Assembly: GCA_028281785.1 (NCBI GenBank) | Contig: JANQJG010000067.1 | Span: 1 to 64,000, forward strand | Direction: 5' to 3' | DNA from: Rhodospirillales bacterium | GTDB taxonomy: Bacteria; Pseudomonadota; Alphaproteobacteria; Rhodospirillales; Shumkoniaceae | Length of the DNA stretch: 64,000 nucleotides | Shown here: positions 1 through 64,000 of the stretch, in pieces | Layout of the letters: every line of letters starts with the position of its first letter | How positions within the stretch are numbered: the first letter of the stretch is position 1 | Program-made: the position numbers and the translations under genes | Notes under the pieces: generated by a model | The model's input: the letters and a program-made list of their open reading frames with translations, nothing else | Databases searched by the model: none | Told to the model about the DNA's origin: nothing

Positions 1-2225
1 AGAATGGCGGAAACAAATCTCTCTACCCCGCTCTCATAGGGAAGATTGGGCAGGCTCCAACTCGAGTGCAGCTTGGCTTCGCGCATGGCTTTCGTGAGAT
101 AGGCATGCAGCCTTGCCACATAGGCGGCGAGCTCCTCCTCCGAAGGATCGCCTTCATCCAGGAACTCAACGGGCCAGCTTCCCACGAGAGTCTGATAGAT
201 CAGGTATTCGTCGTTGGCGGATGGCGCCGGTCCGTCATCCGTGCGATGGCGCCTGGACCGATTGAGCCGGGACCACCGCCTGACCAGGCGTCCCCACTCC
301 TCCGGAATCTCGGACAGGACATTGATGCGTGCCCGCACATCCTCGCCCCGCTTCGTGTCATGCGTAGATGTGCACAGCATACTGTGCGGCCACAGCTTGG
401 CCCGCTCCTGAACGAGGTGATGAAACGCGGACAGCGACGTTGCGAAGCGGTGTGGATCGCCGCCGACCTCGTTGAGCGACAGCAGCGGCACGTACCGATA
501 GAAGCCCGTGTCCTCCATGGCCTTGGCCATGACCGGCCCGGTGTATTGCTGAAACCGCATCGCCAGGTCGATCACATCGCGGCGCCGAAATCCCGAACGC
601 CGCGGCCGCACGAGATCGGTCGTCAGAACCCGGTGCACGAAATCGAAGACATCCGGATCTGGAAGGTTGCTGCGTTTGCGGGCCTGGCCGACCGCCCAGT
701 CGATATCGCGGCGGTCTTCAGGCGAGACCCCGCGCGCCGTCACATAGGTCCGATAGACCGGGAAGTGCAGCACGATCTCGCGCAGCGCCTCCCAAAGCGT
801 GCTGATCGTGTAGTCGCGCGTACTCCAATTGGACTGGGCGATGCGGCTCAGGCGGTTGGCGAGAACGCGCAGCTCACCGGCCAAAGCCGTTTCCATGATC
901 AGCCGCTTGCAGGCCCCGAGGACGGCATCGAAATCCTGCTCCGCGCCTGAGAACTGACGGTAGAGGCGCCTCAAGGGTTTCTCACCGGCCGGGTCGACGA
1001 AGAGGCCGTTGACCAGATTGAGAAACTCGTACCCCGAGGTGCCGTCGACATCGAGGTCGCTCCGCAGATTCTCGTGATGCGCCAGGATCTTCTCGACAAC
1101 CAGATAGAACCCGCCTTCCGCCGCCGACGGGCCAACCCCCGAGCGCAGCCAGGTGCAGTATTGGCGGGGGTCGTAAAGGCCATCGATGTGATCGATGCGC
1201 AGGCCGTGGATACGCCCCTCGCGAAGCAGCCGCAGGACGAGGCCATGGGTGGCGTCGAATACCTGCCGGCGCTCCATGCGGATGCCCGCGAGATCGTTGA
1301 TGTCAAAGAAGCGACGGTAGTTGATGTCGTCCGCCGCGACCCGCCAATAGGCGATTCGATAGGCCTGGACCTCCAGAAGGCGGTGGAGGCTTCGGAAGGT
1401 CGACGGCTCGCCGGGCCGGCCGTTGAATCGCTCGATCGTCAACTCGATGGCCTCGGCCAAGTCCAATTCCTCGCGATAGAAACCGGCAAGATCGAGTTTC
1501 AGCTGCTCGGCCCTTTTCCGGAGTCCCGGAAGGCGCCGCCGCGACAGCCCCGCCGTTCGAAGCCCCCGGAAATCCGTCACCACGGTTTCGAGCCGTGCGC
1601 ATATGGGATGAGTTTCGGATAGGCGGGCGCGCAGATCCGTCAAAGCCGAGCCCAGCAGCATCGCATAGGATCGCGGCGCGATTGGAAATCGGTGCTCGTG
1701 ATACCAGACGCTGAAAGCTCCGACGTCCGGATCGAACCGCAGAACCAGCTCGCCGGCTTCAAGCACCGTCCCGTAGTGGTCGCCGAGGACCGGCAACAGC
1801 ACCTTTCCCCTGAGTTCCGCTCGCGCCGGCTCCCAATCGATGTCGAAGGTTTCCGCGTGCGGCGACCCCCGTCCCCACTCCAGGACATCCAGCCACCATC
1901 CGTTGTCCGACTGCGCGACCCCCATATGGTTGGGCACGAAGTCCAGGATCTGGCACATGCCCCGGGCGTCGAGCGCGGCATGAAAGGCGTCGAAAGCGGC
2001 CTCGTCACCGATCTCGGGGTTCAGGGCGTTGTGATCGGTGATGTCATAACCATGCGCGCTTCCCGGCCGCGCACGCAGATAGGGCGACGCATAGACGTGG
2101 CTGACCCCGAGTCCGTCGAGATAGCCGACGATCCGCGTTGCATCGCGAAACTTGAACCGGCGGCCGAACTGCAAGCGGTAGGTCGCGCGCGGAACGAGAG
2201 GCGATCCGTCTTCGTCGGCACTCAT
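1..2225 (-). CDS. treY: Maltooligosyl trehalose synthase, C-terminus beyond left edge
   Basis: GH13 enzyme that converts the reducing-end maltosyl unit of an alpha-1,4-glucan to a trehalosyl unit, the first step of the TreY/TreZ trehalose route in the cytoplasm. The minus-strand frame is open from the ATG at 2225 to base 1, so at least 740 residues are present and the stop lies outside the window. The N-terminus reads PRATYRLQF followed by YLDGLGVSHVYASP, typical of TreY. The three GH13 acids are visible: Asp345 in GLRIDHIDGL, Glu378 in VVEKIL and Asp623 in STHDTKRGEDVRARI. The start overlaps the malQ stop in an ATGA, so translation is probably coupled. It is the last visible gene of the glgE-treY operon. 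The family assignment is firm; only the C-terminal end is unknown. Confidence 0.93.
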   Translation of the reverse strand, partial: MSADEDGSPLVPRATYRLQFGRRFKFRDATRIVGYLDGLGVSHVYASPYLRARPGSAHGYDITDHNALNPEIGDEAAFDAFHAALDARGMCQILDFVPNHMGVAQSDNGWWLDVLEWGRGSPHAETFDIDWEPARAELRGKVLLPVLGDHYGTVLEAGELVLRFDPDVGAFSVWYHEHRFPIAPRSYAMLLGSALTDLRARLSETHPICARLETVVTDFRGLRTAGLSRRRLPGLRKRAEQLKLDLAGFYREELDLAEAIELTIERFNGRPGEPSTFRSLHRLLEVQAYRIAYWRVAADDINYRRFFDINDLAGIRMERRQVFDATHGLVLRLLREGRIHGLRIDHIDGLYDPRQYCTWLRSGVGPSAAEGGFYLVVEKILAHHENLRSDLDVDGTSGYEFLNLVNGLFVDPAGEKPLRRLYRQFSGAEQDFDAVLGACKRLIMETALAGELRVLANRLSRIAQSNWSTRDYTISTLWEALREIVLHFPVYRTYVTARGVSPEDRRDIDWAVGQARKRSNLPDPDVFDFVHRVLTTDLVRPRRSGFRRRDVIDLAMRFQQYTGPVMAKAMEDTGFYRYVPLLSLNEVGGDPHRFATSLSAFHHLVQERAKLWPHSMLCTSTHDTKRGEDVRARINVLSEIPEEWGRLVRRWSRLNRSRRHRTDDGPAPSANDEYLIYQTLVGSWPVEFLDEGDPSEEELAAYVARLHAYLTKAMREAKLHSSWSLPNLPYESGVERFVSAI

Positions 2226-4438
2226 GATCGGTTCCTCCCCCCGCCATGGGGACGCTCATGGCGCAGGGCCCGGCACAGCGAGACAAACCGGTTGTCCGAC
2301 AGGATCTCGTCCACCGTTTTGGGCAACCGGCGGCACCAGTTGGGATGCTCGAAAATCGTGCCCGGCATGTTGACCTGATCGAGCTGCCCCAACACGTCTT
2401 CGATCTGAACCGCGACGATATGGGAGGGAGTCCGGGAAAGGTATCGGTAGACCGCCTCGACGAACTCCGACGGGTCCACCTCTCCGCCCGATCCGACCGT
2501 CAGCCCCTCCCGAGCGAGCGCTTGGAGCAGCGCTTTCCGCTCGGCGGCGCGCTCGGCGACGATCCATTCCTCGACGTCCCGGGACGGAAACAGGCCGAGA
2601 TCCGATCTGATCTTCAAATCGTGCCCATGCCAGAAGCCTGGAAGTGTCGCCAAGTCATGCGTCGCCGCGACGGCCAGCGCCTGCCGCGGATAGTCCTGCG
2701 GACGTTTGAACCCACCGTCGGCTTCTTTCTCGAAGTACAGGACCCGATAGGAGGGGATGGACGCCCGCGCCATCCGCTCGCGGAATCCGTCCGGCACGGT
2801 GCCCAGATCCTCCCCGATCACGACGCACCGGTTGCGGCGGCTTTCCAGGGCGACGATTCCCAGCAGGTCTTCCATCGGATAACGTACATAAGCGCCTTGG
2901 CCGGCATCCGCGCCGTTCGGGATCCAGAACTGGCGGGCGAGGCTCATGGCATGATCCAGGCGAAGCGCCCCGAAATGGCGCATATTGGCGCGCAGCATCT
3001 TCACGAACGGGGCATAGGCGGCGCCCTCAAGGGCGGACGGGATGAAGGGCGGCAGCCCCCAGTTTTGGCCTTTGAGATTGAACGCGTCCGGCGGCGCCCC
3101 GATGGTAACTCCTTCAGCCGTCCACTCCTGTTGGGCCCAGACATCCGCGCCCTCACGATCGACGCCGAGAGAGAGATCGCCGTAGAGGCCCAGCGTCATG
3201 CCGGCCTGTCGGCAGGATTCGGCAACGGCAGCCAGCTGCTCGTCCGCCACCCATTGCAGATATTCGAAAAACTCGACACGCGCCCGATGGGACTGCGCGA
3301 AGTCCTCGACGGCCGAGGAGTCCGGTGAGCGCAGGGCTTCCGGCCAGTCCTGCCAGCCCCGATCGTCCCCCTGATACTCGCACAGGGCGTCGAACACGGC
3401 CAAACGACGGAGCGCCTGCCCGCCTTCCGCCTGGAAGCGGCGAAAGGCAGCGCCGCGCTCGGTCACCGGCAATCCCTCGCCGTCTCCGAGATGGCGGGAT
3501 CGAAAAGACTCGTACATGGCCGAAAGGGCGCGCAGTTTGCACACGGCGACATCCGCGTGATCGATGATCGCCTTGGCGTCGAGCGCCGACAGCCGCGTTT
3601 GAAACTCGGCGCCGCCGACAATCTCGCGCGCCGTCTCGCTCTCGGCGAAATCCGGAATCTCCTCGATCGCCAAATACAGGTGGTTGAGGAAGGTTCGGCT
3701 CGATGGCGAGTAGGGGCCGCCCCGTCCCGGCCTCCCCGCGAAGAGGGCGTGCAGGGGATTGACGCCGACGATGTCGACTCCCGCGGCCGCGCTTCCCCGG
3801 ACAAACTTCCTCAGATCACGGAAATCCCCTATTCCCCACCCCCGCCGGGATCGCAATGAGAAGACCTGAACCGCGAAGCCCCAGACACCGTCCTCGCCGC
3901 GAAGCCATTTCGGGGGAACATAGGCGCGGACGGGAGTCGCGATAAGCGTCGTCTGTGCCTCCGAGCGCGTCCCAAGGCCGGGGCCTCGCAGGCGGAGACG
4001 GTGGTATCCCATCGGCAAGGAAGCCGGGACCGCAAGCCCTCGCCGCTCCAGAGGCTCGCCGTTCGAGTCACGCCGATCCAGCGTGGGAAGCTCGGCTGGG
4101 CGAAACGTTCCGCGCTCACCGCTTCCATCCCCCCGTTCGAGACTCCATTCGTGAGTCTGCCCGCTTGCCGCCGTGGCAAGGACGATGGGAACTTGCCAGC
4201 CCCGCCCTCCCCTTCGCACGACCCGCACCGGCCCAATCGGCCGGGACCAAGGTTGCGCCTCGAGCCGGCGAAGGCTGTCATCGATTGCGCCCGAAGACTC
4301 CACTGGCAGGCCCATGGCCGCGAGAAGCGCGCGGAGCGTTTCCTCGCTGACCTCATGCTCCTGGCCCCAGTTGTCCTGAAAGCTCGTTTCGATGCCCGCA
4401 GCGGCGGCAAGGCGTTGCAGCGCGCTCGGCCCGTTCAT
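2222..4438 (-). CDS. malQ: 4-alpha-glucanotransferase (amylomaltase)
   Basis: Transfers maltodextrin segments between glucans (disproportionation), recycling the short chains left by debranching. GH77 features are clear: the segment YSPSSRTFLNHLYLAIEEI, nucleophile motif ALRLDHAMSLARQFW, acid motif VIGEDLGTVP and ATHDLATLPGFW. The chosen ATG at 4438 follows the treZ stop by one base (TGA-C-ATG). A TTG at 4462 would add eight residues and overlap treZ, which is less likely. The length of 738 aa suits the long MalQ form with an N-terminal extension. The stop overlaps the treY start by four bases. Confidence 0.92.
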   Translation of the reverse strand: MNGPSALQRLAAAAGIETSFQDNWGQEHEVSEETLRALLAAMGLPVESSGAIDDSLRRLEAQPWSRPIGPVRVVRRGGRGWQVPIVLATAASGQTHEWSLERGDGSGERGTFRPAELPTLDRRDSNGEPLERRGLAVPASLPMGYHRLRLRGPGLGTRSEAQTTLIATPVRAYVPPKWLRGEDGVWGFAVQVFSLRSRRGWGIGDFRDLRKFVRGSAAAGVDIVGVNPLHALFAGRPGRGGPYSPSSRTFLNHLYLAIEEIPDFAESETAREIVGGAEFQTRLSALDAKAIIDHADVAVCKLRALSAMYESFRSRHLGDGEGLPVTERGAAFRRFQAEGGQALRRLAVFDALCEYQGDDRGWQDWPEALRSPDSSAVEDFAQSHRARVEFFEYLQWVADEQLAAVAESCRQAGMTLGLYGDLSLGVDREGADVWAQQEWTAEGVTIGAPPDAFNLKGQNWGLPPFIPSALEGAAYAPFVKMLRANMRHFGALRLDHAMSLARQFWIPNGADAGQGAYVRYPMEDLLGIVALESRRNRCVVIGEDLGTVPDGFRERMARASIPSYRVLYFEKEADGGFKRPQDYPRQALAVAATHDLATLPGFWHGHDLKIRSDLGLFPSRDVEEWIVAERAAERKALLQALAREGLTVGSGGEVDPSEFVEAVYRYLSRTPSHIVAVQIEDVLGQLDQVNMPGTIFEHPNWCRRLPKTVDEILSDNRFVSLCRALRHERPHGGGRNRS

Positions 4439-4439
4439 G

Positions 4440-6271
4440 TCACGCCGGCTCCGGCTCGACAAACCAGATCACCGACCAGGGCGGGAGAACTCCCTCCGCA
4501 ATCCGCCCCGCCAACTCCGGCTCACTAGCGAACAGCACCTTTTCCCAGATTTTGATTGGTTCGGTTTGCAGCGCGACATCGCTCATATTGGTGATCAGAC
4601 GCAGGCTGCCCTCTCTCGTCAGACGCCAGTCCACGCTCAACGCGCCATTGCCCCAAACCTCATATCTCCCGGCGCCCGCCTCCATCGACGCCAATCGCGG
4701 CACGATCTCGCGCTGGCGAATCGTGAGTAGCGTCCGATAATGCGCCAACCAGTCCCGATGCGGCGATATCGCGCGGTCCGCCCAGTTCAGGACGGATTGG
4801 TTAAATGTCGCGGGTGAGTTGGGATCGGGTATGCGATCCCGCGTTTCCCGGTCCCGGAATTTGGCAAACCGGGCGAATTCGGAACGGCGCCCTTCCGTCA
4901 CCGCGGCCGCCAGTTCCGAACCGAAATCGCAAAAGAAGAGGAAAGGTTGCGCCGCCGCCCATTCCTCGCCCATGAAGATCATGGGAGGCGACGGAGCCAA
5001 AAGATAGATCGCCGCGGCGGCCTTGACGGCGGCCGGGTCGGCCAGTCGCGCCAGCCGCTCGCCAAAGGCCCGGTTGCCCACCTGGTCGTGGTTCTGAATA
5101 AACGACACGAAGGCAATCGAGGGGAGATGGGCGCTCGGCTCGCCACGCCTCGTCCCGCCGCGATAGACCGACGCATCGCCTTGATATGCGAAGCCCTGGG
5201 TCAGGCATCGGCCAAGCCGTCCGGCCGGCGCCTTCGAATAGTCGGCGTAATAGCCGTCCCCCTCCCCGGTGGTCAGTACATGGAAGGCGTGGTGAATGTC
5301 ATCGTTCCACTGCGCCACAAAGAACCGCGGACGGCCGTCCGCGCGCCGTTCAAGATATCGCGCCGCGTTGTCGTCGTTTTCGAGAACCAGGTGCACATGG
5401 CGATCCTCGCCCACTTGCCCCGCCACCGCTTCAGAGAGCTCCTCCAGAATATGCGGCCGCCCCGAATCCCGAATGGCGTGCACCGCGTCCAGCCGCAGCC
5501 CGTCGAACCGGTATTCCTCGATCCAGTAAAGGGCGTTGTGGATGAAATAGTCGCGCACGACCCGGCTATCGAAGTCGATGGCCTGGCCCCACGGCGTCTG
5601 ATAGCGATCGGTAAAGAACTGGGGGGCGTAGACGTGGAGATAGTTCCCCTCGGGCCCGAAGTGATTGTAGACGACGTCGAGAAACATCATCAGCCCGCGC
5701 GCATGCGCGCCGTCCACCAGCGCCTTCAAGTCCTGGGGCCGGCCATAGGCCGCGTTCGGCGCGTAGGGCAGCACACCATCATAACCCCAGTTGCGGCTTC
5801 CCGGCGTGGCCGCGACCGGCATCAGTTCGACCGCCGTCACGCCAAGCTCGGCAAGGTCGTTCAGCTTGGGGATGATTGCGCGGAAGGTGCCCTCCGACGT
5901 GAATGTCCCGACGTGGAGCTCGTAGAGCACGGTCTCCGGCCATGGCCGTCCGTGCCAGTCGTTCTGAGACCATTCGAACCGCAGGGGGTCGACAATCTCG
6001 CTCGCACCGCGGACACCGTGCGGCTGAAAGCGCGAGGCGGGGTCCGGAACCACGGTCTCGTCATTGACGAGGTAGCGATAACGGGTTCCAGACGACGCCT
6101 CTTTCGTCTCGACCTGCCACCAACCGTCGGGCTCGGCGGCCATGTCCAGCATACGGGCCATCTCCGCGCCTTCGAGACGCAACGCGACGGTTTCCGCCGC
6201 CGGTGCCCACAGGCGAAAACGAACCCCGCCGTCCCCAACCTCGGCCCCGAACGGCATGCAATGCCCGTGCT

Positions 6272-6275
<4 letters not shown>
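4440..6275 (-). CDS. treZ: Malto-oligosyltrehalose trehalohydrolase
   Basis: Releases free trehalose from maltooligosyl-trehalose made by TreY. The 611-aa protein has an N-terminal CBM48/E-set-like domain (GVRFRLWAPAAETVALRLEG) followed by a GH13 barrel. The nucleophile motif is GLRLDAVHAI, the acid is in LVLENDDNAARY and the third Asp is in IQNHDQVGN. The start ATG overlaps the glgX stop in an ATGA. Its presence in the same operon as treY completes the two-step glucan-to-trehalose route. Length and motifs agree with TreZ rather than GlgB or GlgX. Confidence 0.94.
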
Positions 6276-8440
<2,165 letters not shown>

Positions 8441-8448
8441 GTTTCCCC

Positions 8449-10656
8449 TTAGCTTTCGCCCGGTCGGAGAATCAACGTCGCCAGCGGCGGCAGGGTCAGG
8501 TCGACGGAAAAGGGCTGGCCATGCCAGGGAACGGCGTCCGCAGCCACCCCGCCCGCGTTGCCTATGCCGCTTCCGCCATACTCCCGGGCATCCGTGTTGA
8601 CCAATTCGGCGTAGTAGCCCTCGCCCGGCACACCCATCCTATAGCCCTCGCGCGGCACCGGCGTGAAGTTGCTCACGACCACCGCGACGTCTCGCGGGTC
8701 GCGCCCCCGCCGCAGGAAGCTGAGCACGCTCTGGTCCGAATCCTGGCAATCGATCCACTGAAAGCCGGCCGGGTCGAAATCGATCTCGTGAAGCGCCCCA
8801 TGGTCGCGATAGACGCGATTGAGATCCTTGAGCAGGGTCCTCACCCCCCCATGCATGGGGTCGTCCAGCAGATGCCAGTCCAGGCTGTGATCGTGCCGCC
8901 ATTCGCTTTCCTGGGCGAACTCACCGCCCATGAACAGAAGCTTCTTGCCGGGGTGGCCGAACATGAAGGCGTAGTAGGCGCGAAGATTGGCGAATTTCTG
9001 CCAGCGGTCGCCGGACATCTTGCCGAGCAGGGAACCCTTCCCGTGCACGACCTCGTCATGTGACAGGGGCAGGATGAAGTTTTCGGTAAACGCATAGAGC
9101 AGGCCGAAGGTCAGATTGTCATGGTGATAGCGGCGATGCACGGCGTCCTTGCTCATGTAGAGCAGGGTGTCGTGCATCCAGCCCATGTTCCATTTGAAGC
9201 CGAAGCCCAGGCCGCCGAGATAGGTCGGGCGCGACACCATGGGCCAAGCCGTGGATTCCTCGGCCACCGTCATGACTCCGCTGCCGTCCGCGTACAGCGT
9301 CTGGTTGAGGCGCTTCAGAAAGGCGACCGCCTCCAGGTTCTCGTTACCGCCATATTCGTTCGGAATCCAATCTCCCGGCTCGCGGCTGTAGTCGAGATAG
9401 AGCATCGAGGCCACGGCATCCACCCGCAGCCCGTCCAGGTGGTAGGCGTCGACCCAGAACTTGGCGTTGGACAGAAGAAAATTCGCGACCTCGCGCCGAC
9501 CGTAGTTGTAGATCAGCGTGTCCCAGTCGCGGTGGCGTCCTTTCCTCGGATCAGCGTGCTCATAGAGCTGGGTTCCATCGAAACTGGCGAGGCCATGGCC
9601 GTCCGTGGGGAAGTGGCCCGGCACCCAATCAAGAAGAATGCCAATCCCCGCCTGATGCGCGCGATCAACGAAAGCGCGAAAGTCGTCGGGACCTCCGAAG
9701 CGGCTTGTCGGTGCGAAAAGTCCCGTCGGCTGATATCCCCAGGAGCCGTCGAAGGGATACTCCGACATCGGCAACAGCTCGATATGGGTGAACCCCATGT
9801 CTTGAACATAGGGAACCAAATCGTCGGCCAGCTCGCGATAGGTCAGGTAGCGCCGGCCCTCCTCCGCGACCCGCTTCCAGGACCCCAGATGAACCTCGTA
9901 GATGGAAATCGGCGCATCGAGGGCGCCGGCCGCCTGACGCCGCGACAGCCACGCATCGTCCGACCATTCGTACCCGCCGAGATCACGAACAACGGACGCG
10001 GTTCGCGGCGGCTGTTCCGCGGCAAAGGCGACAGGGTCCGCCTTCAGCGGAAGCAGATGTCCGGCCCGGTCCCGGATCTCGTACTTGTAGAGCTCGCCAT
10101 CGCCGATGCCGGGCACGAAGATTTCCCAGACGCCGCAATCATGACGCAACCGCATGACATGCCGCCGCCCATCCCACTCGTTGAATGGCCCGACGACGCT
10201 CACCCGACCCGCGTTCGGAGCCCAGACGGCGAAGCTGACGCCGGAGACGCCCTCGAGCGTCGTTGGATGTGCGCCCAGCCGGTCGTAAATTCCAAGATGC
10301 GTGCCTTCGACCAACAGGTGAACGTCGAGGTCTCCGAGCACGGGAGGGAACCGATACGGGTCCTCGAGTTCGACCGTTCCGGTTTTGAAGCGCGCCTTCA
10401 GACGATAGGGAAACGTCTGTGTTCGGTCGGCGATGACCCCGGCGAACACGCCTTCTTCGTGGATACGTTCGAGTTCGGCCATCTCCCGGCCGTCCGCCGC
10501 GTCGATGATGGCGACGGCATCCGCCCCCGGCACGAACGCCCGGACCCGCAGCTTCCCTCCGGGCGCCGGATGCATGCCCAGGAAAGAAAAGGGATCATCG
10601 AAGTCGCCGCCGGCAATCGCCGCGGCCACCGCCTTTTCGCGTTTGCTCGTCATCAT
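8449..10656 (-). CDS. glgB: 1,4-alpha-glucan branching enzyme
   Basis: Forms alpha-1,6 branches in the glucan made by GlgE. At 735 aa it has the full-length form with an N1 domain, CBM48 and GH13 barrel. Motifs are [17 protein letters not shown] (nucleophile Asp), [15 protein letters not shown] (acid Glu) and [19 protein letters not shown] (third Asp plus the branching-enzyme signature). Two tandem ATGs occur at 10656 and 10653. AGGA lies about seven bases upstream of the first, inside the end of treS. The gap to treS is only three bases. Confidence 0.95.
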
Positions 10657-10659
10657 GCG

Positions 10660-13600
10660 TCATTCCTGCGACGGCAGAAGGCGGGCCAGGCCAGAGAGGG
10701 GGATCATGAGCCAATCCGGCCGATTCGCCGCCTCATAACAGATCTCGTAATACACCTTCTCGAACTGGAAGAGCTTCATAAGTCGGTCGCGCTGCTCCGG
10801 GTCATCCGGGACAGATGGGCAATCCCCGATGGCCGCATCGAAGCCTTCCCAAAAGGCCGCGACGGCATTTCGCTCCCAGTCCACCACATGGGGCAGCAAG
10901 GCCTCGCGAGTCTCCGGCTGCTCGGCCGTGCGGTCGAGCAACGCCGCCCAGGCCGCGTAGTTGAAGGATCGCAACATCCCGGCAATGTCCCGGAGCGGCG
11001 AGTGCTTCGCGCGCCGCGCCGGAAGATCGCGGGCAGGCTCGCCCTCGAAATCCAGAATGTAGACGTCGTCATGGACGATGACGACCTGCCCCAAATGATA
11101 GTCCCCATGATACCGGCTCTTGACCGCATCGATCCTGGAGGGAACGTGCTCTCCCAAATTCTGCAGAATCGTCTGCCTCTGGCGCAGCAGGCCATCGACC
11201 GTGTCGCGCATCGGTTCGGTGAGCGCGCGACGCGCTTGCCGCAAGTCCCGGAAGGCTCTGCGCGCCTGGGCCTGGGTCTTCTTTGCCCAGCTTTTCAGGT
11301 CACGAGCCGTGATCCGTTCCGGCGCAAAGGCCGGATCCTTGGAATGATCGGCGAACGCTCTATGCATCTCCGCGGTCCTGACGCCCAGACGTCTGGCGAT
11401 GGTCAGGTACACGGCATGGGGGCTATCTTCCTCCGTGGCCGGCATCTCCGCCGGCAACAGTTTCGCCTCGTCGAGAAACCGCCTCAGATGATCGAGAGTG
11501 AAGGTCCAGCCGTCGCCCTGGTTGCGGACGAAAGCTTGCAGTACCGCCAGCGCCGTGGGCTCCTCATCGCCCGCAAAGGCCTCGATCGCGCCGAGCAACT
11601 GCGGCGTGTTCTCGAACTCCGGCGCTTCGGCCAAGTGACGACCGATCTCCAACTCCGGATGCACGCCGGGCTCGAGCCGACGATAGAGCTTGAGAATCAT
11701 CTGGTCGCCGAGGATCACGGACGTGTTGCTCTGTTCCCGGCTCAAGCGATGAATCTCGAGTGTCTCCGGGCTTGCATCCTTGGGGTACTTCGTCGTGCGG
11801 GAGAAGACCAGACGTCCGTCCTCCGGCATCGGGACCGTCTCTCCTTCGGCGATGGCCCTCGTCACATGCCGGACCATATCGGGATCGGCGGCCGCGTCGT
11901 ACAGGACGCCGACACGTGGGCCCCGACGAACGCGGCACAGGGTTTGGGGAAACAGCGACGTCAAGGGATCATGGGTCATGCTTTCCCATGCAATCGCCAG
12001 CGGCAGGAAGTAGAACTGGGTCTTGCCGTCCTCGAATTGGACCTCCAGGATGCAGAGGAGCCAGCCGCCGAGCGGTGCCGCGAGCTCGACATGCCGCGCG
12101 ATACGCACCGACTTGATCGCCGATCCCTTGCCCGCGAACCACCGCTGATGCACGAGAAATTCGGGCAGGATACGAGCCTCCAGCGTCGTGCGCGGCGCGC
12201 CTGACAGAAGGCTGACCCAACCTTGCGGTAGAACAAGAGTAACCAGTTCGGGAACGGGCCTCTGGAATTCCTCGTGCCAGGACGGCGCCTCCGCTTCCTC
12301 GGCCAGCAGAAACCAGTAGAATCCGTAGCCGGGCAACGTGATGAAATAGGGCAGTTCGCCGATTGGCGGGAACGGGCTGCGGCCGATAAGCTCGATGGGT
12401 ACGCGGCCGTCGAAGTCCGACAGGTCGAGCTCGACCGGCTGTGCGGAGCGGGACAGGTTGGCGATGCAGAGGATTGTTTCCTGCTCGTACTGGCGAAGAT
12501 AGGCCAGTACTTTTCGATTACCGGGATACAGCAAGCTGAGCGTGCCGCGGCCGAAGGACTTGTGCGCCTTGCGCACGGCGATCAAGCGCCGCATCCAGTT
12601 GAGGAGCGAGGACTGGCTGCGCGCCTGCGCCTCGACGTTGACCGCCTCGAAGCCGTAAACCGAATCCATGATTGGCGGCAGGTAGAGGTAGGGGGGATCG
12701 GCGCGCGAGAAACCGCCGTTCCGATCGGGCGACCATTGCATGGGCGTGCGCACGCCGTCCCGATCGCCGAGGAAGATGTTGTCGCCCATGCCGATCTCGT
12801 CGCCATAGTAGATGAACGGCGTACCGGGCATGGACATGAGCAGGCTGTTGAGCAGCTCGATCTTGTTCCGGTCGTTGTCGAGCAGGGGCGCCAATCGCCG
12901 CCGGATCCCGACATTGATTCGGGCGCGGCTGTCGGCCGCATAGAAGGACCACAGATAGTCGCGCTCCCGATCCGTTACCATCTCCAGCGTCAACTCATCG
13001 TGATTGCGCAGGAAGATCGCCCATTGGCAGCTCTCCGGGATCTCCGGCGTCTGTCGCAGGATATCGGAGATCGGGTGCCGATCCTCCTGCGCCAGCGCCA
13101 TGTAGATGCGCGGCATCAGCGGAAAATGGTAGGCCATGTGGCACTCGTCGCCCTCGCCGAAATAGGGACGAACGTCCTCCGGCCACTGATTGGCCTCGGC
13201 CAGGAATATTCGGTCCGCGTAGTGCCGATCGACCCACTCCCGCAGGTTTCTGATGACCGCATGGGTTTCCGGCAGGTTTTCGTTGTTGGAGCCGTCCCGC
13301 TCGCAAAGATAGGGGATCGCGTCGAGCCGCAGACCGTCGACGCCCATGTCCAGCCAGAACTTCATGGCACTGATGACGGCTTTGACGACCCGCGGATTGT
13401 CGAAGTTCAAATCCGGCTGATGGGAAAAGAAACGGTGCCAGAAATAGGCCTTCGCCTCGGGATCCCAGGCCCAGTTGGACGTTTCCGTGTCCGTGAAGAT
13501 GATCCGCGTGTCTTCGTACTTCTGGTCGGTATCGCTCCAGACATAGAAGTTGCGCCAGACGGAACCCGCCTTGGCGCGCCGGGCGCGCTGAAACCACGGA

Positions 13601-13950
13601 TGTTGATCGGAGGTGTGATTGATGACCAGCTCGGTGATCACGCGCAGACCCCGGCGATGGGCCTCGCGAACGAAGCGCCGGAAATCCCGAAGACTGCCAT
13701 AGGCCGGATTGACGTTGTGGTAGTCGGCGATGTCGTAGCCGTCATCGCGAAGGGGCGATGGATAGAACGGCAAAAGCCACAGCGCCGTGACCCCAAGATC
13801 TGTCAGATAGTCGAGCTTCTCCGTGAGTCCCTGAAAATCTCCGACCCCGTCATTGCTGGAGTCGAAAAACGCCTTCACATGAAGCTCGTAGATGATCGCG
13901 TCTTTGTACCAAAGAGTGTCGTCGACGCGCCGGGCCAGGGTGTCAAGCAT
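10660..13950 (-). CDS. treS: Trehalose synthase fused to maltokinase
   Basis: Bifunctional 1096-aa protein. Residues about 1-560 are a GH13 trehalose synthase (maltose/trehalose isomerase) with Asp210 in GLRLDAIPYL, Glu252 in FLAEANQW and Asp318 in LRNHDEL. From about residue 590 comes a maltokinase-type domain (HQRWFAGKGSAI at its start), with kinase catalytic-loop HGDYHLGQV and metal-binding DFEGEP near the C-terminus. Together they turn trehalose into maltose and then maltose-1-phosphate, the GlgE substrate. TreS-Mak fusions are known in bacteria that use the GlgE pathway. It lies six bases from glgE. Confidence 0.93.
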   Translation of the reverse strand: MLDTLARRVDDTLWYKDAIIYELHVKAFFDSSNDGVGDFQGLTEKLDYLTDLGVTALWLLPFYPSPLRDDGYDIADYHNVNPAYGSLRDFRRFVREAHRRGLRVITELVINHTSDQHPWFQRARRAKAGSVWRNFYVWSDTDQKYEDTRIIFTDTETSNWAWDPEAKAYFWHRFFSHQPDLNFDNPRVVKAVISAMKFWLDMGVDGLRLDAIPYLCERDGSNNENLPETHAVIRNLREWVDRHYADRIFLAEANQWPEDVRPYFGEGDECHMAYHFPLMPRIYMALAQEDRHPISDILRQTPEIPESCQWAIFLRNHDELTLEMVTDRERDYLWSFYAADSRARINVGIRRRLAPLLDNDRNKIELLNSLLMSMPGTPFIYYGDEIGMGDNIFLGDRDGVRTPMQWSPDRNGGFSRADPPYLYLPPIMDSVYGFEAVNVEAQARSQSSLLNWMRRLIAVRKAHKSFGRGTLSLLYPGNRKVLAYLRQYEQETILCIANLSRSAQPVELDLSDFDGRVPIELIGRSPFPPIGELPYFITLPGYGFYWFLLAEEAEAPSWHEEFQRPVPELVTLVLPQGWVSLLSGAPRTTLEARILPEFLVHQRWFAGKGSAIKSVRIARHVELAAPLGGWLLCILEVQFEDGKTQFYFLPLAIAWESMTHDPLTSLFPQTLCRVRRGPRVGVLYDAAADPDMVRHVTRAIAEGETVPMPEDGRLVFSRTTKYPKDASPETLEIHRLSREQSNTSVILGDQMILKLYRRLEPGVHPELEIGRHLAEAPEFENTPQLLGAIEAFAGDEEPTALAVLQAFVRNQGDGWTFTLDHLRRFLDEAKLLPAEMPATEEDSPHAVYLTIARRLGVRTAEMHRAFADHSKDPAFAPERITARDLKSWAKKTQAQARRAFRDLRQARRALTEPMRDTVDGLLRQRQTILQNLGEHVPSRIDAVKSRYHGDYHLGQVVIVHDDVYILDFEGEPARDLPARRAKHSPLRDIAGMLRSFNYAAWAALLDRTAEQPETREALLPHVVDWERNAVAAFWEGFDAAIGDCPSVPDDPEQRDRLMKLFQFEKVYYEICYEAANRPDWLMIPLSGLARLLPSQE

Positions 13951-13956
13951 TGCACG

Positions 13957-16900
13957 TCACATGCAGGGTTCGTCGTGGTCGACATGCTTCCACGGCGTGA
14001 CGCGGAAGATCGCCGCGGGATTGATTTGGGGGTCGAGATGGACGCGCTGCCAGGCTCCCTTCCACAGATGCTTGTTTCCCGAAATCAATTCCTCGACCTC
14101 GAAATTGCTCTCATAGGGAATGCCCATCTCCGCCAACGGCAACTCCAGGTCGGTCTCCTGCGCGTCGAAAGGGTTCAAACTGACGGCGAAGAAAACCATG
14201 TTGTCTCGGGTCTCCGTCATCTTGCTGTAGAACAGCACATTGTCGTTTCTGGCAAGATGAAATCGCAGGTTGTCGAGTTCGTGAAGGGCGGAGTTTTCCC
14301 GCCGGATCTCGTTTACCCGAGCGATGAAATCCTTGATGTTTCCAGGACGGTCCCAGTCCCAGACCTTGTAGTCGTATTTTTCGGAGTTGTTGTACTCTTC
14401 CCGGCCCGGCAGTGCGTCGTTTTCGCAAAGCTCGAAGCCGTTATAGATGCCGTAGACGCTTGACAGCGTGGCCGCCAACACGAACCGGATCATGAAGGCC
14501 GGGCGCCCCCCGGTCTGCAAGAAGGGCGGAAGAATGTCCGGCGTGTTGGCGAAGAAGTTGGGCCGCAGATACTCCTTGACCTCGGTCTGCGTGAGCTCGG
14601 TGAGATATTCCGTCAGCTCCTGCTTGAAATTGCGCCATGTGAAATAGGTGTAGGACTGCGAGTAGCCGACCTTGGCAAGCATCTTCAGCATCGGGGGGCG
14701 GGTGAACGCCTCCGCCAGGAAGATTGTCTCCGGATGGCGGTCCTGCACGTCGCGGATCATCCACTCCCAGAAGGGCACCGGTTTGGTGTGCGGATTGTCG
14801 ACGCGGAAGATGGTCACGCCTTGCGCCACCCAAAACAGCACCACGTCCCGCAGCTCCCGCCACAGGCCGTCCCGGTCCCCGCAGTCGAAGTCGACATTGA
14901 CGATGTCCTGGTACTTCTTGGGCGGGTTCTCAGCGTATTTGATGGTGCCGTCGGGGCGGAACTGAAACCACTCCGGATGCTCCTTGATCCAGGGGTGGTC
15001 GGGCGCGCACTGAATCGCGAAATCGATCGCCACCTCCATGCCGTGGGCATGAGCCGCGCGGATAAAACGCCGAAAATCGTCGAGGGTTCCGAGGTCGGGA
15101 TGAACCGCGTAATGCCCCCCCTCCACAGAGCCGATGGCATAGGGGCTGCCGGGGTCGTCCGGTCCGGCGTTGAGCGTATTGTTCGGCCCCTTGCGGTGAA
15201 CGCGGCCGATGGGATGAATGGGCACGAAATAGATGACGTCGAATCCCATGCGCCGGATCTCGGGCAGACGGCGGGCACAGTCATCGAAGGTCGCGCTCTT
15301 CCCGGGCTCGGTACCCTGCGAACGGTGGAACATCTCGTACCAGGCGGCGTACCGGGCCTGCACCCGGTCGACGACGACCTCCAGCAGGCGGTCATAGGCA
15401 ACGGCGTCACCACGGTCGGGCCATCTCGCCATCAAATCCCGAAGCTCCGAAGACAAGAGAAGTCCGCTGCGTTCTTCTCCCGCTTCCGCTTTGTCGAAGG
15501 CCCGAAGAATCTCCTTCAGCCGGTCCCCGTCCTCACCTTCGGCGCGCGTGCCGACAGCAGCCGCGAGATCTCGCCCCTCGATCAGTTCCAGCGTGACATC
15601 CTGGCCGGCATTCATCTTCTTGCCGATTTCGTCCCGCCAGGATTCGAACTCGTCGGTCCATGCCTCGATGGTGTAAGCGTAGCGTGTGTTCCGCTCCAGA
15701 CGCACCGCGCCCCGCCACCGGTCCAGCCCCGGGTTCATCAATTCCATGGGCGTCTCGTCCCAGCCCTCCTGATCCACGGGGCGGGTTTTAAGGATGGCGG
15801 CGATCTTGCCGTGCCCGTCGCGGAAGATGTCGGCCCACACCTCGAGGCGGTCGCCAACCTCCCGTTTGATCGCGAACCGGCCGTCGTCCAGTTCCGGCCA
15901 GACGTTCTGGATCGTGATGCGGCGGCTCTGCAGGCGGGCGCGGCCCACCTTCCCACTCCCGCGCGTGGGGTTCGAGTTCTTTCGGTTCGCTCCTCCGCCG
16001 GCCTTGGCCGAAATCACCCGCATCTCCAGCGGCGCGAGCCTGACGATACGGTCGGTCGCTCCGCCGGAGCCGATCGAGCGGGTCGCCAATTCCACCACGT
16101 CCGCATCGGAGACTCGGAGGTCGATCACCGAGCTGACATCGAACTCCGCGCCCCTCTCGCTGCTTGGGTTGATGAGCGACATAACCGCTCCGTCTTTCGT
16201 ATCCGAGCGGCGCAAAAGGGACACCACCGAATCGTTTCCGTCGACAAGACGGCGCTGGGGGCCCTCTTCGTTGAGGATCGGTTGCTCGGCCTTCATCGCA
16301 TTGACGTCGGCGATGAAGGCGCTGAGATCGAACAAAGGGTCTTCCCAGTCGGACGGCTGGGTCTCCACGACATGCAACCGCTTCCGGAACCCGTACTCGA
16401 ACCCCATCGGCATCATCACGCCGGTCGAGAACGTCGCCGTGAACAGATACTGCCGTCTGTAGACCGCCTCGATTTCTTGCGGATCGACGATCCCCCGCGC
16501 CGCCAGCTCGGCGGCCAGCCGATCGGTGTCATGGCTCTCGGGAAAGGCGATGGAAGGCGCGATGGACCGGAACTGCTCATACTGGTCGAGCAGCCAATCG
16601 GCTCTGAAGTCCCACCACTTTGCGCTGTTGAAAATCCAGTCAAAGCCGGCGGGAGCGAGCGCCTCGATCTGGTCGAGCCGGCAGCCCAGGGTCTCGGCGG
16701 CGAAGACCGCGTCCTTGCGCAGTTGGCGCGCCGTCGCGATCAGCTCGCTCCATATCTCGGCCGGCACTTGGTAGGCGGCGTCGCAGCGAAACCCCCGAAA
16801 CCCGAGATCGGCATAGTGTGAGACCAGCCGCCGCCACTCGGCCACGATCTCCTCGCGTTCCGGCCGTTCGGCATAGTCGATTTCGGCAAGGTCGCCCCAT

Positions 16901-17307
16901 ACGGTCACCTTCCCGGGGTCACCGGGGTCGATGGCCGAGGGCGATTTGACCTCGCCCCGCCCGTCGCGGGCGAACCAATGCGGATTCCGTTCGACGAGTA
17001 TCGAGTCCTTGGCCGTGTGATTGATCACCAGATCCATCATCACGCCGAGACCTTGCCCTTCGGCCGCTGCGACGAAATCGCCCAACAACTCGTCGCCCGA
17101 AACCTTGGCCGTCCCCTGGAGCCGGGGATTTAGGAGGTAGTAATCCTTGACCGCGTACAGACTGCCGGAGAAGCCCGGGAGGTGGAACGGATTTACGAAG
17201 ACCCAGTCGAATCCCATCGCCGCTATGCGCGGCAGATGGGACTTCCAATCCTCGATGGATCCCGCGAGCAACGGGAACAGGTTGTAGATGCGCGGTCCGT
17301 GGCCCAT
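13957..17307 (-). CDS. glgE: Maltose-1-phosphate maltosyltransferase with extra N-terminal GH13 domain
   Basis: GlgE extends alpha-1,4-glucans with maltosyl units from maltose-1-phosphate. At 1116 aa the protein is about 430 residues longer than stand-alone GlgE (650-700 aa). Residues about 1-430 form a separate amylase-like GH13 domain with its own catalytic set: Asp176 in FRCDAAYQ, Glu205 in FAAETLG and Asp260 in ESHDTDR. A basic linker leads to the GlgE part from about residue 455. It carries Asp837 in RVDNPHTKP, Glu866 in FLAEAFTRPPM and the conserved NTPDILP segment. It is the first gene of the operon. The GlgE assignment is firm; the role of the N-domain is unknown. Confidence 0.92.
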   Translation of the reverse strand: MGHGPRIYNLFPLLAGSIEDWKSHLPRIAAMGFDWVFVNPFHLPGFSGSLYAVKDYYLLNPRLQGTAKVSGDELLGDFVAAAEGQGLGVMMDLVINHTAKDSILVERNPHWFARDGRGEVKSPSAIDPGDPGKVTVWGDLAEIDYAERPEREEIVAEWRRLVSHYADLGFRGFRCDAAYQVPAEIWSELIATARQLRKDAVFAAETLGCRLDQIEALAPAGFDWIFNSAKWWDFRADWLLDQYEQFRSIAPSIAFPESHDTDRLAAELAARGIVDPQEIEAVYRRQYLFTATFSTGVMMPMGFEYGFRKRLHVVETQPSDWEDPLFDLSAFIADVNAMKAEQPILNEEGPQRRLVDGNDSVVSLLRRSDTKDGAVMSLINPSSERGAEFDVSSVIDLRVSDADVVELATRSIGSGGATDRIVRLAPLEMRVISAKAGGGANRKNSNPTRGSGKVGRARLQSRRITIQNVWPELDDGRFAIKREVGDRLEVWADIFRDGHGKIAAILKTRPVDQEGWDETPMELMNPGLDRWRGAVRLERNTRYAYTIEAWTDEFESWRDEIGKKMNAGQDVTLELIEGRDLAAAVGTRAEGEDGDRLKEILRAFDKAEAGEERSGLLLSSELRDLMARWPDRGDAVAYDRLLEVVVDRVQARYAAWYEMFHRSQGTEPGKSATFDDCARRLPEIRRMGFDVIYFVPIHPIGRVHRKGPNNTLNAGPDDPGSPYAIGSVEGGHYAVHPDLGTLDDFRRFIRAAHAHGMEVAIDFAIQCAPDHPWIKEHPEWFQFRPDGTIKYAENPPKKYQDIVNVDFDCGDRDGLWRELRDVVLFWVAQGVTIFRVDNPHTKPVPFWEWMIRDVQDRHPETIFLAEAFTRPPMLKMLAKVGYSQSYTYFTWRNFKQELTEYLTELTQTEVKEYLRPNFFANTPDILPPFLQTGGRPAFMIRFVLAATLSSVYGIYNGFELCENDALPGREEYNNSEKYDYKVWDWDRPGNIKDFIARVNEIRRENSALHELDNLRFHLARNDNVLFYSKMTETRDNMVFFAVSLNPFDAQETDLELPLAEMGIPYESNFEVEELISGNKHLWKGAWQRVHLDPQINPAAIFRVTPWKHVDHDEPCM

Positions 17308-17395
17308 GCGATTTGCTCGCTCCGGTTAACGGTCGAAAGGCGATTGGAAGCGTCAAGTTGCGAGAGGATGCCCGTTGAGATAATGAGTATGCCGG

Positions 17396-17413
17396 AACGG
17401 TTTGAAAACCGTT
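17396..17413. promoter_or_regulatory. 18-bp palindrome in the divergent glgE promoter region
   Basis: Eight-base arms (AACGGTTT and AAACCGTT) are separated by GA. The palindrome lies about 90 bases upstream of glgE and 70 bases upstream of the divergent DUF2934 gene. Its size and position suit a dimeric repressor operator; no regulator can be named. A GGAAC within it resembles the -35 element of alphaproteobacterial general-stress (EcfG) promoters, but no matching -10 sits at the right distance. Confidence 0.35.
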
Positions 17414-17481
17414 TTGTGAAGTCGTATACGAGGAACTAGACGCGAGGTCGCGTCGGGGATCAAGACATGGAGTTTCGAGCT

Positions 17482-18045
17482 ATGCCCAGGACAACCAAGA
17501 CCAAACCTAAGCCCAACCTGATCACGCCCGATTCTCCCTCTGTGGACGACGTCATTCGCGCGCGCGCTTACCAGTTGTGGGAGGAAGGCCGGCCTACCTC
17601 AGGCACAACGTCCGCGCCCAGGAAAAGTACCAGGACGACGACCGCAAAGAGGGGAACGGCATCGTCTGCAAGCAAACGTTCAACCGCAGCAAAAACGGCC
17701 GGTACGTCGAAGCGGAGTCCGAGCAAGGCGTCAAAACCCAAGGCCAAGACGGCCAGCACGTCGAAGTCGGTTAGCCGCAGCGCGACAAAGCCAAAGGCGA
17801 AAGCGGCCAGTGCGTCGAAGACAGGCACTCGCGGTGCGGCAAAGCCAAAGGCCAAGGCCGCCAGCGCGTCGAGGGCGGGCACCCGCGGCGCGACAAAGCC
17901 CAAGACCAAAGCAGCCAGCACATCGAAGGCGGGCACCCGCAGCGCGGCAAAGCCCAAGACCAAAGCAGCCAGTGCATCCAGGTCGGTAACCCGCAAGACG
18001 ACCAAAGCAAAGGCGGCGGCCAAGCCGAAAACGAAAGCGAAGTAA
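17482..18045 (+). CDS. DUF2934-like protein with histone H1-like repeat tail
   Basis: A 187-aa very basic protein. Near residues 20-36 it has the helix IRARAYQLWEEGRP, which matches the start of the DUF2934 motif, although the usual tail of that motif is missing. The rest is Lys/Ala/Ser/Thr-rich, with four 18-residue repeats of the type GTRGAAKPKAKAASAS at residues 97-168 (17770-17985). Such tails resemble bacterial H1-like DNA-binding proteins. ATG 17482 is preceded by GGAG; ATG 17467 is an alternative. It is divergent from glgE and next to a second DUF2934 gene. DNA or polyanion binding is an inference from composition. Confidence 0.75.
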   Translation: MPRTTKTKPKPNLITPDSPSVDDVIRARAYQLWEEGRPTSGTTSAPRKSTRTTTAKRGTASSASKRSTAAKTAGTSKRSPSKASKPKAKTASTSKSVSRSATKPKAKAASASKTGTRGAAKPKAKAASASRAGTRGATKPKTKAASTSKAGTRSAAKPKTKAASASRSVTRKTTKAKAAAKPKTKAK

Positions 18046-18230
18046 GAACGGAAGCTTGATGAGAACGGGCGGGGCAGGGCTCAGGGGGTCCTCTGCCGCT
18101 GCCAGCCGAAAACTTTTACGGCTGCGGCACGGGTTTCATCGTGCCTGCGGACCGTGAAGCGATGAAGGTGTGTGGGGGAGTGGATCGACGGTGATTCGAT
18201 CCGCTCTTTTGCTTGAGAATGAGGAAGACG

Positions 18231-18458
18231 ATGAAGCAGATCACGTACAAGGAAGCAGACATCCAACAACGCGCCTACCAAATCTGGGAGGCGGAAGGTC
18301 GACCCCATGGCAGAGATCAGGAGCACTGGTATCGAGCCATGTCGGAGATGGCCACGATCAAGCCGAAAAGGGCACCGCGCAAGCGCAACCCGACCCCGCC
18401 CTCGGCACCGAAGACGACAAGCACCAGAAAGCGTGCAAGGACGACGACAAAGGGTTGA
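18231..18458 (+). CDS. Small DUF2934 domain protein
   Basis: A 75-aa basic protein containing the DUF2934 core IQQRAYQIWEAEGRPHG followed by RDQEHWYRAM, then a Lys/Arg/Pro-rich tail. GAGGA precedes ATG 18231 with five-base spacing, which favours it over the upstream TTG 18213 or ATG 18219. DUF2934 proteins are common in alphaproteobacteria and often sit near glycogen or stress genes; their function is unknown. A strong intrinsic terminator overlaps its stop codon. Confidence 0.8.
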   Translation: MKQITYKEADIQQRAYQIWEAEGRPHGRDQEHWYRAMSEMATIKPKRAPRKRNPTPPSAPKTTSTRKRARTTTKG

Positions 18459-18483
18459 GGCGCGCAAGCGCCTCAACTTTTTT
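18455..18483 (+). terminator. Rho-independent terminator after the DUF2934 gene
   Basis: A perfect 9-bp stem (TTGAGGCGC at 18455-18463 pairs with GCGCCTCAA at 18468-18476) with a GCAA tetraloop is followed by a run of T. The first arm begins at the stop codon of the upstream gene. No T-run exists on the other strand, so it acts only in the plus direction. Confidence 0.9.
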
Positions 18484-18503
18484 GCGGCCACAACGGGTGA
18501 AGG

Positions 18504-20978
18504 CTACGGCCGGATCGGCGCGATATCCCAAACATCCCGCGCATAACCGTGGATCGCCCGGTCACTCGAGAACTTCCCCATGTGCGCCACGTTGAGGATA
18601 GCCTTGCGGGTCCATTCATCCGAATCGCGGAAGGCCTCGTCGACGCGTCTCTGGCACGCCAGGTAGGACGCATAGTCGGCGAGCAGGAAGTAACGGTCGC
18701 CGCCCTTCAACAGGCTCTCGACCAGGGGTTGATACCGTGACGGATCGTCCGGCGAGAAGAACCCCTCCCCGATCATGTCGATGACGCGCTTCAATCCCGG
18801 ATCCTTCTGATAGTACTTCCAAGGGTCGTATCCGCGCACCCTCAAGTCTTCAACCCCGTCCGCCTCAAGGCCGAAAATGAAAATGTTCTCGGCCCCGACC
18901 TCTTCCAGGATCTCGATATTGGCGCCATCGAGCGTTCCGATGGTCAGCGAACCGTTCAGCGCGAGCTTCATGTTGCCGGTTCCCGACGCCTCCGTTCCGG
19001 CGGTCGAGATCTGTTCGGACAGATCGCTGGCCGGAATGATCAGCTCCGCCGCGGAGACATTGTAGTCGGGGATGAACACGACCTTCAGGCGCTCCCCGAT
19101 CGCCTTGTCGTTGTTGATCGCCTGGGCGACATCGTTGACCAGCCTGATAACGAGCTTGGCCATGAAGTAGCCGGGCGCGGCCTTGCCGGAAATGATGACG
19201 ACCCTTGGCAACAGGTCGTCGCCTTTCCCGTCGCGCAGGTCGTTGTATCGGGAGATCACATGGAGAAGATTGAGAAGCTGGCGTTTGTATTCGTGAATCC
19301 GTTTGATCTGAACGTCGAACATCGCGGCCGGATCGACATGCAGACCGAGCCGCGAATCGATCACCGAGGCCAGTCTTTCCTTGTTTCTCAGCTTTATCGA
19401 CCGGAAGCGCTGATGGAACTCGGGATCGTCCGCCTTCTCCACCAGACCTTCGATTACTGTGAGATCGCGTTTCCATCCCTCGCCCACATGGTCCGTCACC
19501 AAAGCGCTCAACTCCGGGTTCGCCTGTGTCAGCCAGCGCCGATGCGTAATCCCGTTGGTTATCCCGATGAATTTCTCGGGATACAGCCGATCGAAATCGG
19601 GAAAGGTCTGCGTCTTGAGGATGTCGGCATGCAGCTCGGCGACGCCGTTCACCTTCCGGCTTCCGACGATGGCCAGATGCGCCATTCGAACGCGCCGCGA
19701 GTGGTCCTCGATCAGCGAGGTACGCCGCAAGAACCCGACATCTCCCGGAGCGATAGTGTGGACACGCTTAAGGAACTCCTCGTTGATCTGAAAAACGATG
19801 TCCAGGTGGCGTGGCAGAATGGATTCGAGCATGTGGATCGGCCAGGTCTCCAATGCCTCGGGAAGAAGCGTGTGGTTGGTGTAGGAAAACACCTTGCCGG
19901 TGATCTCCCAGGCTTGGCGCCACGGCATCCCATGCACATCGACGAGCAGGCGCATCAGCTCCGGAATCGCGAGGGCCGGATGCGTGTCGTTGAGCTGTAT
20001 GGCAATGTGATCCGCGAGCTCGGCCAAGTCGCCATGGGCCTTGGCGTAGCGCGACAGGATGTCCTGAATCGACGCGCTGACGAAAAAGTACTCCTGACGG
20101 AGGCGAAGCTGCTGCCCCTGCTCCGTCGCGTCGTTCGGATACAGAACCTTCGACAGGTTCTCCGAAACCGTCTTATCGCGCACCGCCTCGATATAGTTGC
20201 CCTCGTTGAAATTCTTGAGATCGAGGTCCCGCGAGGACCGCGCCGCCCACAACCGCAGATTGGTTACAGCCGTCGATCGATAGCCGGAGATGGGCATGTC
20301 GAATGCCATGGCGATGACGTCATCCGTATCCACCCATCGCGGCCGCTCCACGCCGGATTCTTCCTTTGCGCGAACCAGGCGGCCTCCAAAGCGGACCGGA
20401 TAGATCGCACCCGGGCGCTCGAACTCCCACGGATTGCCATATCGCAGCCAGTTCTCCGGCTGCTCGACCTGCTGGCCTTGCTCGACTCGCTGGGTGAACA
20501 TCCCGAACTCATAGCGGATTCCGTAGGCATATCCCGGGTATCCGTGGGTCGCCAACGAATCGAGGAAGCAGGCGGCAAGCCGCCCCAGGCCGCCATTCCC
20601 CAGAGCGGCATCGAATTCGATACCGGCGACGGCGTCGATGTCCACGCCCAGCTCGGACAGCACGTCGCGAACGGTCTCGGTCATCCCGAGGTCGAGCAGG
20701 GTCTTGTGAAGACGACGCCCGATCAAATACTCCATGGAGAGATAGTAGACCCGCCTCGCGCCGACCCTGTGCTGAGCACGCGCCGTGCTCATCAACCGCT
20801 CCCCCAGAATGCCGCGCAGCAGATAGGCAAGGGCATAGAACCAATCGCGCTCCGTGGCGTCATCAGGGTCTCGGCCGACCACATGCACCATGCAATCGAG
20901 AAGCCGGCGCTTGATCGCCCGAGTATCGGTCAGAGGACCTTCCTCCGGGGTGAACTGGGGGTCAACATGAATGTCCAT
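18504..20978 (-). CDS. glgP: Glycogen/maltodextrin phosphorylase
   Basis: PLP-dependent GT35 enzyme releasing glucose-1-phosphate from alpha-1,4-glucan ends. The PLP-binding lysine lies in EASGTGNMKLALNGSLTIG. Other family blocks include GNGGLGRLAACFLDS, LNDTHPALAIPELMR and KRIHEYKRQLLN. ATG 20978 has AAGGA five bases upstream and gives 824 aa, the usual family length. A TTG at 21059 would add 27 residues and is unlikely. The gene is separated from the glgE-treY operon by the two divergent DUF2934 genes, so it probably has its own promoter. Confidence 0.95.
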   Translation of the reverse strand: MDIHVDPQFTPEEGPLTDTRAIKRRLLDCMVHVVGRDPDDATERDWFYALAYLLRGILGERLMSTARAQHRVGARRVYYLSMEYLIGRRLHKTLLDLGMTETVRDVLSELGVDIDAVAGIEFDAALGNGGLGRLAACFLDSLATHGYPGYAYGIRYEFGMFTQRVEQGQQVEQPENWLRYGNPWEFERPGAIYPVRFGGRLVRAKEESGVERPRWVDTDDVIAMAFDMPISGYRSTAVTNLRLWAARSSRDLDLKNFNEGNYIEAVRDKTVSENLSKVLYPNDATEQGQQLRLRQEYFFVSASIQDILSRYAKAHGDLAELADHIAIQLNDTHPALAIPELMRLLVDVHGMPWRQAWEITGKVFSYTNHTLLPEALETWPIHMLESILPRHLDIVFQINEEFLKRVHTIAPGDVGFLRRTSLIEDHSRRVRMAHLAIVGSRKVNGVAELHADILKTQTFPDFDRLYPEKFIGITNGITHRRWLTQANPELSALVTDHVGEGWKRDLTVIEGLVEKADDPEFHQRFRSIKLRNKERLASVIDSRLGLHVDPAAMFDVQIKRIHEYKRQLLNLLHVISRYNDLRDGKGDDLLPRVVIISGKAAPGYFMAKLVIRLVNDVAQAINNDKAIGERLKVVFIPDYNVSAAELIIPASDLSEQISTAGTEASGTGNMKLALNGSLTIGTLDGANIEILEEVGAENIFIFGLEADGVEDLRVRGYDPWKYYQKDPGLKRVIDMIGEGFFSPDDPSRYQPLVESLLKGGDRYFLLADYASYLACQRRVDEAFRDSDEWTRKAILNVAHMGKFSSDRAIHGYARDVWDIAPIRP

Positions 20979-21226
20979 GTCGGTCCTTATCGCGGTTTCG
21001 GATAACGGAACAGCTTGGAGCAGTGGAGTGTTACGCGTCACCGACGCGGTGAAGGTCAACAGGCCCTAAATCAGCCGCCCTCGGTTTCAATGTGATACTT
21101 TCAAGTCAGAATCACGAAGCGTTCAAATCATTCGCTCGATCACTTGGGGGCTGGCGAAGCGCCCGTCAACGGATCGGGAAATCAAGATTCAATGCTTCGG
21201 CTTCGGCCGTCGGAACGCCAAACTCG

Positions 21227-22480
21227 TCAATCGAGAGTAGCGTCGAGACTCAGGACCGTTTCGTAAAGCACGTCCACGCCAGCGGCGAGATCGTCGGGCC
21301 CTGTCCATTCCTCCGGACAGTGGCTCCGCCCATCCCGGCTCGGAACAAGGATCATGCCCATGGGCGCGATATCCGCCATGTGCATGGCATCATGCCCGGC
21401 GCCGCAAGCCATCACCAGATAGCCGTTGCCCGAGTCCTCGGACGCGTTGCGAATGGTATCGCGAACGAACGCGTCGCAGATGGCCGGATTCGCCGTGCTC
21501 ACGGTCTCGAACGCGCATGTCAGTTCGAGCGCTGTCGCGATCTCGTTGGTCAGCCGCTCGAGTTCCCCGCTGAACCTCTTGCTCAACTCTTTGGCGTTGG
21601 ATCTGTGCTCGACCACAAGGGACACTTCGCCGGGAACCACGTTGAAGGCGTTCGGCGCCACCGCGATCTGACCGACGGTGGCGACGAAATAATCCTCGCC
21701 ATCCGCGAACGCCGTTGCCTTCCCGGACACGCCGTCGACGAACCGCGCGGCGCCGACCAGCGCGTCGTGCCTCAACCCCATCGGTGTCGACCCGGCGTGG
21801 TCGGTCCGCCCGACGAACGTCACGCGATGGCGGGTAATGCCAACGATTTCGGTGACGATTCCGACCGACAAGCCCTTGCTCTCCAAAACCCGGGCCTGCT
21901 CGATATGCAATTCGAGATAGCAGGCCAAGCTCCCTGGCTTCCGCAAGGGTTCAGGACCGAGGAGCGAGGGCACGCCGCCGACGCGCTGGATCGCCTCGCC
22001 CAAGGTTTCGCCGTCCGGCCCCACCCGCTTCAGATCCTCGGTCGATATATGGCCGGACCAGGTCCGGCTGCCGACGCAGGACAGACCGTACTCGCTCGGC
22101 TCCTCGGCCAGGAAGTCGACAACCTCTAGCGGATGCCGGAGCGTGACACCGTAGTCTCCAAGAGTTTGTGCCACTTCGAGGCCGGCCAGCACCCCGGCGA
22201 TGCCGTCGAACCGCCCGCCGCCGGACACCGTGTCGCTATGCGAACCGATGACGAGCGGGGGCAGTTCGTCGCGGGATCCCGCGCGCCGGCCTACCAGGTT
22301 TCCGCCGGAATCGATCGACAGCTCGAGTCCGGCTCCGGCAAACTGCTCACCCAGCCAGACCCGCCCCTCCAGGAACAGGTCGGTAAACGATCGGCGGGTA
22401 TATGGCCGCTCTCGCTCCGTAAGCTCCGCCAACTCCATTACCCGCCGCCAAAGGCGGTCGCCGTCGATCTTCCCGGTCAT
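21227..22480 (-). CDS. M20-family Zn hydrolase, N-carbamoyl-amino-acid / allantoate amidohydrolase type
   Basis: 417-aa member of the hydantoinase/carbamoylase branch of peptidase family M20. Metal-ligand motifs are in order: GSHSDTV, GGRFDGIAGVLAGLE, FLAEEPSEYGLSCVGSR and the C-terminal CGAGHDAMHMA. The dimerisation block FVGRTDHAGSTPMGLRHDA is also present. These enzymes hydrolyse a ureido group to free amine, CO2 and ammonia. The gene begins four bases after the stop of the cyclic amidohydrolase at 22485, so the two act in sequence: ring opening, then carbamoyl removal. The exact substrate cannot be read from sequence. Confidence 0.88.
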   Translation of the reverse strand: MTGKIDGDRLWRRVMELAELTERERPYTRRSFTDLFLEGRVWLGEQFAGAGLELSIDSGGNLVGRRAGSRDELPPLVIGSHSDTVSGGGRFDGIAGVLAGLEVAQTLGDYGVTLRHPLEVVDFLAEEPSEYGLSCVGSRTWSGHISTEDLKRVGPDGETLGEAIQRVGGVPSLLGPEPLRKPGSLACYLELHIEQARVLESKGLSVGIVTEIVGITRHRVTFVGRTDHAGSTPMGLRHDALVGAARFVDGVSGKATAFADGEDYFVATVGQIAVAPNAFNVVPGEVSLVVEHRSNAKELSKRFSGELERLTNEIATALELTCAFETVSTANPAICDAFVRDTIRNASEDSGNGYLVMACGAGHDAMHMADIAPMGMILVPSRDGRSHCPEEWTGPDDLAAGVDVLYETVLSLDATLD

Positions 22481-22484
22481 CGGC

Positions 22485-23834
22485 TTACAGAATCGGCTTC
22501 AGGAACTGGCCGTCGCCCGGCTGGGCCAACACCTTGTTTCCGTCCCAAACGAGTTTGCCACGGACGAAGGTGCCCGCGATCCGTACGTTGAACTCCATCC
22601 CGTCATAGGGGCTCCAATCGGCCGAGGTGACCGTTTTGGCGGCATCGAAGACGAAACGCCCCGGTTCCAGAATGGCCATGTCGGCATCCGATCCCTCGGC
22701 AAGAACGCCCTTTCTCGGATAGAGCAGGAAGTGCTTGGCGGGGCCCTCGCAGATCAGCTTGGCCACCGTGGTCACCGGCAGGCCGCGCTGTTCACAGCCG
22801 GTGTACAACGCCGGTATCAACGCCTCCAGGCCCGGCGCGCCGGACGCGTTCTTGAAGATGTTCGGATTGCTTTTGACATCCCGCGGCCAGGCCGAATGGT
22901 CGGTCGAGACAAAGTCGATATGGCCGGCGGCGACATGGCCCCACATGGCCTCGACCATTTCGCGCGGGCGGATCGGCGGGTTGATCTTACCGAAGGGGCC
23001 GACGCGGATCATGTCGTCCTCGTCGATCGTCAGATAGTGGACGCAGACCTCGACCGTCGCCTTCACGCCTTGTTTCTTGTAGCTCTCGCAGATCTCGATG
23101 CCGCGCGGGATGGAGCAGTGCACCACATGGGCGCGGCAATTCGCCGCCGCGCCAAGTTCGTAAATTTCGGCCATGGCCAACGCCTCGGCAATCGGCGGTC
23201 GGCTCAGGCCATGGGCGGCGGGGTCCGTGCGTCCCTCCTCCTGAATCTTGGAAACCAGGAAGTCGACCATTTCCTGGTTCTCGTTGTGCACGCCGCAAAC
23301 GACGCCCGTCGGTGCCGCCGCCTTGAAAGCGTCGAGCATGTCGATCGGCTTGATGCGCGGGAAGCGGGCCGGATGCGATTCGTAGGTCGAGAACTTGAAG
23401 GCGCAGGCACCGGCCTCGACCAGGCCCGGGATCTCCTTGACACCGTCCTCCTTGCGGATGGTGGCGAACAGGCCGACGTCCACATGCGCCTCCCTCTCGA
23501 CCACGCCGACCTTGGCTCGGAACAATTCGGCATCGACGATCGGACCGACATCGTCGTAGGGCATGTCGATGATCGTACTGACTCCGCCGGCGGCCGCAGC
23601 CATGGAGCTGCGCGCGATTCCCTCGGGCGGGTTCTGACTGCCGGTATGGACATGGCCGTCGACGACGCCAGGCAGAACATATTTGCCTCGCGCGTCGTAG
23701 CTTTCCTTCGCAGCCGGTGGCGCACCCTCCCCGATCTCACGGATGACACCGTCGGAGACCGCGACGTAACCATCTTCCACCACGCGATCCGGAAGAACCA
23801 AATTCCCGCTTACGACCAGATCCAAATCCGCCAT
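22485..23834 (-). CDS. Cyclic amidohydrolase, allantoinase/dihydropyrimidinase-like
   Basis: 449-aa amidohydrolase-superfamily protein. It has the metal-binding HxH in DGHVHTG, a probable carboxylated lysine in CAFKFSTY, and later histidines in GVHNEN and AHVVHCS. The catalytic Asp lies in STDHSAWP. It should open a cyclic amide such as allantoin, hydantoin or dihydropyrimidine. It is the first gene of a two-gene operon with the M20 hydrolase, and divergent from a TRAP transporter that could import the substrate. Allantoinase fits best by overall resemblance, but D-hydantoinase remains possible. Confidence 0.86.
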   Translation of the reverse strand: MADLDLVVSGNLVLPDRVVEDGYVAVSDGVIREIGEGAPPAAKESYDARGKYVLPGVVDGHVHTGSQNPPEGIARSSMAAAAGGVSTIIDMPYDDVGPIVDAELFRAKVGVVEREAHVDVGLFATIRKEDGVKEIPGLVEAGACAFKFSTYESHPARFPRIKPIDMLDAFKAAAPTGVVCGVHNENQEMVDFLVSKIQEEGRTDPAAHGLSRPPIAEALAMAEIYELGAAANCRAHVVHCSIPRGIEICESYKKQGVKATVEVCVHYLTIDEDDMIRVGPFGKINPPIRPREMVEAMWGHVAAGHIDFVSTDHSAWPRDVKSNPNIFKNASGAPGLEALIPALYTGCEQRGLPVTTVAKLICEGPAKHFLLYPRKGVLAEGSDADMAILEPGRFVFDAAKTVTSADWSPYDGMEFNVRIAGTFVRGKLVWDGNKVLAQPGDGQFLKPIL

Positions 23835-24314
23835 TTTTTGCCTCGCTTTCCGATTTCTGGACGACTAAGCCGTCGGACGACGGCTGAATTTCCCGGCGGC
23901 CCTGTCGTATCCCCAGATGCCCCATTGTTCAAGCACGCGGTTCGCCGAAAACGTTTCGCCCGGGTACGAGCAGCGCCTCTTTTGACGGCACCGACACCGG
24001 TTTGTGCCCAAAAACCAAGCGCTGCTGACTTCCATAACTTGGAATGATTAGGAACATCAGGATAGTCAATTGAGAATGAGATGATAAGCAAAGTTATCGT
24101 TGTTGGCATGAAGATTGATTGTAGCTGTTTGCATCGTTGAACCGTAATGCAGGTGGCACCCCCCACCCTGCAGTCGGTTTTCCTCGCCATGGCAAGCCTT
24201 GAGGATCGAAGAGGATGCTAGAAATTCCCATTCATCCCGGCTCCGTCTATGATCGAGGCTGACTGGGGGGTGCGCATGAGGTAAGACAAGCACCGAATAG
24301 GAATGGAGGTCACA
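23835..24314. other. Divergent intergenic region, no gene seen
   Basis: About 480 bases between the amidohydrolase start and the TRAP binding-protein start. The segment 24040-24130 is AT-rich compared with its surroundings and probably holds promoters for both directions. No convincing -35/-10 pair or operator palindrome was identified, and no coding frame with a plausible protein was found. Confidence 0.5.
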
Positions 24315-25421
24315 ATGAAAGAGAATCGGGTCCAAATCGGACGTCCAAGAAAAACCTGCTCGACAAAGTCTTTCGGTCGTCGGCTCGCGGTCGTGGCCAC
24401 GGGCTTCGCGGCCCTGCTGGTCCTCGGCGTCGGGGGCACCGCCTCGGCCGCCGATATCACACTGAAGTATACCGACCACGATCCGGGCGGCGGCATGCGG
24501 ACGACTCTCATCAAGGAAACCTGGCTGCCGGCGATCGCGGAGCAGAGCGGCGGCAAGATCGCCGTTCAGGATTTCTGGGGCGGCGCCCTGATGGGCTCCA
24601 AGGAAGCCCTCAAGGGCATCGGCGACGGCGTGGCGGATATGGGCTTCGTCTTTCCCGGCCATTATCCGGCGCAGCTTGTCGCGCATTCGGTCTTCAACCT
24701 GTTCCCGCGGGGACCGCAAAACTTCGCCGACATGATCAAGCTCTACCGCGCGGTCTATGAAGAGGTGCCCGAGTTCAAGGCGGAGCTTGAGAAGGCCAAC
24801 GTCATGACGGTCATGATCACGGCCGGCCTACCGGGCGCGTTCGTCGGCACGAAGCCCCTCAAAAGCATCGACGACATCGTCGGCGACAAGTGGCGCGCCG
24901 GCGGCAAATGGAAGTTGAAATTCCTGGAGAACGCCGGAGCCCTTCCCGTGGCCGTGCCGTGGGGCGACGTTTATGTCGCGCTGCAGACCGGCACCATCGA
25001 CGGCTGCTTCACCAACTATGACGGCCTGCATCTGATGAAGTTCGACGAGGTGGGGCAGAACCTCCTGATCTCCAAGGAGTTGTGGTACGCCACGCCGTTC
25101 ATCCATTTGATGAACATCGACAAGTTCAACAGCCTGCCGAAGGACGCTCAGGACGCCATCCTCAAGGCGTCCGAGATGGCCGAGCAGGAGTTCTCCGCCG
25201 TCTACGACGCCGCGTTCGATCAGGTGAAGTCGGCGCAGTTGGCCGCCGGCTATGCCGTGACCGAGATGTCCAAGGACGATCTCATGAAATGGGAGAACGC
25301 GGAAAAGCTGACCGCCCTCCAGGCCGAATGGGTCACGGAGTCGGAAAAGGCCGGCCTCGAGACCGCCGCCCAAGTGATCGAGAAGGTCGCGGCAATCCAG
25401 AAGCGGATCATGGGCCAGTAG
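24315..25421 (+). CDS. TRAP transporter solute-binding protein (DctP type)
   Basis: Periplasmic binding protein of 368 aa, starting at ATG 24315 behind GGAGG. A long n-region precedes a signal-peptide core (AALLVLGVGGTASA, cleavage near AADITLK). The DctP ligand region reads DKWRAGGKW, then GALPVAVPWGDVYVALQTG and TIDGCFTNYDG, including the conserved arginine that binds carboxylates in characterised homologues. It is followed by small (25516) and large (26071) permease genes. Divergence from the ring-opening enzymes suggests an acidic cyclic amide or its opened product as substrate. Confidence 0.92.
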   Translation: MKENRVQIGRPRKTCSTKSFGRRLAVVATGFAALLVLGVGGTASAADITLKYTDHDPGGGMRTTLIKETWLPAIAEQSGGKIAVQDFWGGALMGSKEALKGIGDGVADMGFVFPGHYPAQLVAHSVFNLFPRGPQNFADMIKLYRAVYEEVPEFKAELEKANVMTVMITAGLPGAFVGTKPLKSIDDIVGDKWRAGGKWKLKFLENAGALPVAVPWGDVYVALQTGTIDGCFTNYDGLHLMKFDEVGQNLLISKELWYATPFIHLMNIDKFNSLPKDAQDAILKASEMAEQEFSAVYDAAFDQVKSAQLAAGYAVTEMSKDDLMKWENAEKLTALQAEWVTESEKAGLETAAQVIEKVAAIQKRIMGQ

Positions 25422-25515
25422 GGTTAGGGCCGACGCTCATTCAATGAAACCCGCCATCCTCCGCCGCCGCCGGCCTTTCCGGTAGCGGCGGGGGTTCGGC
25501 CGGGGGTTCCGGGGC

Positions 25516-26013
25516 ATGAAGGTTTTCGTACATCGCGTCAATCGCGTGTTGGCCGGCTTTTCGGGCTGGTTGATGCTGGCAATGATGTTGCTGCTCGTTG
25601 CCGACTTCACGGGCCGCAAGGCGGACATGCCGCTTCATGGCATGGCCGAGCTGTCCGTCTTCGTCATGATGATCGTCATCTATCTCGGCTTCGCGCACTG
25701 CGAGGAGCACAAAGAGCATGTCGGCCTGGAGATCGTGCTTAACTTTCTGCGGCCGAAGGCGAGAAACATGCTGATCGCCGTGAGCCAGTTCCTCGCGGTC
25801 GGAACAATCGGCCTCCTGTTCTATGCCGTCACCACGGATGCGTGGTCGTCGTTCCAGACCAAGAGCGCCATCGAGGGCACCGTCGAGCTCCCTATCTGGC
25901 CGACCAAGTTCGTCATGGTCGTCGGCATGGTCTTCTTTTTCCTTCAGGGCCTCCTCAACCTAATTGAGGCGATTCGCCGATTGCGGCAGGACGATCAGCC
26001 GAATTCCGAGTAA
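25516..26013 (+). CDS. TRAP transporter small permease (DctQ type)
   Basis: 165-aa inner-membrane protein with four hydrophobic segments at about residues 15-33, 47-66, 88-110 and 130-152, as expected for DctQ. The sequence HCEEHKEHVGLEIVLNFL between segments two and three is a typical DctQ loop. A GC-rich gap of about 95 bases separates it from the binding protein. This gap can form stems of the CCGCC/GGCGG type and may lower expression of the permeases relative to the binding protein. Confidence 0.9.
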   Translation: MKVFVHRVNRVLAGFSGWLMLAMMLLLVADFTGRKADMPLHGMAELSVFVMMIVIYLGFAHCEEHKEHVGLEIVLNFLRPKARNMLIAVSQFLAVGTIGLLFYAVTTDAWSSFQTKSAIEGTVELPIWPTKFVMVVGMVFFFLQGLLNLIEAIRRLRQDDQPNSE

Positions 26014-26070
26014 CCCCCGTTCCGGGCATTTCCGCCCCGAACGTCAAGGCATCAACCCGAGTCGAAAAAT

Positions 26071-27414
26071 ATGGACTTCCTTACCGGCGGCATTCTTTGC
26101 ATTGGGTTGTTGCTGATCACGATGGCCATCGGCATGCCGATCGGCTTGGCCTTTCTGCTCGGCGGTTTCCTGGTCAGCGGCCTGCTTCTCGGCTTCGGCA
26201 GCTCCCTCACGTTGCTTGGGCAAGCCGCCTATTTCTCGATCGCGGCGCCCACCTGGGCGGCCATCCCGCTGTTCATCCTGATGGGCAGCTTCGCTTCCGG
26301 AGGGGGGTTGGCGCGCCGGGCCTATAACGGCGCGCACGCGGTCAGCCGCGGCCTGCCGGGATCGCTGCTTATCGCGACATGTTTGAGCTGCGGCGTCTTC
26401 GGCGCGGTTTCAGGATCCTCCATCGCGACCACGGCCATCTTCGGCAAGATGGCCCTGCCGGAGATGAACCGGCTGCGCTACGACAAGGCCCTTTCGGTGG
26501 GATGCATCGCCTCGGCCGGCACCTTCGCGTCGATGATTCCGCCCAGCATGATGATGGTCGTCTATGCGCTGTTCACCCAGCAGTCGATCGGCAAGCTGTT
26601 CGCGGCCGGTATCCTGCCGGGGTTGTTGACGGCCGGCGTGTATGCGGCGCTGATCGTCATTCTCGTCAAACGCAAGCCCCATCTGGCCCCCGAGCCCGAA
26701 GTCCCGGCGACGGCGCAATCCGACAGCCCGCCCATCATCGTTCACCGGGCCCGCGAGGCCCTTCAGATGTGGCCGGTGATCGGGATCGCGGTGATCGTGT
26801 TGGGGGGGCTCTACACCGGCTGGTTTACCCCGACCGAAGCCGCCGCCGCCGGCGCTCTGGCGACGTTGGGCTTCGGTTTGCTGTTCGGGGAGTTCAGAAC
26901 CCTGGGCGACGTGACGCGGGCGATGCAGGAATCGGCCAACGTCACGGCTATGCTGTTCCTGATCAATATCGGCGCGCTGTTCTACAGCCGGGTGCTGGCG
27001 GTGACGCGGCTGCCGACGGAACTGACCATGATGCTGCTGACATGGGACGTGCCGCCCATCGTCATCCTGCTGGGAATCATGGCCATCATGTTCTTCCTGG
27101 GGATGATCATGGTCCCGATCGGCATCTATGCCCTCACCCTGCCGATCATCATGCCCCTGCTGACAAAACTCGGCTACGATCCGATCTGGTTCGGCGTGAT
27201 CGCGCTGAAGCTCACCGAAATCGGCGCCATCACCCCGCCCGTCGGGCTGAACGTGTTCGCGATCAAGGGCGTCATCCCCAAGGCCATGAACGTCTCCCTC
27301 GAACAGATCTACAAGGGCTGTCTGCCCTTCCTTCTGTGCGACATCGTCGTTCTGGCGATCCTGGTAGCGTTCCCGCAGATCTCGCTCTGGCTGCCCAACC
27401 TGTTGCTTGGCTAG
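26071..27414 (+). CDS. TRAP transporter large permease (DctM type)
   Basis: 447-aa, roughly 12-helix inner-membrane protein that couples substrate uptake to a sodium gradient. DctM signatures include CGVFGAVSGSSIATTAIFGK, FASMIPPSMMMVVYALFT and KLTEIGAITPPVGLNVF. It ends 58 bases upstream of the predicted coding start region of an insertion sequence; the element lies just downstream and does not interrupt the gene. Confidence 0.93.
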   Translation: MDFLTGGILCIGLLLITMAIGMPIGLAFLLGGFLVSGLLLGFGSSLTLLGQAAYFSIAAPTWAAIPLFILMGSFASGGGLARRAYNGAHAVSRGLPGSLLIATCLSCGVFGAVSGSSIATTAIFGKMALPEMNRLRYDKALSVGCIASAGTFASMIPPSMMMVVYALFTQQSIGKLFAAGILPGLLTAGVYAALIVILVKRKPHLAPEPEVPATAQSDSPPIIVHRAREALQMWPVIGIAVIVLGGLYTGWFTPTEAAAAGALATLGFGLLFGEFRTLGDVTRAMQESANVTAMLFLINIGALFYSRVLAVTRLPTELTMMLLTWDVPPIVILLGIMAIMFFLGMIMVPIGIYALTLPIIMPLLTKLGYDPIWFGVIALKLTEIGAITPPVGLNVFAIKGVIPKAMNVSLEQIYKGCLPFLLCDIVVLAILVAFPQISLWLPNLLLG

Positions 27415-27460
27415 TTGTCCGTGAACAAAAGTTCTTCGCTTCGCTCGGTGTACATAGCGT

Positions 27461-27482
27461 AATTCCGGTGGTCACTCTCCCG
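27461..27482. repeat. Left subterminal inverted repeat of the insertion sequence
   Basis: AATTCCGG plus GGTCACTCTCCCG, split by one T. It matches in inverted orientation the block at 28792-28820. Confidence 0.7.
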
Positions 27483-27542
27483 GTCCTATGCTGCGGGGTC
27501 GCGTTGAACGCCCCAAAGGGCCTCAAGAAAGGGAGAGTGACC

Positions 27543-28577
27543 ATGACGGAGTATGTCGGATGTGACGTTTCGAAGGAAGAGACGGCTTTCTGCGTGAGAG
27601 GGGAGGACGGAAGGGTTTTGGCGCGGGGCGAGGCGGCGACCGATCCGGAGGTTTTGCTGGAAGTTCTGAAGCGCCATTGTCGTTGTCCGGGACGGATTGT
27701 GATGGAGACGGGCACGCAGTCTCATTGGCTGGTTCGCGAGCTTCGTCGAGGCGGACTTCCCGTGGAGTTGATTGATGCGCGCCACGCACATTCGGTGATG
27801 AAGTTGCAGCACAACAAGACGGACGCGGGGGATGCGGATCTTCTGGCGGAGATTGCGCGCACTGGTTTCTGCCGCGCTGTGGCGGTGAAGAGCGCGACCG
27901 CGCAAGAGGGTCGGATGCTCCTCAAGGCGCGTTGCCATTTGGTGCGCCAACGCCGAGACATGGAGAACGTGATCCGCGGCCTCCTGGCGTCGCAGGGCCA
28001 CCGCTTTCCCAAGGGTGTGGCGCGGTTTGCCGCTCATGTATGGAGCATCATCGCCGGCGATCCGGACCTGGGCGCGGCGATCGCGCCTCTGCTGGAGGCC
28101 CGGGCCGCCGTGGCGACCTGCCTTGAGGCGCTCGACAGGGCCATCATGAAGCGGGCCAAGGACGACCCGTCGTGCCGGCTGTTGATGACGGCGCCGGGTG
28201 TGGGGGCGGTGACGGCGCTGGCCTTTGTCGCCACCATTGACGATGCCGGGAGGTTCGTCAGATCGCGATCGGTGGGGGCCTATGTCGGCTTGACGACACG
28301 ACGCAACAAGTCCGGTGAGATGGACTACACGGGGCGCATCTCCAAGATGGGGGATGGGATGCTGCGTGCCCTTCTCTACGGCGCGGCTCACAGCATGCTG
28401 ACGAAGGTCCGCCGGGCGCATCCGTTGACGGACTGGGCGCGCCGGGTGAAGAAACGGACGAGCCACAAGAAAGCCTGCGTGGCGCTGGCGCGCAAGCTGA
28501 GCGTGATCCTGCACCGAATGCTGCTCACCGGCGAAGAGTTCCGCTGGCCTCGGACGAAGGAGACCGCTGCCGCATAG
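27543..28577 (+). CDS. IS110-family transposase
   Basis: 344-aa recombinase with an N-terminal RuvC-like DEDD domain: Asp8 in GCDVSKEE, Glu55 in VMETGTQS, and Asp94/Asp97 in NKTDAGDADLLAEIAR. The C-terminal Tnp_20 domain shows TAPGVGAVTALAF, then the likely catalytic serine near 241-243 in RSRSVGAYVGLTTRRNKSG. The start ATG is preceded by GGGAGAG. Both catalytic halves look intact, so the element may be active. The reading frame extends upstream of this ATG only as non-coding sequence in the DctM region. Confidence 0.93.
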   Translation: MTEYVGCDVSKEETAFCVRGEDGRVLARGEAATDPEVLLEVLKRHCRCPGRIVMETGTQSHWLVRELRRGGLPVELIDARHAHSVMKLQHNKTDAGDADLLAEIARTGFCRAVAVKSATAQEGRMLLKARCHLVRQRRDMENVIRGLLASQGHRFPKGVARFAAHVWSIIAGDPDLGAAIAPLLEARAAVATCLEALDRAIMKRAKDDPSCRLLMTAPGVGAVTALAFVATIDDAGRFVRSRSVGAYVGLTTRRNKSGEMDYTGRISKMGDGMLRALLYGAAHSMLTKVRRAHPLTDWARRVKKRTSHKKACVALARKLSVILHRMLLTGEEFRWPRTKETAAA

Positions 28578-28791
28578 GATGGAGCGAACCCGCTTCCGCA
28601 AGCGCGGGAACCGTCCCCGCCGGGACGATGGCCAAGGCGAGCCCGCTGAAAAAGTTGCGCGTCCGCTCGGGGACAGCACGAGGTGTACATTGGGAGGCCA
28701 AGGTCAAAGGGCACTATGATGGAGCATGCCGTAGATGTTCACGGCCACGACTTCGGAGACAACCATGTCCCCGGCGGGATCGGTTAAAACT
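28578..28791 (+). ncRNA. Candidate bridge/seek RNA region of the insertion sequence
   Basis: About 210 bases lie between the transposase stop and the right inverted repeat without a credible ORF. IS1111-group elements are known to encode their target-guiding RNA in the non-coding segment on this side of the transposase gene. The assignment rests on position and family; no fold or guide loops were derived. Confidence 0.4.
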
Positions 28792-28820
28792 CGGGAAAGT
28801 GACCATTGACAACCGGAATT
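28792..28820. repeat. Right subterminal inverted repeat of the insertion sequence
   Basis: CGGGAAAGTGACC, eight bases, then CCGGAATT. It is the inverted partner of 27461-27482. Confidence 0.7.
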
Positions 28821-28845
28821 AGACAACTTTTACCCGGTTTTGAGT

Positions 28846-28977
28846 GGCCAAATCCGCCCTTGAGGCGGCTCTACGGGCGGATTTGAAGATACTTCCCGCC
28901 TGATCCGGCAGCTACGCCGGATCAGGCGGTGGAGATCCTCAGATGCCCCCAGAGCCGCCGCAAGGGCGGATTTGGCC
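28846..28977. repeat. Nested palindromic element, 132 bp
   Basis: The outer arms 28846-28872 and 28951-28977 are inverted repeats matching at 26 of 27 positions. Inside them is a perfect 14-bp hairpin (28896-28909 with 28916-28929, loop AGCTAC). The outer-arm core GGGCGGATTTG recurs at 28875-28885. This looks like a small non-autonomous mobile element or a structured extragenic repeat. It contains no ORF. Confidence 0.7.
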
Positions 28978-28982
28978 TTATA

Positions 28983-29103
28983 CCAGCGAGCGTTTGAAGT
29001 GATACGCCGGGCAGTCGGCCCTCGTGCTTCGACGTTGCTCAGCATGAGGGCCTCATCCTGAGCAAAGTCGAAGGAGAGGCCCGAGTCGTTAAACGCTCGC
29101 TGG
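28983..29103. repeat. Second palindromic element, 121 bp, with REP-like interior
   Basis: It is bounded by perfect 13-bp inverted arms (CCAGCGAGCGTTT at 28983-28995, AAACGCTCGCTGG at 29091-29103). Inside are two REP-like units in opposite orientation with cores CTTCGAC...GCTCAG (about 29018-29050) and CTGAGC...GTCGAAGGA (about 29050-29082). A related unit lies at about 36999-37055. It sits six bases after the preceding palindromic element. Confidence 0.65.
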
Positions 29104-29131
29104 CATTAGGAAACCCTGCCAGGATTCAGCT

Positions 29132-31048
29132 TCAGGCGGCCGGTTGCCTTTTGAAGCGGATGTAGGAAAACGCCAAGGCGACGACGGCCAGGACCAGTCC
29201 GATAAGTCCGGTGTTGACACCGGGCAGGGCCAGGCACAGGACCATGACCAGGAAGAACAGCACCCGCTCCCATAGCGCCAGCGGCCCGAACAAGTACCCC
29301 TCGGTGGCAACGACATAGGCGCCGATCCCGACGAGACTGAGCGTGACCGTGCGGACGAGCCCGAGCACCGTCCACTCCACGAACAGAAGATCGGGGTGGT
29401 AGATCAGGATGAACGCGATCAGGAAAGCCGGCAAAGCCATCCTCATCGCGTTGAGTGCGATCTTCCCGGGGCTCGCCCGGGCGATTCCGGCCGCCGTGAA
29501 GCAGGCGATCGCGACCGGCGGCGTGATATTGGACAGCACGCCGAACCAGAAGACGAAGAAATGGGCGGCCAGGGGATGCGCGCCCATGGCCACCAGCGCC
29601 GGCGCGATCGTTACCGCCGCGACGATATAGACGGCCGTCGCCGGCAGGGCGCAGCTCAACAGGATCGCGGCCACCGCCGTCATCAGCAGCGCCAGGAAAA
29701 GCCAGCCGCCGGCCCAGTCCTCGATATAGCTGCTGAAGACCTCGGCGATACCCGTCATCGAGACAACGCCGACGATGATCCCGGCCACCAAGCAGGCCAT
29801 GCCGACGCTGGTCAGCGCGACGCCCCCCTTCATCAGCGCGGCCAGAATGCGTTTCGGCGTCAGCCAGGAGTCCCGCCGGACGAAGCTCACCAGGAAGGTG
29901 GCGACGATGGCGAACAGCGCCGAGAAGATCGGCGTATATCCGACGATCAGGAAGATCACCAGGATGACCAGCGGCGCCAGCAGGTATCCGCGCGTGATCA
30001 GAACCCGGCCCAGCGACGGGATTTCCTCCGCGGGCAGCCCCCGGATGCCCTCCTTAACAGCCCGGAAATGGACCACGCCCATGAGCGCGATGTAGTAGAG
30101 CAGCGCGGGAATCGCCGCCGCGGTAATCACCGTCAGATAGGAGACGCCGATGAACTCCACCATCAGGAAGGCGGCGGCCCCCATGATCGGGGGCATAATG
30201 AGGCCGCCGGTTGAAGCGATTGCCTCGACCGAGCCGGCGAAATCGGACTTGAAGCCCACCTTTTTCATCATCGGGATAGTCATCGATCCCGTGGTCGCGA
30301 CATTGGCCGCCGCGGTTCCCGAGATCATTCCCGTCATCCCGCTGGCGACAACGGCCACCTTGGCCGGACCGCCCGCGTAGCGGCCGGATATCGACAATCC
30401 CAGTTGGGCAAGGGCCTCGGTGGCGCCGGTGGCGATCAAGAAGGCGCCAAACAGGACGAACAGCGCGATATAGGTCTGGGCGATCTGGAAGACGCTGCCG
30501 AACAGACCCTCGCTGACGAAATACATCCGCAGGATGAACCGCTCGGGCCGGACGCCGAAATGGCCGATGGGCGCCGGCAGCACCTTTCCGTAGAGCGCGT
30601 AGAGGATGAAGATGACGCAAAGCGCCGGCAGCCACCATCCGAGGGCCCGCCGTCCCGCCTCGAGCACCAGCACCACCGCCATGGTGCCGAAGATCACGTC
30701 GAGCCGCGTCATCTCCAGATTACGGGCGACGAAATCCCCATAGGTCACATAGATGTAGAAACCGCAGGTGAGGCCGAGGGCGGCCAGGATATAGTCCGCG
30801 AGCGTGGGGTTGCCTTTCGGCCCGCCCCTCCGCAAGGGAAAGAGGAGAAAGACCAGCGCCAGCAGCATACCCATGAAAAGGGCGCTGCGACGCATCAGGT
30901 CCATCAACAGAAAGCTGTTGATCGCCAGCACGAACACCGCCAGGGACACGGCGAGGCCGGCGACGATCCAGGCATGAAAGCCGGAGACGCTGCGGCCGGC
31001 GTCCTCGAATCTCAAGGTTCCAAGTGCTGCGGTCACACGGCGCGTCAT
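29132..31048 (-). CDS. TRAP transporter fused permease (TAXI-associated)
   Basis: 638-aa polytopic membrane protein in which DctQ-like and DctM-like parts are fused, the form that pairs with TAXI binding proteins. The first helices (about residues 28-130) correspond to the small subunit. The large-subunit part contains GMTGMISGTAAANVATTGS and IASTGGLIMPPIMGAAAFL, the usual family blocks. The last C-terminal helices are an extra pair common in this family. It lies downstream of the TAXI binding-protein gene on the same strand, with a 137-base gap holding a short GC-rich hairpin near 31138-31153. Confidence 0.92.
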   Translation of the reverse strand: MTRRVTAALGTLRFEDAGRSVSGFHAWIVAGLAVSLAVFVLAINSFLLMDLMRRSALFMGMLLALVFLLFPLRRGGPKGNPTLADYILAALGLTCGFYIYVTYGDFVARNLEMTRLDVIFGTMAVVLVLEAGRRALGWWLPALCVIFILYALYGKVLPAPIGHFGVRPERFILRMYFVSEGLFGSVFQIAQTYIALFVLFGAFLIATGATEALAQLGLSISGRYAGGPAKVAVVASGMTGMISGTAAANVATTGSMTIPMMKKVGFKSDFAGSVEAIASTGGLIMPPIMGAAAFLMVEFIGVSYLTVITAAAIPALLYYIALMGVVHFRAVKEGIRGLPAEEIPSLGRVLITRGYLLAPLVILVIFLIVGYTPIFSALFAIVATFLVSFVRRDSWLTPKRILAALMKGGVALTSVGMACLVAGIIVGVVSMTGIAEVFSSYIEDWAGGWLFLALLMTAVAAILLSCALPATAVYIVAAVTIAPALVAMGAHPLAAHFFVFWFGVLSNITPPVAIACFTAAGIARASPGKIALNAMRMALPAFLIAFILIYHPDLLFVEWTVLGLVRTVTLSLVGIGAYVVATEGYLFGPLALWERVLFFLVMVLCLALPGVNTGLIGLVLAVVALAFSYIRFKRQPAA

Positions 31049-31185
31049 CTACCAGCCCTGACGAAAAAAGTTTCAGAATCGGTATGAAGGGGATGCGGGG
31101 CCCCTTGCCCGATCCGTGTATGTATATCAGCGAATAGAGGGGCGGGCACGCCCCGTCAGAGGACGGATCGCGCCCGCCGAGGCTG

Positions 31186-32148
31186 TCAGAGACCGTCGTA
31201 GAAACGCTGCGCGCCGCCATTCACCGGCAGTTTGAGCGCGTTGATCTTTTCTTCCGCAGAACTCAGGTCAAAGCTACGGAAGGCGCCATGGGCCGCTTTC
31301 AGGTCGTCGACGTTGTCGTTGAGGGTCTTCAGAATGTCGAGGGCGAGGTCTTCAGGGAAATCCGAGGGCACCATGATGAGCGCCAAATGCGAGACCGTGA
31401 CGATCGGCTCCGGCTGGTCCGAATAGGTGTTGGCCGGAATCGTGAAGGGCGCCTTCCAGCCGCTCCGCTCGACCACGGCCTTTTGCTCCTCGGGCGTCAT
31501 ACTATAGAGCGTCAGCCGGCCGCCGGCCGCCAGCAGCGCCTGCTGAAGCTGGGCGAACGGCACGCCCGAGGTCAAATCGGCACCGTCGATGATACCGTTC
31601 TGCAACGCCGCGATCGCCTCGGTCTGGCCGAGATGCTCGGCCTTGACGTCGTCCACCGTGAGCCCCCCTCCCTGGAGGACGGCCTTGTTCGAAAGCAGGG
31701 TTCCGCTGCCCGGCGCGCCCACGGCCCAGCGCTTGCCCTTGATGTCGGCGAGCGAGGAGACGCCGGCGTCCTTGCGAACCAAAATATGGTCGGTGTTGAC
31801 GAACAACGGGGCGAGCACTTCGAGTTCCTTGAACTGCTTGCCCTCGAAAACGCCCGTGCCGTTCAGCGCGTCCCGGACCACGTTGTTCTGGATGATCGCC
31901 ATATTGGCTTCTTGGTTGCGGAGCAGGGAAACATTCTCGACCGAACCGGCCGAGGATTGGGCGGATGCCCGGACCTTCAGATTGTCGTTGATCAGCTTCG
32001 AGATCGCGAGACCGGCCGGGTAATAGGAGCCGGAGGTGCTGGCCGTCGCGATGTTGATGAAGTCATAGCTGGCCAAGGCATGGCTCGCCGACATGGCGAG
32101 CGCGCCGGCTGCCAGCGCGGTGGTGATTCGAGTACGAAAAGATGTCAT
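31186..32148 (-). CDS. TAXI-family TRAP solute-binding protein
   Basis: 320-aa exported protein. ATG 32148 is behind AGGAGAGG; an upstream start at 32190 would give an unlikely signal peptide. Its signal core is ALAAGALAMSASHALA. The mature part begins with ATASTSGSYYPAGLAISKL, the hallmark of TAXI receptors. It ends with LPVNGGAQRFYDG, typical for the C-terminal helix. It probably delivers a small acidic solute to the fused permease at 29132. Confidence 0.93.
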   Translation of the reverse strand: MTSFRTRITTALAAGALAMSASHALASYDFINIATASTSGSYYPAGLAISKLINDNLKVRASAQSSAGSVENVSLLRNQEANMAIIQNNVVRDALNGTGVFEGKQFKELEVLAPLFVNTDHILVRKDAGVSSLADIKGKRWAVGAPGSGTLLSNKAVLQGGGLTVDDVKAEHLGQTEAIAALQNGIIDGADLTSGVPFAQLQQALLAAGGRLTLYSMTPEEQKAVVERSGWKAPFTIPANTYSDQPEPIVTVSHLALIMVPSDFPEDLALDILKTLNDNVDDLKAAHGAFRSFDLSSAEEKINALKLPVNGGAQRFYDGL

Positions 32149-32266
32149 TGACCTCTCCTGTCGTCGATTACGGGTAGTGAACAACGACAACCGATAGATA
32201 TCCGTATGTCGCGCCCTGGGTTTTGTCCCCCTCCTAGGGTTTCGCGACCCGGCCGTCTGTCGATCG

Positions 32267-32977
32267 TCACTTGGGCTGCCGGGACCGCCATTCCTCGAAC
32301 TCGCGTCTCGTTACGTCGTTCGGGGGATAGGTGCCCGGCATCGCACGCCCTTCCTCCAACTTCATCCGGCAGAACGTCTCCAACAATTCCTGTTCCGCGC
32401 ATTCCCGGGAGACCTCGTCGGCAATCTCCTGCGGCAGGATCACGATCCCGTCGCCGTCGCCGACGACGATATCGCCAGGGTAGACGGCAACCCCGCCGCA
32501 GGCGATGGGGCATTGCAGCTCATGCGCCAGGAATTGGTTCGTCGACGGATACGGCGTGACCCCCGCGCAGTAAACGGGAAAGCCGAGCGACGCCGTCTCC
32601 ACCGCGTCCCGCATACCTCCATCGCCAACCAAGGCCTCGATGCCGCGCACCTTCATGCGCGCCACCATCAGGTCGCCCGCCATGGCGCTGCCGGCCTCGC
32701 CGTGGCAGTCCATGACGACCACCGATCCCACCGGCGCAGATTCGAGCATCTGCCGCTGCGGGTAGTTGGGATCGGCGAGCACATTGGCATGGCCCTTGTC
32801 CTCGCGCATGGGCAGGTTCCGCATCGTAAACGCGGGGCCGACGCATTTCCGGGTGGAGGGTGAGAGCGGCAGCACGCGTCGGAGGACCGCGTTCCGAATC
32901 CCCCTTTTCATTAGAGAGGCGATCAAGGTGGCCGTCGCGACACTCCTGAGGCGTTCGACAGTGTCAGCGCTCGTCAT
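32267..32977 (-). CDS. RraA-like / HMG-aldolase-family protein
   Basis: 236-aa protein of the RraA/4-hydroxy-4-methyl-2-oxoglutarate aldolase fold. The active-site segment GIEALVGDGGMRDAVE contains the Arg-Asp pair that binds metal and pyruvate-like substrate in aldolase members. GGVAVYPGDIVVGDGDG is the second family block. ATG 32977 has GGAGGGG seven bases upstream. Together with the dehydrogenases nearby this suggests cleavage or handling of a 2-oxo/hydroxy acid rather than the RNase E-inhibitor role of E. coli RraA. Confidence 0.85.
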   Translation of the reverse strand: MTSADTVERLRSVATATLIASLMKRGIRNAVLRRVLPLSPSTRKCVGPAFTMRNLPMREDKGHANVLADPNYPQRQMLESAPVGSVVVMDCHGEAGSAMAGDLMVARMKVRGIEALVGDGGMRDAVETASLGFPVYCAGVTPYPSTNQFLAHELQCPIACGGVAVYPGDIVVGDGDGIVILPQEIADEVSRECAEQELLETFCRMKLEEGRAMPGTYPPNDVTRREFEEWRSRQPK

Positions 32978-33189
32978 CCAAATACCCCTCCATCTTAACA
33001 AATACACGTTTTGGGAAGGTTGAAGACGACTTCGCCGTCTCCCTCCCCCGGCCTCGAATCTCGGCGGAGAACGAATAGTACCATCCCTCGCCCGTCCGGT
33101 TGGCCACTCTAGCGAGTTTGAGAGTGACAGGGGGTCGTCAACAATGTCAAATTGGAATTCGTAATGTCACCATGCGGAAATGTTATGCA

Positions 33190-34143
33190 ATGGATGAGAC
33201 CAAAGAGGCGACGCGGCGAAACCTGCCGCGCCCACTGAACTACAGGCAGCTCGAGGCTTTCCGCACGGTGATGATCACCGGCGGCATGACCGAAGCCGGC
33301 GACGTGATGGGTGTGACGCAGCCCGCCGTCAGCCGCCTTATCCGCGACCTCGAGGTCGACCTCGGATTGATTCTGTTCCATCGGCACGGCAATCGGATTA
33401 CGCCGACACGGGAGGCGCGCATCCTGTTTCGGGATGTCGAACGCCTGTTCATCGGAAGCGAGCAACTGCGGGAAACCGCCGCGCTGATTCGGGAATCCGG
33501 TGAGGAGCGGCTCCGCATCGCCGCTATGCCGAGCCTGGTTCAGGGCTTTCTGCCACGCGTCATCGGCCGGTTTCTCGTGAGCCATCCCGACGTCGCTTGC
33601 GTCCTTCATTCCGACACGTCGATGGCCATCACCGATCTCGTTCCGCGCTGGGGCTTCGATGTCGGGTTCGCCTACGCCAGCTCGGTCGGTCCCGGTATCG
33701 ACGTCCGGCCGCTTCCTCAAACCGAGGCCGTCTGCGTGGTTCCGACGGCGTTTCCGATCGCCTCCCGCGAAGAGATCCATGCCCATGAGCTGAGCAAGGT
33801 CCCGATTATTTCGCTCGGTCCCAACAGCGTTCTTTATATGCAAATTCTTTCGACGCTTCGCGCCGCCTGCCCGGACTTTTCGCCGCGCATCCAGACGCGC
33901 TATCCCTGGACCGCCTGCAGCCTGGCGGCGGAGGGGCTGGGCGTCGCCATCGTCGATCCCTTTACCGCGCATGAGGTTCACGACCCCCGGGTCGTGTTCC
34001 GTCCGTTCAGGCCGCGAATCTTCTTTGCCTTTTCCGCGCTGCTCGTGGACCGGGACAACCGTCCCGCCATCGCCGGTGAGTTCCTCGACACCTTTGTCGA
34101 GGTTTTGACGGAGGAGTTCCTCGAAACGGCCTCGAAGAGTTAA
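33190..34143 (+). CDS. LysR-family transcriptional regulator
   Basis: 317 aa from ATG 33190; in-frame ATG 33172 or 33100 would extend it without adding a domain. The N-terminal winged helix shows LNYRQLEAFRTVMITGGMTE, then AGDVMGVTQPAVSRLIRDLE and LILFHRHGNRITPT. A periplasmic-binding-protein-like effector domain begins around residue 95. It is divergent from the RraA-like gene and convergent with the dehydrogenase at 34161. It probably controls the adjacent catabolic genes in response to a pathway acid. Confidence 0.9.
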   Translation: MDETKEATRRNLPRPLNYRQLEAFRTVMITGGMTEAGDVMGVTQPAVSRLIRDLEVDLGLILFHRHGNRITPTREARILFRDVERLFIGSEQLRETAALIRESGEERLRIAAMPSLVQGFLPRVIGRFLVSHPDVACVLHSDTSMAITDLVPRWGFDVGFAYASSVGPGIDVRPLPQTEAVCVVPTAFPIASREEIHAHELSKVPIISLGPNSVLYMQILSTLRAACPDFSPRIQTRYPWTACSLAAEGLGVAIVDPFTAHEVHDPRVVFRPFRPRIFFAFSALLVDRDNRPAIAGEFLDTFVEVLTEEFLETASKS

Positions 34144-34160
34144 CCCCGAAACCCGCGGAG

Positions 34161-35135
34161 CTATGTCCGTCGCCTGTCCCAGACCTCTGGATTGACGAGG
34201 TGATCGGGCCGCTTGCCTTGCAGAACCTCGACGACCTGCGCGGCCGTCTGCATGGCGGTTCGTTCCAGGCATTCCTCGGTGGCGCCGGCGATATGGGGCG
34301 AAAGGACCAGCCGCTCGGTCTTGGCGTAAGGGTGGTCGGTGGGAAGAGGTTCCTTCTCGAACACATCCATGGCCGCGCCGCTCAGATGCCCGCTCTCGAG
34401 AGCATCGACCAGAGCCTCGGCGTCCACCAGCGCACCGCGCGCGGTATTCACCAGCATCGCCCCCGCCTTCATTTTCCCCAAACGCTCGGCGTTCATCAGC
34501 GCGCGCGTCTCCGGCGTCAGCTGCAGGTGCAGGGAAACGACATCGGCTTGGCCCAGCAGCTCGTCGAGATCCTCCGCCTTCTTCATGCCCAGCACTTCGA
34601 CGGCGGCCGAGTCGACGTAAGGATCGTAAGCCAGGACTCGCATGTTGAAGGCGGCCTTGGCGATTTCTCCCGTGCGCCGGCCGGTACGCCCGAAACCGAT
34701 GATCGCCAGTGTCTTGCCGAACAGCTCCCGGAAATCGCGGGCGTAGCGATAGTCGTAGTTCCCCTCGCGAACCGCGCGGTCCGCCTCGCGCACCCGTTTG
34801 GCGACCGCCAGCATCTGGGTCACGGTATGCTCGGCCACCGACTGAACATTGCCATAGGGCGTGAAGATGATGGGCAGCCCGATCTCCGTCGCGTAGCCCA
34901 CATCGACGGGGTCGACGCCGATCCCGTGGTTGCCGAGGACCTTGAGGTTCTGGGCGGCCTCCATGGCGGCCCGGTTGAGGCCGGCGTTGCGAGTGATGGC
35001 GGCCGCACAAGGTTCGATCTCGGCGGTTACCACGTCCATCGTCGCCGCCGAGGCCCGTTGGACGGTCAGCCCGGCCTGCTCCAAAAGGTCGATTCCGCTT
35101 TGATGAATGGGTTGGATGAGGAGACAGTCCGGCAT
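34161..35135 (-). CDS. D-2-hydroxyacid dehydrogenase (NAD-dependent), copy A
   Basis: 324-aa member of the D-isomer-specific 2-hydroxyacid dehydrogenase family. The Rossmann motif reads LAIIGFGRTGRRTGEIAK. The catalytic Arg is in VNTARGALVDAEAL and the acid/base His in LSPHIAGATEECL. It interconverts a 2-oxoacid and a D-2-hydroxyacid. It is divergent from the racemase at 35293 and convergent with the LysR gene. A second paralogous enzyme lies at 35999, so the locus has two. The specific substrate is not evident. Confidence 0.9.
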   Translation of the reverse strand: MPDCLLIQPIHQSGIDLLEQAGLTVQRASAATMDVVTAEIEPCAAAITRNAGLNRAAMEAAQNLKVLGNHGIGVDPVDVGYATEIGLPIIFTPYGNVQSVAEHTVTQMLAVAKRVREADRAVREGNYDYRYARDFRELFGKTLAIIGFGRTGRRTGEIAKAAFNMRVLAYDPYVDSAAVEVLGMKKAEDLDELLGQADVVSLHLQLTPETRALMNAERLGKMKAGAMLVNTARGALVDAEALVDALESGHLSGAAMDVFEKEPLPTDHPYAKTERLVLSPHIAGATEECLERTAMQTAAQVVEVLQGKRPDHLVNPEVWDRRRT

Positions 35136-35292
35136 GGCTCTCGCTTTCTAAGGCTTTGATGGCGGGGATGGGAACGCGGATGTCATGGGCGATGCCCGAC
35201 GGCGGCGGTAATCCTTTCCACGCGAGACGAAATCTGTCAACGTCCGTCCGAACGTCACCAAGCCGACACAAAAACCGCAAAAAAGTCAGCCG

Positions 35293-35946
35293 ATGCCTCA
35301 ACGTATCCTCGTCATCAATCCCAATTCGACCCAGTCCGTCACCGATCACATCGACGACGCCGTCCAACCCCTGCGCATGGAGGGCGGTCCCGAAATCGAG
35401 TGCATGACGCTCGCGGAGGGCCCGGCGGGGATCGAGAGCCAGGCGGATGTCGAGAGCGTCGTCCAGCCGATCAGCCAGGTGGTGCGCACGCGCGACAACG
35501 ACACGGACGCCTTCGTCATTGCCTGCTACAGCGATCCGGGCCTGCACGCGGCCCGTGAGGCGACGCGGCGGCGCGTGTTCGGGATCGCCGAGAGCGGTAT
35601 GCTCACGGCGCTCACGCTGGGGGAGCGTTTCGCAGTGATTTCGATCCTCGCCGCCTCGGTCCCAAGGCATCTCCGCTATGTTCGCAGCCTCGGACTCGAT
35701 TCACGTCTCGCCGGGGACCTCCCGATCGGTCTTGGCGTCACCGAGCTGTCGGACGACTCGAAGGTCATGGAGCGCATGACCGCCGTCGGTGGTCGGCTTC
35801 GAGACGAATTCGGCGCCCATGCCATCGTCATGGGCTGCGCCGGGATGGCGCGCTTCCGCGATCGCCTCGAGGACGCCCTCGACATTCCCGTCGTCGAGCC
35901 CACACAGGCCGCGGTGACCATGGCAATCGGCGCGGCGCGGCTGTAG
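35293..35946 (+). CDS. Asp/Glu/hydantoin racemase family protein
   Basis: 217 aa. The N-terminus ILVINPNSTQSVTDHI is characteristic of hydantoin racemases. The two catalytic cysteines are in FVIACYSDPGLHAARE and IVMGCAGMARF. It would racemise a hydantoin or related acidic stereocentre so that stereospecific hydrolases (such as 21227 and 22485) can use both isomers. It probably forms an operon with the dehydrogenase at 35999, 52 bases downstream. Arylmalonate decarboxylase or maleate isomerase relatives are less likely because of the N-terminal motif. Confidence 0.88.
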   Translation: MPQRILVINPNSTQSVTDHIDDAVQPLRMEGGPEIECMTLAEGPAGIESQADVESVVQPISQVVRTRDNDTDAFVIACYSDPGLHAAREATRRRVFGIAESGMLTALTLGERFAVISILAASVPRHLRYVRSLGLDSRLAGDLPIGLGVTELSDDSKVMERMTAVGGRLRDEFGAHAIVMGCAGMARFRDRLEDALDIPVVEPTQAAVTMAIGAARL

Positions 35947-35998
35947 GTTAAACGAGCGATTCGCTGACCCCAACAACCTCCCGCCCCGTGGAGACACG

Positions 35999-36994
35999 AT
36001 GTCCGCCAAGCCCCGCGCTCTGGTCACCAACATACCCTTTGCCCACCTCGACCCTCGGCCCCGCGAGATCCTCGATGAGGCGGATATCGAGGTCGTCATC
36101 AATCCCCTTGGTCGGGCCCTCAAGGAGGACGAATACGCGGAACTGATCGAGGGGTTCGACATTCTCCTCGCGGGCACCGAGCCGGTGACGGCCCGGGTCA
36201 TGGACGCCGCCCCCGGGCTCAAACTCATTGCGCGAATCGGGATCGGCCTCGACAACGTGGACCTGGCGGCGGCGCGTGCCCGCGGCATCCCCGTGACCCA
36301 CACGCCGGATGGCCCCTCACCGGCGGCGGCGGAGCTTACCATCGCGCTCATGCTGGACGCGTTGCGCCAGGTTTCACGGGCCGACCGCAGCGCAAGGCGC
36401 GGCGATTGGAACCGTTTCACGGGCCGGCGACTGGCCACCTGCACCGTCGGCGTGATCGGCGTCGGACGCATCGGCAAGCGGGTCATCCGGCATCTTGTCG
36501 GCGGGTTTCCGGGCGTCCGCATCCTTGGCAACGACCTCGAGCCGGACGAAGCCTTCGGACGGGAGTTCGGGGTCGAGTGGACAGACAAGGAGACGATCTA
36601 CCGGACCAGCGACGTCGTTTCCCTGCATGTGCCCCTGACGCCGCTGACGAGCAACATGATTACCAAGCGCGAGCTTGGCATGATGCGCGGCGACGCCTGC
36701 CTTGTGAACATGGCCCGCGGGGGAATCGTCCGCGAGGCCGATCTGGCGGCCGCTCTCCGCGAGGAGCGGATCGCCAGCGCGGCCTCCGACGTCTTCGCGG
36801 TTGAGCCCTACGCGGGTGAGCTGGCGGCGCTCGACACCTTCACGATCACCTGCCACATGGGCGCGAATTCGCCGGACTGCCGGCTGGCTATGGAGATGGG
36901 CGCGGTCGCGGAGGCGGTACGTCTCATCAACGGCGAGCCCCTCGCCAACCCGGCGCCGGAAGCCGAATACGAGCGGGCGCTCGCGGCCAAGTAA
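35999..36994 (+). CDS. D-2-hydroxyacid dehydrogenase (phosphoglycerate dehydrogenase-like), copy B
   Basis: 331 aa, with GGAG five bases before the ATG. It has the Rossmann motif VGVIGVGRIGKRVIRHL, the catalytic Arg in VNMARGGIVREADL and the acid/base His in ITCHMGANSPDCRL. It is diverged from copy A at 34161, so the two probably act on different acids or cofactor states. It lies downstream of the racemase in the same direction. SerA identity is unlikely because the ACT domain is absent. Confidence 0.9.
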   Translation: MSAKPRALVTNIPFAHLDPRPREILDEADIEVVINPLGRALKEDEYAELIEGFDILLAGTEPVTARVMDAAPGLKLIARIGIGLDNVDLAAARARGIPVTHTPDGPSPAAAELTIALMLDALRQVSRADRSARRGDWNRFTGRRLATCTVGVIGVGRIGKRVIRHLVGGFPGVRILGNDLEPDEAFGREFGVEWTDKETIYRTSDVVSLHVPLTPLTSNMITKRELGMMRGDACLVNMARGGIVREADLAAALREERIASAASDVFAVEPYAGELAALDTFTITCHMGANSPDCRLAMEMGAVAEAVRLINGEPLANPAPEAEYERALAAK

Positions 36995-36998
36995 CTTC

Positions 36999-37055
36999 GT
37001 CGAGCGTTTGAAGGCGCTCGGGCCTCTCCTTCGACGGGCTCAGGAGACGCCCTCA
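36999..37055. repeat. Dispersed REP-like unit
   Basis: It contains GAGCGTTTGAAG and GGGCCTCTCCTTCGAC followed by GGGCTCAGGA, matching the interior of the element at 28983-29103. It lies directly after the dehydrogenase stop, in intergenic DNA. Confidence 0.55.
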
Positions 37056-37102
37056 TGCTGCTGAACTTGGAGCCTTATCCAACAAGTTTGGCGGAACGAC
37101 GC

Positions 37103-37198
37103 CCCCCTCACCCTGCCCTCTCCCCCCGGCGGGGGGAGAGGGTTGTGAAGGCTTGGCGGGGCCGAAGGCCGAGCCTTAGCCGGAGCTGGGTGAGGGGG
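37103..37198. repeat. Composite palindromic repeat, copy 1
   Basis: Outer 11-bp perfect arms CCCCCTCACCC (37103-37113) and GGGTGAGGGGG (37188-37198) enclose a perfect 12-bp hairpin (37116-37127 with 37131-37142, loop GGC). Between them lies GGCTTGGCGGGGCC with GGCCGAGCC and AGCTGGG. The same outer arms and inner text recur at 60659-60818. Confidence 0.75.
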
Positions 37199-37256
37199 AA
37201 TCTGAATCCGCCCCGCGTTGTAGGACGGATCGTTGCTTTCCGAGCGACTCTCGGGG

Positions 37257-37901
37257 CTAAGCCGGTTCCTCTTCGCGCTGGCTTTCCAGCCATTCCGGAT
37301 AGGTCTGGCGGACCAGTTCGAATCGGTCGCGTTGGCGCGCATATTGATGTGCGTAGAGACGGCCGACGGGACGGTAGGCATCGTCGCGGACCCGCAACGT
37401 CCCGCTGTCGATCACGTCGTCCCGGGCGCGCATCCAGACGACCTCGCCCAGGACCAGGGACCGGGTCGGCTTGAACTCGATGGTTTGAATGTGCCGGCAT
37501 TCCATCGAGACCGGCGAGTCGGCAAGGCGCCCGGGCTTCACCAACCGGCTCGGCTCGATGGCGAGGCCGCTGATCTTGGGCTCGCTCTTCTCTGGCGGAA
37601 AGTCCACGGAACAGAGATTCATCGCTTCGGCGATGGCCTCGTCGACCATGTTCACCACGAACTCGCCGGTGTCCAGGATATTGCGGGCGGTGTCCTTCAG
37701 CGTCCCGTCGGGACGGCGTTGCAGCCCCAGCACGACCATCGCCGGGTCCTCGCTGAAGACGTTGAAAAAGCTGAACGGGGCGGCATTGTCGACGCCCGCC
37801 GGGCTTCGCGTGGTGACGAGGGCGATCGGTCGCGGAATGACGAATCCGACCAACAGCTTGTAACGGTTCTGGGGCTCAATCGCCTCGAAGTCGATCTCCA
37901 T
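37257..37901 (-). CDS. Flavin reductase-like (FMN-binding split barrel) protein
   Basis: 214 aa from ATG 37901. The N-terminus KLLVGFVIPRPIALVTT with DNAAPFSFFNVFSEDP is typical of the flavoredoxin/flavin-reductase-like family. Further blocks are GEFVVNMVDEAIAEAMN and ECRHIQTIEF. These proteins bind FMN and either reduce flavin for a partner monooxygenase or act in electron transfer. No monooxygenase is visible nearby. The frame continues open upstream but that part overlaps the divergent binding-protein gene and is not coding. Confidence 0.86.
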   Translation of the reverse strand: MEIDFEAIEPQNRYKLLVGFVIPRPIALVTTRSPAGVDNAAPFSFFNVFSEDPAMVVLGLQRRPDGTLKDTARNILDTGEFVVNMVDEAIAEAMNLCSVDFPPEKSEPKISGLAIEPSRLVKPGRLADSPVSMECRHIQTIEFKPTRSLVLGEVVWMRARDDVIDSGTLRVRDDAYRPVGRLYAHQYARQRDRFELVRQTYPEWLESQREEEPA

Positions 37902-38180
37902 GGCCTTCTCGCTTGTTTTCCGTATGGCCGCTGCCGAGGGGTCCCCCAGTACCCCTTCCCGCTCGCCTTGCACAAGCTTGAATGCAGGTTGTCCCCTTTT
38001 CCTGAGCCGGGAATCCTGCAAAAGTACGATTCCTTGCGAGGGGTTTCCGGTGGGCGTTCCGGATTTCGCCAGGTTTGCGCTATCCGTTACCGAATCGGCG
38101 ACGGATCGGCGGTCCTTGTGCCTGGGCGCCCGCTCCAACCCTCGCGGGTTGGATACGAACTTGTGTAACCGCTGATCATC

Positions 38181-39446
38181 ATGGCTGATCGTCGACATAT
38201 CCACTTGCCGGCTTTGCTTCTGGCCGTGGTCCTGGCTGGCCTTGCGTCTCCGGCTTCGGTTATGGGCCAGGGTGTCGTCGAGGTTCTCCACCCCTGGTCC
38301 CAAGGAGACGAAGCGCGAGCCATACGCGAGCTTCGGCGACAGATCGAAGCATGGACCGTCCGGTGGGTCGAGCCGCCCGCCCCGAAGGAAGGGGAAGACC
38401 CCCTGGCCGTGCTTCGCGCCAGGGTCGAGGCCGGCGATCCGCCGACCGCCCTCTATCTCGAGGCGCCCGAAATCGCCGAATGGGCGGATCGCGGCGACCT
38501 CGCCGATCTCGGTTCTTTGGCGCGGCATGAGAACTGGGATCAGCTTCTGCCGCCGCAACTCCGGACGCTGGTCAACCACGAGGGTCGATATGTCGCGGTT
38601 CCCTTGAACATTCGAAGGACGGACTGGCTTTGGGCCAATCGGGACGTTCTGGCGAGGATCGGTGTCGAGATGCCCACGAGTTGGGCTGAGTTCAACGCCA
38701 TCGCCGACAAACTGAAGGAGGCGGGCATCACGCCGCTCGCGCTCAGCGGCGAGCCCTGGCACATCGCCTCGCTATTCGAGCTTGTCACGCTGGGCTTCGG
38801 CGGGCCGGACTTCTACCGCCAAGCGCTGATGGAGTTGAACGCGGACACCCTGCGAAGCCCCATCATGCAGGGCGTGCTCGAACAGATGCGCCGGATTCGC
38901 GGTCATGTGGACCAGGGGTTTGCCGAGCACGACGCGCGCGGGGCGGCTGCCTTGGCAGCCTCTGGCGAGGCAGCCTTTCTGGTCGCCGGTGACTGGGCCA
39001 AGGACGTGTTTGTTTCGGCCGGCCGGCAACCCGGAATCGACATGATCTGCGCGCCGGTTCCCGGCAGCACCTTCGTCTTTGACAGCGATCTGTTCGCTTT
39101 GTTCCACGCCGCGGATGAAGCCCATATACGAGGCCGACATCTCTTTGCCAGCCTTGTTGTCTCCGAGGGCTTCCAGGAAATCTTCAGCCTCGTAACCGGC
39201 TCCATTCCCGCGCGTATGGGCGTGCCCCGCGACCGTTTCGACAGCTGCGCCCGCCAAGCCATGGATGACCTCACCGCAGCCATTCCGGGCAGCGCCCTTC
39301 TGCCCAGCATGGCCCATGGCACGGCCGTGCCCGCACCTATTCGCGACGCCGTGACGGGTGTGATCGCGGCCCATTTCGGATCCGACATGTCCTCCCGCGA
39401 CGCGGTCGACCAGCTTGTTGCCGCGATCGAGGAGGCCGCGCGGTGA
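38181..39446 (+). CDS. Orphan ABC solute-binding protein, sugar type
   Basis: 421-aa exported protein with signal core LLLAVVLAGLASPASVMGQ. The mature domain resembles family-1 (maltose/glycerol-3-phosphate type) binding proteins: VEVLHPWSQGDEARAIREL, VPLNIRRTDWLWANRDVLARI, AFLVAGDWAKDVF and the C-terminal FASLVVSEGFQEIFS. No permease or ATPase gene lies on either side. It is followed 164 bases later by a second binding protein of a different family. It might serve a distant transporter or present a ligand to a membrane sensor. Confidence 0.85.
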   Translation: MADRRHIHLPALLLAVVLAGLASPASVMGQGVVEVLHPWSQGDEARAIRELRRQIEAWTVRWVEPPAPKEGEDPLAVLRARVEAGDPPTALYLEAPEIAEWADRGDLADLGSLARHENWDQLLPPQLRTLVNHEGRYVAVPLNIRRTDWLWANRDVLARIGVEMPTSWAEFNAIADKLKEAGITPLALSGEPWHIASLFELVTLGFGGPDFYRQALMELNADTLRSPIMQGVLEQMRRIRGHVDQGFAEHDARGAAALAASGEAAFLVAGDWAKDVFVSAGRQPGIDMICAPVPGSTFVFDSDLFALFHAADEAHIRGRHLFASLVVSEGFQEIFSLVTGSIPARMGVPRDRFDSCARQAMDDLTAAIPGSALLPSMAHGTAVPAPIRDAVTGVIAAHFGSDMSSRDAVDQLVAAIEEAAR

Positions 39447-39610
39447 AACGGGTCGAATCCTCTTTTAACGCCGGATCTTTCGATTCGTCAGATCGGCTCG
39501 ACGTTTCTCGGAAACCCTTGGGAACCTGTGGTTTGGCACCAACTTGACGGATATCTCATACCTCGTTTGAATGGGGAGCACCCACCAAAAGAGTATGCCC
39601 GTCGATTGCC

Positions 39611-40741
39611 ATGCCCGGATGGATTCGAGCATTCTCGGCCCTCCTTTTGGCCTTCGGTCTCGGAGTCGCCGCTCAAGCACAGGATATTCGGATCGGCGCT
39701 CCCGGTCCGATGACGGGGACCTTTTCGGCGTTCGGCCAGCACATGCGGTGGGGCGCGGAGCTGGCCGCCGAGGAGATCAATGCCGCAGGCGGCGTCCTGG
39801 GCCGGGATCTCCGCGTGCTCGTGGAAGACAGCGGGTGCAGGCCCGCGAGGGCGATGGCCGTCGCCGACGACCTCATCCGTCGAAGCCGTGTCGATATCCT
39901 CATGGGCGATCTTTGCAGCGCCGCGACCTTGGCGATCATGCCCATCGCGGCGCGTGAGCGAGTCCCTTTTCTCGTCACGATCTCGACCCATCCCGATATC
40001 ACCAACAATGCTGGCGCGGGCGGTAACGGCTGGGTCTTTCGCACCAATCCCACGGACGAGACGATCGGCCAAGCCATCGCCGATCAGGTCGTCAAATCCG
40101 GTTACGGGACCATTGCCTACCTGGCCCAGAATACGGACTACGGCCGAGGCGGCGTTGCCGTCATCCACCGTCGTTTGGCGGGGCGCGTAAGAGCCCTCGC
40201 GCCCGTATTCGTCGATCCGGAAACGACCGACTTTCGGCCCGCGCTCACGCGACTCCGCGACCAGGAACCGCAGGCAATCCTGCTGTACGTTCGGGATGAG
40301 TCGTTGCTCGAACTCATGAAGCAGTACCTTGCCCTGGAGCTCGCGATTCCGCTTGTCGGTCGCCCGGATTTCTCCTCGGATCCGGTCCGCGACCTTCTGG
40401 GCACGGGGCGTTTCGAAGGCTCCTGGACTCTTCAAACCTATGACGAACGCTACGGCGGCGAAGCGAACCGGTCTTTTGCCGCCGCCTATCGGCTGAAATA
40501 CAACCGGGCGCCGGATTTTGTTGCCTTTGCCATGTATGAAGGCGTTCGGCTGGCGGCCGACGCAATCCGGCGCGCGGGTGCGGTCGATCCGGTGAAAGTG
40601 CGGGATATGCTTGCGGCCTCCGCCTTTGACTCACCAATGGGCAGGATCGTTTTCGACACGCATCACCAAGCCCGGCCGCGCCTCCTGATGCTCGAAGTCA
40701 GAAACGGGCAGCTCGAAGTGGCGGGGCCGGTCGGCGCCTAA
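39611..40741 (+). CDS. Orphan branched-chain amino acid-type ABC binding protein
   Basis: 376 aa with signal core AFSALLLAFGLGVAAQA and mature start QDIRIGAPGPMTGTFSAFG, the hallmark of the LivJ/HAAT family. AEEINAAGGVLGRDLRVLVE and a conserved Ca/ligand region (THPDITNNAG) follow. As with its upstream neighbour, no permease or ATPase is close by. Family members bind amino acids, amides, urea or aromatic acids. Confidence 0.88.
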   Translation: MPGWIRAFSALLLAFGLGVAAQAQDIRIGAPGPMTGTFSAFGQHMRWGAELAAEEINAAGGVLGRDLRVLVEDSGCRPARAMAVADDLIRRSRVDILMGDLCSAATLAIMPIAARERVPFLVTISTHPDITNNAGAGGNGWVFRTNPTDETIGQAIADQVVKSGYGTIAYLAQNTDYGRGGVAVIHRRLAGRVRALAPVFVDPETTDFRPALTRLRDQEPQAILLYVRDESLLELMKQYLALELAIPLVGRPDFSSDPVRDLLGTGRFEGSWTLQTYDERYGGEANRSFAAAYRLKYNRAPDFVAFAMYEGVRLAADAIRRAGAVDPVKVRDMLAASAFDSPMGRIVFDTHHQARPRLLMLEVRNGQLEVAGPVGA

Positions 40742-40761
40742 AAAACCCGTTACTGGCGCGC

Positions 40762-41331
40762 TCACGCCGCGATCGCGGCGTCATAGCAATGCGCGAACAG
40801 CAACGCCCACTCACGTTTCTGAATCTCCTCGCAAGCCCGCTTTTCGGGACCGCCGCCAAGCGACCGCTGGCAGAGGTCGACGAAGGCTCCGGGGTCCCAT
40901 GTACCCGTGAGCGTCAGCGACGACGCGATGCCCGCCGCGGTGCCCGAGGCGAGCTCGCGCGCCGCGACCGCGAGGCCGGGATGGATGGCGTGCCGACCGA
41001 CCCGGCGGAACCAGTATTTGGCGTTGGAGAAGTCGCCTTCCCGCCGGTGCATGATCCCGTGCCAATAGCTGCTCTCCGCCGTCGGATCGCTTTGACTGAG
41101 ACTGTGGGACTCGTCGAGGAACCCATGAAGAAGCCACAGGGCGGAAAGGCAGGCTCCGGCCATGCGCGGGTCGCTTATGGCCGCATGGGCGAACAGCCCG
41201 GCCTCGTCGAGATTTCTCAGGGTGTCGTAAGCAGACCGATTCGGCTCACCGGCATCCAGCGGCATGGGCTCCGATCGCTGGATCAGGTCGGCCGCAACCG
41301 GACCGAAGCGTGACGGATCGAATTCCAACAT
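40762..41331 (-). CDS. Conserved protein of unknown function
   Basis: 189 aa from ATG 41331, which has AGGAGG about nine bases upstream; a longer frame to 41439 lacks such a site. No signal peptide or membrane helix is evident. The striking block is WLLHGFLDESHSLSQ, followed by SSYWHGIMHRREGDFSNAKY and WFRRVGRH, rich in His, Trp and acidic residues and likely to form an active or metal site. I recall similar uncharacterised proteins in other bacteria but can assign no function. It is convergent with the binding-protein gene. Confidence 0.75.
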   Translation of the reverse strand: MLEFDPSRFGPVAADLIQRSEPMPLDAGEPNRSAYDTLRNLDEAGLFAHAAISDPRMAGACLSALWLLHGFLDESHSLSQSDPTAESSYWHGIMHRREGDFSNAKYWFRRVGRHAIHPGLAVAARELASGTAAGIASSLTLTGTWDPGAFVDLCQRSLGGGPEKRACEEIQKREWALLFAHCYDAAIAA

Positions 41332-41458
41332 CTGTGCCGCCCTCCTGGGAATCGCGTGAAAGACACCTACCCCTTGACCGCACCAGCGGTCAATCCAGCG
41401 ATCACGTTCTTTGCACGGCGTGACCAAAGGGAACCGCACCCTACCGATGGGGATCAGA

Positions 41459-44400
41459 CTACGCCGCGGTGGTGTCCGCAGTAGCCCTCCGGCCCTTGGC
41501 CCATTCCCGCATGCGCTGGAGCATCACATAGAGCGTCGGGATCACGAACACCCCGACCGCGACGGAGAGGATCATGCCGCCGAACACGGCCGTGCCCAGC
41601 GACTGCCGGCTCGCGGCCCCGGCGCCGGTCGCGATCACCAGGGGAGCGACGCCCAGGACGAAGGAGAACGCCGTCATCATCACCGCCCGGAACCGCAGGC
41701 GGGCGGCATCCTCCGCCGCGTCCAGGATGCCGCGCCCCGATTCCCTGAGCTGCTTGGCGAATTCGACGATAAGAATCGCGTTCTTGCTGGCCAGGCCGAC
41801 CAGCAGGACCAGCCCCACCTGGGCGTAGATATCCAGGCTGATCTGGGCGATCCACAAGGCGATCAGCGCCCCCAGCACGGCAATGGGCACCGAGAGGATG
41901 ACGGCGAAGGGGATGGTCCAGCTTTCATACTGGGCGACGAGAAAGAGGTAAGCGAACACCAGGGAGAGCAAAAGAATGAAGGTGGCGACCGCGCCCGCCT
42001 GAATCTCCTGCAGGGACATGCCGGTCCAGGAATAGCTGAAACCTTCCGGCAGGTCGGAGTCCGCGACCCGCTCCATGGCCGCGATGGCCTCGCCCGAGCT
42101 GCGCCCCGGCGCGGCCTCGCCGTTCACAACGGCCGATCGCAGCATGTTGTAGCGCTCGATGCGCTCCGGCCCCAGGATCGGGCTGACAGTGACCAGCGTC
42201 CGCAGGGGGATCATCTCGTCGTTCGCATTCCGGACATAGATGTTGGTGATGTCGTCGAGGTCGCTGCGCTCCTCCGGATCAGCCTGGATCACGACCTGGT
42301 AGACCCGCCCGAACTTGTTGAAGTCGTTGACGTAGTACGAGCCTAGATTGGCTTGAAGGGCCTCGAAGACATCGCTGACCGGGACCCCCAACGTCTTTGC
42401 CTTGCGTCGGTCGAGATCGACGAAAAGCTGGGGCGCGTCGGCGCGATAGGTGCTGAAGACACTCCGCAGCACGGGGTCCGAATTTGCGCCAAAGATCAGC
42501 CCGCCGAGAGCCCCGGCCAGTTCGCCGGGATCCCGTCCCAACGAGTCCTGCAGCACGAACTCGAACCCACCGGCGTTGCCGAGACCCGGTATCGGCGGCG
42601 GGTTGAAGGCGAACACCGACGCCGTGGGAATCGACCAGAGCCGCGGACGCAGCCGTTCGAGGATGGCCTCCACATGGAGCGATGGCTCGGTGCGCTCGTC
42701 CCATGGCTCGAGAACCGCGATGGCGAGGCCGGCGTTGGACGCGACGGCGCCGGAAAGGATGCTGAACCCGCCCACCGAAATGACCCTGGCAACACCCGGC
42801 GTGTCCTTGAGAAGTGTCTCGACGGTATCGAGGGTGGCGGCGGTTCGGCCGAGCGCAGCACCATCCGGAAGCCGAATATCGACGAAGAAGGCGCCACGAT
42901 CCTCGAACGGGACGAAGCTGCTGGGAAGGGTGTTGAAAAGCGTCCCCGTGCAGGCCAGGAGGGCGACGAAAGCGACCATCGTCAACGCTACGCGGCGTAC
43001 GAGAAGGTGGACGACACGCGCATAGCCGGCGGTCGTCCACGCCAAACCGCGCTCGAACCAAGCCAGCGGCCCCCGCTGCTGGAGCCGCGGCGGATGCAGA
43101 AGGTTGGCACAGAGGGCCGGGCTCAGTGTCAGGGCATTGACGGAGGACAGGGCGACGGCGACCGAAATCGTCACCGCGAACTGCTGATAGAGCCGCCCGG
43201 TCAGTCCGGGCAGGAGGCCGACGGGCACGAAAACCGCGAGCAGGACGAGCGTCGTCGCGACGATCGGACCCGTCACCTCCGTCATCGCGCGGCGAGTGGC
43301 GTCCCGGGACGACATGCCGTCGCTCATATGGCGCTGCACGTTCTCGACCACGACGATCGCGTCGTCGACGACGATCCCGATGGCGAGGATCAGGCCGAAC
43401 AGGCTCACCGTGTTGATCGTAAACCCGAACATCAAAAGGACCGCCAGCGTTCCGATCAGCGAGACCGGGATCGTGACCGCCGGAACCAGGGTCGCGCGCA
43501 GGCTTCCGAGGAAAATGAAGACGACCAGGACCACCAGGACGACGGCGACGAAAAGGGTCTGCGCGACCTCCGCCATCGAGGTCTCGACATAAAGCGTGGT
43601 GTCGTAGGTGACGTCGTACTCCAGATCGTCGGGAAAGCGCTGGGCCAGCTGGTCGAGCTCGGCATTTACGGCCTTCGCGACGTCGAGCGCGTTGGCCTCG
43701 GGTTGCTGATAGATGGCCAGCAGGGCCGCCGGCTTGCCGTCCAGGCTCCCATACCAGGAGTAGGTCTGGGCGCCGAGTTCAACGTCCGCGACCTCGCCGA
43801 CGGTCACCGTCGATCCGTCGGGTCGCGCGCGGATGACGATGTTCTCGAAGTCCGCAACATCGCTGAGTCGTCCCTGGGCGCGCACGGTGTAGCGAAACTG
43901 CTGGTCGGGCGGGGCGGGTTCGTCGCCGATCGCGCCGGCTGAAACCTGAATGTTCTGATCGCGGATGGCGGCGACCACGTCGCCCGCCGTGAGCCCCAGC
44001 GCTGTCATGCGGGCGGGCTTCAACCACACGCGCATCCCATACTCCCGCTCGCCAAGGATGCTGACATCGCCCACCCCGGGCACGCGGGCGAGCACGTCGC
44101 GCAGATTGATCGCCGCGTAGTTGCTCAGAAAGATCGCGTCGAAGGTGTCGTCAGGCGACCACAGCGTCACGACCATCAGCATGGTGGTCGACTGCTTCTG
44201 CACCGACACGCCCTGGCGGTTGACGTCCTCGGGCAGCTTCGGGGTCGCCTGCGAGACGCGGTTCTGCACGTTGACCTGCGCGCGATCGCCGTCGGCGCCC
44301 ACCTCGAAGGTCACATTGAGCGTGTAGCTGCCGTCGTCGGAGCTGGTCGAGGACATGTAGATCATGTCCTCGACGCCGTTGACCTCGGCCTCGATGATGG

Positions 44401-44590
44401 CGGCCACGCTCTCCTCGACGACCTCGGAGCTGGCGCCCGGATAAACGGCGGAGACCTGAACCTGTGGCGGTGTGATTTGGGGAAACTCCGCGACCGGCAG
44501 GGCGGCGAGGGCGAGCAGTCCCGCCAGCATGGTGACGATGGCGATGACCAGCGCGAATTTCGGGCGGTCGATGAAGAAGGCGCTGAACAT
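41459..44590 (-). CDS. RND efflux pump inner-membrane transporter (AcrB/HAE1 type)
   Basis: 1043-aa proton-driven exporter with the normal AcrB layout. It has an N-terminal helix ([21 protein letters not shown]), a porter domain, helices 2-6 with [20 protein letters not shown] (the proton-relay Asp pair), a second porter domain and helices 8-12 ending in [19 protein letters not shown]. The start directly abuts the adaptor gene at 44591. No outer-membrane factor gene is present, so TolC-like function must come from elsewhere. Typical substrates are drugs, dyes or detergents. Confidence 0.95.
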
Positions 44591-45772
44591 CTACTGCCCC
44601 TCGCCCTCGGCGCGGACCGGCTGCACCGCAGCCCCCGGACGCACCTTCTGAAGGCCCTCGACGATCACGACCTCGCCCTCCGACAGGCCCTCCCGGACCA
44701 CCCAGTCGGCACCGTCCCTCGGCCCCATGACGACGGGACGTGCCTCGGCCCGATTGTCCTCGCCGACGACAAGGAGGAAGTGGCCCGCCTGATTGGCCTG
44801 CACCGCCGCCTGGGGCACGACGACGCGCGACTCCGGGGCGCTTTCGCGCAACACGACGGTCACGAACTGGCCCGGCAGCAGAAGGCGATCGGGGTTTGGG
44901 AACACGGCGTGCAGCTTGATCGTGCCGGTCGTCGGATCGACCCGGTTGTCCAGAAACTCGAACCGCCCTTTCTCCTTGTATACATCCCCATTGGTCAGCC
45001 GCAGAAGCGGCGTGGGCTCTTCCCCCGGCCCCTCCGTACCCAATCGGTTCTGCATGTAGTCGAGAAGATCGCGTTCGCTGATCGGGAAATTCACATGCAC
45101 CGGATCGATGGCCACCACCGTGGCCAGCACGCCGCTCTCGGGGTCGATGAGGTTACCGACGTCGAAGGCTCGCGCCCCGATGCGGCCGGCGATGGGCGAG
45201 CGGATCTCCGTATAGCCGAGTTCCAGCTCGGCTTGTCTGAGGGACGCCTTGGCGGCGCTGACGTCGGCCTTGGACCGGCTGGCGTCCGCCTCCCGCTCAT
45301 CCAGCACGGACTGGCTGATATTGCCCCGCTTGATCAGGGTGCGCGCGCGTTCGACCTCCTTTTCCGCGGCCTTGGCCGTGGCCTCGGCCCGTTCCAGCTC
45401 CGCCGCCGCGGCGTCGCGCGCAGCCTCGAACTCGGCCGGGTCGATCACGAACAGCAGCTGATCCTTTTCGACCCTCGTCCCTTCCTCGAAGGGGCTGTCG
45501 AGCAGGAAACCCCGCACCCGCGCCCGGATCTCCACTTCGCGATAGGCGTCGACCCGTCCGACGAAATCGGCCGTCTCGGCAACTTCGCGGGGGACCGCGG
45601 CAGCGACCACCACCGATGGCGGCGGCACCTGGGCCTCGCCCGTTTGCTCGCTCGCCTCCTCGCAGCCGGACAGAGCGATCGTGAGAAGAAGGGCGCCCGA
45701 CAAACCAAGCAAAGCCGTACGGCCACGCCTGAAAGCTCCGCCGCGCCGCCGAAACTGCCTATCCACAACCAT
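44591..45772 (-). CDS. RND efflux periplasmic adaptor (AcrA/MFP), lipoprotein
   Basis: 393 aa from the ATG at 45772, placed nine bases after AAGGA; ATGs at 45781 and 45802 are alternatives. It has a lipobox (LTIALSGCEE). The mature protein shows GRVDAYREVEIRARVRGFL, a coiled-coil hairpin (AAELERAEATAKAAEKEVER) and the barrel-sandwich return RSPIAGRIGARAFDVGNL. It links the inner-membrane transporter at 41459 to an outer-membrane channel. It is the first gene of the two-gene operon. Confidence 0.93.
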   Translation of the reverse strand: MVVDRQFRRRGGAFRRGRTALLGLSGALLLTIALSGCEEASEQTGEAQVPPPSVVVAAAVPREVAETADFVGRVDAYREVEIRARVRGFLLDSPFEEGTRVEKDQLLFVIDPAEFEAARDAAAAELERAEATAKAAEKEVERARTLIKRGNISQSVLDEREADASRSKADVSAAKASLRQAELELGYTEIRSPIAGRIGARAFDVGNLIDPESGVLATVVAIDPVHVNFPISERDLLDYMQNRLGTEGPGEEPTPLLRLTNGDVYKEKGRFEFLDNRVDPTTGTIKLHAVFPNPDRLLLPGQFVTVVLRESAPESRVVVPQAAVQANQAGHFLLVVGEDNRAEARPVVMGPRDGADWVVREGLSEGEVVIVEGLQKVRPGAAVQPVRAEGEGQ

Positions 45773-45945
45773 GCTGCTCATTCCTTTGGAGGCCGTGCGC
45801 AACTGCCTGACAACACACCCTTTACAAGCTGTCGGCGCTGCCGAATATCAAGCCCTTCACGGAAGGATTGATCCAGCCCGGGCGGCCACGCCTACGGAGT
45901 AGCGCCTGCGGGTCGAACGTAGCAAGCCGATCGAGGTCCGCGAAT

Positions 45946-45975
45946 GGCCGTCCGGAGGGATTCATCCGGACGGCC
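45946..45975 (-). terminator. Hairpin downstream of the cysteine protease gene
   Basis: A perfect 10-bp stem (GGCCGTCCGG at 45946-45955 pairs with CCGGACGGCC at 45966-45975) with a 10-base loop lies 26 bases after the stop at 46001. It has no T-run on either side, so it may be a processing or stability hairpin rather than a classical terminator. Confidence 0.45.
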
Positions 45976-46000
45976 GGAAAAGACGGGGAGGACGAGAGGT

Positions 46001-46705
46001 CTACCTTGAAGAGGCGGGCCGCTGGTTCCTGATTTCGGTCCCGGGCACATACAGCCAGCGGGACTGGGCGTTGACTGCGTATTTGGGCACCAGGTCGGGC
46101 GTGCGGCTCTGCTGTCGGATCTCCTGCGACCGGTTGTCGAGCAGGTAGAACCGCCCGTTGTGGCGCACGGCCAGCACCGCATGCGCCTCCCGCTTGCTGC
46201 GATCATAGGAGACGACGATCCGCATATCCTTGTCGCGCAATCCCAGCAGCCGCAGGGTGAAATACTTGGCGATCGCATAGTCTTCGCAATCGCCCGACCG
46301 CCGCATGAAGCCCAAGGGCGATTGCCACAGGTCCAGACGGCCGAACTGATCCTGATCGGGGGTGTAGGGCCAGCTGTTGAAGTACTCGTTGACCGCCTGG
46401 ATCTTCGCCGCCCGGGTCGACCTCGCCAACTTGGTCACGAGTTCCGCGAGGGCCTCGATGCTTCGGCTGTCACAACGGCCTGCATCCCGGCAGAGCAGGA
46501 CGGCCTGCTCTTCCGCCGCCAGTTTGATCAGCACGGATTCCCAGGCCGGGAGCGGCAGAAGCTCGTCCATCTCGATTTCCACGGCGCCCATGAAGACCGT
46601 GTTGGAGGCGGATATGCGGGTCTCGGAATGGGCCGGGCGAACGTCGCCGAACTGCCACACCAGAACGCCAAGAAGCGCCATGAGGCGGACAAAGCCGCGG
46701 ATCAT
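46001..46705 (-). CDS. Bacterial transglutaminase-like cysteine protease (LapG-like)
   Basis: 234-aa exported protein with a signal core (LMALLGVLVWQFGDVRPAHS). The catalytic triad of the BTLCP family (peptidase C93) is visible: Cys in SGDCEDYAIAKY, His in EAHAVLAV and Asp in FYLLDNRS. The LapG branch cleaves large surface adhesins under c-di-GMP control through LapD. No adhesin, LapD or type I secretion gene is visible here, so the target is unknown. Two PilZ proteins lie about 10-13 kb away. Confidence 0.87.
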   Translation of the reverse strand: MIRGFVRLMALLGVLVWQFGDVRPAHSETRISASNTVFMGAVEIEMDELLPLPAWESVLIKLAAEEQAVLLCRDAGRCDSRSIEALAELVTKLARSTRAAKIQAVNEYFNSWPYTPDQDQFGRLDLWQSPLGFMRRSGDCEDYAIAKYFTLRLLGLRDKDMRIVVSYDRSKREAHAVLAVRHNGRFYLLDNRSQEIRQQSRTPDLVPKYAVNAQSRWLYVPGTEIRNQRPASSR

Positions 46706-47187
46706 GTCTCTCGTCCTTCATGACCGGCTCCCTGCAAAACTCGGCCACGCGCTTCTTCGACTCAGAGTCAGGCCCATCCTTTCGTCCGCTTTGCGGGCGT
46801 TCTTAAGCGACGCCTCGCGCGATCCTGGATGGGCCGATATGTGTTTTAGTTTGTTAGAATCGAATGTAATTTCCCATCAACGACAGTCAAGCGAAATCAT
46901 AGCGTCGAACAAGCTACGAAAACCTTAAGAAATGAGACAAAATTAAAAAGGACTCTTTTCCAATGGGTTAGAGCGCGTGTTTACCGACAAGATTCTCTGA
47001 ACAACAAATCCTTGGGCAGCCAGTAATGAGGAAGATTTATGCCGCCAGCACAACCATGGAGATTGCTTTTCGGCGACGCGGACGCGCCTCTACCGCGATA
47101 TCGCCGACCATGTGCAGACATGCCATTGGGCACTCCCGCGAAAGAATCGACTCGCCGGCACGAGCACTGACTCACGACGAGCGCCGA
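46706..47187. other. Intergenic region, AT-rich, no gene seen
   Basis: About 480 bases upstream of the cysteine protease gene and downstream of the TRAP operon. 46850-46970 is markedly AT-rich and likely holds the protease promoter. No RNA gene or convincing ORF was recognised. Confidence 0.5.
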
Positions 47188-47379
47188 TTACGGTGCCATG
47201 TCGTACATGCTGTCGGCGAATGCGAACATGGCGATGATGATCAGGATGCCGACGCCATAGCCCGCGATCCAGTCCCAAGGGCGATAGCTGGGCAATCCCT
47301 TGCCGATGGTCGGTTCGAGCACCTCCTCGGACGGCGCCTCGGAGTGTTCGATTTCGTCACGGGTCTTTTCCTCGGGCAT
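47188..47379 (-). CDS. Small single-span membrane protein of the TRAP operon
   Basis: 63 aa: an acidic N-terminus (MPEEKTRDEIEHSE), then one transmembrane helix (GYGVGILIIIAMFAFADSM) near the C-terminus. GGAG lies about ten bases before the ATG. It follows the DctM stop by 15 bases on the same strand, so it is probably the last gene of the operon. It could be an accessory or stabilising subunit of the permease. No family is recognised. Confidence 0.7.
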   Translation of the reverse strand: MPEEKTRDEIEHSEAPSEEVLEPTIGKGLPSYRPWDWIAGYGVGILIIIAMFAFADSMYDMAP

Positions 47380-47394
47380 CGCGACTAATTCTCC

Positions 47395-48714
47395 TCAATT
47401 CCCCCGGACCAGATTGGGCAGCCACATGGCGATCTCGGGGAAGAACAGCACCAGGAACATGCCGATGACCTGCAGGGCGATGAAAGGCAGGACACCCAGG
47501 AAGATTTCCTGCAATTCGACGTCCTCGGGCGCGACGCTCTTCAACCAGAACGCCGCCGGGCCGAAGGGCGGCGACAGGAAATAGATCTGCATGTTCATCA
47601 CGAACAGCACCCCGAACCACACCGGATCGAAGCCGAGATCGACAACCACCGGCGCGAAGATGGGCACCGTGATGAATACGATGGCGATCCACTCCATGAA
47701 GGTGCCGAGCAGCATCAGGATCAGCATCATGACGATGATGATGCCGAGCGGCGGCAGGTCGAGGCCGGTCAGGATCACCTTCATGAAGGTGGTGCCGCCG
47801 ATCACGTTGTAGACGCCGACCAGGCTGACGGCGCCGAGGATCAGCCAGATGATCCGGCCCATCGTGTACATGGTCCGCTCGATGGCGTCGAGCAGCATGT
47901 CCCAGCTCAAATGCCGGCGGATCGCGGCCGTGACGATGGCCCCGAACACGCCCACGCCCGCCGCCTCGGTCACGGAGGCGATGCCGCCATAGATGCTGCC
48001 CATCACCCAGGTGATGAGCAGAAGCGGCAAGGCCAGGCCGCGCATCAGCTTGAGCTTGCCCATGAAAGACAGGTCCTGAAGCTCCGTCGGCGGCAGGGGC
48101 GCCAGATGCGGCTGCAGATTGCAGCGGATCAGGATGTAGGCGATGTACATGCTGGCATAGAGCGCCCCCGGCACGAAGCCGGCCAGGAACAGGTCGGTGA
48201 TCGACACCCCGGCAGCGAAGCCGTAGACGATCATCACCACGCTGGGTGGAATGAGCGTCGCCAATATTCCGGCGGCGCAGATGGTCCCCATGGCCAGCTT
48301 GCGGTCATAGCCGAGCCGCATCATCTGCGGCAGGGCGATCAAGCCGAGCATGACGATCTCGCCGCCGATCACGCCGGTCATCGCCGCCATGATCACCGAC
48401 ACCAGGACCGTCTGCACGGCGACGCCGCCCCGGATGTTGCCGGAGATGATCGCCATGGCGTTGAACAGATCCTCGGCCACGCCCGACCGCTCCAGAATGC
48501 TCGCCATCAGCACGAACAGCGGCACCGCCACCAGCGGGTACTTGTGAAGGACGTCCATGACATTGGACGCGACGAGAAAGAGGCCGGGCTCGCCGAACTT
48601 GAGCAGGGTGATCCCGATGGACACGACCAGGGTCGTGACGCCCAGCGGCATGCCGGTCATCATCAGCAGCAGCAGCGCGACGACCATGAGGACCGTGATG
48701 GTTCCGATGTCCAT
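47395..48714 (-). CDS. TRAP transporter large permease (DctM type), third system
   Basis: 439-aa polytopic membrane protein. Family blocks include NAMAIISGNIRGGVAVQTVL, GILATLIPPSVVMIVYGF and FLSPPFGPAAFWLKSV. The last sequence is a variant found in DctM subfamilies that often pair with larger DctQ subunits. The start follows the DctQ stop by four bases with GGAAG upstream. The substrate is set by the binding protein at 49327. Confidence 0.93.
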   Translation of the reverse strand: MDIGTITVLMVVALLLLMMTGMPLGVTTLVVSIGITLLKFGEPGLFLVASNVMDVLHKYPLVAVPLFVLMASILERSGVAEDLFNAMAIISGNIRGGVAVQTVLVSVIMAAMTGVIGGEIVMLGLIALPQMMRLGYDRKLAMGTICAAGILATLIPPSVVMIVYGFAAGVSITDLFLAGFVPGALYASMYIAYILIRCNLQPHLAPLPPTELQDLSFMGKLKLMRGLALPLLLITWVMGSIYGGIASVTEAAGVGVFGAIVTAAIRRHLSWDMLLDAIERTMYTMGRIIWLILGAVSLVGVYNVIGGTTFMKVILTGLDLPPLGIIIVMMLILMLLGTFMEWIAIVFITVPIFAPVVVDLGFDPVWFGVLFVMNMQIYFLSPPFGPAAFWLKSVAPEDVELQEIFLGVLPFIALQVIGMFLVLFFPEIAMWLPNLVRGN

Positions 48715-48718
48715 GGCG

Positions 48719-49216
48719 CTACTTCCAGTGGCCGTAGGTCTTGAGATGCCGCGCGGTGTTCACCAGAAGCTGAACCACATAGATCGCCGCGCCGAGGAAC
48801 AGGATGGTCTTGGCGATCATCGGTTCGGGCGAGTTGAACGCCGTTCCCGCGAGCTCATGCAGCCTGTAGGCCTCGACCATCATCGGCCACGCCGCGTAGG
48901 CCAGGGTCCCCAGGGCCAGCACCCCCACGACGTTGGAGAAGGTATCCAGCCACCATTGCACCGGCGCGGGCGAGAGCACATAGACGATGGTGATGGCGAT
49001 GTGGCCTTTCTGCTGGGTCACGTACCCGACCGACATCATCCAGGCGGTCGCGCACAAAACCATCACCACCTCGAAGGCCCACATGGTGGGGGCGTGGAAG
49101 ACATAGCGCATCACAACCTCGTAGAAGGTGATGCAGGCGAGCATGAAATAGAGCTGGCCGGCCGCCCGCCCGATGAAGGTCGTCACCGTGTCGACCGGCC
49201 TCAAAAAGGTTTCCAT
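48719..49216 (-). CDS. TRAP transporter small permease (DctQ type), third system
   Basis: 165 aa with four hydrophobic segments; the loop sequence MSVGYVTQQKGHIAITIVY is typical for DctQ. It is placed between the binding-protein gene (49327) and DctM (47395) on the same strand. GAGAGG lies eight bases before the ATG. Confidence 0.9.
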   Translation of the reverse strand: METFLRPVDTVTTFIGRAAGQLYFMLACITFYEVVMRYVFHAPTMWAFEVVMVLCATAWMMSVGYVTQQKGHIAITIVYVLSPAPVQWWLDTFSNVVGVLALGTLAYAAWPMMVEAYRLHELAGTAFNSPEPMIAKTILFLGAAIYVVQLLVNTARHLKTYGHWK

Positions 49217-49326
49217 CGCGGTCGCCTCTCTTCCCCGTTCGATTGATTATGCGGCCAAGCAGCGGCGGAAACGGGGGGTCTCCCCGTCCCCGCGCATCAC
49301 TTCGTCGTCGCGCGGACGGCGCGCCC

Positions 49327-50370
49327 CTACAGAAGGGCGAGCCTCTTCATGAACTCGATATGCGCGTTGTAGACCTTTTCCGCGAACGGGCTCTTCTTCG
49401 AGAAGTCGAGCCAAGCCTTCTCGGCGATCTTGCGCAGCTTCATGCGCTCTTCGTTGCTCCAGTCGATCACGGTCACGGGCTCGCCCTTGCCCGACTGGTC
49501 GAGCGCGACCAGCTCCCGGTCCTTGGCCTCGGTGTAGTGGCGCTTCTTCATGTACATCCACTCCCACCAGGTATGCAGGGCGGATTGCAGCTCGGGGCCC
49601 ATCTTGTCCCAGACCTTGCCATTGACGACGAAGGAATGGACGGCCTGCGAGTGAATGCCCGGCCAGATCGGATAGGGGGCGATCCGGTTATAGCCGTTGG
49701 TCCGGTTGTTGAAGTAGGAGCTGACGTCGGACCCATCGATCACGCCCTTGTCGAGGGCGGTCAGCGCTTCGCCGGTCGGCATGGCGACCGTCGAGGCGCC
49801 GGCCCGGCGGAACACTTCCGCCACCAGGCCTTCCGGCGCCCGCAGCTTCTTGCCCTTCAGGTCGGCCACGCCCTTGATCGGGACCTTCGAGACGAAGGCT
49901 TCACGGTTGTACGGGCCGGCGCCGACGACGTGGACGGCGCCCTTGCCGAAGACCATGTCATAGCCTTCCTGTGCCAGCTCCACGCCGGGACCCATGAAAT
50001 AGAACATCTGCTCCTGGTCGGCATTGTTGTAACCAGCCACGAGGTTGCCGAGCAGCGCGAAACCCGGCTCGATGCCGGAATGGTATTCCATCGAGGTGAT
50101 ATGGCCGTCGAGGATGCCGGCCTTGATGGCCGGAACGGTCTCCTTGCGCGGAACCACCTGACCGTCGGAGAACCATTCGATGTTGAGCTTGCCGCCGGTC
50201 ATGTTCTTGAGCGCGTCGGTCCATTCGCCTTTCTGAACGCGGAAAGTCTCGTCGCCCGCCCGGTCGCTGGTTTGGATTTTCAGGGTCACACCGTCGGCGA
50301 GAGCGGAGCCGACGCCAATTGCGGTGCCGATCGCGGCGGCCGCGAGTGCTTTCATCAAACGTTTCGTCAT
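49327..50370 (-). CDS. TRAP transporter solute-binding protein (DctP type), third system
   Basis: 347 aa from ATG 50370, which has AAAGGAGG directly upstream. The upstream in-frame extension is not coding. The signal core is ALAAAAIGTAIGVGSALA. The ligand-binding arginine region reads KGKKLRAPEGLVAEVFRRAG with AMPTGEALTALDKGVIDGSD. Its sequence differs clearly from the binding protein at 24315, so the two TRAP systems should carry different acids. It is the first gene of the dctPQM-small-protein operon. Confidence 0.92.
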   Translation of the reverse strand: MTKRLMKALAAAAIGTAIGVGSALADGVTLKIQTSDRAGDETFRVQKGEWTDALKNMTGGKLNIEWFSDGQVVPRKETVPAIKAGILDGHITSMEYHSGIEPGFALLGNLVAGYNNADQEQMFYFMGPGVELAQEGYDMVFGKGAVHVVGAGPYNREAFVSKVPIKGVADLKGKKLRAPEGLVAEVFRRAGASTVAMPTGEALTALDKGVIDGSDVSSYFNNRTNGYNRIAPYPIWPGIHSQAVHSFVVNGKVWDKMGPELQSALHTWWEWMYMKKRHYTEAKDRELVALDQSGKGEPVTVIDWSNEERMKLRKIAEKAWLDFSKKSPFAEKVYNAHIEFMKRLALL

Positions 50371-50861
50371 GCCTGCCTCCTTTACCGTGCTCTTGTGCCC
50401 GAGCCCGGCCACCGGGCTCACCTTTCTTCGCGGATTGATTCTTCTGTTTTCGATCTCGAGACTCTCCCACCCTCCGGAAGTTGGAGGCCGGGCCAAATTA
50501 TCGTGAAAGTTGTATATAAAATCGCTTTTGTCTCGAATAACGTCCACCCACCCACTTCGTTTCTTTGTTATCGAGAGGAATTTTGATCGAAATCCCACCA
50601 TACGCCCGTCAAGGTGTCAACGCGGGACGCCCGTCGATCTCGCGACGGGATCATGCGCAACACTCCCAGGCCCTGGGACGATACGCCTCGCCAACAAAAA
50701 TTGTCAATAATTTTATCGACAGTTTCGGTGGCAGTTCAAGAAACTCACCGTCGCTGATCTGTCTCCAACTCATCTTTGAGCTTGCGTGAAGCCGTCCCGT
50801 GGCTTTTTCTGCGACCGCAACCAAGGCACTGTCGGATCTCGATACCGCGAAGACCGGGAAC
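50371..50861. other. Upstream region of the third TRAP operon
   Basis: About 490 bases between the divergent TRAP operon and a small exported-protein gene. AT-rich stretches occur at 50498-50530 and 50695-50725. On the minus strand a TTGACA (50707-50702) is followed 18 bases later by TATCGT, a weak sigma70-like pair with a long leader. No gene was found. Confidence 0.4.
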
Positions 50862-51113
50862 ATGAAATACCTGCCGCTTATCGCCATACTCTTGCTTGCG
50901 GCCGTGGGTGCCACCTACTGGCACTACCGAAGCCTCGATCCCTGCGATTGGATGGCGATGGACAGTGCCGATCGATCCGGGTTGCCGCTGCCCATCGTTC
51001 GCGCCCGGATCGCCGGAGAATTCCTGCTCAAGGGAATCACCGACCCCGCCCCCCTGGACTGTGTCGTCGAATGGTGGCATCTGCGCCAGGACAATCCGCC
51101 GCCGTCCCGGTAG
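50862..51113 (+). CDS. Small exported or membrane-anchored protein, unknown
   Basis: 83 aa from ATG 50862. A hydrophobic N-terminal segment (YLPLIAILLLAAVGATYW) is either a signal anchor or an uncleaved signal peptide. The short periplasmic domain has two cysteines, in DPCDWMAMD and LDCVVEWWHL, that could form a disulfide. An upstream in-frame start at 50799 would bury the hydrophobic segment and is less likely. No function can be assigned. Confidence 0.6.
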   Translation: MKYLPLIAILLLAAVGATYWHYRSLDPCDWMAMDSADRSGLPLPIVRARIAGEFLLKGITDPAPLDCVVEWWHLRQDNPPPSR

Positions 51114-51232
51114 ATCGTTGAACCAATCATTCGTTCAGACCCGGCTGTTGCGCCGATGCCGGGCAATCTCCATGTGTCTTCGCGGTGCCGGCCGTGACAG
51201 CGCGGCCGGCGGCGATGCGTGGAGGGGTGACA

Positions 51233-52600
51233 ATGTCGATGCTGGGCAAGAAAGGGCTGCCCGTGCTGCGGCACTGGGGCCTTTGGATGTCGATAGGGGT
51301 TCTTGGGTCGGCGGTGGGATTGGCGTTGGCGGCCGTGCCCGTCGCGGCGCAGCAGCCAGCCTTCGAACGTGACGCGGACTCGGTGATCGACCCCGATACG
51401 GGTGTCCGTCTGCCACCGGGTTTCCGCGCGACCGTCTTTGCCGATGGGCTGGGTCGGGCCAGACATCTGGTCGTGCGCGACAATGGCGACGTTTACGTCC
51501 GCTTGCGCGAGGCAAGGGAAGGCGGCGGCATCGTCGCGCTGCGCGATACGAACGCCGACGGCCGGGCCGACGAGGTTCAACATTTCGGCGGCAGCGGAGC
51601 CGGGGACGAAAGCGTCGGCGCAGGTACCGGCATCGACATCCATGCCGGCCATCTCTATGTCTCCAGTAACGACGCCATCTACCGCTACCCGCTGGCGGAC
51701 AACGTCTTGGTGCCGGAGGGCGAGCCCAAGATTATCGCCGAGGGATTTCCCCAGCAGCGTCAACACGCCTCCAAGGCCTTTGCGTTCGACGACGAGGGAC
51801 GGCTCTACGTCAATGTCGGCGCGCCAAGCAATGCCTGCATGCGGCAGACCCGCACCGCCGGCTCGCCGGGGCAGCAACCTTGCAGGCAGTTGGAGCGCCA
51901 GGCCGGCATCTGGCGGTTCGACGCCGAACGCGTCGGCCAGTCCCAGCGCGGTAGCGGCAAGCGGTTCGTGACCGGCGTGCGCAATATCGTGGCCCTGGAC
52001 TGGAACCCCGGGAGTCGCGAGTTGTTCTTCGTGCAGCATGGCCGCGATCAATTGCAGGAGTTCTTTCCCACGCTTTACTCGGCGGAGCAAAACGCCGAAC
52101 TGCCGGCCGAGGAGCTTCATGTCGCCCGCGAGGGTGCCGACTATGGCTGGCCCTATACCTATTACGATCCGATCGCCAAATCGCGGATGGTCGCGCCGGA
52201 ATATGGCGGCGACGGCAAAACGCCGGCCAAGGCCGGCAAATACGAGGAGCCGATACTGGCCTTTCCGGGTCACTGGGGTCCCAATGACCTTCTCTTCTAC
52301 ACGGGCGATCAGTTCCCCGCGGCCTTTCAAGGTGGGGCCTTTATCGCCTTCCACGGCTCCTGGAATCGGTCACCGCTGCCTCAGGCGGGCTTCAATGTCG
52401 TTTTCGTTCCGTTCGAGGGAAACCGGCCGCGCGGCGATTGGTATGTCTTCGCGGACGGGTTCGCGGGCGCCGAGCCTCCCGCCGACCCGCGCGAGGCCCC
52501 TCGCCGTCCCATGGGGCTTGCCGTGGGTCCCGACGGCGGCCTTTTTGTCTCGGATTCGATTCAGGGCCGTATCTGGCGAATCGGCCATGATGGCGGCTGA
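51233..52600 (+). CDS. PQQ-type sugar/sorbosone dehydrogenase-like beta-propeller
   Basis: 455-aa exported protein starting at ATG 51233 behind GGAGGGG. The signal region is VLGSAVGLALAAVPVAAQQ. The body is a six-bladed propeller of the sGDH/L-sorbosone dehydrogenase family: LPPGFRATVFADGLGRARHL, ALRDTNADGRADEVQHFGG, KRFVTGVRNIVALDWNPG, EGADYGWPYTYYDP and FHGSWNRSP. These enzymes oxidise sugars or aldoses in the periplasm with PQQ. Cofactor use is inferred from the family only. It is probably co-transcribed with the FMN reductase that follows. Confidence 0.86.
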   Translation: MSMLGKKGLPVLRHWGLWMSIGVLGSAVGLALAAVPVAAQQPAFERDADSVIDPDTGVRLPPGFRATVFADGLGRARHLVVRDNGDVYVRLREAREGGGIVALRDTNADGRADEVQHFGGSGAGDESVGAGTGIDIHAGHLYVSSNDAIYRYPLADNVLVPEGEPKIIAEGFPQQRQHASKAFAFDDEGRLYVNVGAPSNACMRQTRTAGSPGQQPCRQLERQAGIWRFDAERVGQSQRGSGKRFVTGVRNIVALDWNPGSRELFFVQHGRDQLQEFFPTLYSAEQNAELPAEELHVAREGADYGWPYTYYDPIAKSRMVAPEYGGDGKTPAKAGKYEEPILAFPGHWGPNDLLFYTGDQFPAAFQGGAFIAFHGSWNRSPLPQAGFNVVFVPFEGNRPRGDWYVFADGFAGAEPPADPREAPRRPMGLAVGPDGGLFVSDSIQGRIWRIGHDGG

Positions 52601-52650
52601 AGAATCCGGTCAGGGCATAGATCCGGCAGCGGAAAGAGGGGGACCAAGTC

Positions 52651-53232
52651 ATGGCGCTGAAGTTCGTCAGCCTGTACGGATCGGTGCGATCCGACCGCCA
52701 GGGCATCAAGCTCGCGCGATTCCTGAATACGCAGGTCAAGTCGCGCGGTCACGAACTGGACTTCGTCGACGCCCTGGAGTATCGGCTGCCCCTGCTCGAC
52801 CGGATGTACAAGGAGTATCCGAAGGGCGAGGCGCCGGCCCCGCTGGAGGAACTCGCTGAGACGATTCGAGGCGCCGACGGCTTCCTCATTGTCAGCGGCG
52901 AGTACAATCATGGTATCCCGCCGGCCCTCAAGAACCTGCTCGACCACTTTCTCGAGGAGTGGTTCTTCCGGCCCTCGGCCATCGCCTGCTATTCGGCGGG
53001 CTCGTTCGGCGGTGTGCGGGCCGCGGTGCAGCTCCGGGCGACGCTGGCCGAGCTCGGCATGCCGAGCATCTCCTCGATCTTCGCCGTGCCCAAGGTACAG
53101 AACGCCTTCGAGGAGGACGGCACGCCGCAGGATCCGGCCTGGGAGCGTCGCGTCGGACGTTTCCTGACGGAGTTCGAGTGGTGGGCCCAGGCCCTGGCCG
53201 ATGCCCGCCGCAACAGGGGCGTGCCCTATTAG
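52651..53232 (+). CDS. NADPH-dependent FMN reductase family protein
   Basis: 193-aa flavodoxin-fold protein. The FMN phosphate loop reads LYGSVRSDRQGIKLARFL, and the second loop contains SGEYNHGIPPALKNLLDHF, the hallmark of the ArsH/SsuE/ChrR-like reductase family. It would reduce FMN, quinones or metal ions with NAD(P)H. It starts 50 bases after the propeller gene on the same strand. The low-GC cassette starts just downstream, in the opposite direction. Confidence 0.9.
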   Translation: MALKFVSLYGSVRSDRQGIKLARFLNTQVKSRGHELDFVDALEYRLPLLDRMYKEYPKGEAPAPLEELAETIRGADGFLIVSGEYNHGIPPALKNLLDHFLEEWFFRPSAIACYSAGSFGGVRAAVQLRATLAELGMPSISSIFAVPKVQNAFEEDGTPQDPAWERRVGRFLTEFEWWAQALADARRNRGVPY

Positions 53233-53318
53233 AGCATTATGTGATGAGGTATATGCGCCTGCGCCGGAGCGATTTTGCGTGCCGGGCAGCAGACGGGCGC
53301 GGCGCACTTGTTGGCAGG

Positions 53319-53900
53319 TCAGGACAACTGATGAGCAGATACTCGGAAGACGCCTTTAATGCATTCGGGGTTACATACACAGATCTGAATGTGAGTTTTG
53401 GCGTAGAATCCAGACCCTTTGTAGATCGGAGCGCCCTCCAGAAATATGCCCCGGACCGAATCAACAGGCATCTCACCAGCTTCCTTCCTGATGTCATGCA
53501 ACAGCCTGATCACGGCGCAATCAAGGTTGCGCCTGAGCGTGTCCGGGCTGTTCTCGGGAAGCGGGTATCCAGCTTTCTTCGTGATTTCAACGAGCCGTTG
53601 ATGGGCACTACGAACATGCTGCACGCCGGCCGACGTCGTTAAATCAAGACAGCGTCCCAAATCTATAACGGCACCAACTACCGCAGGATTGGTGATTCTG
53701 GGACCGCGACCCAAGTCTTTCAGCTCCCGCGCAAATTCGATACCTCGTATTGGGTTGGCTTCCCAAAAATAAATCCCTGGCCCAAGCCAATCATAATCAT
53801 TTTGACTCGGCCTGAAGTCCGACCCGGACAACAGCTTCTCCGCGACGGCGGCATCACAGCCGTGGTAACCCAGGACAAATGATGAGGAAAGTTTGTGCAA
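53319..53900 (-). CDS. PARP/ART-fold-like protein, candidate toxin
   Basis: 193 aa, no signal peptide. It carries YHGC (His13) and LGPGIYFWE (Tyr44), the spacing and sequence of the His and Tyr strands of PARP-type ADP-ribosyltransferases (compare HG-S/T and GIYFA). The C-terminal strand THIQICVCN would hold the third catalytic residue; here it offers His170 or Gln172, not a clear Glu. The only plausible start is TTG 53900. It lies in the same frame as, and three bases after, the stop of the 66-aa gene upstream. Base composition is clearly lower in GC than the neighbours, suggesting acquisition. The ART-like assignment is by motif only. Confidence 0.7.
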   Translation of the reverse strand: MHKLSSSFVLGYHGCDAAVAEKLLSGSDFRPSQNDYDWLGPGIYFWEANPIRGIEFARELKDLGRGPRITNPAVVGAVIDLGRCLDLTTSAGVQHVRSAHQRLVEITKKAGYPLPENSPDTLRRNLDCAVIRLLHDIRKEAGEMPVDSVRGIFLEGAPIYKGSGFYAKTHIQICVCNPECIKGVFRVSAHQLS

Positions 53901-53903
53901 GCG

Positions 53904-54104
53904 TTAGTCGTATTTTTTGGACAGACGCCCAGTAGGAGTATGGATTCCCAGAGAAACTAGTTTTGACTGCGCTTTTTCTTTCGAAGAAGTTGCCTTTTTT
54001 GTATAATCTTTTGCTGACTTCTTGAAATTATTGGCATCCCTTTGAGTAAGAACGGATGATGCAGAAGACCCTGTCGCCCTTTTACCAATCTGTGCTTTCA
54101 CCAT
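53904..54104 (-). CDS. Small basic protein, candidate antitoxin partner
   Basis: 66 aa, rich in Lys, Ser, Ala and Thr, with no hydrophobic segment. GAGGTG lies five bases before the ATG. The last part, KLVSLGIHTPTGRLSKKY, looks like a conserved C-terminal tail. It directly precedes the ART-like gene (TAA, one codon, TTG), so translation is probably coupled. The order small-then-large, the tight spacing and the low GC of the pair resemble toxin-antitoxin cassettes. No antitoxin family is recognised. Confidence 0.65.
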   Translation of the reverse strand: MVKAQIGKRATGSSASSVLTQRDANNFKKSAKDYTKKATSSKEKAQSKLVSLGIHTPTGRLSKKYD

Positions 54105-54383
54105 TTCTCACCTCTTCTTGTGGATCCGCCTCGGATCATCATTGATATATTCTCTCTTCATCCGCTGTCAAAGTCCACCTTCAATCACCCGAGATCGCCT
54201 GCGCCCGCCGGCCCTTTCCCTGGATCATGGGCGGCCACCATGGTAGTCTGATCCGGCGTATCAGGGCGCATTCCGTCCACGGGCAGGGACACTCCCACCT
54301 GAACTCTCTGGTTCTTACTTTCAGGACGACCCTCTTTCCGCCCGTTTCGTGGACACCGGGCTCACTTTGAAAGAAGGTCCGTC

Positions 54384-55925
54384 ATGACGCCGCCCTCCCC
54401 CGACGCGACGCGCCTCATCCGTCCCCTCCCGGCCAAGCCCAATCTCGAGAAGCAGAGGAAGCTCGCCAAGGCTCTGATGCGCGCCTATTGCCGCGGCGAG
54501 GCGGAGGCGACGGATCGGGTACAGGCCCTCCATCCCGATCCGCCGCCGCCCAGCGAATTCGTCCTTGGCGACGCCCAGCTCGTGATCGCCCGCAGCCATG
54601 GCTTCCCCAGCTGGCCCAAGCTGAAGAGGAAGATCGATTCGCTCACCAGGTCGCCCATCGACCGGTTTGTCGACGCGGTCAAGGCCGGCGATACGGACGG
54701 CCTGCGCCAGCTTCTGGAGACCCACCCGGATCTCGCGGCGCGGATCAACGACCCCCTGTTCGATTTCGGGCGGACCGCCGTCCATGCCGCACGCGACAAT
54801 TTGTCGATGCTCGACCTTCTCCTGTCCCACGGCGCCGACATCAACGCAAAGAGCGCCTGGGAGAAGGGCGGGTTCGGGATCCTCGAGGATGTCGCCCTCG
54901 AACGGGCCGGGCCGCTCATCGCCCGCGGCGCCGTCGTCGATGTCTGGGCCGCCGCCCATCTCGGCATGATCGATCGGCTCGGGGAGCTCATCGCGTCCGA
55001 TCCTGCGCTCGTCAACGCCAAGGGCGGTGACGGCAAGCGGCCGCTCCACTTCGCGCGCACGGTCGAGATCGCCGCGTTCCTTCTCGACAACGGCGCGGAG
55101 ATCGACGCGCGGGACGACGATCACGACGCAACCCCGGCGCAGCACCTCCTCGGCGATCGGCCCGATGTCTGCCGATTCCTGATCTCCCGGGGCGCGCGCA
55201 CGGACCTGCTGATGGCCGCGGCGCTCGGCGAGACAGAGCTCGTCCGCCGACACCTGGAGGAGGATTCCGGCTCGATTCGCATCCGGGTCAACCAGGAGTG
55301 GTTCCCGATGATCGACACCGCCGAGAACGGCGGCCATATCTACCAATGGAGCCTAGGCTTCCATCTTTCCGCCTTTCAGGTCGCGCGCAAATTCGGCCAC
55401 GGACATGTCCTCGAACTACTTTTCGACCATGCTCCACCGGTCGAGCGCCTGCTCGACGCGTTGGCGCTGGGCGACCTCGCGGCCGCCGACACCCTCCTCG
55501 CCGAGAACCCGGAACTCATCCAGTCCGCCGACCATCAAACCTTGCGGCAGATTGCCGACGCCGCGCGAAACAACGATATGCGCGCGTTTCGGGCGATGCT
55601 GACCCTTGGCTTCCCGGTAGACGCACGGTCGCAGCATGGGGCGACACCGCTCCACTGGGCCGCCTTTCATGGCAATCCGGAGATGATGGTCGAGCTGCTG
55701 AACCGCGATTCGCCCCTGGAGTCGCGCGATCGGGACTATGACTCCACCGCCGTGGGTTGGACGATCCACGGCGCTGCCCATGGCTGGTCCGGTATCTCGA
55801 CGGGCCGGCATGCGGAATGCCTGGAACTGCTTCTCAATGCCGGCGCCCGTTTCGACGAGTCGGAGTTCCCGACCGGCCACGACGCGCTCGACAAAGTGCT
55901 CCGTGAACGGCTCTTCGGGCGTTGA
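54384..55925 (+). CDS. Ankyrin-repeat protein
   Basis: 513 aa, apparently cytoplasmic, since no signal peptide is seen. Ankyrin motifs begin around residue 90 (DRFVDAVKAGDTDGLRQLL) and recur through the protein: TAVHAARDNLSMLDLLLSHG, RPLHFARTVEIAAFLLDNGA, and ATPLHWAAFHGNPEMMVELL near the C-terminus. The first 85 residues are a distinct helical domain (LEKQRKLAKALMRAY and AQLVIARSHGFPSWPKLKR). This N-terminal part occurs in other bacterial ankyrin proteins. AGAAGG precedes the ATG. It is probably a protein-protein interaction scaffold with unknown partner. Confidence 0.87.
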   Translation: MTPPSPDATRLIRPLPAKPNLEKQRKLAKALMRAYCRGEAEATDRVQALHPDPPPPSEFVLGDAQLVIARSHGFPSWPKLKRKIDSLTRSPIDRFVDAVKAGDTDGLRQLLETHPDLAARINDPLFDFGRTAVHAARDNLSMLDLLLSHGADINAKSAWEKGGFGILEDVALERAGPLIARGAVVDVWAAAHLGMIDRLGELIASDPALVNAKGGDGKRPLHFARTVEIAAFLLDNGAEIDARDDDHDATPAQHLLGDRPDVCRFLISRGARTDLLMAAALGETELVRRHLEEDSGSIRIRVNQEWFPMIDTAENGGHIYQWSLGFHLSAFQVARKFGHGHVLELLFDHAPPVERLLDALALGDLAAADTLLAENPELIQSADHQTLRQIADAARNNDMRAFRAMLTLGFPVDARSQHGATPLHWAAFHGNPEMMVELLNRDSPLESRDRDYDSTAVGWTIHGAAHGWSGISTGRHAECLELLLNAGARFDESEFPTGHDALDKVLRERLFGR

Positions 55926-56166
55926 CACCTGCCCCCACCAAGGCCGTATACCGTTAGGAGCCGGCGCCGAACCGCGTGCAGAACCAGCCTTGGTCATCCC
56001 GTTAACCGGGAGATAATGAAATCCGGGCTAATCTTCAGGGTCGCGCGGCGGCGAGGACCTGCGGTTGACCGTTGCCGGCGCGATCGTTTGCGATCCATAA
56101 CTGTCTCCGCCGATGCGCCGCCGTGGTCCGGACCGAACATCGGCAAAGGGGACGAAGGATCCCGTC

Positions 56167-58209
56167 ATGGACGTTCTGACCTTTGTTTCGCAGCACGGAT
56201 CGGCAGGGAAGACAACGCTGTCCTACCTGGTGGCGACGGCCGCGGAGGCGGCGGGCAATGGGCCCGTTGCCGTCGTAGAAACGAACTTGACGGGCTCGGT
56301 CGACGGATGGCGCGACGTATCCTTGCAGTCGACCCTCAACCTCGACCCGATCGCCCCATCCGATTTCGCCACGGCGCTCTCGGAGCTGCGGAATCGGAGC
56401 TGTGCCCTCGCGATTATCGATACCGCCTCGGGCCCCTTGGGCGATATCGAACCGCTCATCTCCACATCGGACATTTTGGCGATCCCCGTGGTTCCCGAGA
56501 AGGAGCTGCTTCAAAGCCTCGGCGAGACGATCAAGCCGGTCAGGCGCTCCGGAAAGCCGTTCATGTTCATCGTCAACCGGGTTGACGCGGATGCCTCCAA
56601 ATCGCCCCTGGCGACCGCGCTCGCCATGCAGGGCACGGTCTGTCCGGTTTTCGTGCCGCGGGATCCGGTCCTGCTCGGAAGTCCGGGCAGCGGCGACAGC
56701 TCCGCCGACGAAATCGGGGACGCGGCGTTTTCCGACGCCGTTGCCGGCCTCTGGATCTACGTCTCGGAGCGTATCGCCAAGGCCAAGCGGCCGCCCGCGC
56801 CAACCGTCGATCACGGTCCTCTTCCCCGTCAACGCCGCGAAACCCCGCGATGGCGGCTGAAGCGCGACGTTCAGTTGATCTCCGATGGCCAACGGATGGC
56901 CGGCCGCTTGTGCGATATCTCGGGCGGCGGAGCGGCGGTGCAAACCGATGCCAACCTATCGGTTGGCGATCCCGTCCAGATCGATATCCCATCGCTCGGG
57001 CTCTATGATGCGTCCGTCGTACACGGCGGCGGGGGGCTTTTTGGACTCGCCTTCGCTCTGACGGCGGAGGAGCAGCAAAGCCTCGCCGAGCGCCTGGAAC
57101 AGACGGTTTCTTGGACGACCACGCCGGCACCCGTTCCGCCACCGAGTCAACCCGTCGCGGAAGAGGCGGTGTCCGATCCCGAACCGCCCGAGGAGGCGGA
57201 GCCCCTCGCCCCCACGGTCGTGGAAGCGGCCGACACCAAAACCCCCATCGCCATGCCGGCCGAGGAACCTCCGGTACCGGCGCGCTCCGTTCTGGTCGAT
57301 GTCGAAACCGTCGCGTCTTCCGACGACCGCTCGCAGGCCATCGTCCCGCAAACAGGGCCCGGCGCCTTACAACTCGACGAAGGCGTGCGCAGGATGATCG
57401 TCGTCGGCAGTCTCAAGGGCGGATGCGGCAAGTCAACGGTCGCGATTCACCTTGTTGTTGCCCTGGCAAGGGCGGGCTGCAGGGTCGCGAGCGCCGATCT
57501 GGACACGCATCAGGCCACCTTGACCCGGTTTTTGGAGAACCGAAGGACCTTCGCTTCGACGCATGGCCTGGACCTGCCGGTATCGACTCACCACATCCCG
57601 CCGCCTGGCGAAGCCGACGACGCGTTGGAGCAGGCCCTCACCGCCTTGAACCCGCGGCCCGACGTGATCGTTGTCGACACCCCCGGCAACCTCACCCCTC
57701 TTTCGCAGGTCGTCCACGGCGCGGCCGACATCCTGATCACGCCCGTCAACGACAGCTTCCTCGACCTCGACGTGCTCGCGGACATCGAACCCAATACTCT
57801 CAGATTTCGGGGTTTGGCCCCCTACAGCGATTTCGTCTGGCGGGCGAAGTCGGCGCTCGCTGGGTCCAGGGACGTGCCGTTTGACTGGATCGTCTTGCGA
57901 AACCGCCTCTCCAATCTTGACGCGCGGAACAAGCGCGACATGTCGAGCGCCCTCGACGACCTTGCCGACCGTCTCGGCTTTCGCACCGCGGACGGGCTGA
58001 GCGAACGCGTGATCTACCGCGAGCTCTTCCTCCACGGCCTGACCCTGCTCGATCTCGGCGACAAGGAGACCGGCGTGCCGCTCAGCCTATCCCATGTCGC
58101 GGCAAGGCAGGAACTCCGCACGCTTCTCACCAGCCTTTTTCCGGCGAAGGCCGCCACGGAGGCTTTCGACGCGCATCCACGGCGGCGGGCGATTTCACCG
58201 GTGATTTGA
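56167..58209 (+). CDS. ParA-like / PilZ / MipZ-like triple-domain fusion
   Basis: 680 aa from ATG 56167, seven bases after AAGGA. Residues 1-205 are ParA-like with a changed deviant Walker A, SQHGSAGKTT (signature Lys replaced by His10), and switch II IIDTASGP. Residues about 215-315 are a PilZ domain with both c-di-GMP motifs intact: R224-ETP-R228 and D250-ISGGG. An acidic Pro-rich linker follows. Residues about 409-680 are MipZ-like with intact Walker A (K417-GGCGKST), ADLDTHQATLTRFLENR, VVDTPGN and SERVIYRELFLHGLTLLDL. MipZ positions division in alphaproteobacteria. The architecture suggests a c-di-GMP-responsive ATPase; I do not recall it as described. Confidence 0.88.
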   Translation: MDVLTFVSQHGSAGKTTLSYLVATAAEAAGNGPVAVVETNLTGSVDGWRDVSLQSTLNLDPIAPSDFATALSELRNRSCALAIIDTASGPLGDIEPLISTSDILAIPVVPEKELLQSLGETIKPVRRSGKPFMFIVNRVDADASKSPLATALAMQGTVCPVFVPRDPVLLGSPGSGDSSADEIGDAAFSDAVAGLWIYVSERIAKAKRPPAPTVDHGPLPRQRRETPRWRLKRDVQLISDGQRMAGRLCDISGGGAAVQTDANLSVGDPVQIDIPSLGLYDASVVHGGGGLFGLAFALTAEEQQSLAERLEQTVSWTTTPAPVPPPSQPVAEEAVSDPEPPEEAEPLAPTVVEAADTKTPIAMPAEEPPVPARSVLVDVETVASSDDRSQAIVPQTGPGALQLDEGVRRMIVVGSLKGGCGKSTVAIHLVVALARAGCRVASADLDTHQATLTRFLENRRTFASTHGLDLPVSTHHIPPPGEADDALEQALTALNPRPDVIVVDTPGNLTPLSQVVHGAADILITPVNDSFLDLDVLADIEPNTLRFRGLAPYSDFVWRAKSALAGSRDVPFDWIVLRNRLSNLDARNKRDMSSALDDLADRLGFRTADGLSERVIYRELFLHGLTLLDLGDKETGVPLSLSHVAARQELRTLLTSLFPAKAATEAFDAHPRRRAISPVI

Positions 58210-58226
58210 GACGGTTAGAGAAGCCT

Positions 58227-58682
58227 TCAGCGCGGCCCGTAGACCACATAGTCGGTCCAGGCGCGCTCAAGGGCGTGCAGGACATCCAGCGTGCCGTTGA
58301 CGGCAGAGGTGTCGACCTTGCCCGACGCCAGATCGTTGGCGAGGCGGCTTTCCATCTCGCGGATTCGCCCGACAACGCCCCGTCCCATCTCGGTCAGCCG
58401 GACGACGACGCTGCGGCGGTCATGGGTCGCCCTTTTCTGCACGAGATAGCCGTCCTCGGTCAGCTTCTTGACGTTGTAGGAGACGTTGGACCCCTGGTAG
58501 TAGCCGCGCTCGACGAGGTCGCGGATCGCCACTTCGTCCTCTCCCACATTGACGAGAAGAAGCGCCTGAACGCCGTTCAAGTCCCGAATGCCCGATCGGG
58601 CGAGTTCCGCGCGGAGGACGTCGAGGAACCGCCGATGCAGACGCTCGACCAGCCTTGTGAGCTCTAGATATTCCGGTATCAC
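58227..58682 (-). CDS. ldtR: MarR-family regulator, LdtR-like
   Basis: 151 aa from a GTG start at 58682, with GGAG six bases upstream. The winged helix contains the recognition helix GYYQGSNVSYNVKKL and the wing KRATHDRRSVVVRLTEMG. It starts with LELTRLVERLHRRFLDVLR and GIRDLNGVQALLLVNVG. These are hallmarks of LdtR, a regulator of L,D-transpeptidase and stress genes in Rhizobiales and relatives. It is convergent with the ParA-PilZ-MipZ gene (17-base gap). The target genes are not in the window. Confidence 0.82.
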   Translation of the reverse strand: MIPEYLELTRLVERLHRRFLDVLRAELARSGIRDLNGVQALLLVNVGEDEVAIRDLVERGYYQGSNVSYNVKKLTEDGYLVQKRATHDRRSVVVRLTEMGRGVVGRIREMESRLANDLASGKVDTSAVNGTLDVLHALERAWTDYVVYGPR

Positions 58683-58831
58683 CGTCGTCTCCGACCAGCT
58701 CGCACCTGCGCATGGCAGGTTGGGTGGACCTTCAGACGTCCAGTTTTTCGAAAAAGTCCAAAAAAAGTATGAATCTTTATAAAGCTTCTAAAAGTCGGGT
58801 AGCTGGCCCCGCCCAGCCGCCGCCGGCCTTC

Positions 58832-59212
58832 TCAGCCGAGCATCGCCTCCACCTCGCGGCGCAGTTCGTCGAGCTCGGCCTGAATGGCATTGATCCTTTC
58901 CAGCGGTGACGTCTGCGCATCGGCGGATCTCGCGGCTTTCACCGGCTTCGGAAACACCTCGGTTTCGGCATTCATGAACCGCAGTCCGACCTTTGTGTTG
59001 GCCTGCCAGACGACCTCCGCCGCGCGTTTCTCACCGCCTTGGATGTCCAAGTGAAAGGTAGGGGGACAAGTGAAGCCTTCGGGAACATCGAGGCCGGCTC
59101 CATACTCCGACAGATTCCTGACCAGGCAGTCCACCACGGAATGGCCGTTGTTGTAGATGATCCGGCCTTTCTTGAGGACCTTGCTCCGACGACTGGTGCG
59201 GTTTTCCGTCAT
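58832..59212 (-). CDS. PilZ domain protein with C-terminal coiled coil
   Basis: 126 aa from ATG 59212; a TTG at 59251 would add 13 residues. The PilZ motifs are R-TS-R-R near residues 5-9 and NLSEYG about 25 residues later, so c-di-GMP binding is plausible. The domain ends with KVGLRFMN. A short helix (LERINAIQAELDELRREVEA) follows and is a likely coiled coil. It is upstream of the LdtR-like gene on the same strand. Single PilZ proteins often inform motility or envelope processes. Confidence 0.85.
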   Translation of the reverse strand: MTENRTSRRSKVLKKGRIIYNNGHSVVDCLVRNLSEYGAGLDVPEGFTCPPTFHLDIQGGEKRAAEVVWQANTKVGLRFMNAETEVFPKPVKAARSADAQTSPLERINAIQAELDELRREVEAMLG

Positions 59213-59525
59213 CCGAAAACACTCTTTTTGGTGTCTCGTGAAACCGGTCAAAAAAATGCTCTCGTCGGCCGCGTCTCCGGCCGGCCCTCCGATGGGTTCG
59301 ACGCCGACCTTGCCCCGCGACCAAAGGGGGCACCGTCACCCTAGCCCATCTTCTTTAAAAAAGGATTAGGGGCGCGTATGGCTTCAATGACAGCTACCCC
59401 GCGCTCCTTGCCGAACTACTCCAGCCATGTTCCGGCCATATTGCGCCCATCTTTTCGCCCCGGCCGCCGCGGCATAGTCGCTCCAAGGCCGCCGACGCGG
59501 CGAAAACTGGGGGGAACCAGCGAAG

Positions 59526-60569
59526 ATGCCATCCGAGGGACATCGGCGGAAAAGGTACCGGCGCGGCCTGCTCGCGCTCCCCGCCCTTACCCTGACTGCC
59601 CTGCTCGCCCCGATCCCAGCCGGCCATGCGGACGAGTCCCTTGAGGGGCTCGACGAGCGCGGCACCTTCAACCTGGTGCTCGACAACGATCTCTTCGGCG
59701 GCGATTCCGACCGCCACTACACCCACGGAATGCAGCTTTCCTGGCTCTCGCCCGAGGGCGAGGTGCCGAACTGGGTCGTCTCCGCCGCCCGCCGTGTCCC
59801 TTTCTTCGCCGGCGAGGGCCGGATGCGGGTGAGCTATGTCATCGGGCAGAACCTCTACACCCCGGCCGACATCACCCTCCGCGAGCCTGACAAGGGCGAC
59901 CGGCCCTATGCCGGCTGGCTGCATGTCGGGATCGGCCTGGTGTCAGACACCGGACAGCGCCTCGACAGTGTCGAGCTCCTGGCCGGCGTGGTCGGCCCCT
60001 GGGCCCAGGGCGAGCGGACGCAGGTATTCGTGCACGATATCGTCGACGCCCGCGATCCCAACGGCTGGGACAGCCAGCTTCGCAACGAGCCCGGCATCGT
60101 CTTCAACTACGACCGCAAATGGCGGCGGCTCGTCGAGTTCGACGTCGACGGATTCGGCGTCGACATCACCCCCCATATTGGCGGCAGCCTCGGCAACGTG
60201 CACACCCATGTCGCGGGCGGCGGGACCCTGCGCTTCGGCCGCGACCTGCCGGCCGACTATGGTCCGCCGCGGATTCGCCCTGCTCTCCCCGGCTCCGGCT
60301 TCTTCATCCCGAGCCGGCGCTTCGGCTGGTACCTGTTCCTGGGCGTCGAGGGCCGCGCCGTCCTGCGCAACATCTTCCTCGACGGCAACACCTTCCGCGA
60401 CGGCCCGAGCGTCGAGAAGAACCCCTTTGTCGCCGATTTCCAGGCCGGCCTCGCCGTCACCTACCGCCGCGTCCGGCTGGCCTATACGCATGTCCTGCGG
60501 ACGCGCGAGTTCGAGGGCCAACGGGAGCCGGACAGATTCGGCGCGATCAGCCTGTCGCTGCGCTTCTAA
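59526..60569 (+). CDS. LpxR-like lipid A 3'-O-deacylase
   Basis: 347-aa exported outer-membrane beta-barrel protein. A basic n-region precedes the signal core LLALPALTLTALLAPIPAGHA. The LpxR signature is present in NLVLDNDLFGGDSDRHYTHG, containing the Asn-Asp active-site pair and adjacent His. RPYAGWLHVGIGL and a C-terminal strand ending SLSLRF (terminal Phe) support an outer-membrane barrel. The family removes the 3'-acyloxyacyl group of lipid A and changes surface immunogenicity. It stands alone, with no lipid A synthesis genes adjacent. Confidence 0.88.
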   Translation: MPSEGHRRKRYRRGLLALPALTLTALLAPIPAGHADESLEGLDERGTFNLVLDNDLFGGDSDRHYTHGMQLSWLSPEGEVPNWVVSAARRVPFFAGEGRMRVSYVIGQNLYTPADITLREPDKGDRPYAGWLHVGIGLVSDTGQRLDSVELLAGVVGPWAQGERTQVFVHDIVDARDPNGWDSQLRNEPGIVFNYDRKWRRLVEFDVDGFGVDITPHIGGSLGNVHTHVAGGGTLRFGRDLPADYGPPRIRPALPGSGFFIPSRRFGWYLFLGVEGRAVLRNIFLDGNTFRDGPSVEKNPFVADFQAGLAVTYRRVRLAYTHVLRTREFEGQREPDRFGAISLSLRF

Positions 60570-60977
60570 CTAACCGACGCCCTATCCAACCCGCCCGACG
60601 CCTATTTCTGCCCTTGACGCGACTCCGCGGGTGGATCACCAATGAAGAACGCGACCCACCCCCTCACCCGCGGTCGCTTCGCTCCCTTGCCCTCTCCCCC
60701 TCCCATAGTCTCCGGCTTTCATTGGTCTTCGCGACGTTGACGCCCATGGGAGGGGGAGAGGGTTGAGTAGGCTTGGCGAGGCCTCTGGCCGAGCCCCAGC
60801 CGAAGCTGGGTGAGGGGGAGGGCCGACACCTGCAACTCATCTCGTGCGCTCGCTAGGATCAGATGGATCTCAGACCTTGAAATGGGGACGCCAAGCCGCC
60901 CCAAGTCCCCATTTTGCCGTGCTTTCATTGAACAAAAGTACGCTGAGCGAAGCGAAAGAATTTTCCCCAAAGTAGAT
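60570..60977. other. Intergenic region dominated by a composite repeat
   Basis: No gene. It contains the composite palindromic repeat copy 2 (60659-60818). Around 60928-60965 a GAACAAAAGT motif precedes GAGCGAAGCGAA; the same two motifs, with the second inverted, occur just before the insertion sequence at 27424-27447. Confidence 0.5.
60659..60818. repeat. Composite palindromic repeat, copy 2
   Basis: Outer arms CCCCCTCACCC (60659-60669) and GGGTGAGGGGG (60808-60818) are identical to copy 1 at 37103-37198. Inside is a longer perfect 17-bp inverted repeat (60690-60706 with 60746-60762). The right half shares AGGCTTGGCGAGGCC, GGCCGAGCC and AGCTGGG with copy 1. It lies between the LpxR-like gene and the sugar ABC permease. 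Confidence 0.75.
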
Positions 60978-61805
60978 CTATTTCAGTCCCGCCGCGAAGC
61001 TTCGCGTGAGGCCCTTCTGCATGACGCCGACCAGCACCAGGATCGGCAGCGACGCCACCAGCCCGATGGCCATGAGCTGGCCCCACAAGGTCTCGTCCTC
61101 GGTGATCATGGTGGCGATGAAAGTCGGCAAGGTGAATTTCGAGGGCGTCTGGATGAACAGGAGGGCGTAGAGGAATTCGTTCCAGCTCAGAATCATCACG
61201 AAGGCCGCCGTCGAGACCAGCCCCGGCAGCATGATCGGGCCGACGATGCTGCGCAGCCGGCGGATCAGCCCGGCGCCGTCCATGATGGCCGCCTCCTCAT
61301 AGGCGATGGGTACGTCGCGCACGAAGCCCAGCAGCATCCAGATCGCGAAAGGTAGGGCGTAAACCTGATGGACCAGGATCAGCCCGGCTAGCGTGTCCAA
61401 CAGGCCGAGGACGCGCAGCACGTGGTAGAGCGGGATCGCGAGAACGATAGGCGGCGCCAGCTTGACGATCAGCACGAACACCAGGAACACCCGGTCGAGG
61501 TGATGCGGCAACCCGATCCGCGCGAGCGCATAGGCCGCGGGAAAGGCGGCCAGGAGCGCGAGCGCGGTGGCCCCCAGGCTCACGACGATGCTGTTCACGA
61601 CCCGCCGCCAGACGTCGTTTTCGGCGAGCGCGTGGTAATGCTCCCAAGTCGGCGCATCCGGCAGAATCTGGATGCCGGTGCCCACGAATTCGATCGGCGG
61701 CTTGAACGAGGTTCCCACCATCCAGGCGATGGGGGTGAGGAATATGGCCGCCACGGCGAAGACCAGCACGGCGCGAAACAGGGCCTGGCGGCTTTCAAGC
61801 GACAT
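60978..61805 (-). CDS. Carbohydrate ABC transporter permease (MalG type)
   Basis: 275 aa from ATG 61805, with GGAGG five bases upstream; a start at 61835 is possible. It has six membrane segments and the EAA loop YEEAAIMDGAGLIRRLRSI, which contacts the ATPase. It overlaps the end of the partner permease gene by about 11 bases. No ATPase gene lies downstream in this window, so a shared or distant MsmX/UgpC-like ATPase may energise it. Confidence 0.92.
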   Translation of the reverse strand: MSLESRQALFRAVLVFAVAAIFLTPIAWMVGTSFKPPIEFVGTGIQILPDAPTWEHYHALAENDVWRRVVNSIVVSLGATALALLAAFPAAYALARIGLPHHLDRVFLVFVLIVKLAPPIVLAIPLYHVLRVLGLLDTLAGLILVHQVYALPFAIWMLLGFVRDVPIAYEEAAIMDGAGLIRRLRSIVGPIMLPGLVSTAAFVMILSWNEFLYALLFIQTPSKFTLPTFIATMITEDETLWGQLMAIGLVASLPILVLVGVMQKGLTRSFAAGLK

Positions 61806-62673
61806 GGGAGCCTCCGCGCAGGATGCGGCTGACATAGATGGCGGCGAGCGCGCCGGCGACGACGATCATGACGACGGCCGCGGCCGAGGCGAACCCGATG
61901 TCGAAGAACCGGAAGCCGAGCCGGTAGACATACATGGACAGGGTCTCGGTGGCGTTGCCCGGCCCGCCGCCGGTCAGCGCGTAGACCTTGTCGAAGATCT
62001 TGAAGCTGTCGATGCTGCGCAAGAGCGCCGCCAGCGCGAGATGCGGCGTAATGAGCGGCAGCGTGACATAGCGGAAGATCTGCCAGGGCGTCGCGCGGTC
62101 GAGCCGCGCCGCCTCGTAGATTTCGGGCGGGATCGACTGCAGCCCCGCGAGCAGGATCAGGAAGGTGAGCGGCGCCGTCTGCCACAGGTCGACGAGAACC
62201 AGCGACAGCATGGCGAGGTCGGGGTCGAACAGCCATTCGACCGGCGGTAGGGCAACGGCGGCGAGAAGGTTGTTGAGGAAGCCGAAATCATAGTGAAACC
62301 AAGCCCGCCAGATCGCCGTGACGACCATGGTCGAGAGCATGAAGGGCATGATCAGCAGCGGGATCACCACCCGCCGTCCGGGGAACTTCCGATTGATCAG
62401 CAGGGCCAGCATCAGCCCGAGCAACACCTCGGAGACGGTGGCGAGCACGGTGAAAACGACGGTGTTCCAGACCGCGCCGAGAAAGAACCGGTCGGAGAGG
62501 AGGTCGACGAAGTTGTCGAGGCCGACAAACCGCGCGCCCTCGAAGCCGTAATCGGTGATGAACAGGGAAAGCGCCAACCCCCGGCCCAGGGGATAGAGCG
62601 TCAGGATCGCAAACAGGACCAGCGCCGGCAGCAGCAGGATCAGGGCGTCGCGGCGTCGAACGTTTGGCAACAT
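61795..62673 (-). CDS. Carbohydrate ABC transporter permease (MalF/UgpA type)
   Basis: 292 aa with an N-terminal helix (ALILLLPALVLFAILTLYPL) and an EAA loop IPPEIYEAARLDRATPWQIF. It forms a heterodimer with the MalG-type permease downstream. It lies between the binding protein at 63005 and the second permease. The substrate is a sugar or polyol by family. Confidence 0.93.
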   Translation of the reverse strand: MLPNVRRRDALILLLPALVLFAILTLYPLGRGLALSLFITDYGFEGARFVGLDNFVDLLSDRFFLGAVWNTVVFTVLATVSEVLLGLMLALLINRKFPGRRVVIPLLIMPFMLSTMVVTAIWRAWFHYDFGFLNNLLAAVALPPVEWLFDPDLAMLSLVLVDLWQTAPLTFLILLAGLQSIPPEIYEAARLDRATPWQIFRYVTLPLITPHLALAALLRSIDSFKIFDKVYALTGGGPGNATETLSMYVYRLGFRFFDIGFASAAAVVMIVVAGALAAIYVSRILRGGSHVA

Positions 62674-62793
62674 GGCGAGGCCCCGCGCTTATGGTCGGCC
62701 CCCAGGGGCCCGTAAGATTCACACAGCTTCCCGGCGTCGAGCGACCAGCCAGGGTGGGCTGGACGAGAATGGCAGACTCTATCCCCGTTTGCC

Positions 62794-62909
62794 CCTCTCC
62801 GCCCTCTGGGGGGAGAGGGTGGCGAGTGCAACGAGCCGGATGAGGTGGGCCTGTTTCCTGAGAGCCCCCACCTCACCTTGTTCCTCTCCCCCCCGAAGGG
62901 GCGGAGAGG
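62794..62909. repeat. Palindromic GC-rich repeat, related to the composite family
   Basis: Outer inverted arms CCTCTCCGCC (62794-62803) and GGCGGAGAGG (62900-62909) enclose a second pair, GAGGTGGG (62842-62849) and CCCACCTC (62867-62874). CCTCTGGGGGGAGAGG nearby resembles the hairpin of composite repeat copy 1. Confidence 0.55.
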
Positions 62910-62953
62910 AGACGCTGCTGCAACCGCCACAGCAACCCCCTTCTTAGGTTGGT

Positions 62954-62989
62954 TCCCCGGAGGGTGGTAGGGATCCACCTCTCCGGGGA
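62954..62989 (-). terminator. Hairpin after the sugar-binding-protein gene
   Basis: A 9-bp perfect stem (TCCCCGGAG with CTCCGGGGA) extends, after one bulged T, by GGTGG with CCACC, around a seven-base loop. It lies 15 bases after the stop at 63005. There is no T-run, so partial termination or 3'-end protection of the binding-protein mRNA is more likely than full termination. Confidence 0.55.
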
Positions 62990-63004
62990 CGCGGCCGGTC
63001 GATG

Positions 63005-64000
63005 CTACTTCAGGGCCCGTTCGATGCGGCTATGGGCTTCCGCAAGCGCCGCCTTGGGGTCCATGTCGCCGATCAGGGCAAGCTGCAGATAGTCGCCCAG
63101 GATGGTCTCGACTTTCGACCACTGGGTGATGCGCGGGCGCGGCTGGGCGTTCTGCAACGCCGCGAGCTGCGCCGGATACCAGCGATACTTGGCGACCACA
63201 TCGGCGTCCTCATAAACGCTGGCCCGGGTCGGCGGGGTTCCGACCTCCAGAGCGAGGGTCTTCTGCATCTCCGCCGAGGTGATGAAGTCGATGAAGTCGC
63301 GGCCCCGCTCGGCGTTGGGCGCGTCGGCCGGCACCGCCAGCAGCCAGGAGCCCAGCATCGGCGCCGGACCCTGCACCTGGCCGGGCGCGGCCATGATTTC
63401 GATCTGGCCGGGGACCTTGGACTGCGCCGGGTCGTCGAGCGCCGGCGCCCAGGAGGGCCAGAGCTCGATGGTCATGGCGGTCTTGCCCTGCATCAGGGCG
63501 TCACGCACCTCCGAGGAGTTGTAGAGCTCGACGCCCTTGGGCGCGTGGGGCTTGAGCGAGAGGTAGAGCTCCAGCGCCTTGAGGCTGGCCTCGCTGTCGA
63601 GGGACGCCTTGCCGTCTGCGTCGACGATGCGCGCGCCATGCGCCCACAGGATCGGCAGGAAGCCGGTGACGATCGGGTTCGCCTTCTTGCCGCGGAAGAC
63701 GACGCCGGAGACGCCGGCCTCCTTCTCGGCCACGATCTTCGCCGCTTCCGTCACCTCGGTCCAGGACTGGGGCGCGCCGAAGCCGTGCTTTTCGAGCAGA
63801 TCCTTGCGATAGGCGAAGAGCGCGACGTTGCCGACGAAGGGAAGGGCGTGGAGCGTGCCGGTACCCACCGGATAGCGGGAGACGGCGACGGCCGGCTTGA
63901 TGAAGTCGGCGTCGGCGCCGCCGCCAAGCTTGTCGAGATCGGCGAGCCAGCCATTGGACATGAACTCGACGGCCCAGGTGTCGTCGAGCATCACCACGTC
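63005..64000 (-). CDS. Sugar ABC solute-binding protein, N-terminus beyond right edge
   Basis: The minus-strand frame is open to the window edge; at least 331 residues are present and the true start and signal peptide lie outside. Family-1 binding-protein features: LDDTWAVEFMSNGWLADL, LPFVGNVALFAYRKDLLEKH, KTAMTIELWPSWAPALDD and the C-terminal LALIGDMDPKAALAEAHSRI. It supplies substrate to the permeases at 60978 and 61795. The substrate is a sugar or polyol by family. Confidence 0.92.
   Translation of the reverse strand, partial: DVVMLDDTWAVEFMSNGWLADLDKLGGGADADFIKPAVAVSRYPVGTGTLHALPFVGNVALFAYRKDLLEKHGFGAPQSWTEVTEAAKIVAEKEAGVSGVVFRGKKANPIVTGFLPILWAHGARIVDADGKASLDSEASLKALELYLSLKPHAPKGVELYNSSEVRDALMQGKTAMTIELWPSWAPALDDPAQSKVPGQIEIMAAPGQVQGPAPMLGSWLLAVPADAPNAERGRDFIDFITSAEMQKTLALEVGTPPTRASVYEDADVVAKYRWYPAQLAALQNAQPRPRITQWSKVETILGDYLQLALIGDMDPKAALAEAHSRIERALK

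Follow-up and report, generated by a model that had tools for sequence, protein, structure and literature searches.

MipZ is known for the placement of FtsZ, and other ATPases of the ParA/MinD family place cargo such as the chemoreceptor cluster, the flagellum or polysaccharide machinery. Motility and polysaccharides are, in turn, the classical outputs of c-di-GMP. In Caulobacter crescentus MipZ, the substitutions K13A, G14V and K18Q lock the protein as a monomer and give rise to minicells, and D42A locks it as a dimer and blocks division (PMC3355305); the nine DNA-contact residues of the same protein have also been given (PMC7229837). When Caulobacter lacks c-di-GMP its septa form close to one end of the cell, and how this comes about is unknown (PMC3764195). 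That c-di-GMP can act on a complex with a MinD/ParA-type ATPase has a precedent in FleQ-FleN (PMC10723142).

The gene described here lies in a stretch of 64,000 nucleotides (the window) from a Rhodospirillales bacterium, and encodes one protein in which a degenerate ParA domain, a PilZ domain and a MipZ domain follow each other. This arrangement had been proposed by the first-pass annotation of the window, and both the reading frame and the profile matches bear it out. The frame of 680 residues is uninterrupted, without internal stops, and its ATG at 56167 corresponds to the start point of the ParA homologues. The GC content at third codon positions (GC3) is 0.82 in the ParA, 0.73 in the PilZ and 0.82 in the MipZ domain; with a value of 0.74, like that of the domains, the connecting linker is evidently coding as well. 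The contig, 84.3 kb long, extends beyond the gene on both sides and belongs to a draft genome (5.24 Mb, 254 contigs, 97.5% complete). The residue numbers assigned earlier are correct, i.e., H10 in SQHGSAGKTT, R224xxxR228, D250xSxxG255, TLTRFLENR at 451-459 and SERVIYRELF at 612-621.

Table 1. Coordinates of the fusion gene, its domains and motifs, and of related or neighbouring genes (positions in the window unless a locus is named)
Feature	Coordinates	Strand	Basis or remark
Whole fusion gene	56167..58209	+	Single open frame, 680 aa plus stop
Likely ribosome-binding site GAAGGA	56154..56159	+	7 nt before ATG; sequence
Pseudo-ParA domain, residues 1-210	56167..56796	+	K10H, G12S, D38E, D40N, P41L; K15, T16, D85 kept
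PilZ domain, residues 222-305	56830..57081	+	PF07238, E 1.1e-11, 45 bits, far above cut-off
PilZ motif 1, R224-E-T-P-R228 (RxxxR)	56836..56850	+	Sequence, alignment
PilZ motif 2, D250-I-S-G-G-G255 (DxSxxG)	56914..56931	+	Sequence, alignment
Acidic Pro-rich linker, residues 312-405	57100..57381	+	Predicted disordered; GC3 0.74
MipZ domain, residues 410-657	57394..58137	+	PF09140, 303 bits; residue mapping
Second, stand-alone PilZ protein	58832-59251	-	0.6 kb downstream, convergent with the fusion
G066 ParA-PilZ protein	L078:2194-3168 (G066:C9)		Preceded by TerB-like gene
G015 ParA, degenerate PilZ and REC-like protein, 443 aa	L066:2784-4115 (G015:C126)		
Separate MipZ-like clade, G025 member	L070:5648-7039 (G025:C64)		
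Separate MipZ-like clade, G028 member	L074:6003-6830 (G028)		
Separate MipZ-like clade, G038 member	L075:6846-7682 (G038)		
MipZ with diacylglycerol-kinase catalytic domain	L169:3137-5494 (G303:C308)		785 aa
Tandem pair of MipZ genes	L073:5398-7071 (G031:C3)		

The C-terminal unit is a MipZ domain. It matches PF09140 over profile positions 2-258 of 262 with 303 bits, against a cut-off of 20.7 (E 1.6e-90), and its sequence matches the Caulobacter MipZ structures 2xj4, 2xit and 2xj9 at E about 1e-60. Residues K417, G418, K422, D444, D446 and D504, the equivalents of K13, G14, K18, D40, D42 and D110 in Caulobacter MipZ, are intact, so that the deviant Walker A lysines and the catalytic aspartate (K13, G14, K18, D42) are all encountered in the fusion. 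The ATPase-cycle residues are invariant across the fusion and 70 homologues, and the dimer-interface residues are intact. The MipZ blocks noted earlier at the C-terminus are thus genuine, with every tested ATPase-cycle residue kept, and the unit should bind ATP, dimerise in an ATP-dependent manner and hydrolyse its nucleotide, since each tested residue needed for this is present. At the DNA-contact positions R194, R221, L237 and L248 are identical, R196K and K197R are conservative replacements, and R198D, R219S and R242T are changed. Positions 198, 219 and 242 vary widely among MipZ homologues generally, and the changes therefore neither support nor weaken DNA binding. A reading of R198D as loss of DNA binding was dropped, as this position is occupied by Glu in 16, Arg in 14 and Asp in 14 of the 70 MipZ homologues.

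The PilZ unit likewise matches its profile far above cut-off and carries both c-di-GMP motifs, in agreement with the earlier description. In the model of residues 1-311 it forms a six-stranded barrel followed by a C-terminal helix, and Foldseek retrieves the PilZ domain of BcsA (4i86) and the VCA0042-c-di-GMP complex (3kyg) as structural matches. In the full-length run, the alignment of which contained no PilZ rows, its pLDDT is about 71-88. The closest relatives, with about 40% identity, are stand-alone PilZ proteins from two genomes of the same order, belonging to family f18. With its complete motif pair the unit should bind c-di-GMP. It is joined to the MipZ unit by the 94-residue linker, and the pLDDT drops to about 34-43 over residues 311-400. 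Such a long, predictedly disordered tether would allow the PilZ/ParA part and the MipZ part to move relative to each other.

The N-terminal unit has a ParA fold with a strongly altered nucleotide site. The Pfam evidence stays just below threshold (CbiA, 24.2 against 25.4 bits), and the assignment to ParA is clear from 59 homologues with about 25-34% identity and from the predicted fold. The AF2 model of residues 1-311 has a pLDDT of 83, and the best fold match of residues 1-207 is TP228 ParF (4dzz), with a DALI-scale Z of 24.5 and an rmsd of 2.0 over 192 residues. Replacement of the signature lysine, as reported from the first inspection of the sequence, is confirmed by H10. The loss extends beyond that description to both switch/Walker-A' aspartates and one P-loop glycine: H10, S12, E38 and N40 take the place of Lys, Gly, Asp and Asp found in 59/59 homologues. 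Moreover, the TPP that usually follows the Walker B aspartate is TAS in the fusion, and R166 (present in 56/59) is an Asp. The P-loop lysine K15, T16 and the Walker B residue D85 are retained. Judged from these residues, the ParA half is a pseudo-ATPase at several positions and not an active ParA. Nucleotide binding may persist at its site, whereas hydrolysis and formation of an ATP sandwich are not expected; the loss of the signature lysine in particular argues against canonical ATP-sandwich dimerisation of this half, for which the first inspection had suggested a role in dimerisation or anchoring. A ParB- or CopG-type partner gene was not found beside the fusion, the flanks of which contain ankyrin and MarR/PilZ/LpxR genes.

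In changes per column, the end branch of the ParA half has a length of 10 (median 0.37), whereas that of the MipZ half has one of 0.91 (median 0.51). Together with the residues lost and retained, this contrast points to a very different constraint on the two halves, such as a catalytic (MipZ) and a regulatory (ParA) half would show. Seen within a single protein, it is the strongest internal indication of a changed role for the ParA half and an unchanged one for the MipZ half. The ParA-PilZ half and the full-length protein (the latter with MipZ rows only) were modelled apart, because in joint ParA and MipZ alignments the rows of ParA were displaced onto the MipZ unit. The full-length model carries no information on domain packing, and its ParA part, with a pLDDT of 25-43, does not represent a modelled structure.

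A normal, stand-alone MipZ is encoded elsewhere in the same genome (G000:C140, 274 aa, PF09140 E 2.5e-97), which makes the fusion an extra MipZ. The two share 46-47% identity. The closest sequences to the MipZ unit come from genomes of family f18, at 55-60% identity, where they are the sole MipZ copies. A recent duplication of the genome's own MipZ is rejected by this comparison of 46-47% with 55-60% to another family's protein, an argument that rests on identity and not on the tree. With support 99, the genome's own MipZ is placed in the clade of its family. For the fusion the quick trees are unstable: when it is forced into that clade, the likelihood exceeds that of the unconstrained search (p-AU 0.949). 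The MipZ unit is accordingly an old paralogue or was obtained from another source, two origins that the trees do not separate. The MipZ homologues also include a separate clade from elsewhere in the order (Table 1), the genomes of which carry another MipZ as well; the G025 copy is surrounded by genes for MCP, CheB and CheA, and the G028 copy adjoins a gene for an Hpt protein, which suggests that MipZ has here been recruited to chemotaxis. Two further observations concern MipZ genes of other genomes, i.e., a protein in which MipZ (residues 68-326) is followed by a diacylglycerol-kinase catalytic domain (512-627), and a tandem pair of MipZ genes within one genome.

The fusion gene appears to stand alone. 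An ankyrin-repeat gene lies upstream on the same strand, and downstream there are convergent MarR-type and PilZ genes, followed by lpxR. In the neighbouring PilZ protein the RxxxR motif is not clear. The genome contains 11 GGDEF loci and five PilZ regions, and ParA-like and ParB genes adjoin each other on contig C163; with the GGDEF loci and the ParA/ParB genes, both the ligand and partners for MipZ exist in this organism.

The whole protein was searched against 317 genomes of the order and a sample of 385 from the class, among them the four other genomes of its family, and no other protein with the full architecture was found. Scanning the genome contigs with the full protein gave no relative, and among plasmid records there is no place that covers 80% of the protein. 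Many other MipZ frames have N-terminal extensions, but these seem to be the upstream gene read out of frame, and not fusions. When the contigs were scanned with the ParA-PilZ alignment, orphan ParA proteins of Sphingomonadales dominated the matches. These uncharacterised proteins are widespread in that order (L195-L267) and have conserved neighbours, including TPR/SEL1 and small acidic genes; among the neighbours (TPR/SEL1 proteins and, by eye, pyrBC-like genes) no link to c-di-GMP or division was found.

ParA-PilZ proteins without MipZ are present in two Rhodospirillales-type MAGs, Dive96_bin1.131 (G066) and Rhodospirillales 8_1_Oct_SF_Bin68 (G015), and the joining of ParA to PilZ thus recurs in this part of the alphaproteobacteria. 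Like the fusion, both have ParA followed by PilZ, with 30% (G066, 324 aa) and 27% (G015, 443 aa) identity over residues 1-310. Unlike the fusion, the G066 protein has an intact ParA P-loop, and the G015 protein has lost the RxxxR motif of PilZ and continues into a REC-like domain. No MipZ match was found in the 95% complete G066 genome. A single clade of the three ParA units is compatible with the tree data but not demonstrated by them (p-AU 0.329); the branches are long. Among the genomes examined, MipZ would seem to have been added to ParA-PilZ once.

The reading put forward here, tentatively and at somewhat under an even chance, is that the gene product serves as a second MipZ-type ATPase beside the housekeeping MipZ, one that responds to c-di-GMP and of which we infer both the gating and the target. 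The N-terminal pseudo-ParA/PilZ half would act as a regulatory cap. Binding of c-di-GMP at the PilZ motifs would change the contact of this half with the MipZ unit or its partner, and would thereby determine how much MipZ can enter the ATP dimer, which binds the nucleoid and antagonises FtsZ. In this way the placement of the division site, or of another structure positioned by MipZ, could be adjusted to the c-di-GMP level with no transcription step in between. FtsZ and division placement would be the most likely output, because MipZ is known for this function and c-di-GMP-free Caulobacter misplaces its septa. A specific form of the proposal, in which c-di-GMP binding directly sets MipZ dimerisation and hence the position of the Z-ring, with the dead ParA unit as an in-built regulatory partner, is doubtful. 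Against a gated MipZ stands the occurrence of the architecture in one genome only, hence there is no conservation to show selection, and possibly also the partial conservation of the DNA-contact positions, though this is normal among MipZ homologues. Against a role in division, no operon partner hints at it. The earlier suggestion that division or polar placement is gated directly by c-di-GMP is compatible with all findings and has independent motivation (PMC3764195), but the status of the fusion as an extra MipZ copy and the chemotaxis-linked MipZ paralogues leave room for other cargo.

Such other cargo is the main rival explanation, though a doubtful one: the protein would be gated by c-di-GMP, yet its MipZ unit would place a chemoreceptor cluster, a flagellum or polysaccharide machinery in place of FtsZ. 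The retention of a housekeeping MipZ and the classical control of motility and polysaccharides by c-di-GMP fit this explanation, as does the separate MipZ clade (support 99), with one member by MCP, CheB and CheA and one by an Hpt protein, from which it follows that MipZ paralogues do get other jobs. The fusion MipZ, however, falls outside that clade, its closest sequences are the only MipZ of their genomes, and no gene for such cargo lies beside it. It is unlikely that the fusion works through the housekeeping MipZ, by forming mixed dimers in which c-di-GMP sets the strength of the interference; one genome encodes both proteins and the dimer interface of the MipZ unit is intact, but an identity of just 46-47% between the two speaks against this. 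More improbable is a chance gene fusion that is heading for decay, without a selected link to c-di-GMP, for although the architecture is confined to a single genome and the ParA half is degenerate and fast-evolving, the 680 codons are free of stops, a ribosome-binding site is present, the PilZ and MipZ motifs are intact and GC3 is coding-like throughout. An assembly chimera or missed frameshift uniting two or three genes, conceivable in a draft genome of 254 contigs, is highly improbable, as there is no sign of such an artefact in one frame that spans three domains and a 94-residue coding linker inside an 84-kb contig, and two other MAGs independently show a fusion of ParA with PilZ.

If the protein is indeed a c-di-GMP-gated MipZ that acts on division, it would be the first case in alphaproteobacteria in which c-di-GMP is tied directly, at the molecular level, to the placement of the division site. 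In the manner of a Rosetta stone, the natural joining of a c-di-GMP receptor with MipZ hints at direct communication between the two, and it offers a single protein with which such a link can be tested in vitro. It also presents a ParA-fold unit that has kept its shape and lost catalytic residues beside an intact ParA/MinD-family ATPase, and which may serve regulation. The fusion is thus a testable candidate for direct c-di-GMP control over the placement of the division site or of another structure. Every unit is of a known kind and the combination is new here, as found in one draft genome; a full-text literature search for both terms, with subscription papers outside its coverage, retrieved no MipZ-PilZ fusion.

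Compared with Caulobacter crescentus MipZ (PF09140; 2xj4, 2xit, 2xj9), the C-terminal 250 residues of the fusion share 118/262 MipZ positions and keep the tested residues of the ATPase cycle. The Caulobacter protein is stand-alone, whereas the MipZ of the fusion is the last third of 680 residues and the second MipZ in its genome. Residues 1-210 share the fold of TP228 ParF/ParA (Z 24.5) and about 25-34% identity with alphaproteobacterial orphan ParA-like proteins, but unlike in these proteins the signature lysine, both Walker-A' aspartates and the P-loop glycine are replaced. The PilZ proteins YcgR, BcsA and VCA0042 have the same barrel with RxxxR and DxSxxG motifs; to our knowledge none of them is fused with MipZ or ParA. 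The closest functional parallels to the proposed role are the FleQ-FleN system of Pseudomonas (PMC10723142) and BcsE/BcsQ (PMC7439463), in both of which c-di-GMP sensing is reported to be coupled to a MinD/ParA-type ATPase. These systems differ from the fusion in that sensor and ATPase are separate proteins, with other sensor folds and other outputs.
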